The notes beneath the pieces were generated by a model. The model had not been told where the DNA came from and did not search any database. It was given only the letters and a program-made list of their open reading frames with translations. Positions 1-42,721 of a stretch of DNA of 42,721 nt are shown in pieces. The stretch covers positions 1-42,721 of the forward strand of contig REEQ01000047.1 in assembly GCA_007695005.1 (NCBI GenBank), written 5' to 3'. The DNA is from Wenzhouxiangellaceae bacterium (GTDB lineage Bacteria > Pseudomonadota > Gammaproteobacteria > Xanthomonadales > Wenzhouxiangellaceae). Position 1 is the stretch's first letter, and each line of letters starts with the position of its first letter. A program made the translations under genes and the position numbers.

Positions 1-59
1 CTGACGAAAGCCACACTGCGGCTGAATGCGATCTACATACCTGCCGGGTTAATAATGGC

Positions 60-1373
60 TCAAATGGGCGATTGACCCAATTCGAGCAGGCGCTTTAGGA
101 GGCTTGAATAGTCGGCTGCCAGTGCTTCGGCGCGGCTGGGTCGATTCATCAGCTCGGCCAGTGCCGGAGGGAGCTCGACAGGCTGACCGATCAGCGGCTC
201 GACAACGCCTTCGAATTTGGCCGGATGCGCGGTGGCGGCCACCAGGTGCGGGCCATGATGACCCCGTTCGCGGCGCATTGCCAGCACCTCCAGACCACAG
301 GCGGTGTGTGGACACACGGCCATGTATTGCTTCTTCCAGGTGCCGATGATGCGTTGTCTGATGGTGGCATCGTCAATGCTCACAGCCTGGATGCCGGCCT
401 GGCGGAGGTCCCGATCGCGGTAGAACCAGGCCAGGCGCTCGAAGTTGCTGGGATCGCCCACGTCCATGGCATTGGCCAGGGTTTCGATGCCCGGTCGGCC
501 CTGGTAGTCCTGGCCGGAGAAGTAGTCGGGCAGGGTCTGGTTGGCGTTTGTGGCCAGCACGACCTCGCCGATCGGCAGGCCCATGTCGCGGGCCAGGATG
601 CAGGCCAGGGCATTGCCCAGGTTGCCGGTGGGTACGATGACATCCACAGCCTTTTCTGAATTTTCAGTCAGCTGTGAGACGGCGTGGGCGTAGTAGCTGA
701 TCTGCGGCAGCAAGCGGCCAATCGAGATCGAGTTGGCCGAGGTCAGGGCCAGGCGCTCGGCCAGTGCCGGATCGTTAAGCGCTTGCTTGACCAGGCGCTG
801 GCAGTCGTCGAAGTTGCCCTGGACCTTGTAGCAGTGAATGTTGTCGCCGAAGGCGCCCAACTGATGGGCCTGGCGGGCCGATACCCGCCCATCAGGATAG
901 AGAATCACGACGCGAAAGCCCGGTCGACGGTGGAACGCGGCGGCAACGGCTCCGCCGGTGTCGCCGGAGGTGGCCACCAGAACCGTCTGGACCGGATCAT
1001 CCGTAGCGCGCAAGCGGGCCATGCAGGCGGCCAGAAAGCGCGCGGCAAAGTCCTTGAAAGCAGCAGTGGGGCCGTGAAAAAGCTCCAGTACCCAACTTTT
1101 CTGAGGCTCGAAAACAACCAGCGGTAACGGTAAGTCCAGGGCCTCGTCACAGATCGCCGGCAACGCAGCGGCCAGGCGGCTGTCGGCAAAAAACGGGGCC
1201 AGTAGCTGCCTGGCAGTATCCGGCAAAGTGCCGGTCCCGGCAAAGGTGTCGGCAGGGAAGTCCGGCAACTTTGCTGGCACGAACAATCCACCGTCCGGCG
1301 CCAGGCCTGCCTTGAGCGCGGCGGCAAGATCCACCGCACGGCATTGATCATTTCTGGTGCTCAGATAGCGCAT
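60..1373 (-). CDS. thrC: Threonine synthase
   Basis: PLP enzyme that converts O-phosphohomoserine to threonine, the last step of the pathway, in the cytoplasm. The protein begins MRYLSTRNDQ, the usual opening of this family. The motif FHGPTAAFKDFAARFLA places the PLP lysine at about residue 107, and SGDTGGA and PTGNLGNALA are phosphate/PLP-binding stretches. At 437 residues it is a normal length. The frame stays open to 1490, but the extra 39 residues do not look like threonine synthase, so the ATG at 1373 is preferred; no strong ribosome binding site is seen there. It shares strand and pathway with thrA and thrB but is separated from thrB by two plus-strand genes, so it probably has its own promoter. 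The first 59 bases of the window, beyond its stop, show nothing recognisable. Confidence 0.96.
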   Translation of the reverse strand: MRYLSTRNDQCRAVDLAAALKAGLAPDGGLFVPAKLPDFPADTFAGTGTLPDTARQLLAPFFADSRLAAALPAICDEALDLPLPLVVFEPQKSWVLELFHGPTAAFKDFAARFLAACMARLRATDDPVQTVLVATSGDTGGAVAAAFHRRPGFRVVILYPDGRVSARQAHQLGAFGDNIHCYKVQGNFDDCQRLVKQALNDPALAERLALTSANSISIGRLLPQISYYAHAVSQLTENSEKAVDVIVPTGNLGNALACILARDMGLPIGEVVLATNANQTLPDYFSGQDYQGRPGIETLANAMDVGDPSNFERLAWFYRDRDLRQAGIQAVSIDDATIRQRIIGTWKKQYMAVCPHTACGLEVLAMRRERGHHGPHLVAATAHPAKFEGVVEPLIGQPVELPPALAELMNRPSRAEALAADYSSLLKRLLELGQSPI

Positions 1374-1559
1374 GTCTTTGGCTGGGTCGAAGGCGTGGTC
1401 ATCGGAATGCAAACCATGACCGGCAGTATAGCCAAGCGACTGGCGCCTGGCCTGGAAGATGCACTTGGCAGGCCAAGCAGATGGCGACAAAAGGCCCTGC
1501 CATGTATGTTATAAAGTAACAATAGTGGTTTCGTCGTTGCCATTCAGAGGCATTCTGTT

Positions 1560-2309
1560 TTGAACATATTTTTCTGGGCGCTTGCATTCGCCATGCTGGG
1601 TGGCATTGCAGCAGCACTGCTGGCATCGCTGTTTCTGATATTGCCGCGCCGGGCGCAGGCCGTGATATTGCCGTCGCTGGTCTGCCTGGCCGTGGGGGCT
1701 TTGCTTGGCGTGGCCTGCCTGGAGCTCTTGCCGCATGCATTCGAGTCTGTCAATGGCCACGAGGCCGAGGCGCTGGGCATGTTGATGCTGGGCGTGCTTG
1801 TGGCCGCATTTGCCCTCGACCGCCTGCTGCGCTGGCTGGGCGACAGGGCGAAACTGCAGGTGCAGTCGGCCGGGCCGCTGATGTTGATTGGCGATGGTCT
1901 GCACAAGCTGATCGATGGCCTGATCATTGGAATTGCCACCGCCGTGGACTGGCACCTTGGGCTGGTAACCGCCCTGGCGGTGCTGGCGCATGAAGTACCG
2001 CATGAATTGTCCAACCTGGCGGTGCTACGCGACAGCGGATTTTCCAGAGCGCGCGCTTTTGTCTTCAATCTGTCGGTGTCGGCACTGATCCTGCCTGGTG
2101 CTTTGGCCGGGGCACTGGCGATGGAGCTGGCCGAGCAGGGCAGGCCCTGGTTTCTGGCCGCTGCGGCTGCAGTGTTCTTCTATACCGCCCTGTCAGCCCT
2201 GGTGCCCCGACTGCACCAGCAGGCGGCCGGTCAACTGCGCGCGTGGCAGCTTCTCTGGATCGCAGTCGGCATCGCGCTGGTCAGCTCGCTCCATCATCTG
2301 CTGCATTAG
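1560..2309 (+). CDS. ZIP family divalent metal transporter
   Basis: Inner-membrane protein of 249 residues with about eight hydrophobic segments, probably importing zinc or another divalent metal. The two metal-site helices of the ZIP family are visible: HKLIDGLIIG (variant of HNFxDG) and LAHEVPHELSNLAVL (HExPHE). The start is a TTG at 1560, supported by AGAGG at 1546-1550 with a 9-base spacer; the next in-frame ATG (1593) would cut into the first helix. It lies between thrC and thrB, divergent from thrC. The metal specificity cannot be read from the sequence. A Zur-type operator was not recognised upstream. Confidence 0.9.
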   Translation: MNIFFWALAFAMLGGIAAALLASLFLILPRRAQAVILPSLVCLAVGALLGVACLELLPHAFESVNGHEAEALGMLMLGVLVAAFALDRLLRWLGDRAKLQVQSAGPLMLIGDGLHKLIDGLIIGIATAVDWHLGLVTALAVLAHEVPHELSNLAVLRDSGFSRARAFVFNLSVSALILPGALAGALAMELAEQGRPWFLAAAAAVFFYTALSALVPRLHQQAAGQLRAWQLLWIAVGIALVSSLHHLLH

Positions 2310-2344
2310 GTCGCTGTGGGGCTGCCGCTGGTAAGATGTTGGTT

Positions 2345-2377
2345 TTGACACGTCAATCCACATGATTCTCGTGTCAA
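2345..2377. promoter_or_regulatory. Perfect 8-bp inverted repeat upstream of the secreted propeller gene
   Basis: TTGACACG (2345-2352) and CGTGTCAA (2370-2377) form a perfect dyad with a 17-base spacer, 50 bases before the ATG at 2427. Each arm contains a perfect TTGACA -35 hexamer, one facing each way. No good -10 hexamer lies 16-18 bases downstream of the plus-strand arm. No T-run follows it, so it does not look like a terminator for the ZIP gene. An operator, or a weak promoter with a regulator site, is the likeliest reading. Confidence 0.4.
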
Positions 2378-2426
2378 CGATGGCCTTGGGAGAGGCCGGA
2401 TTCGATCATCTTTAAGGGAGAGACCA

Positions 2427-4424
2427 ATGATCCAAGCCTGTTTGCGGCCAGCCGGGGCGTTTTTGCTAATGCTGGGTTGGGGGCCATTGCTGGCCTTTGA
2501 TCCTGACGTTCGCTGGGATGCCAGCATGGCTGGCTGCAATGGTCAAATCAATGACCTTGCCGAAGGGCCAGATGGACGAATCTATGTTGGCGGGGCATTC
2601 AGCGAATGCGGCGGTGTTGCCGTGGCCAATGTTGCCGTCTACGATCCTGGCGCCAATAGTTGGCAGGCGCTTGATGGCAATGGGGGCAATGGCGTGGACG
2701 GTCTTGTCAATGCACTCGCCTTCTACCAGGGCCAGCTCTACGTTGGCGGCAATTTTCAGCAAACCGCTGCGGCTGAACCCATTGCAGCCAATCGCCTGGC
2801 CCGCTGGGATCCGGTCAGTGAGTCCTGGTTTGCGCTGGAAACGGCAACCGGCAATGGCGTCAGCGGCCAGGTTCATGCTTTGCTGACCCATGGCAACGAG
2901 CTGGTGATTGGGGGGGATTTCTTTTCTGCCAATGTGGGTGATCCCGTCACTGTGCAGTACGTGGTGCGCTGGGATGGCGAGACGTGGGTGACGCTGGCCT
3001 CTCCGGATGGTGGTTACGGCACGACGAATACGGTTCGAGCGCTGGCTAGCAGCAATGAAGCCTTGTACGTCGGCGGCGAGTTCACCGCCGTCAATTTCGG
3101 CGGCACGGATTCGTCCTTTGTTGCCAGGCGCATAGCGCGCTGGAACAGCACTCAAGGCTGGTCGGCGCTGGGCAGTGGGGGCGGAAACGGCGTCAATGAT
3201 CAGGTTTTCAGCCTCGAGTGGGCTGACGGTCTTTTGTACGTGGGCGGCTTGTTTGGCGCAGCCAACTCCGGCGACGGCTTCACCGCCAGCCGCGTGGCGG
3301 TCTGGGATGGCAGCCAGTGGCTGACCATGGGCACGGAGACTGGCCAAGGCGCAACCCAGGCTGTCCAGGCACTGGTTCGGTTTGGGCAGCGGACCTATCT
3401 CGGCGGTGTCATCAGCCAGGTCAATGTGGGCGATCCCCTGGCGGTCAGCGGGCTGGCCTGGTGGGACGGCGACAGTTTCGGCGCGCTGGGCAGCGGTGTT
3501 GATGGCAACGTGCGCCGCATCATGCCGGGCAGCGATGGCTGGCTGTATGTCGGCGGGAGTTTCACCGAGGCCGGCGGCCAGGCCGCTGCCCGTTTTGCCC
3601 GCTACAGGCCCGGCGGTGACTTCAACCTCGAGTTTTCCGGCAGCGGTAGCGGGAGCATTGAAATAGCGCCTGTTGGTCTGAGCTGTGCGGAGGACTGCTC
3701 GCTGACGCTGGATTGGGATCAGACCTTGATCGTCAATGCCGATCCGGCGCCGTTCTCCCAGTTTGCGGGCTTCTCCGGCGATGCCTGTTCCGGCACCAGC
3801 CCGTGCACTTTCAACTTCGAGCAGGACATCACGGTGGTAGCCCAGTTCGACCTGGTCAGTCATGCTGTCGAAGTCACCGAGCAGGCCGGTAACGGCAGCG
3901 TCACGCCCGCAAGCCAGGCCATCGAGCATGGTGCGACCGCGAACTGGGCGGTTTCGCCCGATCCCGGCTGGGCGGTGCATGCCTTTACCGGCGATAGCTG
4001 TTCGCCGCAGGACAATGGCGACGGCACCTGGTCGGCAACGGGAATTGTTGCCTCCTGCGAGCTGGAAATCGAGTTCAGGCCGGATGTCGAAATGACCGTG
4101 AGCCTGAGCATGAATCCGGCGGTGATCGGCGTGCCGGTCACCTACGAAGTCGCCTTGACCAGCACCGTATTCATACCGGTGGATGGCCAGGTCACCGTTG
4201 TCGCTTCCACCGGTGAGAACTGCATTGATTCAACCCAGCCGCCGCCCAGTGACGGGCTGACGGTGTTCTACACCTGCGACATCCTCTATTCGGGAACCGG
4301 GCCCAGGCCGCTGCAGGTCAATTACTCCGGTTCGAGCACGCATGTTGCAGCTGAGGATGGAAGCATCGTGCAGCAAGTCGTCGGCGACGAGTTCATCTTC
4401 CACGACCGCTTTGAAGAGGACTGA
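2427..4424 (+). CDS. Secreted seven-repeat beta-propeller protein with InlB-like and Ig-like domains
   Basis: 665 residues with a signal peptide (hydrophobic core about 10-22, likely cut after LLA at 23). Residues about 24-397 hold seven repeats of roughly 50 residues, each with a (Y/V)xGG turn (YVGGAF, YVGGNF, VIGGDF, YVGGEF, YVGGLF, YLGGVI, YVGGSF) followed by an ARW or AxYDP strand, as expected for one complete seven-bladed propeller. Two InlB-type B-repeats follow (about 399-475 and 478-557), the first with paired Cys, then an Ig-like domain (about 558-650). The protein ends DEFIFHDRFEED, like the FxxxFE tails of many secreted proteins in related bacteria, possibly a sorting or secretion tag. 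The start has GGGAG just upstream. No catalytic motif is seen; a surface or extracellular binding role is inferred. It converges on thrB with only 6 bases between stops. Confidence 0.8.
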   Translation: MIQACLRPAGAFLLMLGWGPLLAFDPDVRWDASMAGCNGQINDLAEGPDGRIYVGGAFSECGGVAVANVAVYDPGANSWQALDGNGGNGVDGLVNALAFYQGQLYVGGNFQQTAAAEPIAANRLARWDPVSESWFALETATGNGVSGQVHALLTHGNELVIGGDFFSANVGDPVTVQYVVRWDGETWVTLASPDGGYGTTNTVRALASSNEALYVGGEFTAVNFGGTDSSFVARRIARWNSTQGWSALGSGGGNGVNDQVFSLEWADGLLYVGGLFGAANSGDGFTASRVAVWDGSQWLTMGTETGQGATQAVQALVRFGQRTYLGGVISQVNVGDPLAVSGLAWWDGDSFGALGSGVDGNVRRIMPGSDGWLYVGGSFTEAGGQAAARFARYRPGGDFNLEFSGSGSGSIEIAPVGLSCAEDCSLTLDWDQTLIVNADPAPFSQFAGFSGDACSGTSPCTFNFEQDITVVAQFDLVSHAVEVTEQAGNGSVTPASQAIEHGATANWAVSPDPGWAVHAFTGDSCSPQDNGDGTWSATGIVASCELEIEFRPDVEMTVSLSMNPAVIGVPVTYEVALTSTVFIPVDGQVTVVASTGENCIDSTQPPPSDGLTVFYTCDILYSGTGPRPLQVNYSGSSTHVAAEDGSIVQQVVGDEFIFHDRFEED

Positions 4425-4430
4425 CTGCTC

Positions 4431-5360
4431 TCAGGAAGCGAGCAGGCGGGCGCCGGGGGCTTGAACGGGGGTGATCCAGGCCTGTGAGTCCAGGTTGACG
4501 GCGGCGAAGGCCGCTTGCATGGCCCTTGCTGCATTTTGTGCAGAAACGGGCTGAGTGAACCAGCCGAACACGCTGGGCCCGGCGCCGGAAATGGAAGCAC
4601 CGAGCGCACCATGGGCCAGGGCGGCCTGCTTGACGGCTTCAAAGCCGGGAATCAGGTGGGCCCGACGCGGTTCGACCAGGACGTCGGCCAGGCCGGCGGC
4701 GACCAGGTCGAGGTCATTGCTGTAGCAGCCGGCCAGGAACTGGGCCAGGTGGCTGCTCTGGGCAACGATGGTGTTGATATCGAAGGGCCGGGCCAGGCTT
4801 TCCCGGGCGCGGCGGGTTTCCACCTGGCAGTCGGGGTGGACAACCACGGCCAGCAGTCCTTCCGGCACGGGGATGGAAATGAGTCGATCGGCGGTGGCCA
4901 GGACCAGGCCGCCGAGCAGCTGCGGGCCGACATTGTCGCCGTGGACAGCCCCGCTGGCGATGGCTTCTCCGGCCAGGGCAAAAGGGTAGAGGGCTTCATG
5001 CTCCAGCGGCTCGTCCAGCAGGGCATTGCTTGCCACCAGGGCAGCAACGGCCGATGCGGCCGAGCCGCCCAGGCCGGAACTCAAGGGAATGCCCTTGTTG
5101 ATCACCAGCTCGACGCCAAAGCCAGGTTGACGGGCCTCAAGCAAGGCCATGACCGCCCGTCCGGCCGTGTTGCGCTCGCTGTCCAGCGGCAGATCCCTGA
5201 CCACCCCTTCAATGGCCGAGATCCTGACCCCGGCCTGCTCGCTGCGCCGGGCCGTGACCGTATCGCCCGGACCTTCGATGGCATGCCCCAGCAAATCAAA
5301 CCCCACCCCGACATTGCCGACGCTGGCCGGAGCAAAAGCCGTGGTCTGGCTGGCCCTCAC
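4431..5360 (-). CDS. thrB: Homoserine kinase
   Basis: GHMP-family kinase that phosphorylates homoserine to O-phosphohomoserine, the substrate of ThrC. The ATP-binding loop [19 protein letters not shown] is intact at about residues 90-108, the N-terminal [17 protein letters not shown] strand matches the family, and the C-terminal [15 protein letters not shown] motif is present. 309 residues is the normal length. The start is GTG at 5360, overlapping the thrA stop as GTGA, so translation is coupled to thrA. It belongs to a thrA-thrB operon; thrC is displaced by about 3 kb. Confidence 0.97.
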
Positions 5361-7834
5361 AGGCGTGCGCCCAGGTGGCTGGCCACGCGCAGCAGGTCGG
5401 CGAAAACGCCGGCGGCGGTAACGGCCGGCCCGGCACCCGGCCCCTGGACGATCAGCGGGTTGTCGCAGTAGCGGTCGGTCTTGAAGGCGACCACGTTATC
5501 GGTCAGGGCGAGGTGGGCGAAAGGATGATCGCCGGGCAGGGCCTCCAGCGCAACGCGGGCCTGGCCTTTGTCGTCGAGTGAGGCGACGTAACGCAATACC
5601 TTGTCGTCGGCATCGGCCTGGGCAAGGCGCTGGGCCATGCTGTCGTCGTGCTTGGCCAGGCCGCTCAGGAAGCTGTCGATATCGCAGTCGTCCAGGCCAG
5701 GCGGACAAAGGCTTTCGACTTCGATATCGTCCAGGCCGATGTCCATGCCCATTTCGCGGGCCAGGATGACCAGTTTGCGGGCCACGTCCATGCCTGACAG
5801 GTCATCGCGCGGGTCGGGCTCGGTATAGCCGGCTGAGCGCGCCTCGGCGACCAGTGCGGCAAAGGACATGCCGGCAGAATAGCGATTGAACAGGTAGGCC
5901 AGGGTGCCGGAGAATATGCCGTCAATGCGGTGGACGCGGTCGCCGGTGTCGATCAGATCGCGCAGGGTCTGGATAACCGGCAGGCCGGCACCGACTGTGG
6001 CCTCGTAGCGCCAGCGCGCGCTGTGGCTTTCCAGCAGCCGCCGCAGTGCCCGGTAGTTGTCCATATCGCCGCTGCCGGCGTGCTTGTTCGGGGTGATGAC
6101 ATGGATGCCACGGGCCAGCCAGTCGCGGTAGTGCCGGGCAATGTCGGCGCTGGCGGTGCAGTCGATCAGGACCGCGTGTGGCAGGTGGTCGTCATCGATG
6201 AAGTCGACGAAGCGTTTCAGATCCAGCGTCTCGGGCTGGTCGCCCAGCGCGGCATTCGGATCAAGGTTGCGCAAGCCGCGATCATCCAGGCGCATCCTGC
6301 CGGAACTGGCAATCCCGCGCAGGCGCAAGTCCAGGCTGGCATCGCGCAGCAGGCGCTCGCGGGTGCTGTCCAGCTGCTCGATCAGCGCGCGGCCGACCTG
6401 GCCGGGACCAATCAGGCCGACCGAAAGGGTTTGCTCCGACAGGTAAAAGACGGCATGAATGGCCTTGAGCGCACGCTCGGCATCAGCCTCGTCGACGGCG
6501 ACGGAAATATTGCGCTCAGACGCGCCCTGGGCGATGGCGCGCACATTGATGCCAGCCCGGCCCAGAGCGGTAAACAGGCGCGCGGCCACGCCGGGGGTGC
6601 CGGTCATGCCTTCACCGACGATGGCGAGCACGCGGATGTCGGGCACGCTGAAAATCCGCTGGATCTGGCCGTGGCGGATCTCGCGTTCGAAGGCATCCTC
6701 GAGCACCTGGCCGGCGTTGGCGCAGTCGTTGGCGGGGACGACCAGGCAGATCGAATGCTCCGACGAGCTTTGCGAGATCATGGCTACCGAGATATCGGCC
6801 CGGTGCAGAGCTGAAAACACCCGCTCGGCCGTGCCGGGCACGCCAATCATGCCGGCTCCTTCAATCGTGATCAGGGCCATGTTGGCCATGCCGGACAGTC
6901 CCTTGACCGGCGGTTCGGGATGGCCCTGGCTGTCGATGCGCGTGCCTGGGCAGGCCGGGTTGAAGGTGTTGCGGATGAACACCGGGATGGCCGCTTCCTG
7001 GGCCGGGCTCAGCGCCTGCGGGTGGATCACCCGGGCGCCGAAGTAGGCCAGTTCGAAGGCTTCGCGATAGGACAGGTGATCGAGCAGCACGGCCTGCGGC
7101 ACCGCGCCGGGGTCGGCCGACAGCAGGCCGTCAACATTGGTCCAGATGTGAATTTCGTCGGCGCCGAACAGGCGCCCGAAGATGCTGCCCGAGTAGTCCG
7201 AACCGTTGCGACCGAGGGTCGAGATGCGGCCATCGCGGGTGCGGCAGATAAAGCCGGTAATCACATAGCGCCTGGCCGGATTGGCCTGGCGGAAGGCATC
7301 GAGGCGCTCCTGGCTGGCAGGCCAGTCCACGGCCACCATCAGCGCGGTGTGGCGCACTCGGAGGATATCGCGGGCATCGACAAAAACCGCTTCCTCCCCC
7401 AGCGACTGCAGGTGGGCGCTGAGCAGGGTAGCTGAATATAGCTCGCCCAGCCCGGAAATCAGCTCGACCACCTCAGCCGGCGCCGTACCCATCAGGGCCA
7501 GGCTGTCGAGCAGCTGACGCAGGTTGCCGAAGCGGCGTCTGAGCTCGGCATGCAGACTGGCACGTGCGGCCTGGCTTTCGACCAGGGCGTCTGCGGTGTC
7601 CACGTGGCGGCCAAGCAAGCGCTCCAGCCGTCCGCTCCAGTCGCCCTCATTGGCCGCGGCAAGGGAGGCCAGGGCCAGCAGCTCATTGGTCACCCCGGCC
7701 ATGGCCGAAACCACAACCGCCTGCTGCTCATCGCCACGATCCAGCAGCAACCGCGCTACATGCGCAATGCAGTCGGCATCGGCCAGACTGCTCCCACCAA
7801 ACTTATGCGTAATCCAGGCCATCAACCGCCGCAT
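5357..7834 (-). CDS. thrA: Bifunctional aspartokinase / homoserine dehydrogenase I
   Basis: 825-residue fusion catalysing the first and third steps from aspartate to threonine. The aspartokinase domain (about 1-290) opens with [14 protein letters not shown]. Two ACT regulatory segments follow ([16 protein letters not shown] and [14 protein letters not shown]), implying threonine feedback. The homoserine dehydrogenase domain (about 465-825) starts with the dinucleotide fold [18 protein letters not shown] and carries the [13 protein letters not shown] and SGTLAYLFN motifs. The start is ATG at 7834, or the fourth-codon-later ATG at 7822 ([10 protein letters not shown]); neither has a strong ribosome binding site. 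No threonine/isoleucine-rich leader peptide or attenuator was found in the 112 bases upstream, unlike the enteric thr operon. Confidence 0.97.
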
Positions 7835-7946
7835 TCACTGAACAAAACAAGCGCTTGAGTGTAGCGGCAACCAGGCACCAGTCACCAAACTTTTGCTGAT
7901 TAATGTGTTTTCCTCTCCCTTCGTCCCTCTCCCCTTCTTCCCGCCT

Positions 7947-8723
7947 TCAATCATCAAACCTCAAATGCCGAACCGACCGCCCCTCATCCCGAATTTCCTT
8001 CAAGGCATCAATCCCGATCGCGATCTGGGCGTCGACGTACTGGCGGGTAATGATCTGATCCGAGGCATCGGTCTTGACGCCATCGGGGATCATCGGCTGA
8101 TCCGACACCAGCAGCAGCGCTCCTGTGGGGATGGCATTGGCGAAGCCGGTGATGAAAATCGTCGCTGTTTCCATGTCGATGGCCATGCAGCGGGTGCGGC
8201 GCAGGTATTTCTTGAAGGCCTTGTCATGCTCCCAGACGCGTCGGTTGGTGGTGTAGACGGTGCCCGTCCAGTAGTCAAGATTATGGTCGCGAATGGTTGA
8301 CGACACTGCCCGTTGCAGAGTGAATGCCGGCAAGGAGGGCACTTCCGGCGGGAAATAGTCGTTGGAGGTGCCTTCGCCGCGAATCGCGGCGATTGGCAGG
8401 ATCAGGTCACCCAGCTTGTTCTTTTTCTTCAGCCCGCCGCACTTGCCCAGAAACAGCACGGCCTTGGGCTCGACGGCGCTGAGCAAGTCCATGATGGTGG
8501 CTGCGTTGGCGCTGCCCATACCGAAGTTGATCATTGTGATGCCATCGGCGGTGGCGTTGCGCATGGCCTTGTCGCGACCGTGCACCTCGGTGCCGGTGAA
8601 GGCGGCAAACTTTTCGACGTAGTTGTCGAAGTTGGTCAGAAGAATGTACTTGCCGAACTGGTCGAGCTCGCGCCCGGTATAGCGTGGCAGCCAGTTCTGA
8701 ACGATGTCTTGTTTCGATTCCAT
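7947..8723 (-). CDS. AMP nucleosidase, short form
   Basis: 258-residue phosphorylase/nucleosidase-fold protein predicted to hydrolyse AMP to adenine and ribose 5-phosphate. Visible family features are INFGMGSANAAT, VLFLGKCGGLKKKNKLGDLILPIAA, the active-site-type stretch AIDMETATIF and the late LLLVSDQP segment. It matches the short family (TIGR01721-like, about 260 residues) rather than the roughly 480-residue enteric Amn, which has an extra N-terminal domain. The start is ATG at 8723 with AAAGAG about 8 bases upstream; the frame stays open to a TTG at 8747, but that would place the ribosome binding site inside the gene. It is transcribed away from the UPF0324 gene. Alternative: another purine or MTA/SAH-type nucleosidase. 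Confidence 0.85.
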   Translation of the reverse strand: MESKQDIVQNWLPRYTGRELDQFGKYILLTNFDNYVEKFAAFTGTEVHGRDKAMRNATADGITMINFGMGSANAATIMDLLSAVEPKAVLFLGKCGGLKKKNKLGDLILPIAAIRGEGTSNDYFPPEVPSLPAFTLQRAVSSTIRDHNLDYWTGTVYTTNRRVWEHDKAFKKYLRRTRCMAIDMETATIFITGFANAIPTGALLLVSDQPMIPDGVKTDASDQIITRQYVDAQIAIGIDALKEIRDEGRSVRHLRFDD

Positions 8724-8870
8724 GTGGTTGTTCTCTTTAGATATCAATGCGCTGGCAGCGCCGCGCTGGCTGCCCTTGGCAGGCAGGCTGATCCGGTTAT
8801 CATGGCCGGATTGTGTTTCAGGCGGCTGACGACCCCACGATCAGCAGCCTTTGGTTCATCGAGGCTTTGA

Positions 8871-9938
8871 ATGGATTGTACTGATGCCCGCCCGCCTGCG
8901 GGTACTCCGGTCTGGGCCGGCTTGGCGGTCGTGTTCGGGCTGGCGCTGCTCGCCTGGCTGATCGTCATGGTGCTGGCCCGACTGCCGCTGACGGCGGGGT
9001 TGCCGCTGAGCATGATGATGGTCGCGCTTGTCCTGGGCCTGGGTTTTGCACCGCTGGCAGCGCGCAGGTCAAGCTGGATTCCCGGCCTGGAACTGGCGCG
9101 CGGGACCATCCTGAAACTGGCGGTGGTCCTGATCGGCTTGCGTCTGAGCCTGATGGAGGTCGGTCAGCTGGGCCAGATGGCGCTGCCCCTGGTGTTGCTG
9201 GCGATCCTTGTCGGACTTGGTGTGAGCCTGCTGCTTGCGCGCCTGTTTGGCGTTGAGCGGCGCCTGGCGACCCTGCTGGCCGTGGGAACGGCGATTTGTG
9301 GTGCTTCTGCCATTGCCGCGACCGCACCGGGGCTGAAGGCCAGGCGCGAGGAGATCTGCTACGCGGTGGCCTGCGTGGCGCTTGTCGGGCTGATTGCCAC
9401 CTTGGTTTACCCGGCGCTGCTGCAACAGCTGCTCGCTGATCCGTTGGTGGTGGGCCTGGTGCTGGGTGCGAGCATTCACGACACGGCCCAGGTGACCGCT
9501 GCGGCCACCCTGCACGAACAGGCCTGGGCGGTGGACGGCACCCTGGCGGCGGCCACCGTGACCAAGCTGCTGCGCAACAGCGCCATGTTACTGGTCATCC
9601 CGGCGCTGTTGTGGTGGAGCCTGCGCGGGCAAGCATCGACTCCCGGCAAAGTCCCGGTGCCCTTGTTTATCCTGGGTTTTCTCGGCTTGAGCGTGCTGCG
9701 CAGTGTCGGTGATGCAGGCTGGGGGGCAGAGCAGCCGCTGTGGCAGTGGCTGATCAGCGCGGCGGCTGGCTTGAGTACCTTCGGTTTTGCCGCGGCCCTG
9801 GCCGCCATGGCCTTGAGCATTCGCTTCGCTGACTTGAAGCGGCTGGGGTGGAGGCCGGCGATCGTCGCAGTAATGGCTGCGCTCGCCGTGCTGCTGGCCG
9901 CTCTGGCCTGTACCCAACTTCTGGCACGGGTCTATTGA
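8871..9938 (+). CDS. UPF0324 / YeiH-type putative sulfate exporter family membrane protein
   Basis: 355-residue inner-membrane protein with about ten hydrophobic helices. Family-typical motifs are GTAICGASAIAATAPGLKA in the middle and LGASIHDTAQVTAAA further on, which identify UPF0324 (YeiH/PSE family). Function is poorly established for the family; anion export is an annotation by analogy only. The gene is monocistronic in appearance, divergent from the AMP nucleosidase with a 147-base gap, and ends 54 bases before the S9 peptidase gene. Confidence 0.87.
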   Translation: MDCTDARPPAGTPVWAGLAVVFGLALLAWLIVMVLARLPLTAGLPLSMMMVALVLGLGFAPLAARRSSWIPGLELARGTILKLAVVLIGLRLSLMEVGQLGQMALPLVLLAILVGLGVSLLLARLFGVERRLATLLAVGTAICGASAIAATAPGLKARREEICYAVACVALVGLIATLVYPALLQQLLADPLVVGLVLGASIHDTAQVTAAATLHEQAWAVDGTLAAATVTKLLRNSAMLLVIPALLWWSLRGQASTPGKVPVPLFILGFLGLSVLRSVGDAGWGAEQPLWQWLISAAAGLSTFGFAAALAAMALSIRFADLKRLGWRPAIVAVMAALAVLLAALACTQLLARVY

Positions 9939-9992
9939 CGCTGTTTCTGGCACACTCGGCTAGTTTTTTAACTGAATATCGGGAAATGAACC

Positions 9993-12086
9993 ATGAAGAA
10001 TTCGCTGGGTGCGGTCTTGCTGGCCGCGGTTTTTGTTTCGGGGTCGGTCATGGCCAATGACGATCCATTCCTCTGGCTGGAGGAAATCGAAGGTGACACG
10101 GCCCTCGAGTGGGCGCGTGAACAGAATGAGCGCTCGGAGGCTTTTCTTCGCGCTCATCCCTTGTTTGAAGAGCTGCACAAGCGCAATCTCGAGATTCTGA
10201 CATCAGAAGACCGCATCGCCTTTCCCTCGTTGATGGGCGGGCAGATTTTCAATTTCTGGCGCGACGCCAACCATGTGCGTGGCATCTGGCGGGTGACTAC
10301 GCGCGAGAATTTTCGCGATCCGCGGCCTGAATGGGACGTCATCATCGACGTCGATCAACTTGCTGCCGAGGAGGAGCAGAACTGGGTCTGGGCCGGCGCC
10401 AATTGTCGCTACCCGGATTACGATCGCTGCCTGGTCGGCCTGTCGATCGGCGGTGCCGATGCAGCGGTGCGTCGCGAGTTCGATATGGAAAGCCGCAGTT
10501 TCGTCGAAGACGGGTTCGTGCTTCCGGAATCCAAGAGCTACATCAGCTGGCGCGATCGCGACAGCGTCTTTTTCGGCCCGGCCTTCGAGCCCGAGCAGAT
10601 GACGACCTCCGAATACGCGCGCAAAGTCTACATTTGGCGACGGGGCACGCCGAGGGAAGAAGCAGAGCTGGTGTTCGAAGGCCAGCGCGAGGACGTGCTT
10701 GTCTGGGGCTCGCGGCTCTGGGACGGAGATACAGCCTGGGACGTGATCATACGCCTGCCCACCTTCTTTACCCGTGAGTACCATGTCCTTCGGGATGGTC
10801 AGACGGTCCGGGTCGACGTGCCGGGCGATGCGAACCTGGCCGGTATCATTGGCGGCCAATTGCTGGTCGAGCTGCGCTCGGACTGGACTCCAGGTGATAC
10901 CACCTTTGTTCAGGGTGCGCTGCTGGCCGCGGACATGGAGTCGGTGCTGGCCGGTGAGCCGAGCTTCGAACTGCTGTTCGCGCCGAATGAGCGCCAGGCC
11001 GTCAATGGCGTATCCACGACGCAGAACACGGTGATCGTGTCGATCCTCGAGGATGTGATCGGGCAGTTCGTCCGCTTCACGCGCACCGAAGATGGCTGGC
11101 AGCAGACGCGCCTGGATATTCCGGCCAGTGGCACCCTGAACGTGGTCACTACTGACGACCGCAGTGATGCGTTTTATTTCAACTACACTGATTTCCTGAC
11201 TCCGACACGTCTGTACGAAGCCGATGCAATGGCCGATACTCATCGCCAGATTCGCTCCGAGCCGTCGCGCTTCAACAAGGACGGGATGGAGGTTGAGCAG
11301 CATTTCGCCACCTCGGCAGATGGTGAGCGCATTCCCTATTTCATCGTCAAGCCGGCCGGCTTCGAGGCCAATGGCAGCAACCCGACCCTGATCGGTGCCT
11401 ACGGCGGCTTCGAAGTGGCACGCACGGCCTTCTACTCTGGAATCATCGGTTCCGGCTGGCTTGAGCGCGGCGGTGTTTATGTCCTGGCCAATATCCGTGG
11501 CGGCGGCGAGTTTGGTCCACGCTGGCACCAGGCCGCGCTGCGCGAAAATCGGCAGCGCGCGTTCGATGACCTGATCGCGGTGGCAGAGGATCTGATAGAA
11601 CGAGGCGTTACCTCACCACCGCATCTGGGCATCCAGGGCGGCTCCAACGGTGGTCTGCTGACCGGCGCAGTCATGGTCCAGCGCCCGGATCTGTTCAACG
11701 CCGTCATCATCCAGGTGCCGCTGCTGGACATGAAGCGCTACCACAAGCTGCTGGCCGGGGCCAGCTGGATGGCCGAGTATGGCAACCCGGATGACCCGGA
11801 AGACTGGGCCTTCATCAGTCAGTATTCGCCCTACCAGAAGCTGTCGGCCGAGGCCAACTACCCGAAGGCTTTCGTCACCACCTCGACCCGAGACGACCGC
11901 GTTCACCCTGGGCACGCCCGCAAGTTCGTCGCCCGGATGCTGGAGCAGGGCCACGAAGTGCTGTATTTCGAGAACATCGAGGGCGGCCACGGCGGCGCGG
12001 CGAATCTGGAGCAGTCGGCGTACATCAATGCCTTGATTCAGGCTTATCTGCACGAGCGCCTTGCAGGCGCCCGTGAAGATGGGTAA
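9993..12086 (+). CDS. Secreted prolyl oligopeptidase family (S9A) serine peptidase
   Basis: 697-residue peptidase expected to cut oligopeptides, probably after proline, in the periplasm or outside the cell. A signal peptide is visible (MKNSLGAVLLAAVFVSGSVMA, cut before NDDPFLWLEE). The N-terminal part (about 25-420) corresponds to the S9 propeller, and the C-terminal alpha/beta-hydrolase domain carries the catalytic triad: Ser551 in GIQGGSNGGLL, Asp634 (or 635) in STRDDRVHPGH and His666 in EGGHGGAA. The length is normal for secreted S9A enzymes. It stands alone between the UPF0324 gene and rpoH. Confidence 0.93.
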   Translation: MKNSLGAVLLAAVFVSGSVMANDDPFLWLEEIEGDTALEWAREQNERSEAFLRAHPLFEELHKRNLEILTSEDRIAFPSLMGGQIFNFWRDANHVRGIWRVTTRENFRDPRPEWDVIIDVDQLAAEEEQNWVWAGANCRYPDYDRCLVGLSIGGADAAVRREFDMESRSFVEDGFVLPESKSYISWRDRDSVFFGPAFEPEQMTTSEYARKVYIWRRGTPREEAELVFEGQREDVLVWGSRLWDGDTAWDVIIRLPTFFTREYHVLRDGQTVRVDVPGDANLAGIIGGQLLVELRSDWTPGDTTFVQGALLAADMESVLAGEPSFELLFAPNERQAVNGVSTTQNTVIVSILEDVIGQFVRFTRTEDGWQQTRLDIPASGTLNVVTTDDRSDAFYFNYTDFLTPTRLYEADAMADTHRQIRSEPSRFNKDGMEVEQHFATSADGERIPYFIVKPAGFEANGSNPTLIGAYGGFEVARTAFYSGIIGSGWLERGGVYVLANIRGGGEFGPRWHQAALRENRQRAFDDLIAVAEDLIERGVTSPPHLGIQGGSNGGLLTGAVMVQRPDLFNAVIIQVPLLDMKRYHKLLAGASWMAEYGNPDDPEDWAFISQYSPYQKLSAEANYPKAFVTTSTRDDRVHPGHARKFVARMLEQGHEVLYFENIEGGHGGAANLEQSAYINALIQAYLHERLAGAREDG

Positions 12087-12094
12087 AGGGGATA

Positions 12095-12135
12095 GGGAAA
12101 CGGGACAGGCTCTTGATTCACTTTTCCCGTTTCCC
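12095..12135. repeat. Perfect 11-bp inverted repeat after the S9 peptidase gene
   Basis: GGGAAACGGGA (12095-12105) pairs perfectly with TCCCGTTTCCC (12125-12135) across a 19-base loop, 8 bases after the stop codon. The hairpin could end or stabilise the peptidase transcript, although it is followed by C-rich sequence rather than a T-run. The same CCCGTTTCCC core occurs once more between pyrD and the ALDH gene (26735-26744). Confidence 0.5.
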
Positions 12136-12218
12136 GCTCCCCCGTCGTCGGGAACTAGCCGTCTTCTGCACAGTCGAAGGCGGGGAAGCAAACAAGTACC
12201 AGATCACTCCCAATTCAC

Positions 12219-12247
12219 TTGAGGAGTGCAAGATCTGGCACAATAAA
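12219..12247 (+). promoter_or_regulatory. Candidate sigma-70 promoter for rpoH
   Basis: TTGAGG (12219-12224), a 17-base spacer and AATAAA (12242-12247, 4 of 6 matches to TATAAT) lie 25 bases before the rpoH start codon. Predicted transcription would start near 12254, giving a leader of under 20 bases. The call rests on hexamer matches only. Confidence 0.4.
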
Positions 12248-12271
12248 GGGTTGGATTAGAAGGAGTTCTAC

Positions 12272-13132
12272 ATGGGCAATCATCTCGTTCCAAGTCATCT
12301 GCTTGCACCGGCGGGAACGGGCTCCCTGGATGCCTACATCCAGGAAGTCAACAAAATCCCGGTCCTGAGCCTGGAGGAGGAGCAGGATCTTGCTCGTCGG
12401 TTCCGCGACGAGGAAGATCTGGATGCGGCCCGGTTGATGGTCATGTCGCACCTGCGTTTCGTCGTGCACGTGGCCCGCGGTTATGCCGGCTACGGTCTGC
12501 AGTTGGGTGACTTGGTACAGGAAGGCAACATTGGCCTGATGAAGGCTGTCAAGCGCTTTGACCCGGACCAGGGCGTGCGCCTGGTGTCCTTTGCCGTCCA
12601 CTGGATCCGCGCCGAAATACACGAATTCATCCTGCGCAACTGGCGCATCGTCAAGGTCGCCACGACCAAGGCCCAGCGCAAGCTGTTTTTCAACCTGCGC
12701 CGCCAGAAAAAGCGCCTGGGCTGGTTGAATCAGGCCGAAGTCAATCGCGTGGCCGAGGAGTTGGGCGTCAAGCCAGAGGTGGTAACTGAAATGGAATCGC
12801 GCCTGTCCGGTCAGGATATCGGCTTCGACCTGACCAACGACGATGACGATTCCAGTAGTTATGTGGCGCCGGCAGCCTACCTTGAAGGGCTGACCGTGTC
12901 TCCCGACGAGGCGGCCGAGGCCGAAGACTGGGAGCAGCATCACCACAATCTGCTGTTTGACGGCATCGAGAATCTGGACGATCGCTCGAGGGACATCATT
13001 CAAAGCCGCTGGCTGCTTGATCCGAAGTCGACCTTGCAGGAGCTCGCCGACAAGTATGGTGTCTCCGCCGAGCGGATCCGCCAGCTTGAAGCGGTCGCCC
13101 TGAAAAAGCTCAAGGCCCGTTTCGAGGCTTGA
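12272..13132 (+). CDS. rpoH: RNA polymerase heat-shock sigma factor RpoH (sigma-32)
   Basis: 286-residue sigma factor that directs RNA polymerase to heat-shock promoters. The N-terminus [21 protein letters not shown], region 2 ([35 protein letters not shown]) and region 4 ([20 protein letters not shown]) are intact. The RpoH box QRKLFFNLR distinguishes it from RpoD and RpoS. The ATG at 12272 follows AAGGAG with a good spacer. It is a single-gene unit with its own candidate promoter and an intrinsic terminator. It does not sit beside ftsYEX, its common gammaproteobacterial neighbourhood. Confidence 0.96.
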
Positions 13133-13163
13133 TCCGTCGGCCTGATCGTCGATTTTGCATACC

Positions 13164-13195
13164 AACCCCGGTCTCAAAGGCCGGGGTTTTGTTTT
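13164..13195 (+). terminator. Intrinsic terminator of rpoH
   Basis: AACCCCGG (13164-13171) pairs with CCGGGGTT (13181-13188) across a 9-base loop and is followed by TTGTTTT. It lies 31 bases after the rpoH stop. The T-run is on the plus strand only, so it serves rpoH rather than the converging lanM. Confidence 0.88.
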
Positions 13196-13211
13196 CTGGC
13201 AGCAGTCAGCT

Positions 13212-16070
13212 TCAGGGGGATACTTTCAGGATAAGCGGATCCGGCCAGTCAGGCTGCTCAAGCATCAATAGCCCATAAGCGATTCCGGCCATGCCGGCCA
13301 TCAGGCCGTAAACTTCTCTGCGCGGTTGACTGCCGCAGATCACTTCGCCCTGGTTGATTTCGGCAAGCATGTCGCTGATGGCATGCTCCAGGTCAATCGC
13401 CGCTGTCGAGCTCGGCCAGTGGCGACGCAAGCGCCTGAGCATCAGCAGGTTGCCAAGCCGGCCATGGCAAAGACTGTCATTGTCGCTGCGAAAATGCAGG
13501 CAGGCACCGGGCATCGCCCGGATCAACTCATTCGGTGCAACGGTTCCCATTGCTGCTTGTTGTTCCGACCAGGCCAGGCCGACGCCCAGCGTGCCTCGGC
13601 ACCAGGCCTCTCCGCAGCCGTCAACGGCGCCACCGTGTTGCCAGTCATGCTGGCGCTGCTCAAATCGGGCGGCCTGGGCCAGGAGTTCCGGGATGTCGGC
13701 CGCGGGGTCGATGGTTTGCAGCCTGGCCAGCGCCATGCGGATGCCGCTGCTGCCGTGAGCCATGCCGGTCAGTGGACGTCGATCGGCCTCGGTACATGAC
13801 GGCCAGGCGGCGCCATCATCCGATGCCAGCTGGGCCGCCGTCAGCCGTCGACGAGCCAGTCGGGCGCATTCAAGCGCGGATGGATCGCCGCTCATTCGAT
13901 AAAGCTCCAGTGCTGCGAGCAGCCCGCCGGCACAGCCGGCCATGAGATCCATCCGGCTTTCGCTGAGCAATGCTTGATGCAGCAGTGGCAGCAGGGTGCG
14001 TGCGCGTTCGACCCAGACGGGCTCGTCGAGCAGTCTGGCGCTGGCGCACAGGGTAAAGATCTGGCCGCCCAGGCCTGCGTGGCCGCCGGCCCCGCTCTGC
14101 GCCATGGTGTCGGCTGGCAGGTCCAGATTGTCCTGCAACAGGGTTCTGGCCCGGGACGCCCAGTGCTGTCCGCTGCCTGCTGCAGCCAGTCCGGCAAACA
14201 GCAGGGCGAGGCCGCTTGTGCCCTTTTCCAGGCTGTAGTCAATGCGCGACAGGCTGGCATAAGTGCCGTTGTGATTGGCTTCGAACCAGTGGCCGCGGGT
14301 GGCAGCGTCGAGAATCAACTGGCCCAGGGCCTGCGCAGTTGTACGGCAGCTGGGTGACCGGGCAGGGGTCGGGGGTAGCCTGGGCGGCTTGAATTCAGCA
14401 AAGCTCTCCTCGATAAGGCGCAGCTGCCGCGCCAGGTCGGCTTCGTTCATTTGCGCCAGCCGCTGCGCTGGCGCATTTTCCGAGCCGGGCGGAAAAAACG
14501 CCGGTGCCAGCGGCTTGCCCTCCCAAAAAAGAGTACGCGAGCCGAGACGGGCGCCGAAGGCCGGCACATCACCTTTTTCCAGGCTGCTGCGCTCTGCCGG
14601 AATCAGCGCTTCGATTCCCGGGCAATGCGGGGTGGCGAGCTCGAGCTTGTCCAGCATGCCTGCTCGCTGCTCGGGTCTGGCCAGGCCAGCTGGGCTGTTG
14701 AGCGCCATCAGTAGCTGACTGTAGTGATGGGTGGTGCGCGGCAGGATACGCACGCTTTGATCCTTCAGCCGCTTCAGTAGCTGCTGCTGAAACCGTCTGG
14801 CTCGGCATGGTTCGAGCAGGGCTCGATAGCCATGCTCATATCCGCGCGCCAGCGCGGTGCCCAGCCTGCGCCAGTCCGGTGTCGAATCGGGCCGAAACGG
14901 CGAGTGTGCTGTGGCGGTGATGCGGTCAACGCGCACGGCCTGCAGTAGGCCTTCAGCGTCGACCTCGCCCTGCCAGTGCTGCTCGGTGATGTGTGGCCCG
15001 GTCGCAATCCCGGCCCGATTAAGCGTCGGGCTGCCCCTGCTTACGATCGTCCACGGCAGCAGGCCGGTACCAAGCACGGTGGCGAAGTGGCTGCGCGTTG
15101 CCTGGTCATACCAGGGCAGGTCAAGCCCGACGAAGACCTCACAGTCGATCATCACTGGTTCGTCGCCGACGGCAATCACGTTTTCCGAGTGCAGATCACC
15201 GACACCCATGGCATGAGCGAGGGCCAGCTGAAGGCCGAAGCGCTGAAAATATCGTTCCAGCGCGGCATCGTCTTTTGCCGCTTGCCGAACGATTGTCTGC
15301 ATCCAGCCATGGCTGTTGCAGTCCAGTAGCGCGGGCTGCTGACTCAGTGGATCTCCGGTCTGCTGCGTCAGCTCGCCCAGCGCCCACTGCCAGGTGGCCT
15401 CCATGCCGAGACTGCGAGGCTTGTACACCAGGCTGTGGCCACCCTCGAATTCCAGCAGCAGCGGGTGGCGACCGCGATCATGGCTTTCTTCCCCCAGCGC
15501 CCTGATCCCGATCAGTCTTTGGTCATCCCTGGTCAAGCCCAGCTGGGTCAGCTGGTCCCGGTCTTGCTGGAAATGACGGACAGCATCTGCAATCGCCGAG
15601 GCCAGAAGGTTCAGACGCGCCTGCAGCAGCGAGTCCAGCTCAGGATAGGCGCAGGCCAGCCACTCGTAGCCGTGCTCGCGCACCGTTAGTTCGATCTGCT
15701 CCGGTGACATGGTGTTGAGCGTTTCCGCGCCAGCGGTGGCCAGGGTCTGGAACAGCTTCAGGATGGCCAGGCTGAGGCTGCGAACGCTGGATTCAGTAAG
15801 TAACTCGCACAAATGTTGTTCAAGGCTGGCGAGGTTGACTATGGCCTTTGCTTTCGCGTCAGATCGTAGCCTGTCCGTCAGCAGCTTGAGCTGTACCTGA
15901 ATACGCTGGCCGAAAGCGGCGGTTGCGAGTGAAGCATAGTTGTCGGCGAAGTGGCCTGCCAGGCTGCACTTTTCCGCGTTTTCGGAAGGCTCGACGCACG
16001 AAGGGTGCCGGAGTGGGGATTCGATGCTGTTCAAGTGGGGCTTTGTTCCAAGGCGCGAATTGCCGGTCAT
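13212..16070 (-). CDS. lanM: Class II lanthipeptide synthetase LanM
   Basis: 952-residue bifunctional enzyme that dehydrates Ser/Thr in the precursor core and then adds Cys thiols to form (methyl)lanthionine rings, in the cytoplasm. The dehydratase half has a lipid-kinase-like fold with LVYKPRSLG (Lys217), MGVGDLHSENVI (Asp292, Asn297) and VMIDCEV (Asp309, Glu311). The C-terminal LanC-like cyclase half (from about 600) carries MAHGSSGI and all three zinc ligands: Cys824 in AWCRGTLG, and Cys868-His869 in LCHGRLGN. The length is typical, with no truncation. It follows lanA on the same strand after a 128-base gap holding a strong stem-loop. No clear ribosome binding site precedes the ATG at 16070. 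Its 3' end converges on rpoH. Confidence 0.96.
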   Translation of the reverse strand: MTGNSRLGTKPHLNSIESPLRHPSCVEPSENAEKCSLAGHFADNYASLATAAFGQRIQVQLKLLTDRLRSDAKAKAIVNLASLEQHLCELLTESSVRSLSLAILKLFQTLATAGAETLNTMSPEQIELTVREHGYEWLACAYPELDSLLQARLNLLASAIADAVRHFQQDRDQLTQLGLTRDDQRLIGIRALGEESHDRGRHPLLLEFEGGHSLVYKPRSLGMEATWQWALGELTQQTGDPLSQQPALLDCNSHGWMQTIVRQAAKDDAALERYFQRFGLQLALAHAMGVGDLHSENVIAVGDEPVMIDCEVFVGLDLPWYDQATRSHFATVLGTGLLPWTIVSRGSPTLNRAGIATGPHITEQHWQGEVDAEGLLQAVRVDRITATAHSPFRPDSTPDWRRLGTALARGYEHGYRALLEPCRARRFQQQLLKRLKDQSVRILPRTTHHYSQLLMALNSPAGLARPEQRAGMLDKLELATPHCPGIEALIPAERSSLEKGDVPAFGARLGSRTLFWEGKPLAPAFFPPGSENAPAQRLAQMNEADLARQLRLIEESFAEFKPPRLPPTPARSPSCRTTAQALGQLILDAATRGHWFEANHNGTYASLSRIDYSLEKGTSGLALLFAGLAAAGSGQHWASRARTLLQDNLDLPADTMAQSGAGGHAGLGGQIFTLCASARLLDEPVWVERARTLLPLLHQALLSESRMDLMAGCAGGLLAALELYRMSGDPSALECARLARRRLTAAQLASDDGAAWPSCTEADRRPLTGMAHGSSGIRMALARLQTIDPAADIPELLAQAARFEQRQHDWQHGGAVDGCGEAWCRGTLGVGLAWSEQQAAMGTVAPNELIRAMPGACLHFRSDNDSLCHGRLGNLLMLRRLRRHWPSSTAAIDLEHAISDMLAEINQGEVICGSQPRREVYGLMAGMAGIAYGLLMLEQPDWPDPLILKVSP

Positions 16071-16125
16071 GCTGATGGCCCGGCTCGAGTGGGCGCTGCG
16101 CCTGGCACGGCCACCGGGTTTGGAA

Positions 16126-16153
16126 TCGACAGGGCCCGGCTGGGCCCTGTCGA
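16126..16153 (-). promoter_or_regulatory. 12-bp stem-loop between lanA and lanM
   Basis: TCGACAGGGCCC (16126-16137) pairs perfectly with GGGCCCTGTCGA (16142-16153) around a 4-base loop, 45 bases past the lanA stop and 55 before the lanM start. On the transcribed minus strand it is followed by TTCCAAAC, a poor T-run, so it probably acts as a partial terminator or RNA-stabilising structure. That would give more precursor than enzyme transcript, as in many lantibiotic operons. Its role is inferred. Confidence 0.65.
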
Positions 16154-16198
16154 TGGTTCAGCCTGATGCGCCACGCCTTGCGCGGCGCGTCTTGCTGA

Positions 16199-16366
16199 TT
16201 ACTGGCAGATGATCCAGGTGCCGTCCGGGCACAGGGTGGCCGAGAACGGGTTCGGTTGACAACCGCCCATGCCGCAGCCGCCGCTGATGTTCTTCAGTGC
16301 GTCTTCGTCGATGGTGGCCGGAGCCTGGGCGTCATTCTGCATCATTTCAACGATTTTCTTTTCCAT
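16199..16366 (-). CDS. lanA: Lanthipeptide precursor peptide LanA (double-glycine leader)
   Basis: 55-residue peptide, the substrate of the adjacent LanM. The ATG at 16366 has an excellent ribosome binding site (AAAGGA, 8-base spacer). The leader (1-30) starts MEKKIVEMMQ, is acidic in its second half (IDEDALKN) and ends ISGG, the site cut by C39 peptidases; the exporter encoded at 18500 has such a domain. The predicted core (31-55) contains Cys at core positions 1, 6, 16 and 24, Ser at 12 and Thr at 14 and 20, in blocks CGMGGC, SATLC and TWIIC. Likely rings are Ser12 or Thr14 to Cys16 and Thr20 to Cys24; Cys1 and Cys6 lie before every dehydratable residue and may form a disulfide. No close relative is recognised from memory. 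The activity of the product is unknown. Confidence 0.94.
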   Translation of the reverse strand: MEKKIVEMMQNDAQAPATIDEDALKNISGGCGMGGCQPNPFSATLCPDGTWIICQ

Positions 16367-16600
16367 GATTGATTTCCTTTTTGTTGCGTTTGATTTGCCC
16401 CAGATGGGGCGGGAAGGGGCTGATTGTCAGCACCCGAGGGGTAAGGGGCGCCAGGGCGCCCTGGTACACGCGCTCCCAACGCGTCGTGTTCCGCGGTCAA
16501 GACCACAAGCTGATGGCTGGTCCTGCGGCTGGCAGCTTGGGTGTCTCATCAAGGCTGTTTCCGTCCCGGATCAACTTTTCTCGTCTTTAGGCTGAGAATT

Positions 16601-16630
16601 ATTCTAGACACCGTTTGCGGCTAGAGTCAA
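16601..16630 (-). promoter_or_regulatory. Candidate sigma-70 promoter for lanA-lanM
   Basis: On the minus strand, TTGACT (16630-16625) and TAGAAT (16606-16601) are separated by 18 bases; both hexamers match 5 of 6 consensus positions. Predicted transcription starts near 16594, leaving a leader of about 228 bases before lanA. Confidence 0.6.
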
Positions 16631-16651
16631 TAAGTATTGCCATGATTGACT
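16625..16651. promoter_or_regulatory. Inverted repeat joining the two divergent -35 elements
   Basis: AGTCAAT (16625-16631) and ATTGACT (16645-16651) form a perfect 7-bp dyad with a 13-base spacer; half-site centres are 20 bp apart, about two helical turns. Each arm is also the -35 region of one divergent promoter. It could be a shared operator for a dimeric regulator, or simply two facing -35 boxes. No regulator gene is present in the locus. Confidence 0.5.
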
Positions 16652-16675
16652 AACAATGTAAAGTGGATTTAGTAT
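16646..16675 (+). promoter_or_regulatory. Candidate sigma-70 promoter for the export/tailoring operon
   Basis: TTGACT (16646-16651), an 18-base spacer and TAGTAT (16670-16675, 4 of 6 matches) lie 39 bases before the first adaptor gene. An alternative pair, TTGCCA with TAAAGT (16-base spacer), overlaps it. Confidence 0.5.
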
Positions 16676-16714
16676 GCTTAATCCAGCCAGAGAAGCAAAT
16701 AAATCTCACATCAA

Positions 16715-17578
16715 ATGGGAACTTTCGAGGTTTTAAAAAGCCATGAGTGGCCTCTAGTAAAAAACTTCTTACCAGCAGTTGGGTTTTTGCTAGCTTCCAG
16801 CCTGACGGTTGCCGCTGTGGCAGACGATGAGCATTGGTTCGGGACTGTTTTCCCGGCTAAGGCGGTGTCGGTCAAGAGCGAACTCGATGGCATAGTCGAA
16901 AGCCTTGATGTCGTCATCGGCGAAATCGTTGCCAGCGGCCAGGCGCTCGCCAGCCTGGACATCGAGGAACTGACCACTCAGCTGACGCGATCAAGCGCCG
17001 AATTGCGCAGGGCCCAGGCGCAGGTAACCGAAGAAGAATCGATGGTGGAATTGCGCGACGCGGAGTTGCACCGTCGTCGTATCGCCGGTTTCAGCATTTC
17101 CCAGGAGGAGCTGGGCATGGCCGAGCAGCTTTTTGCTGCAGCGAAGGCGAAGCTGGCGGCGGCGCAGGCGCATCTGGAGGCTGTACAGGCCGATCATGAA
17201 CTGCTGTTGTTGACCCAGAGGCGCACGTTCATCGTTGCGCCGATTGATGGTGTTGTTCAAGAGCGCAGGGTTCGCGCCGGCGACCGGATTAGTGCTGGCG
17301 AGACCATGTTCGAGATCGTTTCACCCGACGATTTGTATGTCCGCTTCGCCATTCCGGAGCGCGCCAGGCAACCCGTCGAGCTTGGCCAAACCGTTTGGCT
17401 GGATGGCAGTGTTGCCGCCGAAGTGGTCGCCATCGCGCCCGGTGCCAACGCAGTGACTGGCTTGATCGTCGCCGAGGCTCGCCTGCAACAAGCAGCGCTC
17501 GATTTGCTGGGCCGCGGCGTGCGCGTCAGCCCGGAAAATTCCGAGCCCTTGTCGGGCTCGGGGTTGGTGCTCCAATGA
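16715..17578 (+). CDS. HlyD/RND-type periplasmic adaptor (first of two)
   Basis: 287-residue adaptor predicted to bridge the ABC exporter towards an outer-membrane channel. A hydrophobic signal segment (about 17-35) ends in AVA-DD, so the protein may be cleaved and periplasmic. A half-lipoyl motif (GIVESLDVVIGEIVASGQALASLD, split here at residues 54-77) precedes a long Ala/Glu/Leu-rich coiled coil (about 80-165), then the second half-lipoyl strand (VAPIDGVVQERRVRAGD) and a beta-barrel (about 205-250). There is no obvious C-terminal membrane-proximal domain. The start at 16715 lacks a good ribosome binding site. Its stop overlaps the next start by four bases (ATGA). Confidence 0.87.
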   Translation: MGTFEVLKSHEWPLVKNFLPAVGFLLASSLTVAAVADDEHWFGTVFPAKAVSVKSELDGIVESLDVVIGEIVASGQALASLDIEELTTQLTRSSAELRRAQAQVTEEESMVELRDAELHRRRIAGFSISQEELGMAEQLFAAAKAKLAAAQAHLEAVQADHELLLLTQRRTFIVAPIDGVVQERRVRAGDRISAGETMFEIVSPDDLYVRFAIPERARQPVELGQTVWLDGSVAAEVVAIAPGANAVTGLIVAEARLQQAALDLLGRGVRVSPENSEPLSGSGLVLQ

Positions 17579-18498
17579 GTGACAAGCCTGGCGCGCTATT
17601 CCGCGAGCCTGCGATCATCGCCCGTGATCTTGGTGATGAGGACCTGGATCCGGTGTTGCGCAATGCACCGGACTGGACTGTCCTGACCTACCGCATTCTG
17701 CTGGCCTGTCTGGCGATTGCTGTTGTGTTTGCCATGGTGGCTCGCATCAACAACTATGCCGACGGCACCGGCGTGGTTCTGCTGGGCAGCGATGCGCGCA
17801 TCGTCGCGCGCGAAGCGGGCACCGTGGAAGCGGTTCGTGTCGCCAGTGGCGACTGGGTCGAGGCCGGTGATGTCCTGGTCGAATTGCACGCTCGTCGCGA
17901 GCGTGATCAGTTGGCGCTGGCCGAGCAGAACTACGCCGATGCGGTGCGGCGCTGGCTGTTGTCGTATCAGGACGCTGACCAGGTCGTTCAAACCCGCTCG
18001 GAACTGCGCCGGGCCCAGGCTCAGCTTGAGGAGCTGGTGGTGCGGGCAAGCGTCTCCGGCCCGGTCAACGATATTCGCGTGCGTGCCGGCCAGCCGGTCG
18101 TTGCCGGCCAGGTATTGCTGACTCAGGGTGCGGGCGTGGGACAGGGTGGAGTGAGTCTGTTCCTGCCCGGTCACTATCGTCCGCGACTGGCCCCAGGGCA
18201 ATTGGTTTCGCTTGAGTTTCCTGGTCATACCCATTCGCGGATGACGCTGGAGTTGGCTCATGTCGACGGTGAGCTGATCGGTGTCGAAGAGGCCAGGGGT
18301 CGGGTGGGATTCGGTCTGGGAGAAAGCCTGGAGCTCAGCGGTGCGCTGGTCCGGGCCGAGGCGCGCTTGCTGGAACCGGTTTTTGTCTACCAGGGGCGCG
18401 AGTACCCGCTGCATGACGGCATGATCGTCACCGCCCAGGTACTGATCGGGTCTGAGCCCCTGGCTTATGTCTTGATCCCCGGCCTGCGGCAGAACTGA
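17575..18498 (+). CDS. HlyD-family membrane-anchored adaptor (second of two)
   Basis: 307-residue adaptor with a cytoplasmic N-terminus, one transmembrane helix (about 41-59), a lipoyl half-motif GTVEAVRVASGDWVEAGD, a shorter helical hairpin, the returning lipoyl half SGPVNDIRVRAGQPVVAGQ and a beta-barrel region. This is the architecture of adaptors paired with bacteriocin ABC exporters, and it lies directly before one. The ATG at 17575 overlaps the previous stop as ATGA; the frame continues upstream, but that part is the out-of-frame reading of the first adaptor. Its stop is one base before the lanT start. Confidence 0.87.
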   Translation: MSDKPGALFREPAIIARDLGDEDLDPVLRNAPDWTVLTYRILLACLAIAVVFAMVARINNYADGTGVVLLGSDARIVAREAGTVEAVRVASGDWVEAGDVLVELHARRERDQLALAEQNYADAVRRWLLSYQDADQVVQTRSELRRAQAQLEELVVRASVSGPVNDIRVRAGQPVVAGQVLLTQGAGVGQGGVSLFLPGHYRPRLAPGQLVSLEFPGHTHSRMTLELAHVDGELIGVEEARGRVGFGLGESLELSGALVRAEARLLEPVFVYQGREYPLHDGMIVTAQVLIGSEPLAYVLIPGLRQN

Positions 18499-18499
18499 C

Positions 18500-20731
18500 A
18501 TGAAGCCGATTGGAGAGTTGAACAAGCGCTTCGGCGCGCTGGGCCGGATTTCCTTGAGGCAACGCCGAATTCCGCATGTCGTGCAGCAGCAGCACTCTGA
18601 CTGCGGGCCGGCATGCCTGGCCATGGTGCTTGGTTTGCATGGACGCAAGGTCAGCCTTGAGGAAATGGTCGAGGCCTGCGGCACCGTGCGTCAGGGTACC
18701 AGCGCCCATGTGCTGCTCAATGTCGCCCGTCAGCACGGGCTGATCGGAAGAGGGGTGAAGATTTCAGACAACCTGGCAGAGCTGCGCTTCCTGCCTCGCG
18801 GCAGCATTCTGCACTGGAAGTTTCACCATTATGTGGTGCTCGACGAGCTGCTTGATGACGCCATCGTGGTGATGGACCCGGCGCGCGGTCGGGTGACCGT
18901 GCCAATGGCGGAGGTCAACAAGTCGCTGACCGGTGTCGCCCTGACCTTCGAGCAATCCAAGGACTTTGCGCCCGGTGGCAAGGACAAGTCCAGCCTGCGG
19001 CCGTTTTTCCGCCTGATTCTTGATGACAGTTCAGTCCTGCAGCGCGTGGTCGTGGTTTCCTTTGCCTTGCAGTTGTTCGCCCTGGGGCTGCCCTTGATGA
19101 CCGGTGTGCTGGTTGATCGCATTGTCCCGCGGCAGGATTACGACCTGCTGATGGTTATCCTGCTGGGCGTCGCGCTGGCCTTCGCGTTTCGTTTTCTGTG
19201 CAGCCTGTTGCGCAGCTATTCGCTGCTTTATTTACGCACCCGGCTGGATGCGGTGCTGACCTTCAACTTTCTGGATCACCTGATCAGTCTGCCGTTCGAC
19301 TTCTTCGATCGGCGTCGGTCTGGCGATCTGGTCATCAAGATGAACAGCAATCGCGCTGTGCGCGACGTCTTGACCAACAGTTCGGTCTCCGCGGTCCTCG
19401 ACGGCGGCATGCTGGTGTTTGCACTGTTGGTGCTGTTCATCGGTTCGCTGCCGCTGGCCCTGATCGTGTTGGCTTTAGCCGGCATCCAGAGCCTGGTCTA
19501 CCTGACGACCCGGCGCTACTACCGTTCCCTGCATCTTGACCAGCTGATTGCCCAGAGTCGTGCTCAGGGCCTTCAGATGCAAATGCTGACCGCCATCGAG
19601 CCGCTGAAAACATCCGGCCGGGAGCATGTGGCGGCCGAGCGCTGGGCAGATGCCTACGTCGACGAGCTCAATATCGTGCTCAGGCGAGGGCGCCTGGAGG
19701 CCTGGACCAATGCCATTCGCGATGGCGTGGTCAATTTCGGTCCTTTGCTGTTTCTCGCCGCCGGTGCCTACATGGTGCTGGCCGGCAGCTTGTCGCTGGG
19801 CATGCTGCTGGCGCTGAGCATGGTTGCAACGAACGTGTTGCAGCCGTTCAACCAGCTGCTGGATACCGGGTTTGAGCTGCAAAAAATGCGCAGTCATCTC
19901 GAGCGCATCAATGACATTTTCGGTGCTGCGAAGGAACGCGAGGGCCGAGCCTGGTTGCCGCCGCCAGCGCTGTCTGGCGCGGTCAAGGTCGAACAGCTGG
20001 CTTTCAGCTATGACCGGGCCCGGACGCCGGTGTTGCGCCAGGTCAGTTTCGAGGCGCGCCCGGGCGACTTCATTGGTATCGTCGGACAATCCGGCTCGGG
20101 CAAATCAACGCTGGCGCGGCTGCTGGCCGGCCTGTATCTGCCCGAGTCAGGCAGGATCCTGTTTGATGAGCTGGATATCCGGCAGCTGGATCTCGAAGCC
20201 ACTCGTCAGCAGATTGGCATCATCACCCAGGACGTATTTCTGCTCCAGGGCAGCGTTCGGGAAAATATTGCCTATGGCCAGCAGGGTGCATCGCTGGCCG
20301 ATATCCAGAAAGCGGCGCGCCTGGCTTGCATCGACGACGATATTCAGGCATTGCCGCTGGGCTATCACACCCAGATCGGTGATGGCGCCAGCGGGCTGTC
20401 CGGGGGTCAGCGCCAGCGTATTGCCCTGGCCCGGGCCCTGTTTCGCGATCCGAAAATGCTGATCCTTGATGAAGCGACCAGTGCGCTGGACAGCATTACC
20501 GAGGCCAGGGTCTATCGCCAGATCGAACAGCTCAAGGCTACCCGCATCGTCATAGCCCATCGCATGAGCACCATTCGCGGCGCTGACCAGATTCTGGTGA
20601 TGGCGGATGGCGAGATCGTTGAACGCGGCAGGCATGAGGAGTTGATGGCGCGCGGTGGTCGTTACCAGCAGATGTATACAGCGCAGTCTGAACGCCGAGG
20701 CAAGCCGGACAGGCAACATGTCGCAGGATAA
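18500..20731 (+). CDS. lanT: Peptidase-containing ABC exporter (LanT-type, C39 domain)
   Basis: 743-residue inner-membrane transporter that cuts the double-glycine leader and exports the mature peptide. The N-terminal C39 domain has oxyanion Gln29, catalytic Cys35 (HSDCGPAC), His110 (FHHYVVL) and Asp126 (VMDPARG), so it looks active rather than a degenerate CLD. The membrane domain spans about 165-450. The nucleotide-binding domain has Walker A GQSGSGKST (529-537), signature LSGGQ (633-637), Walker B MLILDEATSALD and the H-loop IVIAHRMST. This matches the GG site in lanA, which is transcribed divergently. The stop overlaps the next gene by 14 bases. Confidence 0.96.
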   Translation: MKPIGELNKRFGALGRISLRQRRIPHVVQQQHSDCGPACLAMVLGLHGRKVSLEEMVEACGTVRQGTSAHVLLNVARQHGLIGRGVKISDNLAELRFLPRGSILHWKFHHYVVLDELLDDAIVVMDPARGRVTVPMAEVNKSLTGVALTFEQSKDFAPGGKDKSSLRPFFRLILDDSSVLQRVVVVSFALQLFALGLPLMTGVLVDRIVPRQDYDLLMVILLGVALAFAFRFLCSLLRSYSLLYLRTRLDAVLTFNFLDHLISLPFDFFDRRRSGDLVIKMNSNRAVRDVLTNSSVSAVLDGGMLVFALLVLFIGSLPLALIVLALAGIQSLVYLTTRRYYRSLHLDQLIAQSRAQGLQMQMLTAIEPLKTSGREHVAAERWADAYVDELNIVLRRGRLEAWTNAIRDGVVNFGPLLFLAAGAYMVLAGSLSLGMLLALSMVATNVLQPFNQLLDTGFELQKMRSHLERINDIFGAAKEREGRAWLPPPALSGAVKVEQLAFSYDRARTPVLRQVSFEARPGDFIGIVGQSGSGKSTLARLLAGLYLPESGRILFDELDIRQLDLEATRQQIGIITQDVFLLQGSVRENIAYGQQGASLADIQKAARLACIDDDIQALPLGYHTQIGDGASGLSGGQRQRIALARALFRDPKMLILDEATSALDSITEARVYRQIEQLKATRIVIAHRMSTIRGADQILVMADGEIVERGRHEELMARGGRYQQMYTAQSERRGKPDRQHVAG

Positions 20732-21125
20732 TAGTGGCCCGACCGAGGAGGCCTGGCTGGTAGCCCTGTCTGCGCTGGTGATCCCGCCTGAGGTGGGCGC
20801 TGGCGAAGGCGCGGACGGCGTTGAGGATTATCTTCGTAAACTTCTGTTCAGGCCGCGCGGACAGTTGCTCGGCCTGCTCGTCGCGCAGCTGCGCTCAGCG
20901 CTGGGAGAGACTGGCGCGGGCGATTTTCCGAACCGCCCAACGGTCGAACGAGAGCAGATCCTGAGGCAGCTGATTGAACAGGCGGATGCGCCGCTGCGTC
21001 GCGCCTGGTCCATGTTTATTGAATTTTGCGTCGAGGCCTGGCTCTGCGATCCGGCTCGCGGAGGTAATCGCCAAGGGCAGGGCTGGCAGAGGGTTGGCAT
21101 GTCGGGACCGGGCAGGGCGCCATAA
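20718..21125 (+). CDS. Gluconate 2-dehydrogenase subunit 3-like small protein
   Basis: 135-residue protein placed directly before a GMC flavoprotein, as the small subunit is in gluconate, fructose and sorbitol dehydrogenase operons. Its C-terminal stretch DPARGGNRQGQGWQRVGMSG matches the family pattern (P-x-x-GGN-x-x-x-G-W-x-x-x-G), and the upstream helices (ALSALVIPPEVGAGEGADGV, then YLRKLLF) also fit. Unlike many family members it has no Tat signal, so the complex is probably cytoplasmic and could act before export. The start is ATG at 20718 inside the end of lanT; translation is probably coupled. It ends two bases before the GMC gene. The partner and substrate are inferred from context. 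Confidence 0.78.
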   Translation: MSQDNSGPTEEAWLVALSALVIPPEVGAGEGADGVEDYLRKLLFRPRGQLLGLLVAQLRSALGETGAGDFPNRPTVEREQILRQLIEQADAPLRRAWSMFIEFCVEAWLCDPARGGNRQGQGWQRVGMSGPGRAP

Positions 21126-21127
21126 GG

Positions 21128-22738
21128 ATGAGCGAGCCAATCCCCGATGCCGTGATTGTCGGCGCCGGCGCTGGCGGTGCCGCCATGGCCTGGTCTCTTT
21201 GCCGGGCCGGGTGGCAGGTGTTGCTGCTCGAGCGCGGGCCCGATCACGCGCGCGAGGATTACCAACCCGATGAAATCAGCGTCCTGCGCGAGGGTTTCCT
21301 GCAACCCGATCAGGGTGCTTTTCATTGGGTCAGCACGGGTGCTGACGGCAGCTCACCCTTTCCGAGCACCCTGGGCTGGACGGCGAGTTGTGTCGGTGGC
21401 GGGACTGTGCATATGGGCGGATTTCTGTACCGTTTCCACCCTGTCGATTTTCGCATGCGCTCGATCATGGGCGATGTGCCTGACCTCGCCGACTGGCCGT
21501 TCTCCTACCAGGACCTGGAACCCTACTATCAGACTGCCGAAGGCCTGATCGGAGTCGCCGGCGACGGCAGTACTCGCTATGTGCCCCGCTCCGGACCGCA
21601 TCCGCTGCCGCCGCTGGCTGCGCATCCTCTCAGTGAGCGACTGCGCGAGACTTGCACGACCATGGGCTTGGCACCCTTCGTGACCCCACGCGCGGTCAAC
21701 TCCATTGCCTACCAGGGGCGGCCAGCCTGTCAGTATTGCGATGCCTGTGCCGGTTACGGCTGCCCGATCGGGGCCAAGGGTAGTGCCCAGGAGACCCTGG
21801 TTCGGAGCGCGCTGCGTACCGGTCGACTGCAGCTGCGCACCGGCATGGTTGCCAGCGAGATCTGCCTGGATCGCACTGGCAAGGCCGATGCTGTCATTTG
21901 CATTGACCGGGAAAGTCGACAGTCGTTGCGCTTCCGGGGGCGCCACATCATTGTCAGCTGTTCGGCGGTCGAGTCGGCTCGGCTGCTGCTGCTGAGTCGT
22001 TCTGGGCGGTACCCTGATGGACTGGGCAATGACAACGGACTGGTCGGGCGTCATCTTCAATTCCATGGCACGACCTTCGGCAGCGCAAGGCTGGAACGGC
22101 TGGGGGATTGGCATCCGTTCCTGAACCTGTCGGTCGCCGACTATTATCTCGGCGGCGAGGGCCTGGGAGGACTGCCGAAGGGCGGGATGCTTCGCTTCGA
22201 CATGCTGGGCCGCTTGCCGCTGCGACGTGCGCTGGACTTTCTCGGCCGGCAGCCAGCGCCACTTTGGGGTGAGCAGCTGGTGGCCGATCTTCGCCGTGAG
22301 CTGGGAGATTTCGACCGTATCGAATACGAGGCTTTTCACGACTATCTGCCTAGTCCGGGCACTTGGGTGGGTCTGGATGAGGGGCGGCTGGACGGCTATG
22401 GTCTGCCCTCGGCGCACATCCGCCTCGACAGCTGCGCACTGCGCAGACGCAGCGGTGAACTGCTCGCCGAGCGGGCTGCCGAAATTCTGGGCCGGCTGGG
22501 TGCTGACGACATCGTGCACGATGCGGTGGGTGCAACATCGTCCTACCTGGTGCATGGCAGCTGCCGGGCGGGAGATGATCCCGAGACCAGCGTGCTTGAT
22601 CCGTGGTGCCGTGTGCATGCTGTGCCCAATTTGCATGTGGTCGACGGCAGTTTCATGCCGACATCGGGTGGTGCTTCGCCGACGCTGACCATCGTTGCCA
22701 ATGCCTTGCGCGTGGGGCATCATCTGGTCAAGTCCTGA
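21128..22738 (+). CDS. GMC-family FAD-dependent oxidoreductase
   Basis: 536-residue flavoenzyme. The FAD-binding Rossmann motif GAGAGG is at 12-17, with the ribose-binding Glu36 after VLLLERG. A second FAD contact region is LGWTASCVGGGTVHMGG, and the C-terminal GMC signature runs from VHGSCRAGDDPETSVLDP to VVDGSFMPTSGGASPTLT. The catalytic His is probably His476; the usual Asn-Pro of the second active-site position reads Ser517-Pro518. A Cys cluster, CQYCDACAGYGC, is typical of the gluconate dehydrogenase large-subunit branch. No signal peptide or haem-binding subunit is present. In this operon it most plausibly oxidises the lanthipeptide or a cofactor; the substrate is unknown. Confidence 0.9.
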   Translation: MSEPIPDAVIVGAGAGGAAMAWSLCRAGWQVLLLERGPDHAREDYQPDEISVLREGFLQPDQGAFHWVSTGADGSSPFPSTLGWTASCVGGGTVHMGGFLYRFHPVDFRMRSIMGDVPDLADWPFSYQDLEPYYQTAEGLIGVAGDGSTRYVPRSGPHPLPPLAAHPLSERLRETCTTMGLAPFVTPRAVNSIAYQGRPACQYCDACAGYGCPIGAKGSAQETLVRSALRTGRLQLRTGMVASEICLDRTGKADAVICIDRESRQSLRFRGRHIIVSCSAVESARLLLLSRSGRYPDGLGNDNGLVGRHLQFHGTTFGSARLERLGDWHPFLNLSVADYYLGGEGLGGLPKGGMLRFDMLGRLPLRRALDFLGRQPAPLWGEQLVADLRRELGDFDRIEYEAFHDYLPSPGTWVGLDEGRLDGYGLPSAHIRLDSCALRRRSGELLAERAAEILGRLGADDIVHDAVGATSSYLVHGSCRAGDDPETSVLDPWCRVHAVPNLHVVDGSFMPTSGGASPTLTIVANALRVGHHLVKS

Positions 22739-22749
22739 AGGAGAACCCC

Positions 22750-23700
22750 ATGAGCACATCCGGCACGGACGCTGATGCTGCCCTGGACCGTAATTGTCCG
22801 ATCATCGATGGCCGGCGAGAATTCCAGCGTGTTTCGGCCCGCACCTCCGATGTGGGCGGCATCTCGGTGGCCCGCTTGCTGCCGCATCGACAGCGGCGCC
22901 TGATCGGCGCCTGGTGTTTTCTTGATCATGCCGGGCCGGCGAACTTTGACGATGGGCAGTCCGGCCTGATTGTTGGACCGCACCCGCACACATGCCTGCA
23001 GACCTTTACCTGGATGATTGCCGGCGAGGTGTTGCATCGTGACAGTTTGGGCTGCGAGCAGATCATTCGACCAGGTCAGGTCAATTTGATGACGGCCGGC
23101 CACGGCATCAGTCACATCGAGGAGACCGTGCCGGGTTGCAACCTGCTGCACGCTGCCCAGCTCTGGATCGCTCTGCCCCATGCCGAGCGCTTTATCGCAC
23201 CGCGTTTTGATCATTATCCCGAGCTGCCGGAGTTTGGTCTCGGTAAGCTGACAGCAACCCTGCTGGTTGGCGAGTATGCCGGCTTTGGTGCTCCGACCTT
23301 GAGGTTCTCGCCGCTGATCGCCATGGATCTGCAGTGGCGCGGGGCCGGACAGAATGCACTGGAACTGCGCCCGGATTTTGAATACGGCATTTTGCCGCTG
23401 GAAGGGGGTGGTCTGCATCTCGACGGCAGTGCCTTGGCCGTCGATGAGCTGGCGTACCTGGGTCAGGAGCGGGATTCGGTCAGGCTCGACTATTCCGGCG
23501 GCGGTCGAGCCCTGCTGATCGGTGGCGAGCCGCTGGATGCGGAGATCACGATCTGGTGGAATTTCGTTGCTCATTCCAAAGCCGATATCGAGCAGGCCCA
23601 GGATGACTGGAATGCCGCAGACAAACGCTTCGGGGAGATCACTGCGGCGCGTGGGCGCCGGCTTCAGCCGCCTGAGATTCCCTGGCGCCGCGATCGGTAA
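22750..23700 (+). CDS. Pirin-family cupin protein
   Basis: 316-residue bicupin of the pirin family, whose members include metal-dependent quercetin dioxygenases and regulatory proteins. The metal ligands are all present: His78 and His80 (PHPHT), His122 and Glu124 (GHGISHIEE). The second half (about 190-290) is the C-terminal cupin. The ATG at 22750 has AAGGAGA at 22738-22744, overlapping the GMC stop, so it is the last gene of the export/tailoring operon; an open frame extends further upstream but lies inside the GMC gene. A redox or dioxygenase role in peptide tailoring is possible, but a stress or regulatory role is equally open. It converges on the next gene with a 12-base gap. Confidence 0.9.
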   Translation: MSTSGTDADAALDRNCPIIDGRREFQRVSARTSDVGGISVARLLPHRQRRLIGAWCFLDHAGPANFDDGQSGLIVGPHPHTCLQTFTWMIAGEVLHRDSLGCEQIIRPGQVNLMTAGHGISHIEETVPGCNLLHAAQLWIALPHAERFIAPRFDHYPELPEFGLGKLTATLLVGEYAGFGAPTLRFSPLIAMDLQWRGAGQNALELRPDFEYGILPLEGGGLHLDGSALAVDELAYLGQERDSVRLDYSGGGRALLIGGEPLDAEITIWWNFVAHSKADIEQAQDDWNAADKRFGEITAARGRRLQPPEIPWRRDR

Positions 23701-23712
23701 GGCGGACGGTGC

Positions 23713-24636
23713 TCAGGCCGTCACGCCGTGTCCGAGTGCCAGGCGCTGGATCGGGTCCAGCTCGGCGTAGGGCCCGTTGAACGCATTCAGCTCGATGTGA
23801 TAGCGCGAATCCACCGGTGCGTCGGCGGCGAAGAAGTGAAAGGCCAACACCAGGCGATCGCGCTCATTACCACGGCTACCGAAGTGCAGGCAGCGTGAGC
23901 TGTCGAGCATGATGGCGCTGCCGGCCGGCCCGGTGGCCTGGCGGATTTCTTCCGGCTGGGTGCGAGCCAGCAGGTCTTCATCATTGACCCGGCCGCGCTT
24001 GTGCTTCATCTGTTCCCGGAGCGCTTCGGAGCGGTCACCGGGAAGAAAATGTACCGGGCCGCAGTCGGCAGTCACCTCCGAGCAGTTGAGCAGAATCTTG
24101 ACCTGGCGTCGGGCCAGTTCGTCAATATGCCAGCACTGCGACGAGGTCTGGCTGGCATTTGGCGGCGTCCACCAGAGCACCGCACCTTCCAGCCGTGGTA
24201 CCGAGCCCAGGTAATGAGCGGCGGCATCGACAATCGGCCGGGCCACCATCAGTTTGACCAGTTCGGGATGGGCAAGCAGCTCGTTGCCCGAGCGCACGCC
24301 CAGCAGAAAGCGCTTCGAGGGATTGCGCGCCAGCACTTCGTCGGCGTGGCCTTCGCCGCGGAATGACTCGAACAGGGCGGCACAACGCTCGGCCAGTTCG
24401 GTCAGCTCGGCGCTCTCGCCGCGGTCTACAAAACGCCAGCCGGTGTTCGGATCCAGGGCCAGCGGCCCTGGCTGGAATTCGCTCAGCAAGGCTCGCCGCT
24501 GTCCGATCTCCGGACCCAGACGTCGTCGCCGCAGCGCGCCCATGGTGCCGTGGACGACGCTTCTGGGCAGGCGCAGGCGCTTGTACAGAATGCGGTACAG
24601 CGAGCGGTCTCGGGGGGGCAGGCCGGTGATGTCCAA
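23713..24636 (-). CDS. Phytanoyl-CoA dioxygenase (PhyH)-like Fe(II)/2-oxoglutarate oxygenase
   Basis: 307-residue putative hydroxylase. The facial triad is visible as His-x-Asp in CWHIDEL and the distal His in CLHFGSRGNERDRLVLAF, where the following Arg would bind 2-oxoglutarate. No ATG fits the N-terminus; the best start is a TTG at 24636 with GGAG 9 bases upstream, just past the murB stop, making it the third gene of a pyrD-murB run. The substrate is unknown. It lies next to the lanthipeptide operon but on the opposite strand, so any role in modifying the peptide is speculative. Confidence 0.75.
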   Translation of the reverse strand: MDITGLPPRDRSLYRILYKRLRLPRSVVHGTMGALRRRRLGPEIGQRRALLSEFQPGPLALDPNTGWRFVDRGESAELTELAERCAALFESFRGEGHADEVLARNPSKRFLLGVRSGNELLAHPELVKLMVARPIVDAAAHYLGSVPRLEGAVLWWTPPNASQTSSQCWHIDELARRQVKILLNCSEVTADCGPVHFLPGDRSEALREQMKHKRGRVNDEDLLARTQPEEIRQATGPAGSAIMLDSSRCLHFGSRGNERDRLVLAFHFFAADAPVDSRYHIELNAFNGPYAELDPIQRLALGHGVTA

Positions 24637-24652
24637 CAGCGTGGTCTCCAGG

Positions 24653-25696
24653 TCAGGGGTTTCGGGCTGATCTCGCGATAGGACCGATCAGCATGGGCTC
24701 CGGTTCCAGCTCGACGCCGTATTCGTCGCCCACGGCGCCCTGGATGTGTTCGATCAGGTCAACAAGCTGGCCGGCGGTGGCCTGGCCATGATTGACCAGA
24801 ACCAGGGCATGATGCTGATAGACGCCGGCATCGCCGATGCGGTAACCACGAAAGCCCAGACGCTCGATCATCCAGCCAGCGGCGAGCTTGGTCCGGCCGT
24901 CGGGCATCTGCCAGTGGGGCATGCGCGGGAACTCCATCAGCAGGGCTTCCGCTGCAGCGGCAGCAAGTACGGGGTTTTTGAAAAAACTGCCGGCATTGGC
25001 CAGGCGGGCCGGATCGGGCAGGCGATGGCGGCGCAGGCGCATCACGGTTGCTGCGAGCTGGCGTGGGCTGGGCGTGGCCAACTGGCGCCTGGTCAGCTCG
25101 GCAGCGAGGCTGTCGTAGCCGGTATTGGGGGCAAATCGATGGGACAGCTTCAGGCTGATGGACAGGATCAGGAAGCGATCGCGATCGGCTGACTTGAAGC
25201 GGCTGTCGCGGTAACTGAGCCGGCAGTCGGCGGCAGAGAGCTCAACAATCTGATGATGCTGCCAGTCCCAGGCGGTCACCGAGGCCAGCACGCTTGACAG
25301 TTCGACCCCATAGGCGCCGATGTTCTGGATTGGGGCAGCGCCCACCGATCCGGGAATCATCGCCAGATTCTCCAGCCCGTGCAGGCCCCGGGCGATACAG
25401 TCCATGACCAGCCGGTGCCAGGACTCCCCGGCGCCGACATGAACCAGGCTGTAATCCTCATCCAGGCGCTGGACTTGCAGGCCGGTCAGGCGATTGAGCA
25501 GGACTCGGCCCGGCCAGTCATCAAGAAATATCGTGTTGGAGCCGCCGCCCAGCACCAGCAAGGGCAGGTCGTTGGCTGGCAGTTCGGCCAGTTGTTCCGG
25601 TGCGGTCAGCGTAATCAGCTCGCGCGCGCTGGCAGGCAGCCTGAACGTGCTCAAGGCTGACAGGTCGGCGTCGTGGATGATCGCCGCCGTGGCCAT
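24653..25696 (-). CDS. murB: UDP-N-acetylmuramate dehydrogenase (UDP-N-acetylenolpyruvoylglucosamine reductase)
   Basis: 347-residue FAD enzyme that reduces UDP-GlcNAc-enolpyruvate to UDP-MurNAc in peptidoglycan precursor synthesis. Typical features are the N-terminal STFRLPASARELI, the FAD-binding LLVLGGGSNTIF, GLENLAMIPGSVGAAPIQNIGAY (type I MurB, given here in part at about 105-127) and the active-site region NAGSFFKNP. The length fits type I enzymes. The ATG at 25696 starts two bases after the pyrD stop, indicating co-transcription. Confidence 0.96.
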   Translation of the reverse strand: MATAAIIHDADLSALSTFRLPASARELITLTAPEQLAELPANDLPLLVLGGGSNTIFLDDWPGRVLLNRLTGLQVQRLDEDYSLVHVGAGESWHRLVMDCIARGLHGLENLAMIPGSVGAAPIQNIGAYGVELSSVLASVTAWDWQHHQIVELSAADCRLSYRDSRFKSADRDRFLILSISLKLSHRFAPNTGYDSLAAELTRRQLATPSPRQLAATVMRLRRHRLPDPARLANAGSFFKNPVLAAAAAEALLMEFPRMPHWQMPDGRTKLAAGWMIERLGFRGYRIGDAGVYQHHALVLVNHGQATAGQLVDLIEHIQGAVGDEYGVELEPEPMLIGPIARSARNP

Positions 25697-25698
25697 CG

Positions 25699-26718
25699 TC
25701 AGCCAGCCTCGTTCCAGGATCTGATGCAGTCGCGAATCAGCGCCGGCCCCTGGTAAATGAAGCCAGTATAGACCTGGATCAGGTTGGCGCCGGCCCGGCG
25801 CTTGTCGGCCGCATCTTCGCCCTGAGTGATCCCGCCCAGGCCGATGATCGGGAACTGGGGCCCCAGCACGTCGCGAGCGTGCTGCAAGACCTGGTCAGCC
25901 GCAGCCTTGACCGGCGCGCCGCTCAATCCGCCGGCCTCATCGGCATGGCGATGACCGGCCACGGCACGGCGATCCAGGGTGGTGTTGGTGGCGATCAGGC
26001 CGTCGATGCCGGATTCGCCAATGACTTCCAGTGAGGCCAGCAGGGCGGCCTGCTCCCAGTCTGGCGCAATCTTGATCAGCACCGGGCGATAAAGCGCATG
26101 GGCACTGGCCAGCTGATCACGCAGGCTGGTCAGCTCGGCCAGCAATTCGCGCAAAGGTCCGGTGTCCTGCAGGGCGCGCAGGTTGGCTGTATTCGGCGAG
26201 GAGATATTGACCGTCACGTAATCGCAGTGCGGGTAAACCTTTTCCAGGCAGTGGCGGTAGTCATTGGCGGCAAGCTCGACGGGAGTGTCTTTCTGCTTGC
26301 CGATGTTGGCACCGACGATGCCCTGAAAACGGCGGTTCTTCAGGCGCTCGACCAGGTGGTCCACGCCCTTGTTGTTGAAGCCCAGGCGATTGATCAGCCC
26401 CTGGTGCTCGGGCAGACGGAACATGCGCGGCTTCGGATTGCCGGGCTGCGGTTTGGGAGTGACCGTGCCGACCTCGATAAAGCCGAAGCCGAGCTGCCCC
26501 AGGGCATCAATGAAGTCCCCGTTCTTGTCCAGCCCGGCCGCCAGCCCTACCGGGTTGGGAAAGGAAAGACCCATCAGCTCGACCGGCGCCGCGACCGGGC
26601 AGCCGCCCAGCAAACGCGGCAGTCCGACCAGCCGCCCGGCCGCCAGCGCATTCAAGGCCACATCATGGGCCGCCTCCGGCGGCAACATGAACAAGCCCGA
26701 CCTCAACCAGCGATACAT
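25699..26718 (-). CDS. pyrD: Dihydroorotate dehydrogenase (quinone), class 2
   Basis: 339-residue membrane-associated flavoprotein oxidising dihydroorotate to orotate in pyrimidine synthesis. The N-terminal helical extension LRSGLFMLPPEAAHDVAL marks class 2. The FMN/substrate motifs NPVGLAAGLDKNGD, FGFIEVGTVTPKPQPGNPKP, NRLGFNNKG, YVTVNISSPNT and IGLGGI are intact. A TTG at 26721 also opens the frame, but the ATG at 26718 is preferred, with GGGAAG about 8 bases upstream. It heads a pyrD-murB-dioxygenase run. Confidence 0.96.
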   Translation of the reverse strand: MYRWLRSGLFMLPPEAAHDVALNALAAGRLVGLPRLLGGCPVAAPVELMGLSFPNPVGLAAGLDKNGDFIDALGQLGFGFIEVGTVTPKPQPGNPKPRMFRLPEHQGLINRLGFNNKGVDHLVERLKNRRFQGIVGANIGKQKDTPVELAANDYRHCLEKVYPHCDYVTVNISSPNTANLRALQDTGPLRELLAELTSLRDQLASAHALYRPVLIKIAPDWEQAALLASLEVIGESGIDGLIATNTTLDRRAVAGHRHADEAGGLSGAPVKAAADQVLQHARDVLGPQFPIIGLGGITQGEDAADKRRAGANLIQVYTGFIYQGPALIRDCIRSWNEAG

Positions 26719-26734
26719 CAAGCTGCTTCCCTTA

Positions 26735-26744
26735 CCCGTTTCCC
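26735..26744. repeat. Second copy of the CCCGTTTCCC intergenic motif
   Basis: The 48-base gap between the ALDH stop and the pyrD start is pyrimidine-rich on the plus strand and contains CCCGTTTCCC, identical to an arm of the inverted repeat at 12095-12135. No partner arm is present here. Two copies are too few to define a repeat family from this window. Confidence 0.3.
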
Positions 26745-26765
26745 TTTCGCCGTTTACCTCTAACT

Positions 26766-28292
26766 TCAGAGATCAAACTTGATCCCCTGCGCCAACGGCA
26801 ACTCCGTCGACCAGTTGATCGTATTCGTCTGCCGACGCATGTACGCCTGCCAGGCGTCCGAGCCGGATTCGCGTCCACCGCCGGTTTCCTTCTCACCGCC
26901 GAAGGCGCCGCCAATTTCCGCACCCGAGGTGCCGATGTTGACGTTGGCGATACCGCAGTCGGAACCGCGATGAGACAGGAAGAACTCGGCGTTGCGCACG
27001 TCGGTGGTGAAAATGGCCGAGGACAGGCCCTGGCGTACGTCGTTGTGCATGGCCATGGCCTGTTCCAGATCCTTGAACGGCATCACGTAGAGAATCGGGG
27101 CAAAGGTCTCTTCCTGGACGATATCCCAGTGATTCTCGGCGCGGATGATGGTTGGCTGGACGAAGTAACCGTCGCCCTCGATGCGCTTGCCACCGACCAG
27201 CACTTCGCCGCCAGCCGCCTGAGCGCGCTCGACTGCCTGCTCGAAGCGCTTGACCGAGTTTTCATCCGTCAGCGGCCCCATCAGGGTCTTTGGATCCAGC
27301 GGGTCGCCAATGCGAACCTGGCCGTAAGCCTTGACCAGTGATTCGGTGACCTGGTCAAGCAGGGATTCGTGCACGAACAGGCGGCGGGTGGTGGTGCAGC
27401 GCTGGCCGGCGGTGCCCACCGCGCCGAAGACCACGGCCGGAATGGCCAGCTTCAGATCCGCTGTCTGGTCGATGATGATGGCGTTGTTGCCACCCAGCTC
27501 AAGCAGGCTCTTGCCGAAGCGCGCAGCCACCCGTTCGCCGACCTTGCGACCGATTTCACTGGAGCCGGTAAACGACATCAGAGCGACACGCTCGTCATCG
27601 ACAAAGCGCTGGGCCAGCTCGTGGCCGCTTTCCATGAACGAGGTGAAGATCGGCGGGTAGTCGGTGCCGGCCAGGGCGTCGTTGACGATGTTCTGCACTG
27701 CCGCGCAGCACAGCACGCCCTTAGGGCTGGGTTTCCAGATCGTGGCATTGCCGCAGATAGCCGACAGCAGGGCGTTCCAGGCCCAGACCGCCACCGGGAA
27801 ATTGAACGCGGTAATGACGCCGACCACGCCCAGCGGATGCCACTGTTCGTACATGCGGTGACCGGGGCGCTCGGAATGCATGGTCTTGCCGTACATCATC
27901 CGCGACTGGCCAACGGCGAAGTCACCGATGTCGATCATCTCCTGCACCTCGCCGTCGCCCTCGGCCTTGATCTTGCCCATTTCCATGGCCACCAGCGAGC
28001 CCAGCGGATCTTTGTAATCACGCAGCGCGGCCGTGACCAGGCGCACGGCTTCCCCGCGGATCGGTGCCGGCACCGTTTTCCATGCTGCTGCAGCTTCCTG
28101 GGCAGTCTGGATGACCTTGTCGTAGTCTGCCGCGCTGGCGCCGCCAACCCGGGCAATGATCTGGCCGGTGGTCGGATTGATCGATTCAATCAGGTTCTTT
28201 TCCTCAATCGTTGACCACTGGCCGGGCCCGAAGCAGGCGCCGGGGTTGATGTTCTTGAGTCCGAGCTGGTCCAGAATCTGCTGCTTGCTCAT
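26766..28292 (-). CDS. Aldehyde dehydrogenase, ALDH7 (alpha-aminoadipic semialdehyde dehydrogenase)-like
   Basis: 508-residue NAD-dependent aldehyde dehydrogenase. The catalytic Cys is in [13 protein letters not shown] and the general-base Glu in [11 protein letters not shown]; the cofactor site [13 protein letters not shown] is intact. Length and the ending [20 protein letters not shown] match the ALDH7/antiquitin branch, which oxidises aminoadipic semialdehyde in lysine breakdown (AmaB/Pcd) or betaine aldehyde-like substrates. The frame extends to 28343, but [11 protein letters not shown] at 28292 is the expected N-terminus, with GGGAG upstream. No lysine-degradation neighbours are present, so the physiological substrate is uncertain. 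Confidence 0.9.
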
Positions 28293-28571
28293 GGCCTGAG
28301 GTTCTCCCGTCATTCGTTGGCAAAGCCGCTTATTATCGCCCAACGAAGAGTCCAGTACACGCGTATCGGATGCTTCTGGTGATCATGCTATTCTTTACGC
28401 CCTATGGGTCCAGGGTCAGCAGAACCGCGTCGGGACTTGCCTGAAGATTGAGGCTGCGGCGCGCGGGAGGGCAGAATCTGCAACCTGAACCATCACTGAA
28501 TGAAACTATCCGGTCGGGTCGCTGTCCACCAAGCAGGCCCGGCCGTCGGCTACGGAGCAAGGACGGCCCTG

Positions 28572-29153
28572 ATGGGCGAACGTGAAGTTGATCAGAAGCT
28601 CGTAGAGCGGGTACAGAAGGGCGATAAAAGGGCCTTTGATGTGTTGGTAGGCAAGTACCAGCACAAGATCATCAGCCTGATTTCGCGCTATGTGTCCGAT
28701 CACGCGGAGGCCATGGACGTGTCCCAGGAGGCGTTCATCAAGGCGTATCGCGCGCTGAAGAACTTCCGCGGCGACAGCGCCTTCTATACCTGGCTGTACC
28801 GCATCGCCATCAACACGGCCAAGAACCATCTGGTCGCGCAAGGTCGCAGACCGCCGCTGTCGGATGTGGATGCACAGGATGCGGAACAATTTCAGGTTGA
28901 CACGCGTCTGAAGGACAGGGGTTCGCCCGAGCACGAATTGTTGCGTGAAGAAATCGAGCGAACCATCCATCAGGCCATCTCCGATCTTCCGGAGGACCTG
29001 CGGGTTGCCATCACCCTGCGTGAAATGGAAGGCATGAGTTACGAAGAGATCGCCACGACCATGGAGTGCCCGATTGGGACCGTGCGTTCTCGAATTTTCC
29101 GGGCCCGCGAGGCAATTGACCAACGCCTGCGACCCCTCCTGGACAACCAATGA
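28572..29153 (+). CDS. rpoE: Extracytoplasmic-function sigma factor RpoE (sigma-E/AlgU)
   Basis: 193-residue ECF sigma factor controlling the envelope stress response. The N-terminus MGEREVDQKLVERVQKGDKR, region 2 (DVSQEAFIKAYRALKNFRGD, then FYTWLYRIAINTAKN) and region 4 (SYEEIATTMECPIGTVRSR) are canonical. The frame is open from 28500, but the ATG at 28572 has AAGGA with an 8-base spacer and gives the expected length. It is followed by rseA, rseB and rseC in the usual order. A clear sigma-E-type autoregulatory promoter was not found in the 279 bases upstream. Confidence 0.96.
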   Translation: MGEREVDQKLVERVQKGDKRAFDVLVGKYQHKIISLISRYVSDHAEAMDVSQEAFIKAYRALKNFRGDSAFYTWLYRIAINTAKNHLVAQGRRPPLSDVDAQDAEQFQVDTRLKDRGSPEHELLREEIERTIHQAISDLPEDLRVAITLREMEGMSYEEIATTMECPIGTVRSRIFRAREAIDQRLRPLLDNQ

Positions 29154-29177
29154 ACTGATGAAAGTGGACGGACTGCG

Positions 29178-29777
29178 ATGACCGAATCAAGCCGGGAACA
29201 CCTCTCCAGCCTGATGGATGGCGAGTTGGACGACAAGGCCCAGACCTTTTTGCTGCAGCGCCTGTCGCGCGACCCGGAGATGACGTCGACCTGGCGCCGT
29301 TATCATCTGGTCCGGGCCTGCCTGCACCAGGAGTTCGAACATGCCAGCGATCTGGCAGACCGCGTCGCCCGGGCGCTGGATCAGGAACCGGCCATCGAAC
29401 AGGGACGCCTGACCGGCTGGCTGCGACCGGTCGCCGGCAGCGCCATTGCGGCCTGTGTTGCTCTGGTGGCAATCGTCGGTATCAATGCCAATATCATGCA
29501 GCGTGGGCAGGTCGAGCCAGCAGCAGAGCAGCCTGGCTTTGTCAGCCAGCCCAGCGTTCTTGACCAGAGTTTCTCGCGGCCTGCCGTGCCGGTCAGCTTC
29601 ACCGAATCCAGCCCGGCTGATCGCCAGCGCATCAACACGCTGGTTCTGCGCCATAACCAGGCTGTTGGCGGCAGCGGATTTGTGTCCTACCTGCCAATCG
29701 TCACCAGCTCATCAGGCCAGAGCCAGGCGGACCCGGAAACGGAGTCCGCAGAGGAGCCGGTCGTCCAGGAGCCTTGA
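29178..29777 (+). CDS. rseA: Anti-sigma-E factor RseA (MucA)
   Basis: 199-residue single-pass inner-membrane protein that holds sigma-E inactive until cut by regulated proteolysis. The cytoplasmic domain begins with LSSLMDGELDDKAQTFLLQRL and includes WRRYHLVRACL, the sigma-binding region. One transmembrane helix lies at about 89-108, followed by a periplasmic domain rich in Ser, Pro and Gln. Its end overlaps or abuts rseB. Confidence 0.93.
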   Translation: MTESSREHLSSLMDGELDDKAQTFLLQRLSRDPEMTSTWRRYHLVRACLHQEFEHASDLADRVARALDQEPAIEQGRLTGWLRPVAGSAIAACVALVAIVGINANIMQRGQVEPAAEQPGFVSQPSVLDQSFSRPAVPVSFTESSPADRQRINTLVLRHNQAVGGSGFVSYLPIVTSSSGQSQADPETESAEEPVVQEP

Positions 29778-29782
29778 GAGCC

Positions 29783-30787
29783 ATGGTGCGGCTCACTTCC
29801 CAAGCCTGCCTGCTGGTCCTGGCCAGTACCTGGCTGTTGAGCACTGCGACCCCTGCCGACAACAGCTCAGCCGAGGTCCGTTACTGGCTGGATCGAATGG
29901 CGCGCGCCGTTGAGACGCTGAACTATCGCGGAACACTGGTGCATTGGCGCGACGGGCAGATGGATACCTTGCGCATCATTCACCGCGCTGACGAAAACGG
30001 TATTCGCGAGCGTATCTACTCGCTGGACGGCTCGCGTCGAGAAATTCTCCGCGACGGCAACCAGGTTCGCTGCCTGCTGGCCGGAGATGAGCCGCTGGTG
30101 GTTCAAAGCCAGTTGGCTGCTCGCCTGATGCCCAGTATTCCGCTCAACCGGCTGGGCAGCCCTGAGTCATCGTATCGAATGCGGCTGGGTGGCCGGGAGC
30201 GCGTGGCCGGCATGAAAACCCGAATCGTGGAAATTCATCCGCTCGACGAGTTTCGCTACGGCTACCGATTCTGGCTGGAGAAAAACACCGGCATGCTGCT
30301 GCGCTCGGCCTTGCTCGATCATTCCGGCGAGAAACTACAGCATTTGTCGTTCGTGACTGTCGAGCTGGGCGTGCCAATCAGTGATGCCGAACTGGAGCCG
30401 GACATGGAGGAAGTCAGCCTGGAAACCACGCTGCAGGATGAGCTGCCTGCCGGACGGGTGCTCAATCCCTACCGGGTGTCGTTCATGCCCGCCCGACTTC
30501 CGGAAAACTTCAGTCTGGTCAAAGCCGGGTCGGGCAGTACTGCTGAGGATGGCAGCTTTGAACACCTTATTTTCAGCGATGGCCTGGCCAGCTTCTCGAT
30601 CTACATTGAGCGGGCCAGCGGCGAGCCCGGCCCCAGCGGCCGGGTCGAATCGATCGGGCCAGTCCATGTCTATACCGGACAGCGTGATGGTTACTTGCTG
30701 ACCGTGGTCGGCGAGGTGCCAAGAGCGACCGTGGAATACGTGGGTCGTTCGATCGAGCCGACTCGGCCTGAGCCAGTCATCCGATGA
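29783..30787 (+). CDS. rseB: Periplasmic sigma-E regulator RseB (MucB)
   Basis: 334-residue periplasmic protein that binds RseA and protects it from DegS-type cleavage. It has a signal peptide (hydrophobic about 8-22) and the MucB N-terminal fold with WLDRMARAVETLNYRGTLVH, followed by the second domain from about 215 (LPARLPENFSLVKAGS). The start is ambiguous: a TTG at 29774 would overlap the rseA stop as TTGA and have GGAG only 3 bases upstream, while the ATG at 29783 gives a cleaner N-terminus and is preferred. Confidence 0.93.
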   Translation: MVRLTSQACLLVLASTWLLSTATPADNSSAEVRYWLDRMARAVETLNYRGTLVHWRDGQMDTLRIIHRADENGIRERIYSLDGSRREILRDGNQVRCLLAGDEPLVVQSQLAARLMPSIPLNRLGSPESSYRMRLGGRERVAGMKTRIVEIHPLDEFRYGYRFWLEKNTGMLLRSALLDHSGEKLQHLSFVTVELGVPISDAELEPDMEEVSLETTLQDELPAGRVLNPYRVSFMPARLPENFSLVKAGSGSTAEDGSFEHLIFSDGLASFSIYIERASGEPGPSGRVESIGPVHVYTGQRDGYLLTVVGEVPRATVEYVGRSIEPTRPEPVIR

Positions 30788-30803
30788 ATGGCAGGCGGCT
30801 CGG

Positions 30804-31277
30804 ATGAGTCGCCTGGTCTGGGAGATGGCGCTCGTCGAACGCGATGGTGACGGTCGGCGCTGGCTGCGATTTGACAAGCTGTCTTCCTGCCAGCGCTGTC
30901 TGTCTGGCCAAGGCTGCGGCGCCGGCGTATTCTCGCGCCTTTTTGCCCGAGGTCATGCAAGGCTGGCCATGCCGCCGGGGCGGTCCTTCAAGCCGGGACA
31001 GCGCGTACGCGTTGGCATCCCATCTTCCACGCTGGTGCTGATGGCTATGCTGCTGTACGGGCTGCCGCTGGGAGGGTTTTTGCTGGCTGCCACGCTTGGT
31101 CACTGGCTGTTCGCACTTCATTCCTGGCGTGACCTGGGTGCTTTGGTCCTGGGCCTGACAGGAGCGGCGCTGGGCCTGGTTCCGGCGGTTATCGGCCATG
31201 GGCCACGACTGAACCCGCGCATTGAAGTGTTGTCTTGTAATGAGTCGGCCGCGACGCTTGAATCTGCGGTCGACTGA
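30804..31277 (+). CDS. rseC: RseC/MucC family envelope-stress protein
   Basis: 157-residue inner-membrane protein. The N-terminal cytoplasmic part has the family's Cys cluster (Cys29, Cys32, Cys38 in SCQRCLSGQGCG). Two transmembrane helices follow (about 74-100 and 108-130). Family members modulate sigma-E signalling and are linked to SoxR reduction via the Rsx complex. It follows rseB by 16 bases in the sigma-E operon. Confidence 0.9.
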   Translation: MSRLVWEMALVERDGDGRRWLRFDKLSSCQRCLSGQGCGAGVFSRLFARGHARLAMPPGRSFKPGQRVRVGIPSSTLVLMAMLLYGLPLGGFLLAATLGHWLFALHSWRDLGALVLGLTGAALGLVPAVIGHGPRLNPRIEVLSCNESAATLESAVD

Positions 31278-31370
31278 AGCCACATCAACCAATACGCCCT
31301 GGTCATGCCGATGGAATGATGGCACGGACCGCGGTTCATCCTGATCAGCCAATAGTCTGGAGTTCGAATC

Positions 31371-32789
31371 ATGTCTCGAATCCTTGTCGCCAGCCTGCTT
31401 GCCTTTGGCTTGCTGCTGCACTCGTCCCAGCTTGGGGCTCGCGTGGACTTTACCGACCTGGTCGATGAGTCCATTCCCGCCGTGGTCAACATTGAAACCG
31501 TGCGATTCGGTTCGCGGCCCAGCCAACGCAGTGAGAGCGGCCAGGAAGTACCAGGTGATATCCCCGATCTGTTTCGTCGCTTTTTCGACATGCCATTTGG
31601 TGAGGGCGCGCCGCGTTCCCAACCTGACCGCCGTGGCGGTGGCTCCGGTTTCATCATCGAATCGGACGGCTTGATCGTCACCAACCACCATGTGGTTGAA
31701 GATGCCGACGAGATCATCGTCCGCCTGGCTGACCGGCGTGAATTCGAGGCCGAGCTGATTGGCTCGGATGCCGAGACCGATATTGCCGTCTTGCGCATCA
31801 ATGCCAGCGGTCTGCCGACCCTGGCCTTGGGCGAAACCGATAGCCTGCGCCAGGGCGAGTGGGTGATTGCGATCGGCTCACCATTCTCCTTCGAGCAGTC
31901 CGTGACGGCCGGTATTGTCAGCGGCAAGGGTCGTACCCAGCGCACGCCGCAGCAGCGCTACGTGCCCTTCATCCAGACCGATGTAGCGATCAATCGGGGC
32001 AATTCTGGTGGCCCCCTGATTCGCCGTGACGGCACCGTCGTCGGGGTCAACTCCTGGATCCTCAGCTCTCATGGCGGCAACATCGGTCTGTCCTTTGCCA
32101 TTCCGGTGGAGGTGGCGCGCAACTCGATCGAGCAATTGCTCGAGTATGGCCGGGTATCGCGCGGCTACCTGGGCGTAGGTATCGAAATGATTACCCGCCA
32201 GAAGGCCGATGCACTGAACCTCGATCGGCCATCGGGCGCGCTGGTCAATCGCGTTGAGGCCGGCAGCCCGGCCGAACGCGTTGGCATTGAAGTGGGCGAT
32301 GTCATCCTTCGCTTCAACAACATGACCGTTGATGTTTTCTCCGACCTGCCGCCGCTGGTGGGTATGGTTCGTCCCGGCACCGAAGTGCCGATAGAGATCT
32401 CGCGGTGGGGTGAGCGGATCACCAAGCAGGTCGAGCTTGACCAACTGGAGGAGCAGGTCGCAGCAGCGCCACGCGGTCGGGATGAAGAAGCCGAGCCCAG
32501 CAACGCGCTCGGGCTGGCGGTTGCAGCACTGGACGAAGAGACTCGTCGTCGCCTCGGCGAGCCGCAGGGCGGCGTACTGATCACCCAGGTGGAAAGCGAC
32601 AATGCCTATCGGGCCGGCGTGCGTCGGGATCAGGTCATTTTGATGATCAACAACCAGCCCATTGCCGGCATGGATGACTTCAACGCGATCGTCAACAGTC
32701 TGCCCGAGGGTCGGACGGTGGCCTTGCTGCTGCATCGCCGTGACGGCAGCACGACTTTTGTGGCCTACACTCCGGAAGTGAACGGCTGA
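31371..32789 (+). CDS. mucD: Periplasmic serine protease Do (DegP/DegQ/MucD family)
   Basis: 472-residue quality-control protease. A signal peptide covers about 1-23. The trypsin-like domain has the triad His107 (TNHHVVE), Asp137 (ETDIAVLRI) and Ser212 (NRGNSGGPL). Two PDZ domains follow, about 255-350 (SRGYLGVGIEMI onward) and 375-465 (LGLAVAALDEETRRRLG). The position after rseC matches the mucD arrangement of pseudomonads. A 93-base gap with GGAG just before the ATG suggests its own promoter as well as operon read-through. A strong hairpin follows its stop. Confidence 0.95.
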   Translation: MSRILVASLLAFGLLLHSSQLGARVDFTDLVDESIPAVVNIETVRFGSRPSQRSESGQEVPGDIPDLFRRFFDMPFGEGAPRSQPDRRGGGSGFIIESDGLIVTNHHVVEDADEIIVRLADRREFEAELIGSDAETDIAVLRINASGLPTLALGETDSLRQGEWVIAIGSPFSFEQSVTAGIVSGKGRTQRTPQQRYVPFIQTDVAINRGNSGGPLIRRDGTVVGVNSWILSSHGGNIGLSFAIPVEVARNSIEQLLEYGRVSRGYLGVGIEMITRQKADALNLDRPSGALVNRVEAGSPAERVGIEVGDVILRFNNMTVDVFSDLPPLVGMVRPGTEVPIEISRWGERITKQVELDQLEEQVAAAPRGRDEEAEPSNALGLAVAALDEETRRRLGEPQGGVLITQVESDNAYRAGVRRDQVILMINNQPIAGMDDFNAIVNSLPEGRTVALLLHRRDGSTTFVAYTPEVNG

Positions 32790-32795
32790 AATGCG

Positions 32796-32817
32796 CCGGG
32801 CCGGCCTGCCGGCCCGG
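32796..32817 (+). terminator. 9-bp GC hairpin just after the mucD stop
   Basis: CCGGGCCGG (32796-32804) pairs perfectly with CCGGCCCGG (32809-32817) around a CCTG loop, 6 bases after mucD. There is no T-run, so it is not a canonical intrinsic terminator; it may stabilise the mucD transcript. It occupies the spacer region of the likely lepA promoter. Confidence 0.45.
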
Positions 32818-32823
32818 TATAAT
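32818..32823 (+). promoter_or_regulatory. Perfect TATAAT -10 element for lepA
   Basis: TATAAT at 32818-32823 is the consensus -10 hexamer in otherwise very GC-rich DNA, 58 bases before lepA. No -35 hexamer lies 16-18 bases upstream, where the 9-bp palindrome sits. Transcription would start near 32830. Confidence 0.5.
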
Positions 32824-32841
32824 GCCCGGCTTGACTCTTGC

Positions 32842-32867
32842 GCGCGGGCCGCTGCCGCGGCCCGCGC
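32842..32867 (+). promoter_or_regulatory. 11-bp GC stem-loop in the lepA 5' leader
   Basis: GCGCGGGCCGC (32842-32852) pairs perfectly with GCGGCCCGCGC (32857-32867) around a TGCC loop, ending 14 bases before the lepA ATG. No ribosome binding site is visible between the hairpin and the start codon. Such a stable structure this close to the start should affect translation. Confidence 0.55.
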
Positions 32868-32881
32868 TACCGTGTGCCTGA

Positions 32882-34687
32882 ATGACAGATACCCGCCGAA
32901 TCCGCAATTTTTCGATCATTGCCCATGTTGACCATGGCAAGTCCACATTGGCCGATCGCTTTATCCAGGTCTGTGGTGGCCTGAGCGAGCGGGAAATGGC
33001 CGAGCAGGTGCTCGACTCCATGGACATCGAGCGCGAACGCGGAATCACCATCAAGGCACAGAGCGTCACCCTGAACTACACCGCCGATGACGGCGAGATT
33101 TACCAGCTCAATTTCATCGATACCCCGGGTCACGTCGATTTTTCCTATGAAGTGTCGCGGTCCCTGGCGGCATGCGAGGGAGCCTTGCTGGTCGTCGATG
33201 CCGCCCAGGGGGTCGAGGCGCAAAGCGTGGCCAATTGCTATACCGCCGTCGAGCAGGGTCTGGAAGTCATTCCGGTGATCAACAAGATCGACCTGCCGGC
33301 GGCGGATCCGGACCGGGTCAGACACCAGATCGAAGATATTATCGGCATTGATGCTCACGATGCCCTGCTGGTCAGCGCCAAGACCGGCGAAGGCATACGG
33401 GAGGTGCTCGAGGCCCTGGTGAAGCGGATTCCGCCGCCCGAGGATGCCGGCGACGGCCCGCTCCAGGCCCTGATCGTTGACTCCTGGTTCGACAACTACC
33501 TGGGCGTGAACTCGCTGGTCAGAATCAAGCGCGGTCGCCTCAACAAGGGCGACAAGATCCGGATCATGTCGACCGGCGAGGAGCATGATGCCGATCAGAT
33601 CGGCACCTTTACTCCGAAGCGCACCACCACTCAGTCCCTGGGCTGTGGCCAGGTCGGCTTCATCGCTGCCGGGATCAAGGAAGTCCACGGCGCGCCGGTC
33701 GGCGATACCATCACCCACTCTCGTCGTCCGGCAGACCAACCGCTGCCCGGCTTCAAACCCCTGCAGCCGCGCGTCTTCGCAGGTGTCTTCCCGGTTGACA
33801 GCAGTGATTATCCGGACCTGCGCGAGGCCCTGGATAAATTGCAGCTGAACGATTCGGCCCTGCAGTTCGAACCCGAAACCTCGGTTGCCCTGGGTTTCGG
33901 ATTTCGCTGTGGCTTCCTGGGCATGCTGCACATGGAGATCGTGCAGGAAAGGCTTGAGCGGGAGTACGATCTTGATCTGATCACGACTGCGCCGACGGTG
34001 ATCTACGAGCTGGCGATGACCGACGGCGAGATTCTGAAGCTGGACAATCCTGCCAGCCTGCCGCCCATCAACAAGATTGGCGAGATCCGCGAGCCGATCA
34101 TTCTTGCCAATATCCTGGTCCCGCAGGATTTTGTCGGCGCGGTTATTGGTCTGTGTGAGGAAAAACGCGGCGCCCAGAAGGACATGCGATTTCTCGGTGG
34201 ACAGGTGCAGCTCAGCTATGAGCTGCCCCTGTCGGAAGTGGTGATGGATTTCTTCGACCGCCTGAAATCCTGTTCGCGCGGGTTTGCCTCCTTCGAGTAC
34301 GATTTCGTCCGTTACCAGGCAGGGCCCTTTGTGCGTCTTGATTTGCTGATCAACGGTGAGAAGGTCGATGCGCTGAGTACCATCGTGCATCGTCAGTTTG
34401 CCGACCGTCGTGGCCGAGACCTGGCCGAGCGCATGCGCGAGCTGATCCCGCGCCAGATGTTCGATATCGCGATTCAGGCAGCCATTGGCTCGCATATTGT
34501 CGCCAGATCGACGGTAAAGGCCTATCGCAAGAACGTGACTGCCAAGTGTTACGGCGGTGATGTGACCCGCAAGCGCAAGCTTCTGGAAAAGCAGAAGGCG
34601 GGCAAGCGCCGGATGAAACAGGTCGGTCGCGTGGAGATTCCACAGGAGGCCTTCCTGGCCGTCTTGAGAACCGACAACGATAAGTGA
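32882..34687 (+). CDS. lepA: Elongation factor 4 (LepA)
   Basis: 601-residue ribosome-associated GTPase that acts on stalled or mistranslocated ribosomes. G1 is [13 protein letters not shown] (about 14-26), G3 [12 protein letters not shown] and G4 [10 protein letters not shown]. The EF-G-like domains and the LepA-specific C-terminal domain ([20 protein letters not shown]) are intact, and the length is normal. It heads the lepA-lepB-DUF4845-rnc-era-recO-pdxJ block. The ATG has no recognisable Shine-Dalgarno sequence and is preceded by a strong hairpin. Confidence 0.98.
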
Positions 34688-34700
34688 AGTGAGACCTTAA

Positions 34701-35480
34701 GTGGACTATGCCCTGATTCTGACTGTACTGACCCTGGCCTGTGGCATTTTGTGGGCCATCGACCATGTTCGCCGTCGACGTCGACCGCAGGGTATCGAGG
34801 ACGGCCTGGCCGGGCGCACTATCGAACTGGCCGGGTCGATTTTCCCGGTGTTGCTGCTGGTTCTGATCATTCGATCATTCGTATTCGAGCCGTTCAAGAT
34901 CCCTTCCGGCTCGATGATCCCAACCCTTTTGATTGGTGACTTCATCGTCGTCAACAAGTTTTCCTACGGACTGCGTCTGCCGGTAGTGAACAAGCGTATC
35001 GTCAGTCTGGGTGATCCCGAGCGCGGCGATGTGATGGTGTTTCGTTTCCCCGAGGATACCCGGGTCAACTACATCAAGCGTGTCATTGGCCTGCCGGGCG
35101 ACACCATCACCTACCGTAACAAGATTCTGTTCGTCAATGGTGAGCCGATCGTCCAGGACCAGCAGGGCCTGTGGGAAGGCGAGGGGCGCAACCGCAACCT
35201 GCCTGGCCGGCGCCCGCAGCTGCGCCAGGAGTTTCTCGGCGAAGATCCGCACAACATCCTGGTGCACCCCGATCAGCCGGCCCGCCAGACACAGACCTGG
35301 GTGGTCCCGGAAGGCCACTACTTCGTGTTGGGCGACAATCGGGATCACTCGCTCGACTCCAGGGCATGGGGCTTTGTTCCGGAGGAGAACCTGGTGGGAA
35401 GGGCGACGAGGATCTGGATGCACTGGGACTGCAGCCGCGGTTGCATCGACTTCCGCCGAATCGGTGATAAGATTATCTGA
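34701..35480 (+). CDS. lepB: Signal peptidase I
   Basis: 259-residue inner-membrane protease that removes signal peptides from exported proteins. Two N-terminal hydrophobic segments (about 2-20 and 43-60) flank a basic loop. The catalytic dyad is Ser71 (PSGSMIPTL) and Lys126 (VNYIKRVIGLPGD), with the later box GDNRDHSLDSRAWGFV intact. The start is GTG at 34701, 13 bases after lepA, with only a weak ribosome binding site. Confidence 0.97.
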   Translation: MDYALILTVLTLACGILWAIDHVRRRRRPQGIEDGLAGRTIELAGSIFPVLLLVLIIRSFVFEPFKIPSGSMIPTLLIGDFIVVNKFSYGLRLPVVNKRIVSLGDPERGDVMVFRFPEDTRVNYIKRVIGLPGDTITYRNKILFVNGEPIVQDQQGLWEGEGRNRNLPGRRPQLRQEFLGEDPHNILVHPDQPARQTQTWVVPEGHYFVLGDNRDHSLDSRAWGFVPEENLVGRATRIWMHWDCSRGCIDFRRIGDKII

Positions 35481-35538
35481 ATGGTGCCGGGCTTGATCGT
35501 CGGGCCGAGCAGTATGGAAAACAAATGAGGGATTGCAG

Positions 35539-35907
35539 ATGACGGCGATGACACGCCAGCAGGGCTTGACCCTGGTAGGCTTCATTTTTGTACTGATTCT
35601 GGTGTTGTTTACGGTTTACATCGGGATCAAGCTGGTGCCGATCTACCTGAACCACTTTTCGGTAGTCAGTGACATGAAGGCCATTGCAGACGAGCCGGGT
35701 TCGGCCAATCTTCCGCCCAACACCATTCGACGCAATCTGATGACCCGCCTGCAAGTCAGCTATGTCACCAATGTGCGGCCCGAAAACATCAGCATCCAGA
35801 CAGGAAATCCGCCGCAGCTGGTTGTGGAATACGATGTCGAGGAACACCTGATCGGCAATATTGACGTGGTGGTCAGATTTCGACGTGTCCAGCCGCTACG
35901 AAACTGA
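35539..35907 (+). CDS. DUF4845 membrane protein
   Basis: 122-residue protein with one N-terminal transmembrane helix (about 9-30) preceded by RQQGLTL, giving a pilin-like appearance, and a periplasmic domain. This DUF4845 family is a regular neighbour of lepB and rnc in gammaproteobacteria; its function is unknown. The ATG at 35539 has GAGG 8 bases upstream; a TTG at 35533 also opens the frame. Its 3' end overlaps the likely start of rnc. Confidence 0.88.
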   Translation: MTAMTRQQGLTLVGFIFVLILVLFTVYIGIKLVPIYLNHFSVVSDMKAIADEPGSANLPPNTIRRNLMTRLQVSYVTNVRPENISIQTGNPPQLVVEYDVEEHLIGNIDVVVRFRRVQPLRN

Positions 35908-36616
35908 TACCAGGGACCATGTCCCCGGTATCGACCATCGCTTCCGGGATCCGAAACTGCTGGCCAGGGCGCTGACTCATCGCAGCTGTGGCCCGGGCCA
36001 TTACGAGCGGCTGGAGTTTCTTGGCGACAGCCTGCTGAATTTCATCGCAGCCGAATTGCTGTTTGCGCGGCGGCCTCATGCCACCGAAGGGGATCTCAGT
36101 CGGCTGCGGTCGCGACTTGTACGCGATGTCACGCTGGCTGAAATTGCCACCGACCTGAATCTCGGCCAGTACCTGCGCCTGGGTCTGGGTGAAATGAAGG
36201 CCGGTGGATTCCTGCGTGAGTCCATCCTGGCCGATGTGCTTGAAGCCATTATTGGCGCCGTTTATCTGGACGGCGGTTTCGAGGCCGCTCGGCACGTCAT
36301 CGAAGACCTGCTTGCGGAGCGTGAGCGCCAGCTGCCGGATGCCGACCTGCTTAAGGATCCCAAGACGCGCTTGCAGGAACTGCTGCAGGGTTCGGGCCAT
36401 GAATTGCCCGAGTACCAGGTCGTCGCTGAAAGCGGGGCGGATCATCGCAAGCGCTTCGAGGTCGAGTGCCGCGTTGGCGAGCTGGCGCCGGCGGTGCGCG
36501 CCGAGGCCGGCAGCCGCCGCAAGGCGGAACAGGCGGCGGCCAGGATCATGCATCGGCAGCTGCTTGAGCGCAATGCCGGAGCGACAACATTGCCCGGGGA
36601 GACTGGTTCTTCATGA
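35885..36616 (+). CDS. rnc: Ribonuclease III
   Basis: 243-residue double-strand-specific RNase that processes rRNA and regulates mRNAs. The signature ERLEFLGDSLLN (about 41-52, with catalytic Glu and Asp) and the second metal site region ESILADVLEAIIGAVYLDGG are intact. A double-stranded-RNA-binding domain occupies about 155-228. The GTG at 35885 gives the usual short N-terminus before IDHRFRDPKLLARALTH; a TTG at 35861 is an alternative. Either start overlaps DUF4845, so translation is coupled. It ends overlapping era (ATGA). Confidence 0.95.
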   Translation: MSSRYETDTRDHVPGIDHRFRDPKLLARALTHRSCGPGHYERLEFLGDSLLNFIAAELLFARRPHATEGDLSRLRSRLVRDVTLAEIATDLNLGQYLRLGLGEMKAGGFLRESILADVLEAIIGAVYLDGGFEAARHVIEDLLAERERQLPDADLLKDPKTRLQELLQGSGHELPEYQVVAESGADHRKRFEVECRVGELAPAVRAEAGSRRKAEQAAARIMHRQLLERNAGATTLPGETGSS

Positions 36617-37503
36617 ATCAAACGCGTTTTGGACACGTCGCCTTGCTTGGGCGTCCGAATGTGGGCAAGTCGACCTTGCTCAATGCCCTGGTCGGAGAAC
36701 ATCTGGCGATCGTCACTCACAAGCCGCAGACCACGCGGCACCGAATCGTCGGCATCCTGACCGAGACGCGCGGGCAGGTTGCCTTCGTCGATACCCCGGG
36801 TCTGCACAAGCGTCGTGACCATGCTTTGAATCGGCGCCTGAACCGGATTGCGGCCGATACCAGTGCCGGTGTCGACCTGCTGGTGCTGGTGCTTGATGCC
36901 ACTCATCTGACCGACGAGGACGAGCTGGCGCTGGCTCAGGTGCGGGCCCATGACGGTCCGGCGATTCTCGCATTCAACAAGATCGACCTGCTGGAGGATC
37001 GCTCGCGCTTGCTGCAGATGACCGGGAAACTGAGCGCGAAGGCTGACTTTGCCGCCGTTGTCTACCTCTCGGCCGAGCGCCGGAAAGGTCTGGACGATCT
37101 GCTCGATGAGGTTTTCAGACTGCTGCCGGAAGGGGCGCCGCAATATCCCGAAGACTCGTTTACTGATCGGTCGGAGCGTTTCCTGGTCGCCGAACTGGTC
37201 CGGGAGCAGCTGATGCTGCAGTTGCATCAGGAAATCCCCTATGGTTTGACCGTGGTCATCGAACGTTTTGAGCGGCAGCCACGTCGAATCGAGATCAATG
37301 CCCTGATCCTGGTCGCCGAAGACCGTCACAAAGGTATGGTTATCGGTCGTCAAGGCCAGGTCCTGAAGCGGGTGGGCTCCCGGGCCAGGCAGGCGGCTGC
37401 GCGGCTGCTGGACGCTCCGGTGCACCTGGAGCTGCATGTCAAGACGCGATCCGGCTGGATGGACGATGACGGCTCGCTAGATGAACTGGGCTATGGTCGG
37501 TGA
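36613..37503 (+). CDS. era: GTPase Era
   Basis: 296-residue GTPase needed for 16S rRNA maturation and 30S assembly. G1 is GRPNVGKSTL (13-22), G2 region QTTRHRIVGI, G3 DTPGLH, and G4 NKID. The C-terminal KH domain includes KGMVIGRQGQVLKRVG, which binds the 3' end of 16S rRNA. Its start overlaps rnc and its end overlaps recO, both by four bases. Confidence 0.98.
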   Translation: MNQTRFGHVALLGRPNVGKSTLLNALVGEHLAIVTHKPQTTRHRIVGILTETRGQVAFVDTPGLHKRRDHALNRRLNRIAADTSAGVDLLVLVLDATHLTDEDELALAQVRAHDGPAILAFNKIDLLEDRSRLLQMTGKLSAKADFAAVVYLSAERRKGLDDLLDEVFRLLPEGAPQYPEDSFTDRSERFLVAELVREQLMLQLHQEIPYGLTVVIERFERQPRRIEINALILVAEDRHKGMVIGRQGQVLKRVGSRARQAAARLLDAPVHLELHVKTRSGWMDDDGSLDELGYGR

Positions 37504-38234
37504 GTCGGGTCGAACGACAGCCGTGCTGGGTGCTGCACAGAACGCCCTGGCGCGAATCCAGCCTGCTGGCTGAGGTGTTCAGCGCGCAGATGGGTCGACT
37601 GGGCCTGGTCGCCCGCGGCGCCCGCGGCGCCCGCTCGCCCTGGCGCGGTCTGATCGAACCTTTCGTACCGCTGGAGGCGGGTTGGTCGCGACGCGGCGAG
37701 ATGGGGACGTTGATGGAGCTCGAGCCCATCGGCGATGCGATCCGTCTGACCGGGCGCGCCCTGTGGTGCGGTCTGTATGCCAATGAACTGCTGCTGCGTC
37801 TGACGGCGCGTGATGATCCAGCGCCAGAGCTGTTTGCCGCCTACACCGAGCTGTTGCTCGGCATGAATACGGAGCTGGAGCTGGGGCTGATCCTGCGTCG
37901 CTTCGAGCTGTCGGTGCTTGAAGCGCTGGGTGTGGTCCCGGATCTGGCGACCGAGGCCGATGGTAGTCGGGCGGTGCTTGCAGAGGGCTTGTACCAGGTC
38001 CGGCCCGAGTCCGGGCCGGTGGCGGCCAGCCGGCCCGGCAGCGATGTTTTCGAAGGCAGGCTGCTGTTGGCCCTGGCAGCCGGCCGTCTGGATGACGCCG
38101 AGCTGGCCCGGGCAGCGCGCCCGCTGACCCGCTTGCTACTTGATCATCAGCTGGGTGGTCGGCTCTTGCACACCCGGTCGCTTTTTCAACGACGTACGGC
38201 CGCGACGGGCGGCCCACGGGGAGAAACTCAATGA
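37500..38234 (+). CDS. recO: DNA repair protein RecO
   Basis: 244-residue RecF-pathway mediator that helps load RecA and anneals single strands. The N-terminal OB fold ([37 protein letters not shown]) and the helical C-terminal domain ([19 protein letters not shown]) match the family. The start is a GTG overlapping the era stop (GTGA), and its end overlaps pdxJ (ATGA). The zinc-binding Cys of some RecO proteins are absent, as is common in this group. Confidence 0.94.
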
Positions 38235-38968
38235 GCCGATTACTGCTGGGCGTGAATATCGATCATGTGGCCACCTTGCGCCAGGCGCGCCGTGGCCACG
38301 CACCTTCGGTGGTGCAGGCGGCCTTGCTGGCCGAACAGGCGGGTGCCGATGCGATCACGATTCATCTGCGCGAGGATCGGCGCCATATTCAGGATCGCGA
38401 TGTCGAGTTGTTGTCCGAAGTCATCGGCACGCGGATGAATCTGGAGCTTGCGGTCACCGACGAGATGCTGGCTGTGGCCGAGCGGATACGCCCCAGTGAT
38501 GTCTGCCTGGTGCCGGAAAGGCGCGAGGAGCTGACCACGGAAGGTGGCCTGGACGTGATTGCAGCAGCCTCCCGGGTCACGGCCGCCTGCCGTCGGCTGC
38601 ATGAGGCAGGAATCAGGGCCAGTCTGTTCATTGACCCGGAGACGACCCAGCTGGAGGCGGCGCGCGACTGCGGCGCGCCGGTGGTCGAACTGCACACCGG
38701 GGCCTATGCCGAAGCACGCGGTGACGCTCAGTCCCGGGAGCTTGAACGGATTAGCGCAGCGGTCGCCCATGGCCGCAAGCTGGGGCTGGTGGTGAATGCC
38801 GGTCACGGCCTGAACTATCACAATGTCCAGGCGGTGGCCGTCCTGGACGGCCTGCGAGAGCTCAATATCGGCCACGCGATCGTGGCTCGGTCGGTGTTTG
38901 TCGGTCTGGAACAGGCGGTATGTGAAATGAAGCGCCTGATGGATAGCGCCAAGCCCCTGTCAGCCTGA
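38231..38968 (+). CDS. pdxJ: Pyridoxine 5'-phosphate synthase
   Basis: 245-residue TIM-barrel enzyme joining 1-deoxyxylulose 5-phosphate and 3-amino-2-oxopropyl phosphate to form pyridoxine 5'-phosphate. Visible motifs are [17 protein letters not shown] at the N-terminus, [42 protein letters not shown] and [11 protein letters not shown] near the phosphate site. It is the last gene of the block and converges on the TatT-like gene with an 8-base gap. Confidence 0.98.
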
Positions 38969-38976
38969 AGGGGGCG

Positions 38977-39861
38977 TCAATGCCCGCCGAGCAGGCGGCG
39001 AGCGTCTCTCTGTACGTAAACGTTCCAGCGATACGGGCTGTCAACGGCCGCCGGATCCTGGGCTACGATCCAGCGCAGTTCATCCAGCCTGGCCTGCTCG
39101 TCGCCCATCAGCGGGTGCAGGTAGCGGGCTCTCCCCCAGTGGGGCAGTAGGGAAACTCCAGGGGTGGCCACCGCCTGCTCGATCAACTCCGCGGCCCGCT
39201 GCAGGTTGCCCCCGGCAATGACCGGGGTAGCGATATAGAAGATGGCCAGCGAAAAGGGAACCAACCCGTATTCGTAGTAGGGATCCAGCTCCAGCGCCCG
39301 CTCCATCATCAGGCGCAGATCTTCCAGGCCGCGAAAATTCCTGACTCGTCCCAACGCACTCATGCCTTCGTCGAAAAGGTAGGAGGTGGCCGTGGCCCAG
39401 ACCACCATTGCGGAAACATCCTCGCGCTCAAGTTGGGCAGCGGCTAGTCCTGGTCGTTTGCCCGCCGCCAGCGCGAGTCGGAATCCTGGGCGTTGCAGCA
39501 GCACACTTTCAGCGTGCTGCTGCGCGGTGATGAAGTGCGCTCGCTTTTCCCGTCGACTGCGCGCATGAGCGGCCCCGTAGAGCACTTCGGCCTCGGCCAG
39601 GTCGATCAGAACCTGGCGGTTGGCCGGTGCGGATTGGCGAAGATTTTCCAGTCGTTTGATGGCTGCGGCCAATAAAGGGGCTTCCCCCGCTCTGGCCAGC
39701 AATTCCTGAATTGCTGCCAGCTCAGTCTCGTCGGCATCTGCAGATGCTGTCGTCGGTTCGGCTTGCCACTGTCCTGCGGTGCTGGCGCAGCCTGACAGCG
39801 CGAGTGTGCATGTCAGCGCGGCGAGCAGGGAGATGAAAGGGCCTGCCGCGCGCGTGCTCAA
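38977..39861 (-). CDS. TatT-like (TRAP transporter T-component family) lipoprotein
   Basis: 294-residue predicted lipoprotein; the lipobox LALSGC at about 19-24 follows a hydrophobic stretch. The helical repeats, with RLMMERALELDPYYEYGLV and IATPVIAGGNLQRAAEL, match TatT, a periplasmic TPR-like partner of TRAP transporters in some bacteria. The best start is TTG at 39861, overlapping the upstream stop as TTGA, with GGAG 6 bases before it. It is therefore coupled to the REC-Hpt gene. No TRAP permease genes are in the window. Confidence 0.78.
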   Translation of the reverse strand: MSTRAAGPFISLLAALTCTLALSGCASTAGQWQAEPTTASADADETELAAIQELLARAGEAPLLAAAIKRLENLRQSAPANRQVLIDLAEAEVLYGAAHARSRREKRAHFITAQQHAESVLLQRPGFRLALAAGKRPGLAAAQLEREDVSAMVVWATATSYLFDEGMSALGRVRNFRGLEDLRLMMERALELDPYYEYGLVPFSLAIFYIATPVIAGGNLQRAAELIEQAVATPGVSLLPHWGRARYLHPLMGDEQARLDELRWIVAQDPAAVDSPYRWNVYVQRDARRLLGGH

Positions 39862-40631
39862 AGCCGCTCCTGCAAGGCCTGTTCGGTGGCGCGTGCGACG
39901 CGCAGGAAATCCAGATAGCCGGTCCCGGGAGATGAGTCCAGGCCGCTGTCGAGGCAGCGTCGCAGGCTGCGGCAGCTTCCTCCGAAACGGATCGCCCCGG
40001 CATAGCCGGCAGCTCCGGCCCATTGATGCAGCAGGGCGCTGGCCTGGTCGAATTGTCCTTGCCGCATCATTTCATCAAGGCGAGGCAGGCCGGACTGCAA
40101 TTCTTCGACCAGCATGGCGGTCAGGCGCCTGGCCAGGTCGGCATCGTGGTTCGCCGCATCGAGGGCGCGCTTGTGGTCAAGCAGGCGTGATTGTTGCTCA
40201 TCGACCAGCCGGCCACTCCGATGGCGGCTTCCAGGCTGAAGCAAGTCATTGATGGCGCTGACCAGATCGGGCAGGGTAATCGGTTTGTTGAGGTAGGCAT
40301 CGATTCCGGCATTGAGCAGGCGGTTGCGCTCTTCGGGGCGCGTGTCGGCGGTCAGAATGATCATCCGCGCCGCCGCCGACGCGCTGTCCAGATCGCGTAT
40401 CCTGTTGGCCGTGGCAAGACCGTCCATCCGCGGCATGTGCAGGTCAAGCAGAATGACATCGAAATCAGTCGACTGGCACAGTGCTATCGCTTCGGCGCCG
40501 TTCGCGGCCAGGCTGACATTGCCGGCCAGCCGGGCGAGGCCGGTGCTCAGGAATTCCCGATTGATTTCATGGTCGTCGACCACGAGAATCGCCAGATCGG
40601 CCAGGCTGGATTGATCGGATGGGCTGTCCAT
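39858..40631 (-). CDS. Response-regulator receiver plus Hpt phosphotransfer protein
   Basis: 257-residue cytoplasmic signalling protein. The REC domain (about 12-132) has the acidic pair in VVDDHE, phosphoacceptor Asp63 (VILLDLHMPRMDG), the Thr in ILTADT and Lys in AYLNKPI. A C-terminal helical domain (about 150-250) resembles Hpt, with a candidate phospho-His at 202 (LLHQWAGAAGYAGA). There is no kinase or DNA-binding domain, so it would relay phosphate from or to a hybrid kinase encoded elsewhere. It is translationally coupled to the TatT-like lipoprotein and divergent from the YdbH-like gene with only 23 bases between starts. Confidence 0.87.
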   Translation of the reverse strand: MDSPSDQSSLADLAILVVDDHEINREFLSTGLARLAGNVSLAANGAEAIALCQSTDFDVILLDLHMPRMDGLATANRIRDLDSASAAARMIILTADTRPEERNRLLNAGIDAYLNKPITLPDLVSAINDLLQPGSRHRSGRLVDEQQSRLLDHKRALDAANHDADLARRLTAMLVEELQSGLPRLDEMMRQGQFDQASALLHQWAGAAGYAGAIRFGGSCRSLRRCLDSGLDSSPGTGYLDFLRVARATEQALQERL

Positions 40632-40654
40632 CGCCTAACTATACCCCCGCCACG

Positions 40655-42643
40655 ATGGCGATCAAGTGGATGCTGTTGTTCGCGTGGCTGTCCTTGGTCA
40701 CTACCACGGCAAGCGCAGCCGAGCTCAGCATCGACAGTGGTTCCGGCCGGGCCGGTGCCTTGAGCTGGGGTGCTTTTCAGGTCGATTGGCGTCCCAAGCA
40801 GGGCTGGCAGTTTCGGATCAGCGATCTGATGCTGGACGGCGAGCAGGGCTTGGGTGACTGGCGGCTCGACTGCCAGGCCGGTCCGGTGTCTGGTTCCCTG
40901 GCTTGCGAGGACGGCCGCCTGGCCTGGATCCTGGATGATCAAACCATGCTTGAAGCCAGGGTCGATGTTGCCTCGGATGCGGACCATTGGCAGGCCAGGC
41001 TCAGCGGTAGCGGCTGGCAGCTCGAGGCCAGGCTGCCCATGGCGACGCCGGCCGAGCTGAGTGCCGAGCTGGTTCTGGATGATTTCCCGCTGGAAGCATT
41101 GCCGGCCCGGATCCTCGAGTGGGCCGGGCTGTCCATGCTGGCGGGAAAGTTGAGCGGCTCGGTCGAGGTCGCGCCGCGGCAGCCGGCTCGGGCCGCGTTG
41201 CTGATTTCCGAACTGGCTCTCGACACGGTAGACGGCGCGGTAGCTGCCGATGGCGTCGTTCTGGCCCTGGACCTTCAGCTTGAGCTTGATGAAGATACCC
41301 AGAGCGTCACCGTGGCGCTGGAGCAGCGTGCCGGTGAGATCCTGGCGGGTCCGGTGTACTTGCCCGCCCCCGAGCAGCACTTGCAGCTGAGTCTGCAGGC
41401 CCGACGCCTCGGACCTGACATCATTTCCCTGCAAGACATCCGGCTGCTGGATGGCACGGCCATGCGCGCGGCTGGCCAGGCTGAGTTGCTGCTCGATGAA
41501 GAAGTCTGGGTGCTGAACTCGCTGGCCCTGGATCAGGTGCTCCTGCAGCTGCCCGGCTTCTGGCAGCGTTGGGCCGAGGGCTTTGCCGCCCAGGTTGGCT
41601 TTGGGGATATCGACAGTGCCGGGCGGATCGAGGCAACCGTGGCCTGGAGTCGGAGCGACGGTATCCAGGCCAGGGCGTGGCTGGATGCTATTGAACTGCA
41701 GGATCCCGCTGAAAGGTTGGCCCTGTCCCGCCTGGACGGCGAGATGCGATGGGGGCAGCGTGGGCTCGACAGTGAGCTTTCCTGGCAGACGCTGCTGGTT
41801 CACGGTCTGCCGTTCGGCGCATCCATCCTGCGTCTTGCCGCAGACGCCGGCGGCACCCGCCTGGCAGAACCCTTGCAGATGCCGCTGCTCGATGGTGCCG
41901 TGGTGATTGAACAGTTTTCCTGGCAGCCGGCCGATGCAGGGAATGAAGGTAACTCTGGAGGGCTGCGCATGGATGCCCGGATCAAGCCGCTAAGCCTTGC
42001 CCGTCTGACCAAAGTCCTGGGCTGGCCGGAGTTTGGTGGCGTGCTGTCCGGCGAGTTTCCCGGCATCGTCTATGTTGATGAACAGCTGCGCTTTACTGGC
42101 GGCATTGCCGTACAGGCTTTTTCCGGTACCGTGGTGCTGGACGATCTGGTGATAGAGCGGCCGTTCGGTACCCTGCCGGCCCTGTCTGCCCAGGTCGAGA
42201 TCACGCGACTGGATCTGCTGGAGCTGACCGGGGCCTTCAATTTCGGTCGTATGGAAGGTGAGATTTCCGGCTGGATGCGGGACCTGAGGCTGCTGGACTG
42301 GCGTCCGGTGGCAATGGATGCCCGCTTCTATACCCATGAAGACGCCCGGCGCCGTCGCATCAGCCAGCGCGCAGTAGACAACCTCTCCAGCCTTGGCGGG
42401 GCGGGCGGGGCGCTGATTACGGGGACGGTGCTCCGGGTGTTTGATGATTTCCCGTATCGTCGGGCTGGTCTGGCTTGTCGCCTGGCCAACAATATCTGCC
42501 ATATTGACGGCGTGGCCCGGCATGAGTCGGGCGGCTTCTACATCGTCGAAGGCCGATCCCTGCCGCGGCTGGATATCATCGGTCATCGCCGTCTGGTCGA
42601 CTGGCCGCAGCTGATCTCCCAGCTGGAGTCAATGCTGGATTGA
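40655..42643 (+). CDS. AsmA/YdbH-like envelope protein
   Basis: 662-residue exported protein with a signal peptide (hydrophobic about 5-17, likely cut near ASAAEL) followed by long beta-rich sequence of the kind seen in AsmA-clan envelope proteins. The C-terminal region (from about 480: LPALSAQVEITRLDLLELTG, then FYTHEDARRRRISQRAV) resembles the YdbH / dicarboxylate-transport domain. In that clan, large members bridge the membranes for phospholipid transport; this one is shorter, so a similar role is only a guess. The frame opens at 40619, but the ATG at 40655 starts the signal peptide. The 78 bases after its stop show nothing recognisable. Confidence 0.72.
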   Translation: MAIKWMLLFAWLSLVTTTASAAELSIDSGSGRAGALSWGAFQVDWRPKQGWQFRISDLMLDGEQGLGDWRLDCQAGPVSGSLACEDGRLAWILDDQTMLEARVDVASDADHWQARLSGSGWQLEARLPMATPAELSAELVLDDFPLEALPARILEWAGLSMLAGKLSGSVEVAPRQPARAALLISELALDTVDGAVAADGVVLALDLQLELDEDTQSVTVALEQRAGEILAGPVYLPAPEQHLQLSLQARRLGPDIISLQDIRLLDGTAMRAAGQAELLLDEEVWVLNSLALDQVLLQLPGFWQRWAEGFAAQVGFGDIDSAGRIEATVAWSRSDGIQARAWLDAIELQDPAERLALSRLDGEMRWGQRGLDSELSWQTLLVHGLPFGASILRLAADAGGTRLAEPLQMPLLDGAVVIEQFSWQPADAGNEGNSGGLRMDARIKPLSLARLTKVLGWPEFGGVLSGEFPGIVYVDEQLRFTGGIAVQAFSGTVVLDDLVIERPFGTLPALSAQVEITRLDLLELTGAFNFGRMEGEISGWMRDLRLLDWRPVAMDARFYTHEDARRRRISQRAVDNLSSLGGAGGALITGTVLRVFDDFPYRRAGLACRLANNICHIDGVARHESGGFYIVEGRSLPRLDIIGHRRLVDWPQLISQLESMLD

Positions 42644-42721
42644 CCTAGTGGTCCACGCGGAAAATTAGGTAACACTCAGAGCCACTGTGCCGGTGCGAAT
42701 CAAGGCGCGTTTCGCCGGGAA

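Follow-up and report, generated by a model that had tools for sequence, protein, structure and literature searches.

A class II lanthipeptide cluster with a GMC-family oxidoreductase in a Wenzhouxiangellaceae bacterium, probably of the thiazole-containing kind

What is the role of a GMC-family FAD oxidoreductase encoded in the same operon as the exporter of a lanthipeptide? The question is raised by contig REEQ01000047.1 of assembly GCA_007695005.1 (Wenzhouxiangellaceae bacterium), whose 42,721 nt (positions 1 to 42,721, forward strand) are called the window here, i.e. the whole stretch of DNA that was analysed. A previous sequence-only reading had described in it a complete class II lanthipeptide locus. 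The class II assignment, the precursor and the intact LanM and C39 enzymes stand, but the word ‘complete’ does not, as no immunity or regulatory gene has been assigned; moreover, the pathway interpretation, correct for the lanthipeptide, overlooked two further genes of the operon, for a GMC oxidoreductase and a small subunit. Since this pair recurs in such clusters, we consider it likely that the locus encodes a class II lanthipeptide of the thiazole-containing tha/the kind, the thiazole being predicted from sequence comparisons. The features are as follows (G018 is a second genome of the same genus).

13212–16070, minus: LanM, class II lanthipeptide synthetase, 952 aa (DUF4135, LANC_like, TIGR03897)
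16125–16154, minus: 13 bp stem-loop in the precursor–LanM gap, without a terminator-like T run
16199–16366, minus: lanA-type precursor, 55 aa; leader 1–30 ending in ISGG; core CGMGGCQPNPFSATLCPDGTWIICQ; no Pfam or NCBIfam match above cut-off
16601–16630, minus: promoter-like site TTGACT-18-TAGAAT ahead of the precursor gene (judged by consensus alone)
16646–16675, plus: promoter-like site TTGACT-18-TAGTAT ahead of the divergent operon (judged by consensus alone)
16715–17578, plus: HlyD-like periplasmic adaptor 1, 60% identical to its G018 counterpart
17575–18498, plus: HlyD-like adaptor 2, start set by homology, 4 nt overlap with adaptor 1
18500–20731, plus: C39 peptidase–ABC exporter (LanT type), 743 aa, 73% identical to its G018 counterpart
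20718–21125, plus: Gluconate_2-dh3-like small subunit without a Tat signal, 14 nt overlap with the exporter gene
21128–22738, plus: GMC-family FAD oxidoreductase, predicted ThaO/TheO-type, with CxxCxxCxxxxC at 201–212 and a His476/Asn525 pair
22750–23700, plus: pirin-like protein, starting 11 nt past the GMC gene

The divergent operon (16715–22738) runs HlyD, HlyD, C39 exporter, small subunit and GMC oxidoreductase, and its exporter and adaptors are present and intact, as had been described. The last three genes are tightly spaced, from a 14 nt overlap to a 2 nt gap, and a second promoter-like site (16637–16664) overlaps the plus-strand site at 16646–16675. On the other strand, the 128 nt gap between precursor and LanM has an RNA-folding z of −6.0. 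The search for an intrinsic terminator downstream of the precursor found only the 13 bp stem-loop, which is possibly an attenuator or a stabilizer of the mRNA end; the G018 precursor also has a 3′ stem-loop, of a different sequence. Several neighbours were considered as cluster parts and dropped. The pirin-like protein, without a pirin counterpart in the other clusters searched, is probably outside the pathway. Over the stretches compared, the window and G018 have no flanking gene in common. An S9 peptidase near the window cluster is dissimilar to the S9-like protein (named by eye) that lies beside the G018 cluster, so neither is regarded as a leader peptidase.

Does the small precursor correspond to a real gene? 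Its translation agrees with the 55-residue frame and ISGG|C junction reported earlier, AAAAAGGAAATCAATC precedes its ATG as a ribosome-binding site, and the unmodified core has a monoisotopic mass of 2598.083 Da, matching the earlier figure of about 2598.1. The lack of above-cut-off family matches agrees with its description as unannotated, and a search with TIGR03898 (mersacidin/lichenicidin) gave no match to it at E values up to 1. Among the 30 genomes of the genus (the window's included), a homologous precursor is encoded in one other, G018 (E = 9.1e-44 against model A1, one of whose two rows is that very sequence). The two cores are identical at 22 of 25 aligned residues, five of these 22 via synonymous codon changes; the leaders share 14 of 30 residues, and the LanM proteins are only 43% identical. 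The window precursor is thus more than a chance frame: it is a real gene, with a double-glycine leader and a core containing Cys and Ser/Thr. The synthetase was rightly called full (952 aa, 435 bits against TIGR03897, with a cut-off of 304); it carries DUF4135 and LANC_like domains and was also aligned with LicM2. Its zinc ligands Cys824, Cys868 and His869 are all present, as are Cys35, His110 and Asp126 of the C39 domain, and the Cys/Cys/His ligands of the cyclase domain are invariant in three aligned LanMs.

With a canonical double-glycine leader and an intact C39 domain, the locus could simply make an ordinary class II lanthipeptide: C39 would cut ISGG|C, Cys1 would be free or part of a lanthionine, and the GMC pair would act elsewhere, on another core residue or on a small molecule. 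Moreover, among solved structures, glucose and fructose dehydrogenases come closest to the GMC protein (B. cepacia glucose dehydrogenase, PDB entry 6a2u, E = 1.5e-48). This explanation is nevertheless unlikely in our view, given the repeated association of the two enzymes: GMC and LanM genes are linked in six loci from five genera (window included). Both are present in G018; G036 has them in a single run, HlyD–HlyD–C39–small–GMC–LanM; in G031, two precursors lie on the GMC contig, whereas LanM is found at the edge of a different one; and both also occur in Eilatimonas milleporae and in Myxococcus qinghaiensis, in whose locus the small subunit was not found. In all ten precursors of the six loci, a Cys directly follows the leader Gly-Gly (GG|C), again at odds with an ordinary lanthipeptide, and the set of GMC, LanM and GGC gives a thiazole elsewhere, according to the main text of PMC13083261. 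G-1 is present in 10/10 (the window junction is GGCG) and residue +2 is Gly in six, the others being A, V, A and C, while the ratio of Cys to Ser/Thr varies among the loci.

How robust is this junction? The L018 and L022 precursors were first found with a pattern in which GG, or a pair like it, had to be followed by Cys. A rescan without this requirement recovered those of the window, G018, G036, G031 and L022 but missed that of L018, we think because an upstream start lengthens its frame. TIGR03898 is matched by six (not individually named) of the eight aligned precursors of GMC-linked loci, an alignment from which the two of G031 were left out. For comparison, 17 LanM loci lacking this GMC were used, some of which share a genome and some of which have an incomplete LanM; precursors of GG type were identifiable in four of the 17, and the GG|C contrast is with five precursors in those four loci. 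Two other GMC-less loci, L083 and L085, have Nif11-like candidates, that of L085 with KGCG and without a double Gly. Scanning genome contigs with the GMC alignment found relatives, whereas scanning them with LanM alone found none; the scan of viral contigs found no relatives, and that of plasmids found two distant GMC relatives (E up to 1e-40, about 33–34% identical).

The GMC protein itself retains the His476/Asn525 catalytic pair. Its four cysteines (201/204/207/212) are invariant in 8/8 aligned proteins, and C201, C207 and C212 align with the 3Fe–4S ligands Cys212, Cys218 and Cys222 of B. cepacia glucose dehydrogenase. The four cysteines are not specific to RiPP clusters, as nine of 28 other rows have such a motif. 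In a tree built without L106, seven RiPP-linked GMCs lie on one side of a 100/100 branch and 27 relatives on the other, a separation that also speaks against an ordinary lanthipeptide; for a grouping confined to the LanM-linked rows, p-AU is 0.394, which neither establishes nor rejects it. The small subunits of RiPP-linked loci lack a Tat signal, which fits a cytosolic enzyme, whereas RRxxh is found in 22 of the 25 non-RiPP ones. With a looser Tat pattern, the G018 small subunit was picked up too, through an RRWL that has no signal-like stretch after it; the stricter pattern passed it over.

Could the pair belong to general metabolism and lie behind the exporter by chance? Some relatives of the GMC protein and small subunit do occur without LanM nearby, but the free-standing GMC relatives mostly have Tat-type small subunits and lie across the 100/100 branch. 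Moreover, the linkage recurs in differing genomic contexts: where the flanks of the window and G018 clusters were compared, they had no gene in common. Chance is therefore very improbable. A same-clade GMC in L017 belongs to a lasso-peptide-like cluster with two candidate precursors without GGC, a point in favour of the ordinary lanthipeptide; judging from such comparisons, the RiPP-linked GMC clade may not be restricted to thiazole formation.

In other lanthipeptides, LanD flavoproteins form a C-terminal S-aminovinyl-cysteine by oxidative decarboxylation, and the GMC enzyme might act in a similar way. A Cys is indeed found within the last three residues of 10/10 precursors, but none of them ends in Cys, at least one residue following it, and LanD belongs to a flavoprotein family other than GMC. 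We give this activity next to no credence.

Under the preferred reading, a thiazole formed by the GMC enzyme, the precursor would be made in the cytosol, where LanM would dehydrate up to three residues (Ser12, Thr14 and Thr20) and close lanthionine or methyllanthionine rings on Cys6, Cys16 and Cys24, in a putative ring pattern. The window core has four Cys for three Ser/Thr, leaving one Cys spare for a thiazole, and Cys1 probably takes no part in a lanthionine. The GMC enzyme, cytosolic with its Tat-less small subunit, would turn Gly30-Cys31 at the leader/core junction into a thiazole by removing water and two hydrogens (−20 Da), the electrons probably leaving FAD via an Fe–S cluster on Cys201/204/207/212, both predicted cofactors. 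The C39–ABC/HlyD system would then export the peptide. Dehydration at all three residues would lower the mass by as much as 54 Da, and a thiazole by 20 Da more. Genes, homology, linkage and motif conservation are the computed part of this reading; an activity of the peptide is presumed. Observations that go against it include the L017 precursors, the four-Cys motif of other rows and the varying ratio of Cys to Ser/Thr. The leader also retains a canonical C39 double-glycine site, and the thiazole would use up the very bond that C39 should cut, so that the two predictions conflict: the cleavage site announced earlier is present, but cleavage there would be impossible once the Gly30-Cys31 bond is part of a thiazole. 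In addition, the +2 Gly needed by TheO is missing from four of the ten precursors.

A broader proposal, which we advance as a speculation with rather low odds, is that RiPP pathways have a general module for modifying peptides independently of ATP, made up of a cytosolic FAD/Fe–S GMC enzyme and a hitchhiker-type subunit that lacks a Tat signal. Its partner would be LanM in Pseudomonadota and Myxococcota, and lasso-peptide machinery in L017. In lanthipeptides the enzyme would convert the C39 scissile bond into a thiazole and so decide where the leader is cut, the mature peptide starting with an aminomethyl-thiazole derived from Gly-1.

Thiazole formation by GMC enzymes in RiPPs is already known from two Acidobacteriota clusters: ThaO and TheO convert the junction Gly-Cys of lanthipeptides to a thiazole (−20 Da), as described in 2026 in the main text of PMC13083261. 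If our reading is true, the window and its five relatives, two of which are named strains, extend this chemistry to Gammaproteobacteria, Alphaproteobacteria (Eilatimonas) and Myxococcota. The relatives are natural variants, with G, A, V or C at +2 and with or without a small subunit, and they raise the question of how a leader can be processed by a double-glycine peptidase when an aromatic ring has taken the place of its cut site.

Among known systems, the mersacidin/lichenicidin family (TIGR03898) shares LanM, the double-glycine leader and the C39 exporter, but the window precursor does not match it, the window leader is short and a GMC gene is present. The B. cepacia FAD glucose dehydrogenase α/γ complex (6a2u; described in PMC6719666) and fructose dehydrogenase resemble the GMC pair in family, Fe–S cysteine loop, His/Asn pair and γ-like small subunit. 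According to the same source, however, the glucose dehydrogenase is a sugar-oxidizing enzyme that is secreted and includes a haem subunit, and its γ subunit is a Tat hitchhiker; the window pair lacks a Tat signal, has its fourth Cys at another position and is linked to LanM, and no haem subunit was seen in the window operon. The window cluster has a C39/HlyD export operon and, in it, a Gluconate_2-dh3-like small subunit devoid of a Tat signal; the terms ‘Gluconate’ and ‘C39’ are absent from the main text of PMC13083261. The tha and the clusters described there (ThaA/ThaM/ThaO and TheA/TheM/TheO) come from other bacteria, Acidobacteriota, and have a different core, and their oxidoreductases are likened to the window GMC by family name and substrate motif. 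They share with the window a class II LanM, a Cys-rich core and a GMC-family oxidoreductase. For TheO, that text reports that G-1 and G2 matter, that G-2 does not and that LanM is not needed, and TheA has the same Gly-Cys-Gly (G-1, C1, G2) at the leader/core junction as the window precursor.

The lanthipeptide locus consists of a precursor and a LanM gene on the minus strand and a divergent operon on the plus strand:

13212-16070, minus: LanM, with DUF4135 and LANC_like domains (TIGR03897)
16125-16154: stem-loop of 13 bp between precursor and LanM
16199-16366, minus: precursor; the ORF translates as leader MEKKIVEMMQNDAQAPATIDEDALKNISGG and core CGMGGCQPNPFSATLCPDGTWIICQ
16715-17578, plus: HlyD adaptor, first gene of the divergent operon
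17575-18498, plus: HlyD adaptor, second gene
18500-20731, plus: C39 peptidase-ABC exporter (C39), third gene
20718-21125, plus: small subunit, Gluconate_2-dh3-like
21128-22738, plus: GMC-family FAD oxidoreductase (GMC), both GMC domains found

The sequence-only reading had described the precursor ORF and LanM correctly: LanM scores 435 bits against TIGR03897 (cut-off 304), all the catalytic residues that it had listed are present, and the mass of 2598.1 Da that it gave for the unmodified core agrees with our value of 2598.083 Da. The precursor is indeed unannotated, as no Pfam or NCBIfam model exceeds its cut-off; with E values up to 1, Pfam gives no match and NCBIfam only a generic bacteriocin signal model (13.9 bits, cut-off 15.7). 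The assignment to the class II lanthipeptides stands, but the interpretation was incomplete, having overlooked the GMC enzyme and the small subunit encoded in the exporter operon. From HlyD to GMC the genes of this operon overlap by at most 14 nt or are separated by at most 2 nt, and divergent promoter-like sites precede it. A pirin-like gene (22750-23700) follows the GMC gene by 11 nt on the same strand and is absent from the other GMC/LanM clusters searched.

Among 30 genomes of the genus, one further genome (G018) carries a homologue of the precursor, with leader MKNELIEMMRKNVQADQSADQVNVIDDEALKSINGG and core CGGMGGCQPNPFSATLCPDGTWYQCP. The residue is kept at 22 of the 25 aligned core codons, five of them through synonymous changes; the three replacements all fall within the last four residues, and the G018 core has one additional Gly. 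In the leader 14 of 30 residues are kept. The identities are 43% for LanM, 73% for the exporter and 66% for GMC, so that the core is better conserved than the LanM acting on it. The precursor is a real gene. The two clusters have no flanking genes in common in the stretches compared, and LanM is matched in only two of the 30 genus members; the cluster is therefore patchy, and perhaps mobile. Close to the window cluster is an S9-family peptidase (Pfam; 9993-12086), and beside that of G018 an S9-like protein recognized by eye (L016:15228-17384), with no similarity between the two. The 128-nt gap between precursor and LanM folds six standard deviations below shuffles, and the G018 precursor is also followed by a stem-loop, albeit a different one; such a structure may hold precursor mRNA above the level of LanM mRNA.

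The association of GMC with LanM recurs elsewhere. In G036, a genome of the same family, a single run comprises HlyD, HlyD, C39, small subunit, GMC and LanM. G031 has, in this order, HlyD, HlyD, C39 (as two ORFs), small subunit, GMC and, close to the contig end, two precursors; its LanM is found on the edge of a different contig, and we infer that the two contigs belong to one cluster. Myxococcus qinghaiensis (L018) has C39, precursor, LanM and GMC, and a small subunit was sought in this cluster and not found. In Eilatimonas milleporae (L022), four precursors, a small subunit and GMC accompany LanM, of which there is also a broken duplicate; the 21.6 kb examined contains no match to C39. The stretch L022:11792-17561 covers the four precursors and a duplicated unit, with a C-terminal GMC fragment (13054-13365) ahead of the intact LanM.

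Across these six GMC/LanM loci, a Cys immediately follows GG in 10 of 10 precursors, those of two loci (L018 and L022) having first been found through a pattern demanding this Cys. For comparison we took 17 LanM loci without this GMC (L083-L089, L011, L012 and L126-L133). Four of them (G057, G357, G397 and G1071) have an identifiable GG-type precursor, five precursors in all, and none of the five has the Cys. By locus, Fisher's exact test gives p = 0.005, on small numbers and with G057 and G357 belonging to one genus. The count leaves out a Nif11-like candidate of the GMC-less L085, which reads KGCG and has no double Gly. In G057 and G357, which belong to the window's order, the precursor of the GMC-less cluster ends in VNHCLCC or INHCLCC (L011:12002-12250 and L086:7838-8086).

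This kind of GMC (>600 bits) occurs in three of the 22 LanM-bearing genomes searched (G018, G031 and G036); two more have weaker relatives (about 220 bits) that are not linked to LanM. Order-wide (398 genomes), scores above 660 bits were obtained only for the window, G018, G036 and G031, all four of which also encode LanM; the runner-up reached 547 bits. In the phylum search (398 genomes) the best match besides the window's own has 532 bits; a full LanM is absent from all 15 GMC neighbourhoods examined (one weak match, 14.6 bits). In a tree of 34 GMC proteins, which leaves out locus L106, a 100/100 branch separates the six LanM-linked enzymes and that of L017 from the 27 others. The L017 neighbours are two asparagine-synthase proteins, a transglutaminase-like protein and two YETPxxLxIG candidate precursors, which we take to be lasso-peptide genes; neither candidate contains GGC. 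This lasso-peptide-like cluster (L017:6709-16991) has a GMC and a small subunit of the same RiPP-linked clade. The window GMC has Cys201, Cys204, Cys207, Cys212, His476 and Asn525. Its four Cys are invariant in eight of eight aligned GMCs, and three of them correspond in the alignment to Cys212, Cys218 and Cys222, the 3Fe-4S ligands of 6a2u. The motif is present in 7/7 RiPP-linked rows but is not RiPP-specific, since 9/28 others carry one at equal or nearly equal spacing.

In the Burkholderia cepacia glucose dehydrogenase the small subunit is described as a Tat hitchhiker (PMC6719666). Among the 28 non-RiPP rows, 25 have a matching small subunit, 22 of them with RRxxh within the first 75 residues. 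RRxxh is absent from five of the six small-subunit frames found at the LanM-linked loci and L017; the sixth (L022) has RRRRA, solely in an extension upstream of the aligned start. These small subunits show no Tat signal. Loss of this signal would leave the enzyme cytosolic, in the compartment where precursors still bearing their leader are modified. In six genomes of the gammaproteobacterial family f14 (L055-L060), a Tat-type small subunit adjoins a GMC without the four-Cys motif; in L055 and L057 a thioredoxin-like WCxWCHK protein, seen by eye, lies beside the pair.

In the most likely pathway, LanM would dehydrate Ser/Thr and close up to three rings on core Cys6, Cys16 and Cys24, the GMC enzyme would turn Gly30-Cys31 into a thiazole, and C39 with the HlyD proteins would carry the product out. 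With four Cys against three Ser/Thr, the window core leaves exactly one Cys spare for the thiazole, a ratio that is no rule across the other loci. The spacing of Ile27 and Leu24 marks a canonical double-glycine signal at positions 29-30. A thiazole at Gly30-Cys31 would conflict with this signal, as it would abolish the bond cleaved by C39. Either the modified peptide is cut at another place, or by another protease, or C39 is limited to unmodified peptides.

Known chemistry comes from the Acidobacteriota clusters tha (ThaA, ThaM, ThaO) and the (TheA, TheM, TheO), reported in PMC13083261. Its authors call the enzymes of this family that they name previously undescribed in RiPP biosynthesis. Our literature search, with subscription journals mostly outside its scope, found no further account of GMC-linked lanthipeptides and none that ties a GMC enzyme to lasso peptides; MftG of mycofactocin is a further RiPP-tied GMC enzyme with a different role. 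ThaO forms a thiazole at Gly-Cys of ThaA, the evidence being NMR, isotope labelling and the behaviour of a C1A mutant, and TheO produces a loss of 20 Da near GGC for which LanM is dispensable (PMC13083261). TheO requires both Gly flanking the Cys and tolerates G-2A (PMC13083261). We consider it probable that the window locus encodes a thiazole-lanthipeptide of the tha/the kind, with thiazole formation as a prediction; its GG-C-G junction matches that of TheA.
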